From IMG/VR virus record IMGVR_UViG_3300012919_000016, positions 1 to 40,641 of that record: a DNA stretch of 40,641 nt; one strand, 5' to 3'. Each line of letters begins with the position of its first letter. Within the stretch, counting starts at the first letter, position 1. The translations under genes and the position numbers were made by a program. The stretch is from a virus. Of the stretch, positions 1-40,641 are shown in pieces. Under the pieces are notes generated by a model. It had not been told where the DNA came from. It made no database searches and saw only the letters and a program-made list of their open reading frames with translations.

Positions 1-131
1 ATTGTTGCCTTATTATCAGCGCGAATCTCTTTATAGTTTTTGATGATTTCAGTGGAAAGCTCCTTGTCCTTAAGTAAGTTATCAAGGAAGCCTTTGTTGA
101 CCACCGTAGTGGTTTCGTTTGAATCAGACAT
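1..131 (-). CDS. N-terminal fragment of unknown leftward (early?) protein
   Basis: The first 43 codons of a leftward gene cut by the left window edge. The ATG (complement of 129-131) is preceded by an AGGA ribosome-binding site about 7 bases away, and the frame is open to position 1. The visible protein starts MSDSNETTTVVNKGF and continues with a helical, charged stretch. I recognise no domain. It is the first gene leftward of the T-depleted block and diverges from the late module, so it is probably the first gene of the early/replication module. Function is unknown. That it is a real gene is fairly secure from the start site and codon pattern. Confidence 0.7.
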   Translation of the reverse strand, partial: MSDSNETTTVVNKGFLDNLLKDKELSTEIIKNYKEIRADNKAT

Positions 132-229
132 ATCATTTCCTTTCATATCTGAGTTGGCACAGGATTGAGCCAGGAGAGCCGCCCCCCACTGAAGGGAGAG
201 GGAGGAGGAGGGCGACTCACCAAGCCCAA

Positions 230-243
230 CCCGCAAGCGCGGG
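230..243. other. Small GC hairpin inside T-depleted block
   Basis: CCCGC (230-234) can pair with GCGGG (239-243) across the four-base loop AAGC. It sits just before the G-run cluster. Five GC pairs could be chance in such GC-rich DNA, so its role is open. Confidence 0.35.
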
Positions 244-270
244 AAGGGACAAGGGACTAGAAGGGGAGGG
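241..270 (+). other. Canonical G-quadruplex motif
   Basis: The + strand has five G-runs of at least three, at 241-243, 246-248, 253-255, 263-266 and 268-270, separated by 2, 4, 7 and 1 bases. This satisfies the usual G3+N1-7 rule for an intramolecular G-quadruplex. Another G-rich cluster lies at 194-211. For leftward transcription the G-rich strand would be the template strand. Folding in vivo is not shown. Confidence 0.5.
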
Positions 271-300
271 CCTCAACCGCAACGGCAGGGGCAGACACGG

Positions 301-447
301 ACTCGGAGAGACCGCAGAAGAACCCAGCACACACCCGACCAGACCGACCAGGACAGCCAAGGAGAGAAACGGGAGAACCCGAAGCCACCGCAGCACGAAC
401 CGCAGAAGCCAGAGCAGGACGAGCCGACTCGGGGAGACCCGCAAAGC
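301..447 (+). repeat. Diverged short direct repeat (301-320 and 427-447)
   Basis: The roughly 20-base element beginning ACTCGG(A/G)GAGACC occurs at 301-320 and again at 427-447, with one substitution and small indels. The spacing between starts is 126 bases. A third, shorter match to ACTCGG begins at 469. Two of the ten T residues in the block fall at the same position of this repeat (303 and 429). Confidence 0.45.
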
Positions 448-720
448 GGCACACGAAAGAAGAACCGCACTCGGAACGCACCACAAGGGAACCCCGAGCG
501 TCACGCGGACCCGACCACGAGGCCGAGACCAAGACAACACCAGAGGCCACGGGGAGGAAAGAAGAAGCCAACCCCGACACACCGCCGAAAGAGAAAGAAG
601 AAGGAACAAAAGAAAAAGAAGCCACAACAGCACCTCAAAAGGCCAAAGAAAAACCCACGCGCACGGGCCGAGCGAACGCGAAGGGGGGAGCAAACCACAG
701 CGGGAGTACCCCAACACCAA

Positions 721-785
721 TCTATACCTTTTTGTTCTGTCTATAAGTCCCTATAAGAAATTCTTTTATTATATAGAGGATAGTC
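721..785. promoter_or_regulatory. AT-rich strip with tandem CTATAAG, probable late promoter region
   Basis: Composition switches abruptly from the T-free block to AT-rich DNA at 721. CTATAAG occurs twice at a 10-base interval (741-747 and 751-757), followed by an AT-rich stretch and an AGAGGA ribosome-binding site at 775-780. By position this should hold the promoter for the late rightward module, and perhaps a leftward one. I find no convincing sigma-70 pair on either strand. The CTATAAG pair resembles the core of T7-type promoters (CACTATAGG) only loosely, so recognition by the phage polymerase is a guess. Confidence 0.35.
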
Positions 786-911
786 ATGCCAATACTCCCC
801 ATAAGTATCTCATACGTAGAAATATTTATACTTCTTGGCGTATGGTTAAATGCTCTTATAAATCTTTACAAGTTTTTTAAAGAGGAATGTAATGACAAAA
901 AAGAAAAGTAA
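786..911 (+). CDS. Small single-pass membrane protein
   Basis: A 41-residue reading frame, MPILPISISYVEIFILLGVWL at its start, with one hydrophobic segment (about residues 5-30) followed by a Lys/Glu-rich tail. An AGAGGA ribosome-binding site lies about 5 bases before the ATG. The 3' end overlaps the next gene's start at 892 by 20 bases in another frame, as is common in this phage. If translated it is the first protein of the late module. A hydrophobic helix plus charged tail fits a small holin, antiholin or other membrane peptide, but nothing specific identifies it. Confidence 0.5.
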   Translation: MPILPISISYVEIFILLGVWLNALINLYKFFKEECNDKKEK

Positions 912-1080
912 ATCTAAAGTAAATGAGTCGGGTAATTACACTAAACCCGCTATGAGAAAACGTTTATTCAATAAAATTAAAGCACAAGGAAAAGGTGGTC
1001 GCCCAGGACAGTGGTCAGCTCGAAAAGCTCAAATGCTTGCGAAAGCCTACAAAGCAGCTGGAGGGGGCTACAAAAGTTAA
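892..1080 (+). CDS. Small basic protein with GGxPGQWSARKAQ motif
   Basis: A 62-residue, Lys/Arg-rich protein. Residues 17-25 read YTKPAMRKR and residues 35-48 read GGRPGQWSARKAQM, ending in AGGGYKS. This short conserved block recurs in small proteins of many marine phages and some bacteria, listed as domains of unknown function. The ATG follows an AAAGAGGA ribosome-binding site. Because of its charge and the conserved QWSARKAQ, a nucleic-acid-binding role is possible but unproven. It sits two genes ahead of another small basic protein (1292-1552) and upstream of the terminase. Confidence 0.75.
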   Translation: MTKKKSKSKVNESGNYTKPAMRKRLFNKIKAQGKGGRPGQWSARKAQMLAKAYKAAGGGYKS

Positions 1081-1092
1081 AGAGGATTAAAG

Positions 1093-1290
1093 ATGTTGTT
1101 AAAAGCTCTTAAATTAAAATTGGAAGGTGAAATTGCAGTAGCTGAAGCTAATGTAAATGTTTATTTAAATCAATCGGTTGGCATTGGTGAACACCCTGAT
1201 GTAGTAGAAGCTATCGAAAGCCAAATAGAAAAAATTGCAGAAGCCGAGGATAAAATACAAGTACTTAATAATTATTTTGGGGAAAGTTAA
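1093..1290 (+). CDS. Hypothetical small helical protein
   Basis: 65 residues, predicted mostly helical (LKLKLEGEIAVAEANVNVYL, then IESQIEKIAEAEDKIQVLNN), acidic and coiled-coil-like. The start follows AAAGAGGATTAAAG, a normal ribosome-binding site for this genome. No family recognised. It lies between two small basic proteins ahead of the terminase, so it is probably a minor virion or packaging accessory protein; that is inference from position only. Confidence 0.65.
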   Translation: MLLKALKLKLEGEIAVAEANVNVYLNQSVGIGEHPDVVEAIESQIEKIAEAEDKIQVLNNYFGES

Positions 1291-1291
1291 T

Positions 1292-1552
1292 ATGGCTAAG
1301 ACTAAACAACAAAAATCTTTAACTAGGTGGTCTAAACAAAACTGGAGGACTTCTTCAGGGAAAAATTCAGTTCAAGGTAAAAAAGCTACTGGTGGTCGTT
1401 ATCTTCCAGATGCTGAATGGAAAAAACTTAGTGCTGCTGAAAAAAGAGCTACTAACGCTAAGAAGCGAAAAGATACGAAGAAGGGTAAACAATTTTCTAA
1501 GCAACCCAAAAAAGTAGCTAAAAAGACGTCAGCTAAACGAAGGAAAACGTAA
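1292..1552 (+). CDS. Small very basic protein (DUF5872-like?)
   Basis: 86 residues. The start at 1292 is chosen over an upstream ATG in the same frame because it immediately follows the previous stop and a GGGGAAAG ribosome-binding site. Visible motifs are LTRWSKQNWRTSSGK, GGRYLPDAEWKKLS and KKGKQFSKQPKKVAKKT, with a strongly Lys-rich C-terminus. I recall this pattern from phage proteins listed as DUF5872, but cannot verify it. The stop overlaps the terminase start as TAATG, implying translational coupling. Highly basic composition suggests DNA association, perhaps in packaging. Confidence 0.75.
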   Translation: MAKTKQQKSLTRWSKQNWRTSSGKNSVQGKKATGGRYLPDAEWKKLSAAEKRATNAKKRKDTKKGKQFSKQPKKVAKKTSAKRRKT

Positions 1553-3183
1553 TGAAGAACAAGAGGACACTTGAGCTTCTCAAAGAGAAAGCCAAACGGG
1601 AGGCAGTTAAAGTTTATGAAGACAACTTTGAAAAATTCTGTGCGGATAATATCAAGATCCTCACTAAAGATTCTTCTCAAGGATTTGTACCATTTATCTT
1701 TAACGAACCCCAAAGGTTAATTACAGAAGCCATAAACGAACAAATAGAGGAGACAGGTCGCGTACGCGCCATAATCCTCAAAGCGCGGCAACAAGGTATT
1801 TCTACTTACTGTGCTGCGCGGGTTTTTTGGAAAACATACTTTACGCCATTTTCAAAGTCGGTTGTAATGGCCCATGACTCCGCAACTTCGGATGCCCTAT
1901 TTAGTATGTCGAGAAATATTATTGACAACATGCCCGATGGGTTTAGACCGACACTTCAAAAGTCTAATGCCAAGGAGATTTTATTTGATGAGAATAAGAG
2001 TGGGTATCGTCTTTACACTGCTGGCTCTCCTGAAGCTGGACGTGGCACTACCCCCACCATCGCTCACCTTTCAGAGGTTGGCTTTTGGACACACGATGAG
2101 AAGATCCTTGCCGGACTTTTTCAGGGAATATCCCAAGCTAAAGGGACAGAAGTAATTCTTGAGTCTACAGCTAACGGTGCGTCAGGGGAATTTTGGAGAC
2201 TTTTTCAAGGCGCGCTGCGCGGCGAGAATGAATATAAAGCAATTTTTATCCCGTGGTTTGCAACGGAGGAGTACCGAAGAGAAGCTCCAGAAAACTTTGA
2301 ACGGACTTTAGAAGAAGATGAGCTAGTTGAAAAATATAATTTAGATAATAATCAGTTATATTGGCGGCGGTTAAAAATTGCGGAAGGCGGCGAAAGTAAA
2401 TTTCAACAAGAATATCCATCTAACGCTGAAGAAGCTTTTATTGTTTCGGGTAATACAGTTTTTGATCAAGAAAAACTTAATGACTTAATAGCAACCGAAC
2501 CAGAAACACTTAGAGAATATAATGGTGTAACTGGTGAATTTGCTGAAATGAAAGAAGGTTCATTAGCAATTTGGGAATACCCTCAATTTGATGTGCCATT
2601 TGTAGTTGCAGCTGACGTTGCACAAGGTGTAGGTCAAGATTATTCGTGTGCAGTAGTTATGAATCCTAATAGAGAAATAGTAGCTATGTATCGGAACAAT
2701 AGAATTGATCCAACAGAGTTTGGAGAAGTTTTATTTTATCTTGGTCGATATTATAATAACGCACTATTATGTGTCGAATCAAATAGTATCGGATTAGCTA
2801 CGCTTTTAAGATTAGATCAAATGCGATACGTTAATTTATATTATCAAACTAAAGTTGCAGACTTATCTTCATCCGAAGGAGCTAGACCAGGTTTTAAAAC
2901 TACTATGGCAACTAAACCACAAATTATTGGTCTTTTACAAAATGCATTAAATGAAGATGATATATACATACCTTCAAAAATTATTATACGAGAATTAAAA
3001 ACTTATATTTCTAAAGACTCTGGAAAAATGGAAGCAATGTCAGGTTGTCATGATGACACAGTTATGGCTTGCGCTATGGGATTAGAAGTACTTAGAACAC
3101 ATAGAGATAAACTTACAAACGATAGAGTATCATGGCGTGACCGAGTAGGTTCAATACGTGAAGATGATACATCTTGGTTATAG
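1552..3183 (+). CDS. terL: Terminase large subunit (DNA packaging ATPase/nuclease)
   Basis: A 543-residue packaging motor that pumps phage DNA into the prohead through the portal and cuts it. The ATPase half has a Walker A variant KARQQGIST at 77-85, a Walker B-like AHLSEVGFW at 171-179 and the coupling motif ESTANGASGEFW at 204-215. The C-terminal RNase H-like nuclease half has the expected acidic residues: D355 in AADVAQG, E409 in CVESNS and D501/D502 in GCHDDT. Length is typical. The start overlaps the previous stop (TAATG). GC content drops sharply near base 2280, close to the ATPase/nuclease boundary. The protein acts with the neighbouring putative small subunit and the portal at 12735. 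Confidence 0.95.
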   Translation: MKNKRTLELLKEKAKREAVKVYEDNFEKFCADNIKILTKDSSQGFVPFIFNEPQRLITEAINEQIEETGRVRAIILKARQQGISTYCAARVFWKTYFTPFSKSVVMAHDSATSDALFSMSRNIIDNMPDGFRPTLQKSNAKEILFDENKSGYRLYTAGSPEAGRGTTPTIAHLSEVGFWTHDEKILAGLFQGISQAKGTEVILESTANGASGEFWRLFQGALRGENEYKAIFIPWFATEEYRREAPENFERTLEEDELVEKYNLDNNQLYWRRLKIAEGGESKFQQEYPSNAEEAFIVSGNTVFDQEKLNDLIATEPETLREYNGVTGEFAEMKEGSLAIWEYPQFDVPFVVAADVAQGVGQDYSCAVVMNPNREIVAMYRNNRIDPTEFGEVLFYLGRYYNNALLCVESNSIGLATLLRLDQMRYVNLYYQTKVADLSSSEGARPGFKTTMATKPQIIGLLQNALNEDDIYIPSKIIIRELKTYISKDSGKMEAMSGCHDDTVMACAMGLEVLRTHRDKLTNDRVSWRDRVGSIREDDTSWL

Positions 3184-3192
3184 GAGAAGATT

Positions 3193-3585
3193 ATGAAAAC
3201 CAAACACCCTGTTTCGGATAAATCATTGTCCAATCTAAAACCAATTACTTCGCCCGAAATGGCTGAAAAATATCGTAAGAAAGGTTATGAAACTCGTATG
3301 CGAAATAAAGCTGTTCGAGATGAAATTAAAGATAAGATGGAACAATTAGCAAAAGTAATTAAGGAAGATGAAAATTCTTTTTCAGCCCTTGATGTACTAC
3401 GCTATAATATGTACGAAGCACTAGAGGATGGAGATAAGCAAGAAGCCACACGTATTGCTGCTATTATTGCAGAATACGAAGCTCCAAAACTTCAACGTCA
3501 AGAAGTTAATCAGACAATTAATGCTGGTGATTTAAGTGACGAAGAATTGGAAATGGAAATTGCTAAACTCACAGTAATCAAGTAG
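3193..3585 (+). CDS. Putative terminase small subunit or packaging accessory
   Basis: 130 residues, charged and mainly helical. It has an N-terminal basic region (EMAEKYRKKGYETRMRNK) and a C-terminal block (AEYEAPKLQRQEVNQTINAG, then LSDEELEMEIAKL). The helical body with a C-terminal 'APKLQ…' and acidic tail resembles small terminase proteins of other podoviruses, and it directly follows terL by 9 bases with an AGGAG ribosome-binding site. I see no clear helix-turn-helix. The assignment rests on neighbourhood and general shape; an unrelated small virion protein remains possible. Confidence 0.45.
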   Translation: MKTKHPVSDKSLSNLKPITSPEMAEKYRKKGYETRMRNKAVRDEIKDKMEQLAKVIKEDENSFSALDVLRYNMYEALEDGDKQEATRIAAIIAEYEAPKLQRQEVNQTINAGDLSDEELEMEIAKLTVIK

Positions 3586-3591
3586 CTGTAC

Positions 3592-3611
3592 ACATATAGA
3601 GGACGATATGT
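3592..3611 (+). promoter_or_regulatory. Stem-loop presenting the glutaredoxin ribosome-binding site
   Basis: ACATAT (3592-3597) can pair with ATATGT (3606-3611), leaving the Shine-Dalgarno AGAGGA in the eight-base loop and placing the ATG (3608-3610) in the stem. A six-pair AT-rich stem is weak, so it may melt readily. Such a layout can tune initiation, but this could be coincidence. Confidence 0.3.
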
Positions 3612-3853
3612 ACACAGTATACACAAAAGACACATGCGGCTATTGCGAGAAAGCCGAAAAGTTACTCCAAGATAATTATCTTGAGTATGAGCTTATCGAT
3701 GTGAATTCAGACCCCGAAACTCTAAAAATGTTTAAGAGTCGGAAATGGTCTACGGTTCCCCAAATTATGAAGGGGAATTTACACATCGGTGGGTACGAAC
3801 AACTCAAGCTACATCTTACTAACGGTTATTATCAATCAGTTTATTCGGAGTAA
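3608..3853 (+). CDS. grx: Glutaredoxin
   Basis: An 81-residue thioredoxin-fold oxidoreductase. The dithiol active site is C10-G-Y-C13. The cis-proline loop TVPQI has P51, and HIGGYEQL (about 61-68) is the glutathione-binding GG turn. Length is normal for a small glutaredoxin. It ends seven bases before the ribonucleotide reductase gene, which implies that it or its relatives reduce the reductase's C-terminal cysteines after each turnover. Both act in the cytoplasm. The family call is firm; pairing with the reductase is inference from adjacency and known biochemistry. Confidence 0.93.
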   Translation: MYTVYTKDTCGYCEKAEKLLQDNYLEYELIDVNSDPETLKMFKSRKWSTVPQIMKGNLHIGGYEQLKLHLTNGYYQSVYSE

Positions 3854-3859
3854 TTAAAA

Positions 3860-5722
3860 ATGGACACTTATCAAAAATTTATTCACCTTTCTCGTTATGC
3901 TCGTTGGGATGAGGAAACAGAAAAAAGAGAAACTTGGGAAGAAACGGTAACACGTTATCTTGATTATTGGGGTGATAAACTAAGTGAAGATGAATATGCA
4001 GAACTTTATAAAGCTATTCATGAACTTGAAGTTATGCCTTCTATGCGTTGTTTATGGAGTGCGGGTGTAGCTCTCGATAAAAATAATGTTGCTGGCTATA
4101 ACTGTAGTTTTGTTGCCGTTGATTCCCCTCGTGCTTTTGATGAAGCTCTTTTTATTCTTGCATCTGGGACAGGTGTGGGTTTTTCTGTAGAACAAAAATT
4201 TACTAATAAACTTCCTATTGTTAACGATACATTTACAGAAACAGAGAGGATTATTAGTGTCGCAGATAGTAAAGAAGGATGGGCAAAAGCAATCCGAAAA
4301 CAAATTGCCGACTTATATCTTGGTCAAGTACACCAGTGGGACTACTCAAAAGTACGCCCCGCAGGAGCTAGGCTTAAAACAATGGGAGGACGCGCATCGG
4401 GTCCTGAACCTCTTATGGACCTCATGGGTTTCATCGATCGAACTTTTAAAGGAGCATCAGGACGAAAGCTAAATCCTATCGAATGTCACGATATTATGTG
4501 TAAGATTGGTGAGATTATTGTTGTTGGCGGTGTACGCCGTTCCGCGATGATTTCGCTTTCCGATCTCGGAGATCCACAAGTTCGTGATGCTAAATCAGGA
4601 AATTGGTGGGAACATTATGGGCATCGCGCATTAGCTAATAATAGTGCGTGTTACGAAGTTAAACCAGATATGGAGACATTTTTAGATGAATGGACAGCAC
4701 TTGTTAAAAGTAAATCTGGTGAGCGGGGTATATTCAGCCGTATCGCCGCCCAAGCGAAAGCCGCAGAAAACGGTCGTCGAGACGCAGAGTGGGAATTCGG
4801 AACAAACCCCTGCTCAGAAATTATCCTCCGACCAAATCAGTTTTGCAACCTCTCAGAGGTCGTAGCTCGTGAAAAAGATACAAAAGCTTCTCTTAAGCGT
4901 AAAGTACGGTTGGCAACAATTCTTGGGACATTACAAGCAACCCTTACAGACCTTCCCTACTTGCGAGCAGTGTGGAAACGTAATACTACCGAAGAATCTT
5001 TGCTCGGAGTGTCTCTCACTGGAATCCAAGATTCAATAGTATTACAAAATCCTGATCCAAAATTCTTAAAGGAATTAAAAGATGTTGCAATCGAAACAAA
5101 CGCTGAATGGGCTAAAAAGTTGGGAATACCTCAAAGTGCAGCTATTACTTGCGTTAAGCCATCGGGTACTGTTTCGCAGCTTGTCAATTCTGCATCAGGT
5201 ATACACGGGCGTTTTGCTCCGTACTATATTCGTACTGTACGACAAGATAACAAAGACCCTATTACAAATTTTTTAAAAGATGTAGGAGTACCTAACGAAC
5301 CTTGTGCAATGAAACCAAATAGCACAACTATCTTTAGTTTTCCAATTAAATCTCCAGAAAATGCAGTATTAGCTAATGAACAAGGAGCTATTGAACAACT
5401 TGAAAATTGGAAAAACTACGCAGTAAACTGGTGTGAACATAAACCATCTGTTACTATTTATGTTAAAGATAATGAGTGGATGGAAGTTGGCAGTTGGGTT
5501 TACAATCATTTCGACCTTTGCAGTGGCATATCATTTTTGCCATATAGTGATCATACATACGCTCAAGCACCATATCAAGATTGTTCAGAAGAAGATTATG
5601 AAAAAGCATTTTCAGATTTTCCATCACAAATTAATTTTGCTAATCTTGTAGCATATGAGAAAGAAGATAATACTGAAGGCGCACAAACTTTAGCTTGTAC
5701 AGCAGGAGCGTGTGAGGTATAA
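3860..5722 (+). CDS. nrdJ: Class II (adenosylcobalamin-dependent) ribonucleotide reductase, monomeric type
   Basis: 620 residues, reducing ribonucleotides to deoxyribonucleotides for phage DNA synthesis. It resembles the monomeric Lactobacillus leichmannii-type reductase. C82 (AGYNCSF) and C329 (QFCNLSE) would form the substrate-reducing disulfide pair. N316-P-C318-S-E320 is the radical-site loop with the thiyl cysteine, and LACTAGACEV at the C-terminus has the C613/C618 shuttle pair with the same CxxxxC spacing. The FILASGTGVGFSVE block (about 98-111) is also typical. It is shorter than the about 740-residue bacterial enzyme. Cobalamin dependence means the host must make or import B12. Codons in 4260-5040 are clearly GC-richer than on either side. 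Confidence 0.93.
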   Translation: MDTYQKFIHLSRYARWDEETEKRETWEETVTRYLDYWGDKLSEDEYAELYKAIHELEVMPSMRCLWSAGVALDKNNVAGYNCSFVAVDSPRAFDEALFILASGTGVGFSVEQKFTNKLPIVNDTFTETERIISVADSKEGWAKAIRKQIADLYLGQVHQWDYSKVRPAGARLKTMGGRASGPEPLMDLMGFIDRTFKGASGRKLNPIECHDIMCKIGEIIVVGGVRRSAMISLSDLGDPQVRDAKSGNWWEHYGHRALANNSACYEVKPDMETFLDEWTALVKSKSGERGIFSRIAAQAKAAENGRRDAEWEFGTNPCSEIILRPNQFCNLSEVVAREKDTKASLKRKVRLATILGTLQATLTDLPYLRAVWKRNTTEESLLGVSLTGIQDSIVLQNPDPKFLKELKDVAIETNAEWAKKLGIPQSAAITCVKPSGTVSQLVNSASGIHGRFAPYYIRTVRQDNKDPITNFLKDVGVPNEPCAMKPNSTTIFSFPIKSPENAVLANEQGAIEQLENWKNYAVNWCEHKPSVTIYVKDNEWMEVGSWVYNHFDLCSGISFLPYSDHTYAQAPYQDCSEEDYEKAFSDFPSQINFANLVAYEKEDNTEGAQTLACTAGACEV

Positions 5723-5737
5723 TTACGGAGATATGTA

Positions 5738-6181
5738 ATGGAACCGATTACTACGGCATTAACTGGCCTTGCATTAGCTAGGTCGGGAATTTCTTTCCTT
5801 AAAGAAAATATTGGGGCAGTTCAAGATGCCGCGCAAATCGGTCAACAACTAGCAAGTGTTTTTCAAGGATTTGACGAATTTAATAGTCAACGCTATGCAC
5901 CAAAGCTAGGATTTAAAGATGTAGCTGATGAAATGATTCAATACAAAATCATGCAGGAAGAATTATATGATTTAAAACTTCAAATTAATCATAGATTTGG
6001 TCATGGTTTTTACGAAAGCATTGTAGCTGAACGTAAAAAACGCATTGAAGAAAAGAAAGAAAACGAAAGAAAACTTCGAATTAGAAAAAGAAAGCAACAA
6101 GAAGATTTAATGGCTGTAGGATTGTCGATTCTTGTTGGTGTTTCTTTAGTCGGTATTGGGTTAATAATAATACTATTCTAG
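5738..6181 (+). CDS. Membrane-anchored coiled-coil protein of unknown function
   Basis: 147 residues. The N-terminus is small-residue-rich (ALTGLALARSGISFLKENIG). The middle is a helical region ending in a very basic coiled coil (ERKKRIEEKKENERKLRIRK, about 98-117), and the C-terminus is one strongly hydrophobic segment (VGLSILVGVSLVGIGLIIIL, about 127-146). The topology would leave the basic coil next to the membrane. Placed just before the lysis group, it could be a spanin-like or injection-related membrane protein; neither is supported by a specific motif. The start follows TACGGAGAT, a good ribosome-binding site. Confidence 0.7.
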   Translation: MEPITTALTGLALARSGISFLKENIGAVQDAAQIGQQLASVFQGFDEFNSQRYAPKLGFKDVADEMIQYKIMQEELYDLKLQINHRFGHGFYESIVAERKKRIEEKKENERKLRIRKRKQQEDLMAVGLSILVGVSLVGIGLIIILF

Positions 6182-6191
6182 AGGTAATGTA

Positions 6192-7142
6192 ATGAATGAA
6201 ATTGAAATTAAATCAGGAGATACATTATCTAAATTAGCGGAAAAATATGGAACATCTGTAAGTGAATTAGCTAGAATCAATAATATTGATGATGTTAATA
6301 AAATTTACGCTGGTGATAAGTTAAAATTAACAGCAAGAAGAAGAAGAGAAGTTCCTAAGATGAACGAAGAACTTATTCCTCCTGCTATTCCTGTAGCCCC
6401 AATAGAAAAAGTTGAAGTTCAAAGTTTACCTACATTAAATGAGGTTCCTATACCTGAACCTCGACCTTCTCCTCCTAAAAAAGAAGAGGAAGAAAAATCT
6501 TTTTTCGATACACTTTTTGATGAACCTCATAAGAATATGTATGTCCAAGGACTTCAAGCTTATAGGACTGCAGAAAAAGGTGGGAAACCTAGAACTTTTA
6601 CTGAAAAAGATTCAGATATTTTTATTCCCGAAATATTAACTGCAATTGATACTGCTGCAGAACACTTTTATGGGGATAATGCAAAAGAAAACCAAAAGAA
6701 ATTTCTTGAAAATGTAGAAAAAGATAGTGGCGAAGAAAAACGAAAAGAATTCGAAAAAATATTTGCAGCTAACGGTTTAGAATATCGTATGATAAATAGA
6801 GTTTTTAATACACGAAGTATTTTTGCAGATAATTATGATATTAAAAATCCGTCAGGTTATATTAAAACAATTTTAGGTCAATTTAAAGTTACAGAAGATG
6901 ATAAGGGTAATTGGAGAGTACAAGATCGTTATGATTTCTCTCCTGTTGGTAATATTCTTACAGCTAGTTTAGGCTCACTTGGCACTCTTTCTTCATATCC
7001 TATGGCTAGATATCTTGGGGGCAAAATTGCGCCTGAAGGTAAAGGCGGTAAAAGCACTCCTTTTGCACCTTATATTGATTTAACAATTCCTAGAACAAAA
7101 TTAACTTTAGCGGATAAAAAGAAAGATACAGCTAAAGCTTAG
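6192..7142 (+). CDS. LysM-domain protein
   Basis: 316 residues. Residues 2-46 form a LysM peptidoglycan-binding domain: IKSGDTLSKLAEKYGTSVSE, then INNIDDVNKIYAGDKLKL. A Pro/Glu-rich linker follows (about 60-105; e.g. IPEPRPSPPKKEEEE), then a C-terminal region of about 200 residues that I do not recognise. No catalytic peptidoglycan motif is evident. It sits between a membrane protein and the M15 peptidase, so it may be a cell-wall-targeted virion protein or an accessory to lysis. LysM identity is confident; overall role is not. Confidence 0.8.
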   Translation: MNEIEIKSGDTLSKLAEKYGTSVSELARINNIDDVNKIYAGDKLKLTARRRREVPKMNEELIPPAIPVAPIEKVEVQSLPTLNEVPIPEPRPSPPKKEEEEKSFFDTLFDEPHKNMYVQGLQAYRTAEKGGKPRTFTEKDSDIFIPEILTAIDTAAEHFYGDNAKENQKKFLENVEKDSGEEKRKEFEKIFAANGLEYRMINRVFNTRSIFADNYDIKNPSGYIKTILGQFKVTEDDKGNWRVQDRYDFSPVGNILTASLGSLGTLSSYPMARYLGGKIAPEGKGGKSTPFAPYIDLTIPRTKLTLADKKKDTAKA

Positions 7143-7153
7143 AGGATAAGACA

Positions 7154-7549
7154 TTGGATTGGACAAATTACCCTAATTTTTCGGAAGAAGAATTTAAATG
7201 TAAACATTCTGGGGAATGTTTTATGGATGAAGAAACTTTAGAAAAAGCTCAGAAATTAAGAAACTTATATGGTAAACCTATGAGAATAACTTCTGGCTAT
7301 CGTTCAAGTAATCATCCCGTAGAAATTAAAAGAAAAGAATCAGGTCGGATTGGACCCCATACTACTGGCAAAGCTTTTGATACAGCAGTTATGGGAAGTG
7401 AAGCGCATCAATTTTTAAAAGTAGCTCAAGAAGTTGGTTTTACAGGAATTGGTGTTCAACAAAAAGGTACTAAACGTTTTATTCATTTAGATACAATTAA
7501 AAAAGATGAATACGAAAATATACCTCGTCCTTGGATTTGGAGTTATTAA
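7154..7549 (+). CDS. M15-type D-Ala-D-Ala carboxypeptidase-like endolysin
   Basis: 131 residues, starting at TTG (7154) eight bases after AGAGG; no ATG fits. It matches the peptidase M15A/hedgehog-like fold. ITSGYRS (45-51) is followed by the zinc ligands H69 and D76 in HTTGKAFD and H111 in FIHLD, all present. Such enzymes cut peptidoglycan stem peptides and serve as phage endolysins. There is no signal peptide, and the holin gene follows with a TAATG overlap, which is the usual lysis-cassette order. Function as the endolysin is a strong inference; a virion-borne wall-degrading enzyme is the alternative. Confidence 0.88.
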   Translation: MDWTNYPNFSEEEFKCKHSGECFMDEETLEKAQKLRNLYGKPMRITSGYRSSNHPVEIKRKESGRIGPHTTGKAFDTAVMGSEAHQFLKVAQEVGFTGIGVQQKGTKRFIHLDTIKKDEYENIPRPWIWSY

Positions 7550-7917
7550 TGGCATTAAATTTTATTACACCGCTAGCTAGTCTTGCAGGTCAATGGATGA
7601 ATAATCGTGCAGAAAAGTCAAAAGCTAAACAAGCTTTAGCTGTTGCTAAAATTGAAGCACAAACTAAAAAAGTACAAACAGACGCTAATTGGGAAGAAAA
7701 AGCAATAGATGCGTCTGCTGATAGCATTAAAGATGAGCTTTGGACAATCTTATTTATTGGATTAATTGTTGCTTGTTTTGTACCACAAGCTCAACCTTAT
7801 ATTGCAGATGGGTTTAGATTCTTGCGAGAAGATTGCCCAGAATGGTTAAGCTATGGTATTCTTGCTAGTATCGGTGCATCATTTGGTTTAAAATCTATTG
7901 GAAAAATTCGTAAATAA
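7549..7917 (+). CDS. Holin of the 3TM (GTA-like) type
   Basis: 122 residues from the ATG at 7549, which overlaps the endolysin stop (TAATG) and has GGAG upstream; an in-frame ATG at 7531 lies inside the endolysin gene and is less likely. The N-terminal helix is cytoplasmic-like and charged (NRAEKSKAKQALAVAKIEAQ). It is followed by an acidic linker, a transmembrane segment ELWTILFIGLIVACFVP, a short turn, and another hydrophobic stretch ending in Gly-rich SYGILASIGASFGLKSIGK. This layout matches the GTA_holin_3TM group. It would permeabilise the inner membrane to release the endolysin. Confidence 0.75.
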   Translation: MALNFITPLASLAGQWMNNRAEKSKAKQALAVAKIEAQTKKVQTDANWEEKAIDASADSIKDELWTILFIGLIVACFVPQAQPYIADGFRFLREDCPEWLSYGILASIGASFGLKSIGKIRK

Positions 7918-7930
7918 TAACAGGAAAAAT

Positions 7931-8113
7931 ATGAACTCTCTTGAACGTCTAGAAGAAATGAGCAGAACACTTCAAATTATGAAACGTTGTCTTCATCGAG
8001 ATATGAAAAGAGAGGTGCTTGAAGAACTTGACATTCTTTCAGGTCAACTTGAAGCGGCTCTTTGCGATCAAGAAAATCTTATAATGGAGAAAAACTATGA
8101 GTATAACTTATAG
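7931..8113 (+). CDS. Hypothetical small helical protein
   Basis: 60 residues, start chosen at the ATG at 7931 after AGGAAAAAT rather than an in-frame ATG at 7898 that lies within the holin gene. It is predicted to be all-helical with heptad-like hydrophobics (LERLEEMSRTLQIMKRCL, then VLEELDILSGQLEAALCDQE). The last 17 bases overlap the next gene. No family recognised. The position between holin and fibre genes does not define a function. Confidence 0.6.
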   Translation: MNSLERLEEMSRTLQIMKRCLHRDMKREVLEELDILSGQLEAALCDQENLIMEKNYEYNL

Positions 8114-8372
8114 AGGTGAAACGTTTAGTGGTTATAACAAACCTAAACGTACCCCAAAACATCCAAAGAAAAGTCACGCAGTACTTGCTAAAGTAGGTGA
8201 TAAAATTCGTTTAATTCGTTTTGGCGCACAAGGAGTTCGTGGTGAAGGTAAAAATCCTAAAACTAAAAAAGGTAAAGCTAGAAAGAAAGCTTACTACGCT
8301 CGGCATAATGCACAAGATTCTAAGCCAAGTAAGTTGAGCGCACGTTATTGGTCTCATAAAACTAAATGGTAA
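8097..8372 (+). CDS. Small basic protein with RHN…ARYW C-terminus
   Basis: 91 residues, rich in Lys and Arg. The C-terminal block YYARHNAQDS…KLSARYWSHKTKW resembles the RHNC…KARYWSCKxW ending found in small structural or capsid-associated proteins of marine myo- and podoviruses. The middle (KIRLIRFGAQGVRGEG) could be a beta strand pair. This suggests a minor virion protein, but it is a pattern recalled from memory. Its start overlaps the preceding gene by 17 bases. Confidence 0.65.
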   Translation: MSITYRGETFSGYNKPKRTPKHPKKSHAVLAKVGDKIRLIRFGAQGVRGEGKNPKTKKGKARKKAYYARHNAQDSKPSKLSARYWSHKTKW

Positions 8373-8378
8373 TGTGTT

Positions 8379-8621
8379 ATGGCAGTAATTAAACCACCTA
8401 TTACAGGTGATGAAATACAAGATTCTTGGGCTTTTAATACTACTTCTCGTTTAGAAGATATTGACGGTGTTTTATCTTCTTTTAATTTAGAAACATGGAC
8501 TATCGAAGAAGACTCAGTTGGGAAAATTATTTTTAGTAAAAATGGTATAATTAAAATGCGTTTAGACGATTCAGGTAATCTTGAAATCGCTGGTACGCTA
8601 ACTCAATCAGTAACATTCTAG
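8379..8621 (+). CDS. Small fibre-associated protein
   Basis: 80 residues. The second half ([20 protein letters not shown], then [11 protein letters not shown]) has the short beta repeats 'NGxxKMRLDxxGNLxIAGTL' seen in phage tail fibre and S74-containing proteins. With the collagen-like fibre gene starting 11 bases downstream, it is probably a small fibre subunit or fibre-attachment piece. No catalytic motif. The first half is unrecognised. Confidence 0.6.
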
Positions 8622-8631
8622 GAGACGAATT

Positions 8632-10761
8632 ATGGGCAAATCAAGAGACATGTCGAATATTTTTAATTCGACTCCTTCAAATGTAGATGCTACTAAACTA
8701 GATGGTCAAGATGGTTCTTACTATCTTGATTATGGTAACTTTACTAATACTCCACCATTAGGTACAGGTCCTACAGGCCCTCAAGGGCCTACAGGTCCCA
8801 CAGGACCTACAGGGCCTACAGGTCCTACTGGCAATACTGGTCCAGCTGGCCCAACAGGTCCACAAGGTCCAACAGGACCCATAGGTAATACAGGATCTCC
8901 AGGAACTTCAGGCGCACCAGGTCAAGATGGAGCAAATGGTGCGACTGGTCCTACGGGTCCTACAGGCGCAATTGGTCAAACAGGCGCATCAGGTGGTGTA
9001 ACGTTTGAGTATCTTTATTCAAATATAACCTCCGATGCAGATCCTGGGACTTCATATTTTCGTTTCGATACTACAAGTTTGTTTAGCGCAACAAAAGTTT
9101 ATATTGCAGATACAGATTTAAATAGTGCAGATAATCAAGCATTTTTTAGGACGCTTGATGATAGTACTAGTACTATGAAAGGCCATATTCGTTTTGTAGA
9201 ATCTGGAAATACAGCAGAATTTTTGGTTTTCGAATTAAATTCGATTACTGAAAATACAGGTTACTTTACGTTAAATGTTTCTTTTGTTAGCGGCACAGCT
9301 AATGCTTTTAATAACAATTACAAAACTCTTTTTACATTTGATAGGACGGGTGATAAAGGAGATACAGGTGCAACAGGACCCACAGGACCTGCAAGCACAG
9401 TAGCTGGTCCAACTGGACCTACGGGACCGCAAGGCCCAACAGGACCTACTGGACCTGCAGGGGCAGATAGTACTGTAGCTGGCCCAACAGGACCTACAGG
9501 CCCTTCTGGACCCGCAGGATCTCCAGGATCTGCAGGATCAACAGGACCTACTGGACCTACAGGCGCACAAGGGCCTACTGGACCTCAAGGTGCAACTGGA
9601 TCGGGTATAACATTTAAAGGTAACGTAGCTACTACTAGTGATTTACCGTCGAGTCCTACACCAGCTAATGGTGATGCTTATATTGTTCAAGCAGACGATA
9701 GTCTTCATGTATATGATGGTTCGTCATTTGTTAGTGGTGGCTCAATTCAAGGACCAACGGGACCAACTGGTCCTACTGGACCTACAGGACCTAGTGGCCC
9801 TTCTGGTTCAGATGGTGCTGCTGGCTCAACAGGGCCTACGGGACCTTCTGGACCCGCAGGATCTACAGGACCCGCAGGACCGACAGGACCTAGTGGACCT
9901 ACTGGACCTACGGGACCCACAGGACCCGCAGGGCCTGATGGTGCAGATAGCACAGTAGCAGGACCTACAGGACCTACTGGACCTACAGGGCCTACTGGAC
10001 CTCCTGGGCCTGCAGCATCTGATGCAGGAACTTTAGATGGTTTAGATAGTACTCAATTTTTAAGAAGTGATGCAGTTGATGAAATTGCGGCAGATGGCGT
10101 TCCACTATCAATAAACAGCACAAACAGCAATTCCGCGAAATTAGGATTAGAAGATAATGGCACAGTGCGCGGTTACATTGGTGCAACATCAACTATTTGT
10201 TTTCAGGCTCTTCACGATGGCGCGGCCTCAAGATTTCAAATATCGCAAAATGGTGCTGAAGTAAAACAAGTTTCTACAGGAAGTTCAGCGTATTATAGAT
10301 TTAACCAAAACGCTACAGACAGAAATTATGTCTATCAAAGTTCTGCTAATGAAATTGGTTTTCTATCAACAACTGGTGGTTGGATTTTAAAAGTTGATAA
10401 CAGTGGCAATACTACAGCTACAGGAAATGTAACAGCTTATTCTGATATTCGATTAAAAAAAGATATTGAGCCAATTGAAAATGCACTTGAGCGCGTAAAC
10501 AAATTACAAGGTGTTGAATACACTCGTAATAGTACTGGTGAACGCGAAATGGGTTTTGTAGCGCAAGACGTTATAGAACACGAATCAACACTTGTTGATA
10601 TAATTGATGCATCTACAGACCAAACAGATGAAGCGTTTAGTGATCTTCATGTAATGAAATATCAAAATACAGTTGCTTTACTTGTTGAAGCTATTAAAGA
10701 ATTACAAAATGAAGTAAAAGAATCAAAATCAGGATGTTGTTGTCATGACTCTACAAACTAG
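8632..10761 (+). CDS. Collagen-like tail fibre with S74 intramolecular chaperone
   Basis: 709 residues. The N-terminus has the fibre motif [15 protein letters not shown] (about 22-36). Three Gly-X-Y collagen-like stretches (about 44-123, 240-325 and 373-462), mostly GPT units, are separated by globular inserts, including one starting [20 protein letters not shown]. After a second fibre motif ([15 protein letters not shown]) comes a beta domain, then a C-terminal peptidase S74 domain starting at SDIRLKKDI (about 604). The Ser and Lys there would form the self-cleaving dyad that releases the chaperone after trimer folding, and a coiled coil ends the protein. It probably recognises the host. A 2-oxoglutarate oxygenase gene lies just downstream. 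Confidence 0.9.
8764..9000 (+). repeat. Collagen-like GPT-coding repeat, block 1
   Basis: Nine-base units of the type GGxCCxACx coding Gly-Pro-Thr and variants, varying at third positions. Imperfect repetition of this kind favours slippage and recombination, which would change fibre length. Confidence 0.85.
9349..9606 (+). repeat. Collagen-like GPT-coding repeat, block 2
   Basis: A second run of Gly-X-Y codons in the same fibre gene. It includes the unit '[13 protein letters not shown]', which recurs almost unchanged in block 3, so blocks 2 and 3 appear to share a duplication. Confidence 0.85.
9747..10020 (+). repeat. Collagen-like GPT-coding repeat, block 3
   Basis: The third Gly-X-Y run, the most regular of the three, ending in PPGPAAS before the fibre beta domain. 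Because GGxCCx reads similarly on both strands, the complementary strand also shows a long collagen-like frame, which is a shadow. Confidence 0.85.
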
Positions 10762-11203
10762 CGGTGCAATAAGTTTATCACAAGTTCAAAGCGAATATGG
10801 TGGATCAAATCCAATCTCGATGAGTGAATATTATCGTAATGGAAGTAATGTACCTAATTCGGTTACTGAAAATGTTGCGGCAGGATCTTACACATCATAT
10901 TTGTATACTCGTGATCAAACAGACTGGCGACTTTCTGTAAATAATAGTCTTAGGTGGGGTGGTTCAACTATCTCTTCATTTTTTTTCACTTCAGATACTA
11001 CTTTATCGTCAGGTGGTTTTGATTATCAAAGAGGAACTTTACAAGAAACAACTACTTCTGGCGGTAAAATTCCTGTAAATACTAGTCATTATTCAGTTCG
11101 CAGAAGAACAAGTGCAACAACGCAAACAGTAAATGTAAATCAAAATGTACCTACTTCTGGAACTATATCTATGGATGATTTTTATGGGGGCAGAAAAACT
11201 TGA
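10745..11203 (+). CDS. Tail fibre/tip protein
   Basis: 152 residues. The N-terminus [20 protein letters not shown], followed by [10 protein letters not shown], and the C-terminus [17 protein letters not shown] repeat the same 'tSGxISxxxFYGG' theme known from fibre-tip and neck proteins of marine T4-like and podoviral phages. The middle is Ser/Thr-rich and probably all beta. The start overlaps the S74 fibre gene by 17 bases. A role at the fibre tip or baseplate-fibre junction is likely by pattern and position; no enzymatic motif is seen. Confidence 0.7.
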
Positions 11204-11754
11204 CATTTAATATTGATACAAAAACTAACACTTTATCCCGTGAAGAATTTGATAGACTTTACGCTGAAGCTTTTGATTATATATCTATAGAACGTCAACG
11301 TTTAGGCGAAGATGCTAAAGAAACAGTATGGGAAACATTTGAACGCGATGATGCATTTATTCATCGATATGAAGTTGATGGCTATCTTGTAGGTTCTGCT
11401 TCGCTTACTGAACTAATAATTAATTATGAAGGAAATCAAGAACGATGGGCATGGTATCTTTCACCTTTATACGGGGAAACTTTAGCTGGCTCACGTTCTT
11501 GGTGGTATGATGAAGAGTTTACAAAACAAGCACGAGACTTTGTAGATGATGATGGTTTCGATAAATTACTTGTTTTATTTAACGAAGGAACTCCAGCAGC
11601 TTTAGCTACACAAGCAACATGGGGTCGGAAATTTGATGATCGTCAATATTTTGAAGTACCACTTGTTAAAACTTTAGACGAAGTTTTTGGTGAAAATCGA
11701 GAAAAAATTTTAGTACCAGATACTATGCGTTGTTTTGTAATGGCGAAACATTAA
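11200..11754 (+). CDS. Unknown protein, possibly GNAT-like
   Basis: 184 residues starting with TTG at 11200, overlapping the previous TGA stop (TTGA), with a G-run 9-10 bases upstream. VDGYLVGSASLTEL and RWAWYLSPLYG look like paired strands, and DKLLVLFNEGTPAALATQ looks like a strand-turn-helix, loosely recalling an N-acetyltransferase fold. The acetyl-CoA loop is not evident. It lies between fibre and oxygenase genes, so a fibre-related or modification role is possible. Function is unknown; the fold suggestion is weak. Confidence 0.6.
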   Translation: MTFNIDTKTNTLSREEFDRLYAEAFDYISIERQRLGEDAKETVWETFERDDAFIHRYEVDGYLVGSASLTELIINYEGNQERWAWYLSPLYGETLAGSRSWWYDEEFTKQARDFVDDDGFDKLLVLFNEGTPAALATQATWGRKFDDRQYFEVPLVKTLDEVFGENREKILVPDTMRCFVMAKH

Positions 11755-11755
11755 G

Positions 11756-12310
11756 ATGTGGTATAACGTACCCACAGCTTTTACAAAAGATTATTGCAAA
11801 GAAATTGTTAATTATTTTACTAATAAAGAAACAATTGATGCTAAAATTGAAGGTAATTCAATTAATAAAAGTATTCGTGAAACAAATATTGTTTTTACTA
11901 AAGATATTGCTGGCAATAATTCTTTTGAAAATAATTTACACTTATCTGTTGATAGACTTATTAAAAGAGTAAATTCAGAATGGTTTGATTTTGATCTTTC
12001 GTATAATGAAGCTCCGCAATTTGGTATTTATAAAAGTGAAACTAACGCTTTTTATGATTGGCACGAAGATGTTTTACATAATTCAACAAATAAACAATTA
12101 AGAAAATTATCTATGGTAATTTTACTTAATGATATTGACGAATATAGCGGTGGAATTTTAGAGTTAGATCATAAAGACCAACCAATTAATTTTAAAAAGA
12201 AAGGAGATGCAATATTTTTCCCTTCTTATTTAAAACATAGAGTAACTCCTGTTACATCAGGAACTCGATATTCATTAGTTTGTTGGTCTAATGGGCCATC
12301 TTGGAGATAA
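11756..12310 (+). CDS. 2-oxoglutarate/Fe(II) dioxygenase, prolyl-4-hydroxylase-like
   Basis: A 184-residue double-stranded beta-helix oxygenase. Iron ligands are H103 and D105 in DWHED, with the distal H161 in LKHRVTPV. R171 in GTRYSLVCWSNG would bind 2-oxoglutarate. YSGGILEL and KKGDAIFFPS complete the P4H/PKHD signature. These enzymes hydroxylate protein or small-molecule substrates using 2-oxoglutarate and oxygen. It follows the fibre genes directly, one of which is a proline-rich collagen-like fibre, so fibre hydroxylation is an attractive but untested role. Alternatives include action on a host protein or nucleic acid. Confidence 0.88.
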   Translation: MWYNVPTAFTKDYCKEIVNYFTNKETIDAKIEGNSINKSIRETNIVFTKDIAGNNSFENNLHLSVDRLIKRVNSEWFDFDLSYNEAPQFGIYKSETNAFYDWHEDVLHNSTNKQLRKLSMVILLNDIDEYSGGILELDHKDQPINFKKKGDAIFFPSYLKHRVTPVTSGTRYSLVCWSNGPSWR

Positions 12311-12319
12311 GAGGAAATT

Positions 12320-12469
12320 ATGAGCAAACCGTATTTAGGAAAAGTAACTGCAGATGAACAAAAGCAGTTAAATAAGATTATGAATAATCCTATTAAAAGG
12401 ACAAAAGAAGATAAGGCAAGGCCGCCGAAAGAAGTTTATCTTGGTATTCGCGGCGAAACGCCTCAGTAA
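12320..12469 (+). CDS. Small hypothetical protein
   Basis: 49 residues (MSKPYLGKVTADEQKQLNKI at the N-terminus; ends GIRGETPQ), preceded by a clear AAGAGGAAATT ribosome-binding site. Charged, without membrane segment or known motif. It lies between the oxygenase and the structured spacer at 12470-12521. Codon use and the start site support translation. Confidence 0.6.
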   Translation: MSKPYLGKVTADEQKQLNKIMNNPIKRTKEDKARPPKEVYLGIRGETPQ

Positions 12470-12521
12470 TCTCCATTGTCCTCGCTCGTTGAGGGTCATC
12501 GGGTGGAGAGTAAAACCCTCA
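12470..12521 (+). other. Potential H-type pseudoknot or hairpin in spacer
   Basis: TCTCCA (12470-12475) pairs with TGGAGA (12504-12509), and TGAGGGT (12490-12496) pairs with ACCCTCA (12515-12521). The two stems interleave, as in a pseudoknot. A smaller competing hairpin CCTC/GAGG (12480-12483 with 12491-12494) is also possible. The element begins right after a stop codon and ends 22 bases before the next start. It is GC-richer than its surroundings and lacks a U-run, so it is not a standard terminator. Confidence 0.4.
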
Positions 12522-12543
12522 CTAAATTTTAAAGAGGAATAAA

Positions 12544-12690
12544 ATGGTTACAAAACAAAAGAAAGCAAAAATTAAAAAAGTTATAAAAGGTTTAGGAAAA
12601 GCTTCTAGAACACATGCTGCTCAAGCTAAAGTTTTGAAAGGAGTTATTTCTGGAAAAACTAAAACTAAATCAAAAAGTAAAAAAGCTTAA
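12544..12690 (+). CDS. Small very basic protein
   Basis: 48 residues (MVTKQKKAKIKKVIKGLGKA at the N-terminus, then SRTHAAQAKVLKGVIS and a Lys-rich tail). It has an AAAGAGGA ribosome-binding site. Nearly one third of residues are Lys. It could bind nucleic acid or be a packaged peptide; no family recognised. It is separated from the portal gene by a 44-base spacer containing a GATA repeat. Confidence 0.6.
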   Translation: MVTKQKKAKIKKVIKGLGKASRTHAAQAKVLKGVISGKTKTKSKSKKA

Positions 12691-12708
12691 CAAAAGTAAA
12701 CCCCTTAT

Positions 12709-12722
12709 TAGATAGATAGATA
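12709..12722 (+). repeat. Short GATA tandem repeat before portal gene
   Basis: Three to three-and-a-half GATA units immediately precede the AGGAG ribosome-binding site of the portal gene. Slippage would change the spacing upstream of the site but not between the site and the ATG. Probably minor. Confidence 0.6.
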
Positions 12723-12734
12723 GGAGTCATAGAC

Positions 12735-14951
12735 ATGGCACAAACAGCGAGAGGCTATCAAGAGGCTATTACTGACGATCAACTAATCAATATGATTGAT
12801 TCAGGTGTGATGCACAGTGTTGGTCATTTTCTTAGCTCATCCGATCTTACAAGGGAAAGAATTAAAGCTACTTATGAATATGCAGGTCTTGCTAAAGATC
12901 ATTTATCACCGCAAGGTGTATCTAGTATTGTTTCTTCAGATACTACTGAAGTTATTGAAGCGTATTCGGCTATTATCTCAGAACTTATGTTTGAGAATCA
13001 AAAGCTAGCTCGCTTCCTTCCTTATTCAACAAGTCCTGCAGCACTTATGAGCGCACAACAAGCTTCTGATGTAGTTAATTATTGTATATTTAAGAAGAAT
13101 GATGGTTGGACTATTTTTAATACATGGGTAAAATCTGCCCTTCTTTGGAAAACAGCAGTTATTCGTTGGGATTACTGCGAAGATTGTGAACATCGTTTTG
13201 AAGAATACGAGAGTATTAATCAAATAGCACTCGATGAACTTTTAGCAGATGATGATGTAGAAATTGTTGGAGACCTTACTATAAGTAATACAGCAGGCTC
13301 TGCGCCTATGTATGTTGATGTTAGGATTAAACGTAGAGTTGATAAATCAGGTATTAAATTGGAAGTAGTACCACCAGAAGATTTTCGCATTGATCGTGAT
13401 GCTTCTTCTATTGAAGACGCAACGTTTATTGCTATACAACGAGATATGACTCGTTCTGAAATTCGTAAACAATGGCCCGAAGTTGCGGATCAAGTTGGCG
13501 ATTGGGATCGACTTGGTCAAGCTTATGGTCAATCTTTTGATACATACAATGAAGAACGTTCTGTTCGTAAAGAAGTTACTGGTCAAGAATATTATGATGA
13601 GCCTAATGCTTCAGAGATATTTGGAACAGAAGCTAATACAGAAGTATCTGTTACAGAATCATGGTTTCGAGTAGATCGTGATGGCGATGGTGTAGCTGAA
13701 CTTAAACATATTATTACTGTTGGAACTCATATTCTTTATGAAGAAGATATTGATATGGTTCCGCTAGCCGCTATTAGCCCATTCGAAGTACCACATGAAT
13801 TTTATGGTCTCTCGATGGCTGATATGGTTCGATCATCTACTTTAGCGAGTACAGCAATTTTACGGGGATTTGTTGAGAATACTTATCTTACTAATTATTC
13901 TCCAAAATTAGCCGACCCGAATGTTGTTGATTTTAGCGCACTTCAAAATATGAAACCTAAACAGTTAATTGCTACTAATGGTAATCCAGCTGCAGCAGTT
14001 TCGTCTATGCCTCCTGAAGCAATGTCTTCGGGTACTGTTCCACTTCTTGAATTCTTGCAACTTCATAAAGAACAAGCTACAGGTATGTCTAAAGCCGCAC
14101 AAGGTTTGAATGATACTCTTTATGTATCAGGTAATAGCGAACAAAAATTATCGCAAGTACAAAGTGCAGCTCAAAAACGAATACAACACATTGTACGCCG
14201 TTTTGCTGAAACAGGGTTTAAACGTTGTATACTTGGTATTTACCATACGATGCGACAAAATATGAAAGAAGTACTTTATAGCACACCTACATCAGTTGGC
14301 GTGTACAGTATGGTAGATGTTTCTAAACTTCCAGAAACAATGGATGTTGAAGTAAACATTAATGTTGGCGAAAATAGTAATGATTCTCGTCTTGCTAAAA
14401 TTCAACGTATCGGAACAGAAATTATTCCAGCATTAACACAAGCTGGTCAACAGATGGCTGTTAAACCTGAAGCAGGATTAGCCCTTGCTTATGAAGCTAT
14501 TCAAGCTATGGGATTGGATCCTACTAAATATCTTCAAGATTACGAAGATCCGCAATTCCAACAACAAGCACAACAAGCTATGCAACAACAGCAACAAGAA
14601 GCTGAAGAAGCAAAACAAATTGAAAAAGCTCAAGTTGCTAGTCAAATGGCTGTTAATGAAGCTAATGTACGTTATACGCAAGTTCAAGCGGATAACTCAT
14701 TACAAGATAATACAAAACAACTTGCAGTTGCTCTTGATAAATCCAATCAAGAATGGTCTAAACTTGCTTTAGAAGCTGCAAAAGATGGATTGTCATTGCC
14801 GCCCCGTCCTAATTTTGAAGAGTTATTTCAACTCGCTATGATGGGTATTCAAGCTATGACAAGTCAATTGCCTGTATCTGAAGCATCTTCAGTTCCTTCT
14901 GAAGAAGAGCAAGCGGCTATGATGGCAATGGCTCAACAAGGACAAATATAA
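12735..14951 (+). CDS. Portal (head-to-tail connector) protein
   Basis: 738 residues, within the range of P22-type portals, which form the dodecameric ring at the capsid vertex through which DNA enters and leaves. Recognisable stretches are VVPPEDFRIDRDASSIEDAT, IAIQRDMTRSEIRKQWPEV and TESWFRVDRDGDGVAELKHI, then the ISPFEVPHEFYGLSMADMV block, common to podoviral portals. The C-terminal 130 residues are Gln/Ala-rich and helical (QQQAQQAMQQQQQEAEEAK), fitting the barrel. The gene starts the head-assembly group; the next start abuts its stop. Confidence 0.85.
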   Translation: MAQTARGYQEAITDDQLINMIDSGVMHSVGHFLSSSDLTRERIKATYEYAGLAKDHLSPQGVSSIVSSDTTEVIEAYSAIISELMFENQKLARFLPYSTSPAALMSAQQASDVVNYCIFKKNDGWTIFNTWVKSALLWKTAVIRWDYCEDCEHRFEEYESINQIALDELLADDDVEIVGDLTISNTAGSAPMYVDVRIKRRVDKSGIKLEVVPPEDFRIDRDASSIEDATFIAIQRDMTRSEIRKQWPEVADQVGDWDRLGQAYGQSFDTYNEERSVRKEVTGQEYYDEPNASEIFGTEANTEVSVTESWFRVDRDGDGVAELKHIITVGTHILYEEDIDMVPLAAISPFEVPHEFYGLSMADMVRSSTLASTAILRGFVENTYLTNYSPKLADPNVVDFSALQNMKPKQLIATNGNPAAAVSSMPPEAMSSGTVPLLEFLQLHKEQATGMSKAAQGLNDTLYVSGNSEQKLSQVQSAAQKRIQHIVRRFAETGFKRCILGIYHTMRQNMKEVLYSTPTSVGVYSMVDVSKLPETMDVEVNINVGENSNDSRLAKIQRIGTEIIPALTQAGQQMAVKPEAGLALAYEAIQAMGLDPTKYLQDYEDPQFQQQAQQAMQQQQQEAEEAKQIEKAQVASQMAVNEANVRYTQVQADNSLQDNTKQLAVALDKSNQEWSKLALEAAKDGLSLPPRPNFEELFQLAMMGIQAMTSQLPVSEASSVPSEEEQAAMMAMAQQGQI

Positions 14952-15257
14952 ATGGACAAATATAAAAAGACAGCTGAGAAGAAGCTGACTGGAAAAGTTC
15001 ATCCCGACACACTCGCAAAGGAAGCTCTGGTTCGTGCAGAGTTTTCTTCGCGGGAACGTGAAAATTTTTTTAATGAAGCATATGGAGAGGTCTTGGTAGA
15101 TCTTTTTGTAGAATGGCTTAAAACAGATCCACATGAAACTAAAAGTCGTGAATTTTTATATAATACTGCTCTTGGTTTAGGTTCTGTTAAAGAACGTTTA
15201 ATTTCAATTGAAACTTATGGGAAGAATATTCCACATATAACAGAGGATAATAAATAA
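14952..15257 (+). CDS. Hypothetical protein between portal and scaffold
   Basis: 101 residues, mainly helical (NEAYGEVLVDLFVEWLKTDP, then LGLGSVKERLISIETYGK), starting at an ATG that abuts the portal stop with AAGGA upstream in the portal coding region. No known motif. Its constant position in the head-assembly group suggests a minor head or assembly factor. Confidence 0.65.
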   Translation: MDKYKKTAEKKLTGKVHPDTLAKEALVRAEFSSRERENFFNEAYGEVLVDLFVEWLKTDPHETKSREFLYNTALGLGSVKERLISIETYGKNIPHITEDNK

Positions 15258-15457
15258 TGAATGAGCATGAAGAAAAAGCTCTGGAAGCCTTAGATAAGGC
15301 TATCGAACGTGACATTAAAATGATGGCGGCACACCCTGTACGAGTTCTTGATACAGTTAATACGCTTGCCAATATAATTACTGTCAGAGATTATATTAAA
15401 GCTAGAGTAGCTGTACCCAAAAAAGCACCTACTAAAGCGAAAGGAGATAAGAAATAA
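15257..15457 (+). CDS. Small hypothetical protein, head-assembly group
   Basis: 66 residues: a helical N-terminal part (EHEEKALEALDKAIERDIKM), a second helix (VLDTVNTLANIITVRDYIKA) and a basic tail. Both ends overlap neighbours as TAATG, so its translation is coupled to the gene before and to the scaffold gene after it. No family recognised. Confidence 0.65.
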   Translation: MNEHEEKALEALDKAIERDIKMMAAHPVRVLDTVNTLANIITVRDYIKARVAVPKKAPTKAKGDKK

Positions 15458-16590
15458 TGGATGAAACGGAAGTAAACGAAGTCGCTACCCTCGATGAGGA
15501 TGCCGCTTCTACGGAAGTTGTAACTGATCGCACTGAAAATGAAATCTTGGCTGACATTCTAGCGAACACCGAATTCCTAGAGGAAGACGAAGTTCCCCAA
15601 CTAGAATCTCTACCCGATGATGAGATGGAAGATGAAGGCGATCCTGACGAGTCTGATTCAGAAGACCCAATGGATGAAGACGAGTCAGTGGATGATGTTG
15701 AAGAAGAGATTGATGAAGAATCTGAAGTAGAAAACGATGACGAAGATGCCTCTGAAGAAGACGCTACCAACGAAGTTGTTGCCTACGAAGAAGATGAAGT
15801 TGATTGGGAAGTTCATGTTCCCGTAACCATTGACGGAGAACAAACCCTCGTATCACTTGGCGAACTACGCAAGGGGTATGCTACGGAACAACATCTTTCA
15901 AAGAAGGGTCGCGAACTAGGTGAGACACGGAAGGAAATTGAAGCCGAGCGAGAACAACGGCTCGGTCAACTAATAAATCTTACTGAAGCCGTTAGTGGTA
16001 TGCTTGAATCAGGTGAACAAGCTCTTGCACAACAGTATCATGCAATTGATGCTAAAATTCAAGAAGCTCGTGAATCTGGTGATACTTACGAGTTAACTGA
16101 TCTTAAAGACAAACGTGAGCAAGCACAACAAGCCTATTGGGAAGCTCGCAATCGTCGAGAAACAGTTGTAAAAGAAACTATTGAGCAACGACAACTTGCT
16201 CAAAATCAAGAATGGAATCAAAAAGTAGAACATTTCTTTTCTGAGATTGAAGAAGCAATTCCTGGATATAATGATGAATATGCAGAGGGCCTTCGAACTT
16301 TTGGAAAAGAAATAGGTTTATCTGAAGAATTCATGGCAACTGTAGCTGATGTGTCTATTGTGAAAGCGTTAGATGACTACCGTAAACTTAAACAAGGTGT
16401 TAAAACTGGCGCGAAAAAACGGGCTAAAGCATCTATCAAAAAAGCTCCTGTTAAAAAAGCTAAACCAGCTGAAAAGAAAAGAGCCGATCAAGATAGTATG
16501 ATAAAAGCTCGTGCATTCCGTCAAAATGCTACACAAGATGAACAAATGGCTTTCCTCCGTAACTACGCCTCAAAATCTCTAAATCAATAA
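15457..16590 (+). CDS. Putative scaffolding protein
   Basis: 377 residues. Residues 1-120 are extremely acidic (e.g. DEMEDEGDPDESDSEDPMDE). Residues 145-275 form a long charged helix or coiled coil (e.g. HAIDAKIQEARESGD), and the C-terminus has a very basic patch (KKRAKASIKKAPVKKAKPAE, about 311-330) before a short helix. An acidic, elongated, helical protein immediately before the capsid gene, with a basic C-terminal capsid-binding end, is the usual signature of phage scaffolds, which are removed before DNA fills the head. No protease motif is seen. GC falls from near half before base 16000 to under a third after it. Confidence 0.75.
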   Translation: MDETEVNEVATLDEDAASTEVVTDRTENEILADILANTEFLEEDEVPQLESLPDDEMEDEGDPDESDSEDPMDEDESVDDVEEEIDEESEVENDDEDASEEDATNEVVAYEEDEVDWEVHVPVTIDGEQTLVSLGELRKGYATEQHLSKKGRELGETRKEIEAEREQRLGQLINLTEAVSGMLESGEQALAQQYHAIDAKIQEARESGDTYELTDLKDKREQAQQAYWEARNRRETVVKETIEQRQLAQNQEWNQKVEHFFSEIEEAIPGYNDEYAEGLRTFGKEIGLSEEFMATVADVSIVKALDDYRKLKQGVKTGAKKRAKASIKKAPVKKAKPAEKKRADQDSMIKARAFRQNATQDEQMAFLRNYASKSLNQ

Positions 16591-16614
16591 TAATTTAAAA
16601 TCAGGTGATTTAAA

Positions 16615-17727
16615 ATGGCAACTAACCCTTATGCTACGCGCTCGTCTGCTAGTATTGCCTCTGGCACTAGCAATTCAAGCGTATCGGAGCGCGAAGATCT
16701 TGCTAATTTCATTAGCATGATTACGCGTGACGAAACTCCGTTCACCTCGTCGATTGGTAAGTCAAAAGCGACTGCCGTATATCACGAGTGGCAAACTGAC
16801 ACTCTCGAAGCTCCTGGAAACAGCCGCTTGATCGAGGGTGCTGACTATGCAACCCCTGACTCCTCTGGCTCTAATGCTGATGGTGCTTCGGGTGCTAACG
16901 CTTACAAGACTGGTCCTGATCGTACCCGTCTTGGTAACTTTACGCAAATCAACGGTAAAACCATTGCTGTTTCTGGCACAAAACGTGCTGTAGACCAAGC
17001 TGGTGTTGCTGATGAATATGCTTACCAGCTTAAAAAGCGCGGCACAGAACTTCGCCGTGACGTAGAAGCTGACATTGTTAACCAAAACCAAGTTGCAAGC
17101 GGCTCTGGCGCGCGCACGATGGGCGGTTACACAGCATGGACTAACAACGATGATACCGTTGTTTACAAATCAGATGGTTCAGGCACTATTGCTTGTGCAT
17201 CTCCTGCTGCTTCTGCTCAAGGTGAAGGTTCAACTGGTATTACTGCTGGTTCAACTGATGGTTACGATGCAATTACGCTTGCTGATATCGATACAGTTAT
17301 GCAAGGCATTTATGAAGAAGGTGGCAACGCTACAACCGTTATGACTTCTCCGAAAATTCGCCGTGACATTTCTGCATTGGCACATGCTTCTGGTGTAAAC
17401 ACTCGCCGTAACATTGATGACAGCGGTTCGCTTCGTCAGTCTATTGATGTATACATGAGTGATTTTGGCGATCTTGCTATTGTACCAAACTATGTTATGG
17501 GTCTTAATGTACCTGCTAACTACACTGGTACAGGCGCAAACACTTCATTCGGTAATGCATTTGCCTTTATTTATGACCCATCTTACTGGGCCATCGCGAC
17601 TCTTCGTCCGATGAGCGAAGTTGATGTAGGTCAAAAAGGTGATAGCACCGTGGGTATGCTCGTTGAAGAGACTACTCTTGAGTGTAAAAACCCGAAAGCT
17701 TCTGGCGCGATTTACGGCCTTAAGTAA
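16615..17727 (+). CDS. Major capsid protein (SU10/DUF5309-like, HK97 fold)
   Basis: 370 residues. Typical N-terminal features are DLANFISMITRDETPFTSSI (about 29-48), HEWQTDTL and a RLGNFTQINGKTIAVSGTKR block (about 107-126). Further in come LKKRGTELRRDVEADIV and ATVMTSP-like TTVMTSPKIRRDIS, and the C-terminal strand contains DVGQKGDSTVGMLVEETTLE. These match the SU10/DUF5309 capsid group as I remember it. The gene follows the scaffold and has a strong terminator-like hairpin after it. Codons are richer in C at third positions than in neighbours, as expected for the most abundant virion protein. The ribosome-binding site AGGTG is modest. Confidence 0.85.
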   Translation: MATNPYATRSSASIASGTSNSSVSEREDLANFISMITRDETPFTSSIGKSKATAVYHEWQTDTLEAPGNSRLIEGADYATPDSSGSNADGASGANAYKTGPDRTRLGNFTQINGKTIAVSGTKRAVDQAGVADEYAYQLKKRGTELRRDVEADIVNQNQVASGSGARTMGGYTAWTNNDDTVVYKSDGSGTIACASPAASAQGEGSTGITAGSTDGYDAITLADIDTVMQGIYEEGGNATTVMTSPKIRRDISALAHASGVNTRRNIDDSGSLRQSIDVYMSDFGDLAIVPNYVMGLNVPANYTGTGANTSFGNAFAFIYDPSYWAIATLRPMSEVDVGQKGDSTVGMLVEETTLECKNPKASGAIYGLK

Positions 17728-17734
17728 TCTTTGT

Positions 17735-17765
17735 GGGGAGACCTTACGGGGTCTCCCCCTTTATT
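17735..17765 (+). terminator. Terminator hairpin after capsid gene
   Basis: GGGGAGACC (17735-17743) pairs with GGTCTCCCC (17750-17758) around a six-base loop, followed by a T-rich stretch. The stem is perfect and GC-rich. The next gene continues the module 14 bases on, so this probably attenuates rather than ends transcription, or stabilises the capsid mRNA 3' end. Confidence 0.8.
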
Positions 17766-17778
17766 CTAGGAGATAAAT

Positions 17779-18012
17779 ATGTCTTTAGTTCTTAAAATTA
17801 CAAATCCAACAGGTTCTACGTCTGGTGGTGTAGCTGCTAATACTAGCAGATTTTATCAACTTACTGATGCCGCATATGCTGTAACTGGTGACAGTAATGC
17901 AACTATTACTTCGGCTGTAGTGGGTGGAACTACATTTACTGCTGGCACACTTGTAATTAAAGTCGGTCATGTAGGCCGTAATAATACTTTTGATGAACTT
18001 CTTTCGTCTTAA
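17779..18012 (+). CDS. Small probable head decoration or accessory protein
   Basis: 77 residues, Thr/Ser/Gly/Ala-rich and probably all beta (LVLKITNPTGSTSGG, then TFTAGTLVIKVGHVGR). The ribosome-binding site CTAGGAGAT is good. Directly after the capsid gene, such a small beta protein is often a capsid decoration or stabilising protein. That is from position and composition only. Confidence 0.55.
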   Translation: MSLVLKITNPTGSTSGGVAANTSRFYQLTDAAYAVTGDSNATITSAVVGGTTFTAGTLVIKVGHVGRNNTFDELLSS

Positions 18013-18031
18013 TTTTTTATAGGAGAGGACA

Positions 18032-18376
18032 ATGAAAAAATGGGATATTACTCCTGGAATCGACCCTAACGATTCGACTCTTCGGGGTGAAGTTTATTAT
18101 GATAAAGGTGTTAGAGCAGAATGGCGTGTTACGCAGGATCTCAACCCCTTTCTCAAACAAGTTAAACATGAGCGTGATTCATTTAACGATAATCCGCTTG
18201 CGAAGAAAAATCACTACAGGAAATTTGCAACAATACCTGATGTGATTGCAATTGAAATTATGGAAAATCATGGTCTTGATATTCATCATCCAGAGTTTAT
18301 GAAAACCCCCGAAGAGGTTCAAAAACTTAAACGAGTGATTATAGCTGAATATCCAGATTTGATTGTAAGTACTTAG
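18032..18376 (+). CDS. Hypothetical protein, head/tail group
   Basis: 114 residues (starts MKKWDITPGIDPND; contains VRAEWRVTQDLNPFLKQVKH and YRKFATIPDVIAIEIMENHG). The pattern is familiar from unannotated proteins between capsid and adaptor genes in marine podoviruses, but no function is known to me. Good AGGAGAGG ribosome-binding site. The last codons are nine bases before the adaptor start. Confidence 0.65.
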   Translation: MKKWDITPGIDPNDSTLRGEVYYDKGVRAEWRVTQDLNPFLKQVKHERDSFNDNPLAKKNHYRKFATIPDVIAIEIMENHGLDIHHPEFMKTPEEVQKLKRVIIAEYPDLIVST

Positions 18377-18385
18377 GAGGCTCTT

Positions 18386-19702
18386 ATGTCTACACCTCTC
18401 TATGATGCACTTGTTGCTAAAGTGCGAGACTGGTCCAACAGGGATACAGAGTCTCTTCCAGATTCTATTATTAAAGATTCATTAAAGTATGCATCCGATG
18501 GCGCGTATCGTGAATTACGTTTACAAGGCATGGAAAAAGTTTTTACTTTTGAAGCTGATAATGATGGAAATAGTTTTTCTGTTCCTACTGACCTTAAAAA
18601 ATTTATTTCAGTACGACAGCTTAGTCAAGCTACTTCAAATATCGCGGGTACAGAAACTTATTCTTATTCAGCAACCACTGGCCAAACTGTTTTTACAGGT
18701 GAGGATTCTAATGGTTCTAAATTACAATATACGCCTAATGCTATATTAGTAACTCTTAATGGTGTTTTCCTTTCGCCTTCAGAATACACTGCAACTAATG
18801 GTTTAAGTGTTAATCTTACTAGCGCAGCATTTTCTCAAGACGAAGTTAATATTGTAGCATTTAACAGTGTTGTTGATAGTGCAAGTATTACTACATTTGA
18901 ATATACTGCAACTGCTAATCAAACAACTTTTACAGGTGCAGATAATAACAATAATACTTTATCTTACAAATTAAATAAAGTTCTTGTAACTGTTAATGGT
19001 ATTTTCCAATCAACTTCGTTATTTACTGCAAATAATAGAACGTCTATTGTTTTTTCTTCAGGATTAAATGCAAACGATCAAGTTGAGATTGTTTCTTTTA
19101 ATGAGACTACTGTATTCTCGTCTGATGTATCAACAGTTGAACGACAAACTATTGTTTATGATAATAGAGCAGATTACAAAACTTTTGTAAGTGATTCTAC
19201 AAATAAATATTCTTTATACCTTTGGACTAGACAAGGTGATAATATACTTGTAAATCCACCTTTTAAAAAAGGGGATGCATTTGAATTATATTATTATTCT
19301 AATGGAACCGATCTTGGTGTAGAATTTGATGTTACCTCATCTAACTTTCAAAATGGTTTTCTTGAAACATCAGATTCGTCTAATGGAACAGCATTATATT
19401 TTACATCTAATACCACGCCTGTAGTTGGCGAAGATGTTCCTTCGAATAATCAAGGTGGGGCTTTTCAACATCCTTTTTATTTTAAAGGAAAAGAACAACC
19501 TCACTTTTTACGAGACAAACAAGAACGCCTTTTAATATATGGATCATTAGCATTTATTAATGATTACTTAGGCGAAACAAACGAATCAACAAAATATGAA
19601 CAAAAAGCGGCACAATTAATTCAACGTCTCCTTAATGAAGAAGTATTTAAAGAGTCTTCTGGTGGTAACGTTCGAATTAATTTTGATGGCCCACTAATTT
19701 AG
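18386..19702 (+). CDS. Head-to-tail adaptor / tail tubular A-like protein with two fibre-type insert domains
   Basis: 438 residues. The N-terminal helices (YDALVAKVRDWSNRDTESLP, then IIKDSLKYASDGAYREL) and the C-terminal helical part (RDKQERLLIYGSLAFINDYL, then AAQLIQRLLNEE) fit podoviral adaptor proteins such as P22 gp4 or T7 gp11, which sit under the portal. Between them are two similar beta domains, about 92-160 and 171-239, each with the theme 'YxATxxQTxFTGxDxN…L…VTxNGxF…IVxFN', which I know from phage fibres. AGGAGG precedes the start. The adaptor call relies on the ends and on gene order. Confidence 0.65.
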   Translation: MSTPLYDALVAKVRDWSNRDTESLPDSIIKDSLKYASDGAYRELRLQGMEKVFTFEADNDGNSFSVPTDLKKFISVRQLSQATSNIAGTETYSYSATTGQTVFTGEDSNGSKLQYTPNAILVTLNGVFLSPSEYTATNGLSVNLTSAAFSQDEVNIVAFNSVVDSASITTFEYTATANQTTFTGADNNNNTLSYKLNKVLVTVNGIFQSTSLFTANNRTSIVFSSGLNANDQVEIVSFNETTVFSSDVSTVERQTIVYDNRADYKTFVSDSTNKYSLYLWTRQGDNILVNPPFKKGDAFELYYYSNGTDLGVEFDVTSSNFQNGFLETSDSSNGTALYFTSNTTPVVGEDVPSNNQGGAFQHPFYFKGKEQPHFLRDKQERLLIYGSLAFINDYLGETNESTKYEQKAAQLIQRLLNEEVFKESSGGNVRINFDGPLI

Positions 19703-19714
19703 AGGAATAGTAAA

Positions 19715-19852
19715 ATGAAAGAATTAGTAGACGTTGCCGCTTGTGGAACAATAGTAACAACTTATTTTGGTTTTTTACCTCCAGTAGCAGCTGGCTTTGC
19801 TATCGTATGGTATGCGGTGCAACTATATGATCGTTTTAAAAAGAAAAAATAA
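19715..19852 (+). CDS. 45-residue membrane peptide
   Basis: MKELVDVAACGTIVTTYFGF, then LPPVAAGFAIVWYAVQLYDR and a Lys-only tail. Two short hydrophobic segments flank a Pro-Pro turn, giving a hairpin, and the tail is basic. AGAGGAATAG upstream is the usual ribosome-binding site. It could be a second holin-like or antiholin protein, or a virion membrane peptide. Its place between adaptor and nozzle genes, away from the lysis group, argues against a simple holin call. Confidence 0.6.
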   Translation: MKELVDVAACGTIVTTYFGFLPPVAAGFAIVWYAVQLYDRFKKKK

Positions 19853-19866
19853 ATACGGAGGTTTAC

Positions 19867-22800
19867 ATGGCTAGGGATAGGGACGAAAAACAACTTCTAC
19901 CTTTAGTAGGCATGGATCAAATAGGCATTATTAAAGATGTCCCAGGTCATATTTTGCCGCCAACTGGTTTTACAGATGGAAAAAATATTTTCTTTAAAAA
20001 TTCATCTGTTCATAAAAGAAAAGGTACAATTAAAGCAGTAGACGATGTAGCAGCTATTGTAGCAACAGTAACAAGTACTGCTGGGCAAACGATGACTTTT
20101 AATGTAGACCCTGCACTTACTGTTAATAGTGAATTTACAATTGCTAATGCAACACCTTCAAATTTTAATGGAACTTATAATGTAACAGCAGTTAGTGATA
20201 GTGGTAAAACAATAACAGTATCACAAACATTAAACCCTTATACAAGTGGTGGAACTTATACTTTTACTCCTAAAATTGATTTTGTAGATTACTGGTCTGC
20301 CCCTAATAATCCTCAATATGTTGAGGTTCAACAAAATGATTCGGCAACTCCTGCCGCTCCTGTTTTTAATTCTATTAGGGCAGGTGGAATTCGCGAAAGA
20401 ATTTCTTTAAAAACTTATGAAGTAGAAAATATTAGTGCTTCAACTACACCTACAATTACAATTGATGGTGATCCATTTAATCTTACTGAATTTGATTTGA
20501 GTGGTGCTGTTGTAGTTAAACCTGTTGTTGAAAGAGAAATTAAAGCAGGTGAAACATTAAAAGTATTTGGAGCTAATCCTAATGGGTATGACGGAGCTTA
20601 CGTTGTTACAAGTATAACATATAATACAGGAACAACTAAAACAGAAATATCTTGTTCTTCTGCATCCGTTAATACTTCTTCTTTAGCAGCTTATAATACA
20701 GATTCTGCTGAACTTAGGAGAGACACTTTTTCGCCTACAAGTTATCTTGGTATTACTTCTCAAGATTGGCAATCAACGTTTTTTGCAGGTGGGTACGCTT
20801 ATATTCTTAATGATGGATATCATACCCCTCATTATTTGCTTGCATCTCTTGGTGCTAACTATGTAACACCGCAATTAACACCGCTCCCAGGATGGGATTG
20901 GCAAAGATATTTAGGCGAAGAAGTTCATGTTTCTTGTAAAGTTATTAGGGGTTATAAAGACACACTTATTGCGGGTAATTTAAATCATTATCCAATTGTA
21001 GCTGGTGTTCCTTCAATTAATCCTAGTAATAGTAAACCTGGAACTATACGAATTTCCCGAACAGCTTCTGCTGGTTCAGTTCCAACTTCATGGCAACCAG
21101 CATTAACAGAAGCATTTGTCGAAGAGCGTGAGCTTTCAACTACTTCAGAAATTATGGACATTGTATCATTGCAAGGAACGGCAATGGTCTATACTACAAA
21201 TTCGATTCACAGTATTACTTACGATTCCCGTGGTAATGTTTCAGACCAAGTTGTTGCAGAAGGTTATGGCGCACTTGAAACTGGTTGTGTTCTTGAATTT
21301 GATGGTAAACATATTGTAATTGGGGCCGATGATATTTATATGTTCGGTGGACACCCAGGATCAATTCAATCAATCTGTAATGGTAAAATACGAGATTATT
21401 TTTATAATAATTTAAGCCCAACTCCAGCTTACCTTGATAATATATTTATGGTAAGAGATACTTTGTTGGATGAGATACATATTTACTACCCTACTAAACT
21501 CTCACCCAATGGATTTTGTAATGAATATTTGGCTTGGAATTATCGTAACAATACTTGGACTATTAATGAATGTAATGATCTTGTATCAGGCTTTTTAGGG
21601 CCTGTTCGAGGTGGCGGCGTTGCAGGTGGTACAGTAACTTTTGCTGGTGTAGGTAATACTACAGCAGTTGCTCGTACAGATCAACAATCTATTACTGTAG
21701 ATTTAGATGCTAATTACCCAGCAGGCTCTGTTGAAGTTCAAACATTGGATTATTCAGCTAGCCCAAGTGCTACAGCTTCAACTTATAATGAAGAAACGCT
21801 TTCAATTACTGTACCTTCAGGAATAATTCCTTTTAATGAAGAAGCAGTTGAATTTAATTTTCATGATTCTTTTAATTCAGGATCATCTTCTAGAAATTTA
21901 GGAACTGATTCTGGAACGGGATCAAAAAATAATCTTGGCAATAACAGTGGAATTAATATTTCAGTAACTACAGAAATACCTATTAACCAAAATGTTAGCC
22001 GTGGATCAGGTTGGACTGCTGCTCAAACAATAGATACAGGTTATGCTGGTGTTCCTTATAGCTCTAGAAGTCTTTCAGGTACAGTTAATGGACAAACACT
22101 TCAAACCTCAATAAGCGGTTCAGGAACTAATAGTCTTACACTTACACTTGATAATGTTGGTTATTACTTAATTCAAAGAAATAGACCTGGAGCTGTAGGC
22201 GTAGATTTAATATATAATTCAGTTGCTGGAAGTACTGAATCTGGTGTTGGAGCAGGATCTGTTCCGAGTTCTTGGAAAATTCTTGGTGGACAAGGCGGTT
22301 TTGTGCTTAACACAATTAATGAAGGAGATGCTTTTTCTTTTAATACTACTAGCGGTAATAATTCACTATACGAATTAAGTAATATTCCGTTTGGTGCAGT
22401 AATATCAGTTCCCGTAGGTGGTCAAACATTAACTCAAAGTAATACATCACATACATTTGCTGATGGCCTTACCGATAAATCTTGGTCATTCTCAGGTTCA
22501 GTACCTACAGTAACACATTCTAGCACTACTAATGCTGATGGAACTCTTGCTACAGGTTCAGGCACAACTTCTCCTACCGATATTTCTAGTTTTGTTGGGT
22601 TTAATCTTACTGAAGCTCAGATTTCAGCAAATGCAACAACTAGCTCATCAGGTACAGGAACAAAAACACAAACTGCTTCGAATGGAGAAATTGCAAGAAC
22701 TGTAGTAGTTGGCGGTATTTCAGAAGTACTTCCTTCAGGAACTACTTTCCAAATTAGAAGTTCAGGAGATGTTGTATTTTCTGGTGCGGGAAGTGATAGT

Positions 22801-25710
22801 ACTCAAAGAAGTGTTGCAACAGGTTCTATTAATGGAGTTTCTTTTGCGCCCACAGGGTTTACGCAAAATGGAGCTACTTTTGCATTTTCAAATTCTACAG
22901 GAAGTGCTAAATTATTTGGTTATGCTTTTAGTGAAGACCATAATGCTGGTGATGACACTGTATGTTCGATTGCGATTGTTTTTGTGCCTAATGGTAGTAG
23001 TACTTCTATATCTATTACTAGCCCAGGTTCTGGTCAATTACCTAATCTCCCTTCAATAACAAATTCTGGTGATGCTGTAACTGTTTTTACAGGAAGAAGT
23101 GACACTGATATGGCTAACCAATTCCACGGTTCTAGTCAAAGTGCAACTGTAGCAGCTACAATAGGTGGATTTACTATTAGTTCACAAACTGCTAATAATA
23201 ATTTTTCTAATACAACAGCAACAGTTAATGCAAGTACTGGTGTTGTTTCATTTCCTCAACAGAATAAAACTATTTACACACTTACTAATGGGTCCTCTTC
23301 TTTACTTGTAGATGTGGATCTTACCGTAGGTGGAACTACTGTTACAGATTCTACAATGAATCCTTCAGATGTTTTAACTATTACTTTTCCCGATGCAGGA
23401 TCAGCAAGAGCTTGGAGTGTTAAACCTGGGGCAGCGGCTACATTTGCAATAGCAGGTGATGGTGCATTTCCCGATATATCAGCTAGATCTTTTCCTGCGA
23501 ATGTAGGAGCTGCTACTGCAGTTTCTTATGTTGCGGGAATTGTTACAGCTTTTAATCCTACTTTAAGAGCGCAACCTAAAGCTTCTGATAATACTATATT
23601 GCAAATATTTTATAATAATCCTGATGTTTCTGGAACTAATAGTAATATTACTTTATCTCTTGTAGATAATGATGGTACTAATATTACAGCAGATGGTTCA
23701 GCAACTTCAACAGGTTCTAGAACAGCGCAAGGAACTTTCTTTACTCAATATAGAATTCAAATTCATGATAATCAAAGTAATGAAGTAACTAATGTTACGC
23801 CATTGTTTAATTCATCTAATATAACTCTTAGTGGCGCACAAAACACTTTTGCTTCACAAGTAGGTCAATATCTTAGAGATCAAATTATTACTACTATTAA
23901 TAATAATGCTTTTATGACTAATGAACCTGATTGGTACGATAATGGTTCTTCAGGGGCAATTGGTTCGGATTATGTAGTTCGTATTGCTTCAAATGATATT
24001 GAGAATTATTCAATAACTGTTACTAATATTAATACAACAAATTCATCGTATCCTGGATCATTAAGTGGAACTGATAATACGTTTACATTTAGTGATGCTT
24101 TAAGTGCTGATTCTACAAACACACCTGATACTTTAATAGTTAAAGATCCTTTTAATAGAACATTAACATCTTTAACAACAAGAACAGGGGAAACAATTGA
24201 AAGCGTAATGGATCGAGTAGCAACTGCTGTTCAAGCAGATACTAACGATGGTTGGGGTGCATCACATAACACTTCAAATGATACAATAACTTTTACTGCA
24301 ACAGCACAAGGTCGTTACCCAATTGGGACTGGTGCGCCAGCAGATTCTGTTTATACTGATTATGCTGTAATATCTTTTGATTATACTCAAGGTTCAAATG
24401 TAATTAGTGCAGGGAATATTCCTGATATTAATGCTTCTATTACAACTCAAGGTTCTGATGAAGCAGTAACACTAACACTTGTAGATCCATCTAGAGATAA
24501 TAGTGGTAATACAGGACCTTTTGAAGATACTTTTGATGCAGGCGGTACTACTAATCAAGATGTAGCAAATTCGATTAAAAATCGTATTGATGCATTTTGG
24601 GCTAATTGGAGTGCAACTGTAACTGATACAGGCGTTGCAGCTTCTGGAACTGCTACAGGAAATCAATTCAAAGTTACATTAACTTCTAATGTAGCTGACT
24701 GGATTCTTAAAGATAGAGTAACTTCAACTATTACTGCTAACGATGTAGTATATCCTACTGATCGTGCAGTATTTGTTAAAGCAGTAGCGTATGGTTCTGG
24801 TGTTACAGGAAGTGCTTCGAGTGCTGCAACTGGTACTAATTTTGATGCCGCTTCTAATAAATCTGGAAACTTTATTCCAGCTGATATTCAAATAGGTTAT
24901 CCTGTAATTAACCCAACATCAATTACAGTAGCAGTTCAATATGCTAATACAACCGTAAGTCAATCAACAATTCTACCTTCAGCAGGTAATTCTGATAGTA
25001 TGGCATCAGGACTTGCAAGTATTTTAAATTCATCTGCAGTCCCTGCTTTATCAGCAACTTCCGCTGGTTCAATTTTATCTATAACTACAAATGATTTGAG
25101 TCAACAAATTAATAATATTACTTTTACTTTTGATACTCAAACAACTCAAGGTGGGCGTAATAGTGTAAGCCGAACTAATGGAAACAATATTGCGGGTAGC
25201 GGTGCAATTCCTAGTACAACTCTTGCACTAGATACAGTTACCGATGCAGATAGACCTTATTCAGCTAATTCTTTTAATTTAAATAAGTTTTATCCAATTG
25301 TTGCTAATCAAACATCTATTCTTTGTGAAGGCATTGGTTATACATTTAATGCTGATCCACCGAATAGTGTTGTAGGTTCTCCTTACAATTCTTTTGTAGA
25401 GAGAATACAATTGCCTATTGATAACTCTGTTGAATATAAGAAAGATATTTCTTACGTTCAATTGTTAGTTGATGAAGGTAATTTACTTGTTAAGTTTAAA
25501 GGTTCAGATTCTCCTGGCGAAAAAATAGATTTGACTTCACTTACGGGTAAAGTATTTGATTTTGATAGTGAATATAAATTAGACTTCCGAGAAAATGGAA
25601 GGGTATTTAACATTCGAATTGAAGATGCTACATCAAGTAGCACAACACCGTGGAAAGTTTCTGGATATGGTTTTAAAACCGAAAGAGCAGAATCTCGCGG
25701 TAAAACGTAA
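19867..25710 (+). CDS. Giant tail nozzle / tubular B-like protein with long C-terminal extension
   Basis: 1947 residues. Residues 1-580 resemble podoviral tail nozzle/hub proteins: QIGIIKDVPGHILPPTGFTD near the start, then VSLQGTAMVYTTNSIHSITY (about 435-454), TGCVLEFDGKHIVIGADDIY, MFGGHPGSIQSICNGKIRDY and WNYRNNTWTINECNDLVSGF. A small beta domain appears inserted at about 63-130. Residues 580-1880 are a Ser/Thr/Asn/Gly-rich, probably all-beta extension with several internal domain-like units, and the last 100 residues look like a cap domain. Such an extension could form a fibre- or lysin-like appendage below the nozzle. AcGGAGG precedes the start. The core call is moderately secure; the role of the extension is unknown. 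Confidence 0.6.
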   Translation: MARDRDEKQLLPLVGMDQIGIIKDVPGHILPPTGFTDGKNIFFKNSSVHKRKGTIKAVDDVAAIVATVTSTAGQTMTFNVDPALTVNSEFTIANATPSNFNGTYNVTAVSDSGKTITVSQTLNPYTSGGTYTFTPKIDFVDYWSAPNNPQYVEVQQNDSATPAAPVFNSIRAGGIRERISLKTYEVENISASTTPTITIDGDPFNLTEFDLSGAVVVKPVVEREIKAGETLKVFGANPNGYDGAYVVTSITYNTGTTKTEISCSSASVNTSSLAAYNTDSAELRRDTFSPTSYLGITSQDWQSTFFAGGYAYILNDGYHTPHYLLASLGANYVTPQLTPLPGWDWQRYLGEEVHVSCKVIRGYKDTLIAGNLNHYPIVAGVPSINPSNSKPGTIRISRTASAGSVPTSWQPALTEAFVEERELSTTSEIMDIVSLQGTAMVYTTNSIHSITYDSRGNVSDQVVAEGYGALETGCVLEFDGKHIVIGADDIYMFGGHPGSIQSICNGKIRDYFYNNLSPTPAYLDNIFMVRDTLLDEIHIYYPTKLSPNGFCNEYLAWNYRNNTWTINECNDLVSGFLGPVRGGGVAGGTVTFAGVGNTTAVARTDQQSITVDLDANYPAGSVEVQTLDYSASPSATASTYNEETLSITVPSGIIPFNEEAVEFNFHDSFNSGSSSRNLGTDSGTGSKNNLGNNSGINISVTTEIPINQNVSRGSGWTAAQTIDTGYAGVPYSSRSLSGTVNGQTLQTSISGSGTNSLTLTLDNVGYYLIQRNRPGAVGVDLIYNSVAGSTESGVGAGSVPSSWKILGGQGGFVLNTINEGDAFSFNTTSGNNSLYELSNIPFGAVISVPVGGQTLTQSNTSHTFADGLTDKSWSFSGSVPTVTHSSTTNADGTLATGSGTTSPTDISSFVGFNLTEAQISANATTSSSGTGTKTQTASNGEIARTVVVGGISEVLPSGTTFQIRSSGDVVFSGAGSDSTQRSVATGSINGVSFAPTGFTQNGATFAFSNSTGSAKLFGYAFSEDHNAGDDTVCSIAIVFVPNGSSTSISITSPGSGQLPNLPSITNSGDAVTVFTGRSDTDMANQFHGSSQSATVAATIGGFTISSQTANNNFSNTTATVNASTGVVSFPQQNKTIYTLTNGSSSLLVDVDLTVGGTTVTDSTMNPSDVLTITFPDAGSARAWSVKPGAAATFAIAGDGAFPDISARSFPANVGAATAVSYVAGIVTAFNPTLRAQPKASDNTILQIFYNNPDVSGTNSNITLSLVDNDGTNITADGSATSTGSRTAQGTFFTQYRIQIHDNQSNEVTNVTPLFNSSNITLSGAQNTFASQVGQYLRDQIITTINNNAFMTNEPDWYDNGSSGAIGSDYVVRIASNDIENYSITVTNINTTNSSYPGSLSGTDNTFTFSDALSADSTNTPDTLIVKDPFNRTLTSLTTRTGETIESVMDRVATAVQADTNDGWGASHNTSNDTITFTATAQGRYPIGTGAPADSVYTDYAVISFDYTQGSNVISAGNIPDINASITTQGSDEAVTLTLVDPSRDNSGNTGPFEDTFDAGGTTNQDVANSIKNRIDAFWANWSATVTDTGVAASGTATGNQFKVTLTSNVADWILKDRVTSTITANDVVYPTDRAVFVKAVAYGSGVTGSASSAATGTNFDAASNKSGNFIPADIQIGYPVINPTSITVAVQYANTTVSQSTILPSAGNSDSMASGLASILNSSAVPALSATSAGSILSITTNDLSQQINNITFTFDTQTTQGGRNSVSRTNGNNIAGSGAIPSTTLALDTVTDADRPYSANSFNLNKFYPIVANQTSILCEGIGYTFNADPPNSVVGSPYNSFVERIQLPIDNSVEYKKDISYVQLLVDEGNLLVKFKGSDSPGEKIDLTSLTGKVFDFDSEYKLDFRENGRVFNIRIEDATSSSTTPWKVSGYGFKTERAESRGKT

Positions 25711-25715
25711 ATACA

Positions 25716-25741
25716 TAGGGGGATTCTTCGGGATCCCCCTA
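25716..25741 (+). terminator. UUCG-tetraloop hairpin after nozzle gene
   Basis: TAGGGGGATTC (25716-25726) pairs with GGATCCCCCTA (25731-25741), with one G-U pair, closing the exceptionally stable C(UUCG)G tetraloop. No T-run follows, so it may act with the phage polymerase, protect an mRNA 3' end or only attenuate. It lies 14 bases before the next ATG. Confidence 0.65.
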
Positions 25742-25754
25742 CATTGAGGACACA

Positions 25755-26267
25755 ATGATTTTTATTAGAAATATATCGGACAATGATATTTGTCAATTAA
25801 TTTCTCTTTGCGAAAAAGTTTTTGGACCGCAAGCTAAAGGTCCTAATAAGGATGGTTTAGGTTACGGTTATAACGAGTATGTTTGGATTTCAAATACACT
25901 CAATCTTTATCAACAAGCTAAAGACCCAGCGTCAGGGTGTATTGCAATCGGTGGTTACGATGGTGATAAACTCTTAGGCTTTTTAACAGCTAATTATTTT
26001 TCAAATTGGTACGATGGGTCGTATGTCGCAGACTTAAAAGATGTTTGCACAGATATGACCTATGAAAAATATCATGAGGTCTTTGAAAAACTTTTTAATC
26101 AATTCATCAATCATTATGCTGAATTAGGTATAACAAATTGGCGAGCAGACACTATTCGAGCTAAAGGCGATGCTGGTCTTAAGTTTGGTAATTATATTAA
26201 AAAACGTTTTAGTAAAGAGAGTAATATCGTCCTTAACACCTCGGTAAGAGGAGTTTTCAAAAATTGA
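25755..26267 (+). CDS. GNAT-like protein in the ejection-protein group
   Basis: 170 residues. The order FIRNISDNDICQLISLCEKV, CIAIGGYDGDKLLGFLTANY, YVADLKDVCTDM, a long helix (KYHEVFEKLFNQFINHYAEL) and then TNWRADTIR fits the strand-helix order of N-acetyltransferase (GNAT) folds. The RxxGxG/A acetyl-CoA loop is not clear, so it may be inactive or bind something else. It has GAGG upstream and sits between the nozzle and the internal proteins, where T7-like phages often carry small virion proteins. The fold is tentative. Confidence 0.55.
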   Translation: MIFIRNISDNDICQLISLCEKVFGPQAKGPNKDGLGYGYNEYVWISNTLNLYQQAKDPASGCIAIGGYDGDKLLGFLTANYFSNWYDGSYVADLKDVCTDMTYEKYHEVFEKLFNQFINHYAELGITNWRADTIRAKGDAGLKFGNYIKKRFSKESNIVLNTSVRGVFKN

Positions 26268-26276
26268 GGAAACACA

Positions 26277-27050
26277 ATGAAATACGAAAACGAAATGTTC
26301 CAAGACCTCATGGGCATTGTTATCGAGACCGACAACGAATGGCTTGATAAAAAGCTCAATGGTCATATATGTTATAAAGGTGGCGGTAGTAGTCAAACCA
26401 CTACTGGTGGTGTAGCTCCAGAATTTTCGCCTTTAGCTAAAGCGGCTGCAGGCCAAGCTACTGCAGGCATAGCTAACAATATCTTCGGGCAATTAGCTCC
26501 GCTTGGAAGATTATTCCAAGAATCGCAATTTTTAGCTGAAGAACGAGCAGATGATCTTCGAGATTATGGACAGACTGTAAGACAAACATCAGAAGATGCT
26601 CTTACAGGACAAGGTATGTTTGGCCCTACAAATTTAGCGGCCCAACAAGATGCTATTGCAGCAAATGCTCGAAGACGAATGGGTCTTTTTCAAAGAGGGC
26701 AAGATGCAAATACTTCTCTTCGCGGAGGAGGCGGGGGCGCACGAAACTTACTTGCTATCCGTGATGCACAAGAAACAGGCTCGGCAATGTTAGGCGGTCA
26801 ATTATCTAAATTAGATCAATTAGACAATCAACAACGGCGAATGGCAGCTTTAAAAGCTGCACAGTTAGCTCCTACTACATCTAGAATGATGCAAGCAGAT
26901 ATTGATATACTTCGCGGTGTCGCTAAAGAACAACAAGAAAGAGCGCAAGCAGAAGTAGATGCACCTAAAACTGCAGTGCAAGAAATCTTTAATCTCATGA
27001 AGCAAGCACCACAAACTTCAACTACCGTTTCAAGTGGTGGAGGTAAATAA
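26277..27050 (+). CDS. Internal virion protein, probable ejection protein (T7 gp14-like position)
   Basis: 257 residues. After an N-terminal segment of about 40 residues, GGGSSQTTTGGVAPEFSPLA starts an Ala/Gln/Arg-rich helical body (AAQQDAIAANARRRMGLFQR, a Gly-rich turn with RGGGGGARNL, then QLSKLDQLDNQQRRMAALKA). This composition matches small internal proteins that form the ejection channel in podoviruses. The stop overlaps the next start as TAATG. No enzymatic motif. The role is inferred from order and composition. Confidence 0.6.
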   Translation: MKYENEMFQDLMGIVIETDNEWLDKKLNGHICYKGGGSSQTTTGGVAPEFSPLAKAAAGQATAGIANNIFGQLAPLGRLFQESQFLAEERADDLRDYGQTVRQTSEDALTGQGMFGPTNLAAQQDAIAANARRRMGLFQRGQDANTSLRGGGGGARNLLAIRDAQETGSAMLGGQLSKLDQLDNQQRRMAALKAAQLAPTTSRMMQADIDILRGVAKEQQERAQAEVDAPKTAVQEIFNLMKQAPQTSTTVSSGGGK

Positions 27051-28168
27051 TGCGTAAGAAAAAAGATATGCAAATGGGTTATGCCCATGGCAAAAATAAA
27101 GTGCATTCAATGGGATATGCTGGTGGGATTCAAAGTGTTGTAGGAATGTTAGCTAACGATGAAGGTCGTGACCAATTAAAAAAACTAGCTGAAGATACAA
27201 TTGCAGGTCAAGTATTTGGCTTTCAAGATGGCATGATGCCTATGGGTTATGCTTACGGAAATAAAATGGTATCACCTTTAGGGTATTCTTATGGAACTCC
27301 AAGTATGAGTTACAGTGCTAGTTTTGATGCGTTACCTCCTGAAGAACGTAAAGAAGAAATAACAGCTACCCTTCCTAAACCAATAGAACATCATCAGATG
27401 GTAGAACAACCAAATGTTATTAAAGATACAGTAGCACCCGCTATTGGTCAAGAAATTGGTAAAGATGTTACAGAAAAAGCAACCCAAAAATTTGCTTCTA
27501 AATTTGGTGAAGAAGGTGTTAAAGGAGCGGTTGGCGAAGCTGTTGGACAAGGAGTAGGTGGGGCGGCTGGTTCTTTAGCTACTAATCTACTTACTAAAGG
27601 TGAGATATCTGAAGGTGATTTAGCTAATGCGGCTATCCAAGCTGGTGTTACTGCAGTTGCAGGACCATTAGCAGGTCTTCTTACTGGTGGGTTTTTAGAA
27701 GATGGTACAACAGAAGTTACTGATTATAAACCATTGCCTGATGGCGGTGTAGCTGATTTTGAACATTCTAAATTAACTAAACAAGTAAATGAAGATGCTC
27801 GAGAAGAATTTGAAAAAAGAATGAAAGAAGGCTTAGCAAATAATTATCGAGAAGGTAGTGATTTTGTAACAGATGAAGAACTTGCTCTTCGAAAAATGGT
27901 AATGCGAGGAGTAAAAGATCAAGCTAAAGGTCAAATTCAAAATTTTATTAGCGAGAATCCTACAATAGAACGAGCAGTTGCCCCATTAGCTGTAATAAGA
28001 AATTTACAAAAACAATATTCTAATACACAAATTCCATTAGGTCAAGTTGCTGGCTTTAATGTAAGCGGTGGTGAAGATGGATTAGCTGCTAATAATAGAT
28101 TTGGTAAGATTCAATATAATCCTGATGGAAATCGATTCTCTGCTAAGTTTGCAATTCCTTTAAATTAA
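27050..28168 (+). CDS. Internal virion protein with MGYAxG motifs
   Basis: 372 residues. The N-terminal 85 residues carry repeated MGYAHG, MGYAGG, MGYAYG and LGYSYG motifs. The middle (about 135-225) is a Gly/Ala-rich hydrophobic stretch (AVGEAVGQGVGGAAGSLATN, then AAIQAGVTAVAGPLAGLLTG) that could insert into membrane, and the rest is charged and helical. The next gene has LGFAGG and MGYEHG, so the motif is shared across the pair. I infer an ejected or internal protein; no known family is certain. Confidence 0.6.
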   Translation: MRKKKDMQMGYAHGKNKVHSMGYAGGIQSVVGMLANDEGRDQLKKLAEDTIAGQVFGFQDGMMPMGYAYGNKMVSPLGYSYGTPSMSYSASFDALPPEERKEEITATLPKPIEHHQMVEQPNVIKDTVAPAIGQEIGKDVTEKATQKFASKFGEEGVKGAVGEAVGQGVGGAAGSLATNLLTKGEISEGDLANAAIQAGVTAVAGPLAGLLTGGFLEDGTTEVTDYKPLPDGGVADFEHSKLTKQVNEDAREEFEKRMKEGLANNYREGSDFVTDEELALRKMVMRGVKDQAKGQIQNFISENPTIERAVAPLAVIRNLQKQYSNTQIPLGQVAGFNVSGGEDGLAANNRFGKIQYNPDGNRFSAKFAIPLN

Positions 28169-28179
28169 GGAGGTATATT

Positions 28180-30213
28180 ATGTCTATACCACCCTTTATT
28201 CCCTCGAGACCACAAAACCCAGAAGCAGGCCCTAGTGATACTGTTCCTGCAATGTTAACTCCAGGGGAAGCAGTTATCCCTGCGTCAGCCGCGCAAGACC
28301 CTGATAATATACCTGCAATACAACGAATGGTTGCTGAAGGTCGTATGAAAAATCGTATGGCCGAAGCTAATGGTGTTCCTGTAAATGGGAAAGAAGCAAT
28401 AATGTACGATGAGAAGAAACTTGGTTTCGCGGGAGGTAATATGAATATTCCCCAAGGTATGCATATGATGCCCGATGGTACTCTTATGAGAGATGAAGAT
28501 CATATGGGTTATGAACATGGCGCAACAAGTGTAAGTGTTATGGCAGTTCCTTCAATGGAAATTCCTCCTGTAGTGGAAGGCATGAACGAATTAGCTTTGA
28601 AACAAATGGGTTACGAAATAGAATCAAAAAATCGTACCCGTGCTACTATTGAAAAAATAGGTCGTAAACATCTTGAAGATACAGCTGATGCTAATATGAA
28701 ACAGGCCGCACTTGATGAGACTATGCGTAATTATAATATGCCTGTCCCAATGCCTATGCAAGCTGTTCCATCAATGCAAGGGTTTCAACAAGGAACAGGT
28801 AAAGCTACTGTAACTAATCCAGAAGGGTTTACAAAAGAAGAATTGTACGCTGATAGACCAAACTTAACTGGTGGCCAAATGTTTAAAACATCATTTGGAG
28901 GTTCTGCAGTTATTCCACGTTTAGAAGATATGAGTGATGCAGAACTAATGGAAATTATTAGATTCGGTGAAACTGTACCTAAACAAGATGCGGCTCAAAA
29001 AATTTATAATTTAAGACGACAAGAATCAGGTACACCAACTGCTCAAAATAATAATCTAATTACTCAACCTCCTGCTCCTCCTGCTCCTTCTGCTACACCA
29101 GCTTCTGGAATTAATAATAATAGTTTAACTCTAGATGATATATCTATTATATCTCCTGATGGTTCATCTACTAATACTAATAAAAATACTGGTGATAAAG
29201 ATGATGATAATAAGGGTAGTTCTTTCTTAAGTAATCTTGGAACTTCTTTGATGGAAGGAATTAAGACAGGATTAGACCCAGAAACTTTGGCTAAAACTTT
29301 AATTACTTATGGCTTAACTGCTGAACTTAATCAGAGCAGAGCTAAAGGTGCTGAAGCGGCTACAGGAGTTTATCTTGATGCCTTAGAAAATGCAGGTGAA
29401 ACTTCTGCTTTTGCAGGAGCAGGAAAACCTACAGGCACTTTTATTTATGATACGCTAACAGGTGAACGTCTTAATGTTATTAGTTTCGGTGATAATCAAG
29501 CTGGTGTACTTATAGGTGACGATATATTGCCTTATACAGCAGTTGTAAATAACGATCGATATGTTGATTATCAACCAGATTATCATGATCGTAATAAAGT
29601 TGCTGATAGCATAACCAAAGATTTAGAAGCTACAGTAGCTGCATTAAATTCTGAAAATCCAGGTCAAGATCCAATAGTTATAGATTCTACGGGTATTGGT
29701 AATACTTTACAAGATATTATAAGAACTGATTTTATAAGATTAGGTATCGATCCCGCAACTAATAATGCTTTAAGGATGGTGTCTAATACTGCTGCTAAAA
29801 AATTTTATGATGATAAAGTAAAATATAGAGAAGATCCTAAAGATGAACGTTTTGGTGGTGGCGCACCTACTTTCAGAGAATATTATAACGCTGAAAAATT
29901 AACGTTAATGGTAAGAAATCCTAGAACAGGAGAGATTTCTCTTAATTCTTCGGACATAGGTAATGCTAGTGCTTATAGAGTAGCAAAAATGGTGAAAGCA
30001 ATAGAAAAACGTTTTGGAATAAATAAAACAGAACCAACTTATTATGAAAATTTGTATAATATTTTTGATAATTTGAAACAACGTTATAATGCATTACCCT
30101 CAAACAAACTTGAAACTCTAGATATTGGAAAAGGTTATTCTCCTTTTGTTTTCTTTGTTGAGTCAATGGCAAACGAAGATGAAAGTGTTAAACGTGATTT
30201 AGGAATAAAATAA
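28180..30213 (+). CDS. Internal virion protein with DTVPAMLTPGEAVIP motif
   Basis: 677 residues after a strong AAGGAGG ribosome-binding site. Residues 20-34 read DTVPAMLTPGEAVIP, close to the DTVPAMLTPGEFVV motif known at the ends of tape-measure and large virion proteins. LGFAGG and MGYEHG follow. A Pro/Ala/Asn-rich linker lies around 290-350, and the C-terminal half is charged and helical. The motif and position point to an internal or injection-related protein. Exact role is unknown. Confidence 0.6.
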   Translation: MSIPPFIPSRPQNPEAGPSDTVPAMLTPGEAVIPASAAQDPDNIPAIQRMVAEGRMKNRMAEANGVPVNGKEAIMYDEKKLGFAGGNMNIPQGMHMMPDGTLMRDEDHMGYEHGATSVSVMAVPSMEIPPVVEGMNELALKQMGYEIESKNRTRATIEKIGRKHLEDTADANMKQAALDETMRNYNMPVPMPMQAVPSMQGFQQGTGKATVTNPEGFTKEELYADRPNLTGGQMFKTSFGGSAVIPRLEDMSDAELMEIIRFGETVPKQDAAQKIYNLRRQESGTPTAQNNNLITQPPAPPAPSATPASGINNNSLTLDDISIISPDGSSTNTNKNTGDKDDDNKGSSFLSNLGTSLMEGIKTGLDPETLAKTLITYGLTAELNQSRAKGAEAATGVYLDALENAGETSAFAGAGKPTGTFIYDTLTGERLNVISFGDNQAGVLIGDDILPYTAVVNNDRYVDYQPDYHDRNKVADSITKDLEATVAALNSENPGQDPIVIDSTGIGNTLQDIIRTDFIRLGIDPATNNALRMVSNTAAKKFYDDKVKYREDPKDERFGGGAPTFREYYNAEKLTLMVRNPRTGEISLNSSDIGNASAYRVAKMVKAIEKRFGINKTEPTYYENLYNIFDNLKQRYNALPSNKLETLDIGKGYSPFVFFVESMANEDESVKRDLGIK

Positions 30214-30224
30214 GGAGGTCAATC

Positions 30225-33200
30225 ATGGCAATACTTGATGACCAAAAATTTTATATGCCTTCGGCTACCTTTGGGATTCTTAGTCAGAATAAAGGGATTC
30301 CATATAAAATAATCCGAGAAATGGCTAAAGATCGCGGAATAAGCCCTGAAGAAGTTATTGAAACGACTGGCTTAAAACCTGTTGGTTCTGATTCAACAGT
30401 AAGAGTTAAAAAAGTAGATCCACAAGGTCCTGAGATTTTCGATTTAGATACAAATGAATCTCGCCGTAGAATTGATGGTGATACTACTCGAAATATAGAT
30501 GGTGAACGTTTTCGGAGTGTTGGTTTTAACTCGCGTGAAAAAGGTTTGTTTAATCCTACTACGCTTGAAATAAAACCTCCTGAAGCTAATGTAGATTTAG
30601 AATTAGCGGCTATCGATAAAGTTAGGCGAGAAGGTAAATTTATTTATCAAAAAGGTACGGGAGAGTATGATGATAGAGGCCGAGAGATTGTTATCGATGT
30701 TGATGCTCAAGGACGTAGACTATCGGAAGCACTCCATCGTAAAGGCATTGTTGATGTAACACAACATTCTACTCAAGCTGATATACGAGCTTATCAAGAA
30801 GGGGTAGCTCGAAGAGAACTTTATGGAGACGATCGCCCTGCCTGGAAAATAAATGAAAACCTAGGATTTAAAGTAACTGCTCTTGATGAAAGAGAAATTG
30901 CTAGTAATCCTTTTGGGGCTGATATGTACTCCTCTGTGGCTTTTAGGAGTCGCGATCGAAATCTAGAAAATCAAGCTTATAACAATCATATTTTTGATCA
31001 AACACCAGAAGCCTTTGTTGCTGGTTTTCAAGGAATGAAAGAAAGTGTTTTTGGTTTTACTGAAATGCTTGGTGAAGCAACAGGCTTAGAAGGTTTAGAT
31101 ACTTTTGGGGCTAGAGGTGTTAATAGACAACGAGCTATTTTAAAAGACTCCCCTGAATTACTTTTGGATTATGAAGATGTTGATAATGTTTGGGATGGTT
31201 TCTCATACTTATTAAATAATACAGCCATGTCTGCACCTTATCTAGGTGTTATGGCTGCTGCTTCTTTAGTTCCTGTTGTTGGTAAACCATTAGCTTTTGG
31301 TTCAATGTTTCCTGTTCATGCTGGTACAGTGTGGAACGAAATTGAAGGAAATCGAGATAGCAAAGATGTTGCGGCTTCAATGAGTGCAGGTGTTGCAATG
31401 ACAGCACTTGATCTCTTAGGTCTTTCAGCTGTTTTTAGCGGCGGCTCAATGTTAACTAAAGAAGGGCGCGACAAAATTAGAGCTTACCTTGTAGGTAAAC
31501 TAGGCAGCGAACAAGCTGCCGATGCAGCAATAAAGAAAGCTTCAAAAGAAGCTATCGGAGACATGGCTAAATATGTCAAAGGTTTAAATGTTGATGATGT
31601 AGTACAAAATTCTCTTATTTCAAGAGCAATTAAAGGTGGTGGCCGAGGTTTTGTTGGTGAAGGTGTAACAGAAATGTTACAAGAAGGCATTGGTTATTCT
31701 ACTTCAACTGCTATGGGTACTCAAGAGTTTAATCATCGTGAATTTAAAAATAGAATACTTAATGCTGGCCTCGGAGGGGGCGGTGTAGGTTTCAGTTTTG
31801 GTGCGGCTGGTGGAGCTAGAGAAGCTGGTCGAATCAAAATGTTGCGCGATGATTTAAGTATTCCTGAAGAACAACGTTTAAACGATCTCCAAGCATTAGC
31901 AATTGATTTGCAAAAAGAAAATCCTGGAGAAGATTTCTCTATTAAAGGACTTCTTGATAAACTTCGACAAGCACAAAGCGGTGAACCCGAAGGTTTACGA
32001 GGGGCCGCTGAATTTTCTCAAAAACATATTGATGAAAAACGAGGTATAAAAAATATTTTTGGATCTATTAATGGGGTCCCAGATATTTTCTCTATAATTG
32101 GTTCGGGAGTTAAAAACGCTTTTAAAGCAACCGAACAAAGAATTGCAAATGTTGATGACTTAAGAGAGTCTAGATCTCTTAGACAACTTTTAGGTCTAGT
32201 CGGTGGTGCAGCTACAAGCATGATTTATCGTGGCCGTAATTTTAAAGGCAGAGAAGATCAACTTAAAGCAAACTTTAGATCTTTATTTAGATATGATGAA
32301 GCAGTTAGACTTATTTCAGGGTCTAAATTTGTAACTCCTTTTAGCACTCGTAAAGCTTCTAGGATTCTTACTATCTTTCACGAATGGGGTGGAAAAGAAA
32401 GATTTGATAATGCAGCAGAAAAAGGTGGGATTACACCCGAAGCTATTGCAGAATTAGAAGCAAAAGCAAAAGCTCAAGGAGTAAAAATTCCAGCTAAATT
32501 TCTTACCCCAGAAGGATTAAAAACTTTAAGAGATCAAATTGATAACATAGAAGAAGCTTATAAAGCAGTTTATGAGGAAGTAAGTCAAGTATATGGGGAA
32601 GAAGGTCCTGGTTTAAAACTTAATCCTTTTGATAAAAATGCATGGATTAACGAACCTTCTTTTGATCCTAAAAAAGTAGCTAAAAATAAAAATAAGTTTC
32701 GAGCTTTTGTTATGAAAGCTTTTAATTTAAGTAAAGAAGATGCAGATGCTTTAATTAATACTATTATTACAGGAACTAATCCGAAAGGTGATCCTTTGTT
32801 AGCTTCTCTTGATGCTTCTCTTGTAAGTAAAAATTCAGGTTTACCTAGTTTTATGGTCCCTTCTGCTCCAGGAATGGATAAAAAACAAGGAAGATTGAAT
32901 TTAAAAGATAAAAATCTTGATCCAAGTTTAAAAGAAGAATTTAACTTCTTTAAACAAGATGATATATTTTCAAATATAGATGCTATAATTAATGAAGCAG
33001 CCAAATTTACTGCGTCAACAGAATATTTTGGATATCAAGGTAGAAAGTTAGATTACTTAATTCGAAGAATAGAAGGTGAATTGGGTACAGAAAAAGCAGA
33101 AAAATATGCGTTTTTAGCTAAATCTATTATTGATGCTAACCATGGTAATTTTAATAGAATTGAGTCAGCTACATTAGCCGCTATTCAAAATAGACTTAAT

Positions 33201-34436
33201 GCATTTTCTATTACTATCGGTTTGCCTTTAGCCGCATTATCTTCTATTCCAGAAACAGCAATGATATTTTTAGGTATCAAAGGTAATAATGATTTTCAAA
33301 AAGCTTTTGAATCATTCTTTAAAGAGCTAATAACTTTCTTTAATCCTATGTTTAAAGAACTTACTGAAGGCGAACAACGTATGGAGCGTGTTGGTCTTGG
33401 TACATCTCAAACAGATGTAGCAGCTCGTGTTGCTACAGGTGACAGAAATGTTACACACAGTTGGTATGTAGAAACTTTTCTTAAACTTACTGGTCTTAAA
33501 GATTTAACTCAATTTCAAAGAGCTACTATGGCAGGGTTTGCTGTAGATTTTATTCAAGAAGGTTTAGATACTTTAAAAAATGCTCCTTTAGATGCTGATT
33601 CAAATTTTGATTTTGATAAATTTACTAACGCTCAATTAGAAGCTTTTGCTAAGTTAAATGATTTGGGTCTTAATGTTAGACAATTTGTTCAGGTAGTTAG
33701 TCTACTTGAAGAACAAGGTTATGATTCTGATTCTCAAAGAACATTTTTAGATCCTATTGGGGTAAACCCTGATGATTTTAAAGATAGAGACACAGCAGAT
33801 CGTATTGCTTTTAGAGAAACATTTGTTGATATGATGGATCAAGCTGTTTATAAATTTACTAATGAACGAATTCAAAATCCACAGTCAATGAATCGCCCAT
33901 TAATGTTTCAAGATCCACATTATCAAATGCTCTTACAATTTAATGGCTTTATATCAACCTTCACCTCAGTAGTAATGCCTAAAATTTATCGTGATTATTT
34001 GATGAAAGGAACAACTCGTGTTAAATATGAAACGGCTGCATTAGTATTTATGATGATTGGTTTAGGTGCTGCTTCACAATATCTTAAAGATTTAATGAAG
34101 TACGGAGAACCTTCTCCATATATGAGTGGTTTTGACTATGCTCAAAGAGCAATATACTCATCAGGGGTAATTGGACAAACAGAACGTATTGTTGAATTAA
34201 CTCCACTTAGTTTATACGGCGGTATGAATGATGGTTTGATGGGTATTATCTTAGGCGAAGCAGGACCTGGGGCAAGAAATATTTCAACTGTTGGCAAAGT
34301 ATTATCTGGAATTTCTCAAGGTGATATTGAGAAAACGGTATCACAGGGAGCTAAATTAGTTCCTGGACTTTCAGTATTAACTTCAACTAGACAAAAGTTG
34401 GGCGAAGATGTAGAAGATTTCGTCTTAAATTTATAG
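30225..34436 (+). CDS. Giant internal/ejection protein with N-terminal staphylococcal-nuclease-like domain
   Basis: 1403 residues after TAAGGAGGT. Residues 80-205 match the SNase fold: IDGDT (83-87), GERFRSVGFNSRE (93-105), DDRGREIVIDVDAQGRRL (149-166) and LHRKGIVDV. Residues equivalent to SNase D21, R35, E43 and R87 are D86, R97, E105 and R153; D40 is replaced by N102. Residues 340-420 hold hydrophobic segments (APYLGVMAAASLVPVVGKPL, then MTALDLLGLSAVFSGGSM), and the rest is long and helical, like large podoviral internal proteins. It would enter the cell with the DNA; a nuclease there could degrade host DNA or RNA. Activity is inferred from residues only. Confidence 0.7.
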   Translation: MAILDDQKFYMPSATFGILSQNKGIPYKIIREMAKDRGISPEEVIETTGLKPVGSDSTVRVKKVDPQGPEIFDLDTNESRRRIDGDTTRNIDGERFRSVGFNSREKGLFNPTTLEIKPPEANVDLELAAIDKVRREGKFIYQKGTGEYDDRGREIVIDVDAQGRRLSEALHRKGIVDVTQHSTQADIRAYQEGVARRELYGDDRPAWKINENLGFKVTALDEREIASNPFGADMYSSVAFRSRDRNLENQAYNNHIFDQTPEAFVAGFQGMKESVFGFTEMLGEATGLEGLDTFGARGVNRQRAILKDSPELLLDYEDVDNVWDGFSYLLNNTAMSAPYLGVMAAASLVPVVGKPLAFGSMFPVHAGTVWNEIEGNRDSKDVAASMSAGVAMTALDLLGLSAVFSGGSMLTKEGRDKIRAYLVGKLGSEQAADAAIKKASKEAIGDMAKYVKGLNVDDVVQNSLISRAIKGGGRGFVGEGVTEMLQEGIGYSTSTAMGTQEFNHREFKNRILNAGLGGGGVGFSFGAAGGAREAGRIKMLRDDLSIPEEQRLNDLQALAIDLQKENPGEDFSIKGLLDKLRQAQSGEPEGLRGAAEFSQKHIDEKRGIKNIFGSINGVPDIFSIIGSGVKNAFKATEQRIANVDDLRESRSLRQLLGLVGGAATSMIYRGRNFKGREDQLKANFRSLFRYDEAVRLISGSKFVTPFSTRKASRILTIFHEWGGKERFDNAAEKGGITPEAIAELEAKAKAQGVKIPAKFLTPEGLKTLRDQIDNIEEAYKAVYEEVSQVYGEEGPGLKLNPFDKNAWINEPSFDPKKVAKNKNKFRAFVMKAFNLSKEDADALINTIITGTNPKGDPLLASLDASLVSKNSGLPSFMVPSAPGMDKKQGRLNLKDKNLDPSLKEEFNFFKQDDIFSNIDAIINEAAKFTASTEYFGYQGRKLDYLIRRIEGELGTEKAEKYAFLAKSIIDANHGNFNRIESATLAAIQNRLNAFSITIGLPLAALSSIPETAMIFLGIKGNNDFQKAFESFFKELITFFNPMFKELTEGEQRMERVGLGTSQTDVAARVATGDRNVTHSWYVETFLKLTGLKDLTQFQRATMAGFAVDFIQEGLDTLKNAPLDADSNFDFDKFTNAQLEAFAKLNDLGLNVRQFVQVVSLLEEQGYDSDSQRTFLDPIGVNPDDFKDRDTADRIAFRETFVDMMDQAVYKFTNERIQNPQSMNRPLMFQDPHYQMLLQFNGFISTFTSVVMPKIYRDYLMKGTTRVKYETAALVFMMIGLGAASQYLKDLMKYGEPSPYMSGFDYAQRAIYSSGVIGQTERIVELTPLSLYGGMNDGLMGIILGEAGPGARNISTVGKVLSGISQGDIEKTVSQGAKLVPGLSVLTSTRQKLGEDVEDFVLNL

Positions 34437-34445
34437 GAAAAAAAT

Positions 34446-37400
34446 ATGGCAAGAGGAAGAGTAAGAAAGGGGCTTTCAGGTGAAGTAATTAAACCATTCA
34501 CAACTCAAGATATTGATCGTGAATTAGGTCTTCAACCTACAGCTTCTGTTGTAACACAAAAAGATGAGGGGGCTATGCCTCGCGATCTTGCTCCTGTACC
34601 AACGACAGGATTCCTTGAAGAAGCCCCTCCTATTCCGCAAATAGTTCCGCAAGAAGATGCTCCACCTGTACCTACTATTGGAGATATATCTTCGGGGCTT
34701 AGTACGGAACGGGAGGGTTTGCCTTTAGCAGTTACTCCTGATGTTATTGGTGGCACTCAAACATCCGCTACATTTGGGGTAGGGCAAGATATTTCGACAG
34801 CTATAGATGAAAGTGTAGATCCAACATTAAGAACAGCAGCAGTTGAACGTGCTGGTTCTCGTTTTGGTATTGGTCCTTCTGAATTAAATAGTTATATTCA
34901 AGGTTTAATGGATCGTCAAGGATTAACTTTTGACGAAGCTAGAGATGTAGTTCTTAGAAACTTTGAGTTACAAGAACAAGGTGCAGCTCTAGATATTAAT
35001 CTTGATTTTAGAAATGAAATGGAGCTTAAAGAATCTATTGATACGGCGCAAGAACTTAGTGGTCGTATTATGGAGGAAGATGCTCCACCTGTCGGGCCTG
35101 ATAATCTTTCAGCATTAACAGGATTGTCAAATACTTTAACTAAAACTATTGAGTCTGCAGTTCTTCCGATGTTTTCATCAGGAGATGCTGTTTCTACTCG
35201 TATAAGTACTGCCTTAAGAAATACAGGTATTATTGATATAGAAACAAATCAATTAGATCGTAGACTTGGTAATGCATTAGCAATTGAGAGTTTATTTTTG
35301 CTTGATGAAATGGCAAAGAAACGCGATACTAAAGCAAAAGAAGTTCTTAACCCAGAACAAAGTAAAATTGCTCTTGGTGTAGATGAAACTGTTTCTCGTG
35401 AGCCTGTTTTAGAAACACCCGCAATACGCGAACAAATTGTTGCTGCAAATGAAGGTGTTGGCTTTGATGATTTGCGAGGTCGAATTATTAATAAAGCTTT
35501 AAAACGTTTAGGTGCTGGTGCATTACCCGAATCGGAAGCTTCTGGTTTAGACCAAGTATTTATTTCTGGTTTGAAAGCGGCAGGATTTGTTACTCCCCAA
35601 ACAACTCGAAATAATAATGAAGTTATTTATAATATTTCTGAGTATGGATTAGATCGTCTTAATCTAGCAAGGCCTGTTCTTAATATTATAAAGCCTGATA
35701 CTATCTCAGAACCAAGTTTAGTTCGATTAGTAAATGGTACGGCTGTTGGGAAAGGATCTGAGATTCTTAGTTCTATTGAAGGAGTTTCTCGAAAGGGAAC
35801 TCCTGGTCCTCTTGAAAAATTTAATCGAGGTAAAGATATTGCTGCTGGTGTTCTATATAAAATAGATCCTTTGCTTGGTAATATAACTACTACAGGCGTT
35901 CTTGGGGTATTAACAACAGCTCAACAAGACCAATTTGGTAATTATACAGGTCAATTCTTTTCGGTTAACGACCCTAACACGGTATTAGATTATTCTGATC
36001 ACCCTATGGCTAATGCTATTGGACTTGGTGATAGAAGATTTTATAAAATTATGGAACAGGCTTCAGTAAATTATGCTGATAATAATGAAGCAAGACAAAT
36101 TACTGCAGATGCTATGTCAATAGCTATCCGACACACTGAATTAGAAGCTCAATTTATTACTTCTTATGCTGATAGTGGTACTGCGTTTTATAATAAGTAT
36201 ATGCATACTCCTACTAATGGTCGTATGTTTATTGCTCAATCTATGCTTAATGCACAAAATTCTAAGCTTACTCGATCAGTAATTAATAGTGCTGAACCTG
36301 TTCTTATTTCGACTAAGGGTGCAAATGATCCTCGTCTTTTAGATGCATTTAAATATATTACAGCAAGAAATCTTTTTGATATGGGCGATGCCCCTGTTGA
36401 ACAAACTATTGCTCGATTTGAAGAAGCAATAAATAATGAAACATTTCTTGGTGATGCTGAATTAATATTAGATGCTATTGAAAAGAATCAAGTAGAAGCT
36501 TTATTTGCAGATAGTAATTTTGCTGAAAAATATTTTATAAATGCTAAAGAGGGTGAATTCCATTTTAAAATAGGATCACTCATTGATTTAATTAATTACG
36601 AAAAAGCACTTAAATCGCCTAGTGGTCAGTTTATTTCTATTGGACAAACAGAACACGATGGGAAACAAAATGGATTGACTATTATCGCACGACAAATGTT
36701 TGATACTACTGGTATGGAACGTGGTGGCATGTTTTCTACAGATGAAGAAGCACAAACATTTGAAGATTTCCGAAAAGCTTTTGAAAATAATTTTAAAGCA
36801 AAAGGAGATTTTGTATTTGACTCCGAATTTTCAAGTTTGTTTGATAAAGCTTTAGATAAATCTGCTCGTGAAAAAAGTGAAAGACTAGGAAGAACAATAA
36901 CAAAAGAGAATTTATTAAAAGAATTTACTAAACAACCTCTTATGGAAACATCTTATGGTAAATATTTTGGTTTTCATTTAGGTTCGGTTATAGGTTTTCT
37001 TAGAGATAACCCACCATTGCGTGATACGTTAATGAATGTTTATGATTTTAATAATGATTTAGATCTTGCTATTTCAATTAACAAAATTGTTGGCGTTGGA
37101 TTACAAGAAACTTTGAATCTACCATTTCAAAAAGCCTTGCAAGTAACTGGCAGAGCATTTGCTTTGATGGATACTCAAGGTTATATTATAACTCCAGGAA
37201 CAGGTGGCTTTCAAAAATTAGGATCAGAACAATTTTCGCCTACTCTTGATGAAGATGGAAATCCACTAACAGTACAATTAGGTACTGGCGATGTCGTGGC
37301 TTTAGGAACAGTTAAACCTAGTGCTAACGGTGCAGGAATTACTCAAAGGGTTATTGATAATAAAACAGGGTTAATTGGTTATTCAATACCTGTTGCAGGT

Positions 37401-38096
37401 TCAGAACAAGCAAGACAAGCTCCTGTTTTATTTGTACAAGGTCTTGATGCGGCTACGATGCTTAATGCTATAATAAGAGCTAATCGAGATATTTCAGATA
37501 CAAATGGTTTTGTAAAAAATCCTCGTTATGTTATTCCAATCTTTGATGCAGTAATTACAAACCCAACTTCAGTGTTCGATTATGTTACATCTTTAAATTC
37601 TGAGTTTGAAATTCAAAATAATAAATTAAATATTATTAAAGAATTTAATAAGAATTTCGAAGAATCCGAACGAAACTTTAAAGAAAAAGTAAAAGATGAT
37701 TCGCGTTATCAATTTAATCCTGCAAAAATTAATGCGGAATTTAAATCATTATACGCATACTTTAAAGATATTCAAGATAGAGCTGCTCAAGCTAAAGAAG
37801 AAGGGTTAGGTTTATCGCGTAAACAAAAGAAAGTATTAACTGCTGCTTACTCTCTTGGGTTTCCAACCCCTGAAATGAATTTAGCAGAAAATAATTATTA
37901 CTTAACTGGTTCTCAAATTAAAGCGTTATTTGATTTGGCTGTTGGTAAAGATGGTTTGGATCGACAAACGAAAACTAATAGTGTTGCAAACACTATTGAA
38001 GAAAATAAAAAGAGGTTTAATGAACTTAAACCAATTGACTATCGCAATACTTATAATGGACAATATGGAAATATAAGTCCAAAGTACTCACGATAA
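34446..38096 (+). CDS. Giant internal virion protein, last gene of late module
   Basis: 1216 residues. The N-terminal 230 residues are Pro-rich and disordered-looking, with recurring 'E(D/E)APP(V/I)P' pieces (EEAPPIPQIV, QEDAPPVPTI, EEDAPPVGPD). The remainder is helical and charged with no recognised enzyme motif. It begins ten bases after the preceding giant gene and ends just before the terminator. By order it should be the last of the ejection proteins, like T7 gp16 in position, but no lytic-transglycosylase motif is visible. Confidence 0.6.
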   Translation: MARGRVRKGLSGEVIKPFTTQDIDRELGLQPTASVVTQKDEGAMPRDLAPVPTTGFLEEAPPIPQIVPQEDAPPVPTIGDISSGLSTEREGLPLAVTPDVIGGTQTSATFGVGQDISTAIDESVDPTLRTAAVERAGSRFGIGPSELNSYIQGLMDRQGLTFDEARDVVLRNFELQEQGAALDINLDFRNEMELKESIDTAQELSGRIMEEDAPPVGPDNLSALTGLSNTLTKTIESAVLPMFSSGDAVSTRISTALRNTGIIDIETNQLDRRLGNALAIESLFLLDEMAKKRDTKAKEVLNPEQSKIALGVDETVSREPVLETPAIREQIVAANEGVGFDDLRGRIINKALKRLGAGALPESEASGLDQVFISGLKAAGFVTPQTTRNNNEVIYNISEYGLDRLNLARPVLNIIKPDTISEPSLVRLVNGTAVGKGSEILSSIEGVSRKGTPGPLEKFNRGKDIAAGVLYKIDPLLGNITTTGVLGVLTTAQQDQFGNYTGQFFSVNDPNTVLDYSDHPMANAIGLGDRRFYKIMEQASVNYADNNEARQITADAMSIAIRHTELEAQFITSYADSGTAFYNKYMHTPTNGRMFIAQSMLNAQNSKLTRSVINSAEPVLISTKGANDPRLLDAFKYITARNLFDMGDAPVEQTIARFEEAINNETFLGDAELILDAIEKNQVEALFADSNFAEKYFINAKEGEFHFKIGSLIDLINYEKALKSPSGQFISIGQTEHDGKQNGLTIIARQMFDTTGMERGGMFSTDEEAQTFEDFRKAFENNFKAKGDFVFDSEFSSLFDKALDKSAREKSERLGRTITKENLLKEFTKQPLMETSYGKYFGFHLGSVIGFLRDNPPLRDTLMNVYDFNNDLDLAISINKIVGVGLQETLNLPFQKALQVTGRAFALMDTQGYIITPGTGGFQKLGSEQFSPTLDEDGNPLTVQLGTGDVVALGTVKPSANGAGITQRVIDNKTGLIGYSIPVAGSEQARQAPVLFVQGLDAATMLNAIIRANRDISDTNGFVKNPRYVIPIFDAVITNPTSVFDYVTSLNSEFEIQNNKLNIIKEFNKNFEESERNFKEKVKDDSRYQFNPAKINAEFKSLYAYFKDIQDRAAQAKEEGLGLSRKQKKVLTAAYSLGFPTPEMNLAENNYYLTGSQIKALFDLAVGKDGLDRQTKTNSVANTIEENKKRFNELKPIDYRNTYNGQYGNISPKYSR

Positions 38097-38111
38097 TAAT
38101 AATAAAAAATG

Positions 38112-38153
38112 CCCCCGTGGAACTCTTAATTGAGATCTACGGGGGATTTTTTT
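38112..38153. terminator. Bidirectional terminator between convergent modules
   Basis: CCCCCGTGGA (38112-38121) pairs with TCTACGGGGG (38136-38145), with one G-U pair. CTC/GAG can extend the helix inside, with loop TTAATT. A T-run follows on the + strand (38147-38153), and an A-run precedes it (38102-38109), which is a T-run for leftward transcripts. It lies between the last late gene (38096) and the end of the leftward gene (38155). Confidence 0.9.
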
Positions 38154-38154
38154 A

Positions 38155-38409
38155 TTAATAAAAAGAAGCAACTTCGCTTCTAATTTTCTTTCGTTGTTCT
38201 TCAGCAATCTTAGTGGCTTCAGCTTGGGTGTGACCCATCATTATACCATCTTCAATATTCTTTTTAAAAACACTATCAATCATAGCTTCGTGAATATCTT
38301 TAGTATAAGCTACTTCTACAGGTAAATTATATTCCTGAACAAAGTCCATATCATCTACATCCATTCCTTTAAGCGCAAGCAAATTATGATTTTGTTTCTC
38401 TTCAATCAT
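38155..38409 (-). CDS. Small protein, paralogue of its upstream neighbour (copy 2)
   Basis: 84 residues (starts MIEEKQNHNLLALKGMDVDD). It aligns with the adjacent 85-residue protein: over NHNLLALKGMDVDDMDFVQE and the following 23 residues, 19 of 43 positions are identical by eye. It is acidic, helical, without known motif. It overlaps the neighbour by eight bases and ends beside the bidirectional terminator, so it is the last gene of the leftward module. Its place downstream of the RNA polymerase suggests an early or regulatory role, but this is not shown. Confidence 0.7.
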   Translation of the reverse strand: MIEEKQNHNLLALKGMDVDDMDFVQEYNLPVEVAYTKDIHEAMIDSVFKKNIEDGIMMGHTQAEATKIAEEQRKKIRSEVASFY

Positions 38410-38659
38410 TAGGGGTCTCCATTAATGCATCGATCATGCATTTTGTTTCTTGATAAATCTCATGAGCTTTTTGTGAAGCAAATTCTTCATCAACGTTTGA
38501 GATTAAATAATTTTCTAAAGTTACTTTGTATAATGCATCTAAGTATGCATCATTAATCTGGGGGGTAAAAGCTAAGTTAGCATCTAATCCCCACTCCTCA
38601 ATGATATCCATATCGTCTACTTCCCATCCTTGAAGAGCTAGGTAATTATAATTCTTCAT
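38402..38659 (-). CDS. Small protein, paralogue of its downstream neighbour (copy 1)
   Basis: 85 residues (starts MKNYNYLALQGWEVDDMDII). The shared core with the next protein is LAL(Q/K)G…VDDMD…E, then A(F/Y)T and I…A…D. The ribosome-binding site AGAGGA overlaps the RNA polymerase stop codon, so the two are translated from the same message. Acidic and helical; no known domain. A tandem duplication is the obvious origin. Confidence 0.7.
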   Translation of the reverse strand: MKNYNYLALQGWEVDDMDIIEEWGLDANLAFTPQINDAYLDALYKVTLENYLISNVDEEFASQKAHEIYQETKCMIDALMETPND

Positions 38660-38667
38660 GTCTTCCT

Positions 38668-40641
38668 CTAGCAGAAAAAGTATTTTGAATTGTAAACATC
38701 ATTGACATCGAGAGAACCTAATGGAACTTCCGTTTCAAACCCTTCGGGTTCTGTCAGTAATGCCTCCTTAATTTCGTTATAAAAGTTTTTGTAGTCATAT
38801 AGTCGAACAAAATAATCACGAACTACATTTGAAAGTCTTTCAATATCACAAGCATGTGTTGAAAAGCTATCGTGTACTGCACCAAACGATCCTTCCCATT
38901 TAGAAGCTACAAGCATAAGATGTGCAGCATCTTGGGAGTGAATAAAGTTAGGTGATATACCCGAAATATAAGCACCAATATCAGCTATATGAGTGTCTAC
39001 TCGACCAACATGTTTAATTTGTTTTCCAGCAATACGTCCACGATGCTTAATAGCTTCTTGTCGATTACGTTGATATATTACTAGAAATCCTGAAGGGGTC
39101 CACCATTGAAGGTGTACATTGCGATCATCTATTTCCTTACGATAATTCACTTGGTGGACTGCGGCCTCTTGAAGGTACGCCATTGTAGCTAAAGGACCAG
39201 GACAAACCCTGTCGATAGCCTTAATAATACTATTACTAAGTGCTATACAGTCAATCATAGTGATGCCATATTTTTCTGTATACCCCTCCTTATAACAATC
39301 TGCATACATGCTCACAGACATACGCTTTGCGCCACAGGAGTATGCTCTAGTCATAGCCGCACGTTTAGCAATACCTTTGCGTATATCCCGCATAGGCATA
39401 TCTTTAAGAAGCTTAGTTAATCTTTCGTTTTCTTCCTCTTGAACAACATTATAAAGTTCTTTTGCAACTTTAACGTAAAAGTCACTTTGAATTTCAGTAT
39501 CAATAAGAGATACAAGTTTACCTGCTTGAGCATCTTTAGAAATAGCTGCAAGATGCTGCCAACCATTATTAGATCCATCAATAGGAATCGGGAGGAACGT
39601 AATATGTTCTGGCCCATTATTTTGTACATGAATCATTTCAATACAAGCCGCAAGAAAGCTAAATGGTTTTTCACCATGAATTAAACCTTCTTGAGCTGTG
39701 CTATTGATTACAACGAGGTTATTATATGTCCAACGAGCGCGATCTTGCAAGGTCATTTTATCTACTGAAATAGAACGCAAACCTTCTTCTTTAAGATACG
39801 CCTTATAATCGGATGTTACCCATTCAGGGATATCATCAATTTCGTAAGATTGATTATAACAAGTAGCAGTGTGAATAGCAAGCCATTTAATACCGTCCTC
39901 TCCAATTGGCTTGCCATCAGCAAACATCATAAGTCCTCTAGCAAGATCGTTACCTTGAAAGTTAAGGTAAGGCTCTAAGAAATAAAGGCGACCACGGTAA
40001 TCACAATCAGCGTACTGCCAGAATACAGATGAACTAATAACTTCAGCTTTATTCATAATAGTTTTGAGAGCATAGTTTTTAGAACGCGCTCGAAGTACTA
40101 AAAGTTTCTTATTCCATTTCTCAGTAGCTTCATTATAAGCTTTACGATTTTCTTTTGTATCTTCTTTCATAAGACGCGAAAGAGCTATTTTTACTTCAGC
40201 TGGGTCGCCTTCTTCAGGCATTTCACCTTCATCATGCAAGATATCTTGGAATTTAGTTTTAACAATAGCTAATACGGTAGGATTAATAGCCCATGCTGTT
40301 TGTTGTATAGTATTAATACCATCAATAAATTCAGATGAACGCATATCATTATCATTAAATACACTAATATATTCTTTGTCCCAACCTTTAATTAAACTTC
40401 TAGGGCCTGTTTCAGTATTTTGAAATAAAGCAGTAACTTTCTTTGGTTTAAGAAAAGTAGTTCCCGCCAGGATTTTACGATCAATTGTAGAATCATCTTT
40501 AAGAGACGTCCATTTTTCAGAAGCCCTAAGTGCATAAGGCACATTAAGAAGTTTAACATTATATTCAGGGTGTTTCTTATAAGTATCAGGATAAATCTTT
40601 TTAAGTTCACCCATATAAGCAATACGTGCTTCTGTTTCTTC
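38668..40641 (-). CDS. T7-type single-subunit RNA polymerase (5' end beyond window)
   Basis: 657 residues are visible. The frame is open to the right edge, so the N-terminal part, roughly 200 residues by comparison with T7 RNA polymerase, lies outside; the internal ATG at 40614 is not the true start. Motifs in order are DCDYRGRLYF and FQGNDLARGL, then motif A IPIDGSNNGWQHLA (Asp codon 39577-39579), motif B AKRAAMTRAYSCG, and motif C VHDSFSTH (Asp codon 38869-38871), ending in a C-terminal aromatic foot (KYFFC; T7 ends FAFA). The T7 R627 position is Lys here. It should transcribe phage middle/late genes from phage-specific promoters. Two small paralogous genes follow in the same operon. Confidence 0.95.
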   Translation of the reverse strand, partial: EETEARIAYMGELKKIYPDTYKKHPEYNVKLLNVPYALRASEKWTSLKDDSTIDRKILAGTTFLKPKKVTALFQNTETGPRSLIKGWDKEYISVFNDNDMRSSEFIDGINTIQQTAWAINPTVLAIVKTKFQDILHDEGEMPEEGDPAEVKIALSRLMKEDTKENRKAYNEATEKWNKKLLVLRARSKNYALKTIMNKAEVISSSVFWQYADCDYRGRLYFLEPYLNFQGNDLARGLMMFADGKPIGEDGIKWLAIHTATCYNQSYEIDDIPEWVTSDYKAYLKEEGLRSISVDKMTLQDRARWTYNNLVVINSTAQEGLIHGEKPFSFLAACIEMIHVQNNGPEHITFLPIPIDGSNNGWQHLAAISKDAQAGKLVSLIDTEIQSDFYVKVAKELYNVVQEEENERLTKLLKDMPMRDIRKGIAKRAAMTRAYSCGAKRMSVSMYADCYKEGYTEKYGITMIDCIALSNSIIKAIDRVCPGPLATMAYLQEAAVHQVNYRKEIDDRNVHLQWWTPSGFLVIYQRNRQEAIKHRGRIAGKQIKHVGRVDTHIADIGAYISGISPNFIHSQDAAHLMLVASKWEGSFGAVHDSFSTHACDIERLSNVVRDYFVRLYDYKNFYNEIKEALLTEPEGFETEVPLGSLDVNDVYNSKYFFC

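Follow-up and report, generated by a model that had tools for sequence, protein, structure and literature searches.

An adenine-depleted first early unit in a marine podovirus and a guanine-depleted counterpart in its sister clade

The window, i.e., the whole 40,641-nucleotide stretch of IMG/VR virus record IMGVR_UViG_3300012919_000016 analyzed here, is an incomplete contig that terminates within an RNA polymerase gene. At its early/late junction, where the original prediction had also placed it, lies a block (positions 167 to 720) in which one base is nearly missing from the plus strand. A recount of the 554 bases gave 198 A, 173 C, 173 G, and 10 T, in agreement with the ten T's first reported. 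The block contains T-free runs of 125 (304 to 428), 133 (502 to 634), and 71 (636 to 706) bases, and a scan of the whole window detected no T-free run of 60 bases or more elsewhere. Given the T frequency of the window (0.296), the log10 probability of 10 or fewer T's in 554 bases is approximately -67, and a 120-base non-T pattern gave 20 matches in the window versus none in 100 shuffles; chance is excluded, as had been claimed for natural drift. T-to-C mutation, one of the causes initially proposed, and deamination-type mutation were rejected on the even content of A, C, and G, which means that T was not replaced by C.

We assigned the block (167 to 720, minus strand) as the first leftward, early transcription unit of the phage, consisting of a leader, a small gene, and 3' hairpins. 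Adenine has been eliminated from the mRNA sense of this unit, that is, T from the plus strand, wherever it is dispensable. An alignment of 20 loci revealed a conserved, putative start or promoter-like motif at 718 to 733 on the minus strand (AAAAAGGTATAGATTG; TAAAAAAGATGTG in relatives), and A depletion sets in directly downstream of it. The same alignment delineated an A-free leader (626 to 717 or 720, minus strand) with conserved GGGTACYC and CCCCCC motifs upstream of the gene, which supports the earlier suggestion that a leftward message would have an adenine-free leader. The gene itself, hidden in the block, is predicted at 257 to 625 (minus strand; GTG start, TAG stop, 122 amino acids). 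All ten T's of the block could be placed: one (707) falls inside the conserved GTAC motif of the leader, one (635) in the Shine-Dalgarno sequence GAGG (633 to 636, minus strand), one (501) in an Asp codon, four (471, 429, 303, and 273) in Glu codons, one (258) in the stop codon, and two (217 and 190) in the hairpin region. Among the sense codons of the gene, A occurs solely in one GAC and four GAG; no acidic residue has an A-free codon. The 3' RNA hairpins (167 to 247, minus strand; -46.2 kcal/mol, z -4.6) combine a small GC stem with a long GAGUCGCCCUCC/GGGGGGCGGCUC stem; they are possibly the 3' end or terminator of the unit, and similar hairpins are present in loci L129 and L142. An Rfam search of the block gave no match above the gathering score. 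The next leftward gene (1 to 131, minus strand), of which the window holds only the 5' part (MSDSNETTTVV...), was identified by orthology to a gene of L013, in which the ortholog comes straight after a T-free leader.

Relatives were collected by a terminase search and represent loci of one marine podovirus family, mostly from metagenome contigs. The sole cultured member found was Roseobacter phage CRP-7, with a terminase identity of 61%; roseophages of this type resemble the window in having the same terminase, a T7-like RNA polymerase, a divergent architecture, and a T-free block. The CRP-7 block is 700 bases long with 11 T's and lies at the same divergent junction; the scan upstream of terL reached 2.5 kb, and this block, located farther out, was added by hand. 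Of 111 distinct loci with upstream sequence, 57 were strongly depleted of one base upstream of the terminase; the missing plus-strand base was T at 34 loci, C at 21, G at 2, and A at none. The T-depleted block occupies the same place in approximately 34 T-type relatives from independent metagenomes, and the C-free blocks of a sister clade, corresponding to G-free mRNA, lie at the same junction. In a terminase tree (FastTree, 108 rows), the T-type and C-type loci formed two clades, and a third clade was blockless. In L002, L012, and L013, which are most closely related to the window, only a T-free leader of 85 to 95 nucleotides is retained. The two G-depleted loci, L173 and L213, look like tandem repeats and are not counted as a third class; their G-poor repeats (ACACTCTCTATTAAA and CCTATCCTTA) lie near the same junction, at 66 to 335 and 1 to 215, respectively. 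BLAST searches against phages returned no homologue of the window block and, for the CRP-7 block, only the phage itself and chance matches.

The block had been regarded as noncoding by every sign except its open frames, with the sound caution that a T-free strand is free of stop codons in all frames and that ORFs alone are uninformative. However, the block is coding on the minus strand, as shown by a profile HMM, codon-position patterns in relatives, and an AlphaFold model. An HMM built from only the five homologues of ordinary composition detected the window frame at 260 to 634 (minus strand) with an E value of 1.2e-7 among 546 window frames, whereas the best of 4,000 shuffled decoys reached 0.69. 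With an HMM of all family members except the window, the window gene was detected at 3.4e-16 and the best of 4,000 shuffled decoys at 0.018. The window gene thus matches a profile built without it, and members of the small-protein family to which it belongs occupy the first leftward gene position(s) beside the terL-side junction. Substitutions at codon positions 1, 2, and 3 numbered 11, 6, and 36 between L129 and L142, 3, 2, and 21 between L164 and L174, and 3, 3, and 25 between L145 and L158; this third-position excess between relatives shows that the frame is coding and that purifying selection acts on its protein. The leftward frame of T-type loci specifies small proteins that belong to a single family, in which A-free and ordinary homologues can be aligned (e.g., L123 and L139) with changes of K to R, I to V or L, T to S, and Y to F. 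The leftward proteins of C-type loci consist almost wholly of F, L, I, Y, S, P, T, H, Q, N, and K, the residues with G-free codons, and hhalign detected no homology of these G-free proteins to the A-free ones. AlphaFold modeled the window protein with a pLDDT of 86.4 and a pTM of 0.77, and Foldseek matched the model to an OB-like barrel below significance (best E value, 0.023; TM score, 0.46 to 0.52 to OB-fold chains); the model of the G-free family was poor (pLDDT, 52). Searches of Pfam and PHROGs with the block protein returned no function.

The CRP-7 record differs from our reading in that the block is annotated there as a rightward gene, gp72 (MK613349, 57271 to 57966; L027, 141 to 836), on the T-free strand, which is the wrong strand. 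The homologous gene lies opposite, at approximately 116 to 499 of L027 on the minus strand. Coding on the plus strand was ruled out by this homologous frame, and gp72 is probably an annotation artifact of a stop-free strand.

At 19 T-type loci the T fraction fell at the right edge from 0.25 to 0.011 and was back to about 0.33 by 1.2 kb, and at 9 C-type loci the C fraction fell from 0.19 to 0.007, recovering to about 0.15 within 1 kb. The same course was observed at four-fold synonymous sites, other codon positions, and noncoding sites. The depletion tracks the leftward mRNA strand, ends shortly past the last gene of the unit in L128, L148, and L143, and does not depend on a neighboring C, G, or T (ratios of 0.19 to 0.26 on either side). 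The leaders of ten T-type first units contain 15 A's in 2,016 bases. Besides, 8 of 10 genes end with TAA, a stop codon with two A's, which implies that single A's cost little and counts against the explanation favored below. Avoidance of stop codons was rejected as a cause, since TAA, TAG, and TGA contain no C, and yet the sister clade omits C. T-type block pairs are mostly 55 to 85% identical, below the terminase identity, and substitutions touching the missing base accounted for 101 of 1,809 in T blocks and 58 of 830 in C blocks, the pairs being partly nonindependent. That so few changes involve the missing base despite this divergence shows that composition is held while sequence moves; the comparison of sequence with composition in relatives, proposed with the original prediction, thus came out in favor of composition.

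We consider the best explanation to be that selection during transcription disfavors one template base in the first message, albeit tentatively and with somewhat less than an even chance of being correct. The force at work concerns one base of the leftward message or of its template, lies close to the start, and adds a little cost with every base, whatever the context. The sharp edge of depletion at the presumed start motif, followed by a fade over approximately 1 to 1.2 kb, is consistent with it, as is the position of all ten residual A's in the Shine-Dalgarno sequence, the stop codon, acidic codons, the leader motif, or the hairpin region. At the onset of infection, RNA polymerase would start at about position 720 and proceed leftward with the plus strand as template, and at every template T (or C, for the sister clade) there would be a slight chance, regardless of context, that the polymerase stalls or the chain ends. 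A leader and first gene composed without the hazardous base could be synthesized immediately, and later genes could be ordinary if the obstacle were gone by then, possibly through the first product. The obstacle may be a modified base in the phage template; alternatively, a nucleotide, ATP or (in the C clade) GTP, may be in short supply or poisoned, for instance through chain-terminating analogues. As to the former, a bulky T modification halts conventional DNA polymerases (PMC9023294). CRP-7 DNA could be sequenced, which would argue against a very bulky modification. As to the latter, viperins produce chain-terminating nucleotide analogues; to our knowledge, an ATP analogue is absent from known viperin products. 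Among the ideas offered initially, a leader that withstands some base-specific process comes nearest to the evidence. A further reading is that of a natural "three-letter" transcription unit, in which the first early gene omits one nucleotide to pass a base-specific block of expression at the onset of infection, and in which the avoided mRNA letter switched from A to G between sister clades as the block changed; we judge this to be not far short of an even chance.

A modified template base was examined through the enzymes encoded in the two clades. Nine strong matches to the thymidylate synthase family (PF00303) were found among 37 contigs, all in the C clade and with E values below 1e-58, and PSD stood in place of PFN in those C-clade proteins whose sequence was read (L253/L254, L259, L267, L272, and L276 to L279). 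The PFN-to-PSD replacement is the Asn-to-Asp change typical of dCMP hydroxymethylases. At the sequence level, the C clade thus carries the dCMP hydroxymethylase-type gene of a modified-cytosine phage, which suggests that the enzyme is a dCMP hydroxymethylase and that the genomes of these uncultured marine podoviruses are cytosine modified. Counting against the modified-base version, L203 and L224 of the C clade possess the hydroxymethylase-like gene but no C-free block. In the T clade, PF00303 had no match in any of 13 T-block contigs, including one of 57.9 kb, nor in L116 or L002; it was not among the early Pfam matches of CRP-7, and no T-modifying enzyme was found. A nucleoside deoxyribosyltransferase-like gene was confined to the T clade, and a search for the TET/JBP family gave no match, although its control was also unmatched. 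The association of enzyme and block is weak evidence because the two missing-base states are just two clades. The family resembles phages with modified T or C (T4 with hmC, SP-15, phiW-14, and YerA41) in that one genome base is special, with a hydroxymethylase-like enzyme (PSD) in the C-free clade, whereas the T clade of the window shows no T-modifying pathway. We know of no description of base avoidance in the template strand of one gene in such phages.

Alternatively, a host or phage nuclease may cleave RNA at one base only, A here and G in the sister clade; the first message, by avoiding that base, would outlast the other messages, which are destroyed. RNases with single-base specificity exist in general, and such a nuclease would account for depletion that tracks the mRNA strand, affects untranslated and coding regions alike, and differs in the missing base between clades. 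Most mRNA toxins, however, recognize motifs of two or more bases, and endonucleases of this kind are excluded by the context independence. The gradient and the extension beyond the stop codon are not specifically predicted, and no nuclease candidate was identified; we regard this explanation as unlikely. A DNA-level element (an origin, a primase primer-free zone, or a packaging or terminal site) that needs a T- or C-free strand, with the gene as a passenger, is distinctly unlikely. Its location at the only divergent junction, adjoining the terminase side, the strand-specific composition with a sharp edge, and the CRP-7 record, which terminates there too, would fit such an element; nevertheless, primase avoidance would deplete trinucleotides rather than one base in all contexts, and the unit ends with gene and hairpin in L128, L148, and L143. 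A packaging or origin role, put forward in the original prediction, found no specific support.

Diversity-generating retroelements (DGRs) convert template adenines into random bases (PMC3240598), and repeated rounds of an adenine-specific, DGR-like mutator on the transcript of the unit might have worn away all nonessential A's, leaving the other three bases about equal with a gradient from one edge. The unit shares with DGRs of the BPP-1 type an adenine specificity within a transcribed phage gene. This origin is nonetheless improbable: a reverse transcriptase (PF00078) was found in none of 28 contigs, including complete CRP-7, the untranslated regions are also affected, the sister clade omits G rather than A, purifying selection acts on the encoded protein, and no template/variable repeat pair was noticed in passing. 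Still more doubtful is that selection acts not on the base itself but on translation or RNA structure, to prevent internal starts or to keep the leader unstructured. A-free and G-free RNAs both lack AUG and a full Shine-Dalgarno sequence, by chance, but folding of the leader is not reduced below that of shuffles (z +1.4), four-fold synonymous sites and the 3' region are depleted to the same degree, and all stop codons remain on C-free plus strands. Finally, an assembly artifact or a private insert of a single contig, a concern raised at the outset, is refuted by the blocks of the isolate and of the independent contigs, and its probability is negligible.

A literature search, mainly of open-access sources, retrieved no description of such a unit, i.e., of a gene with untranslated flanks that evolves in a three-base alphabet and whose protein is rebuilt from the amino acids still possible. 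Laboratory G-less and U-less transcription cassettes are similar in that the transcript can be made without one nucleotide, but they are designed tools, whereas the present unit is natural, evolving, and protein coding. The unit implies that one nucleotide in the first message of the phage is under a strong force, for which the three-letter composition is a marker readable from sequence alone. If the cause is a host defense or a modified genome, the missing letter tells which base is concerned, and the isolate CRP-7 makes the unit directly testable.

On the rightward side, comparison with relatives revealed a late promoter-like motif at 745 to 766 (plus strand; TCCCTATAAGAAATT), the form of which is conserved (CCCTTATAGGAAAATTT) upstream of the rightward module of the relatives; the motif in the window and in relatives reads CCCTTATAGG/CCCTATAAGAA. 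In some C-clade genomes, this motif lies within a dyad (GGAGACGTTTAAATTTAAATGTCCCC) that recurs elsewhere in the genome. Upstream of the terminase, the window encodes a 62-amino-acid protein (892 to 1080; KSKVNESGNYTKP...) with at least 580 relatives in viral contigs. Furthermore, the rightward structural module contains putative glutaredoxin-like and ribonucleotide reductase-like genes (3608 to 5722), as read from the sequence. The window also encodes a collagen-like GPTGPT repeat protein (8632 to 10761), which by eye has an endosialidase chaperone-like end and is probably a tail fiber.
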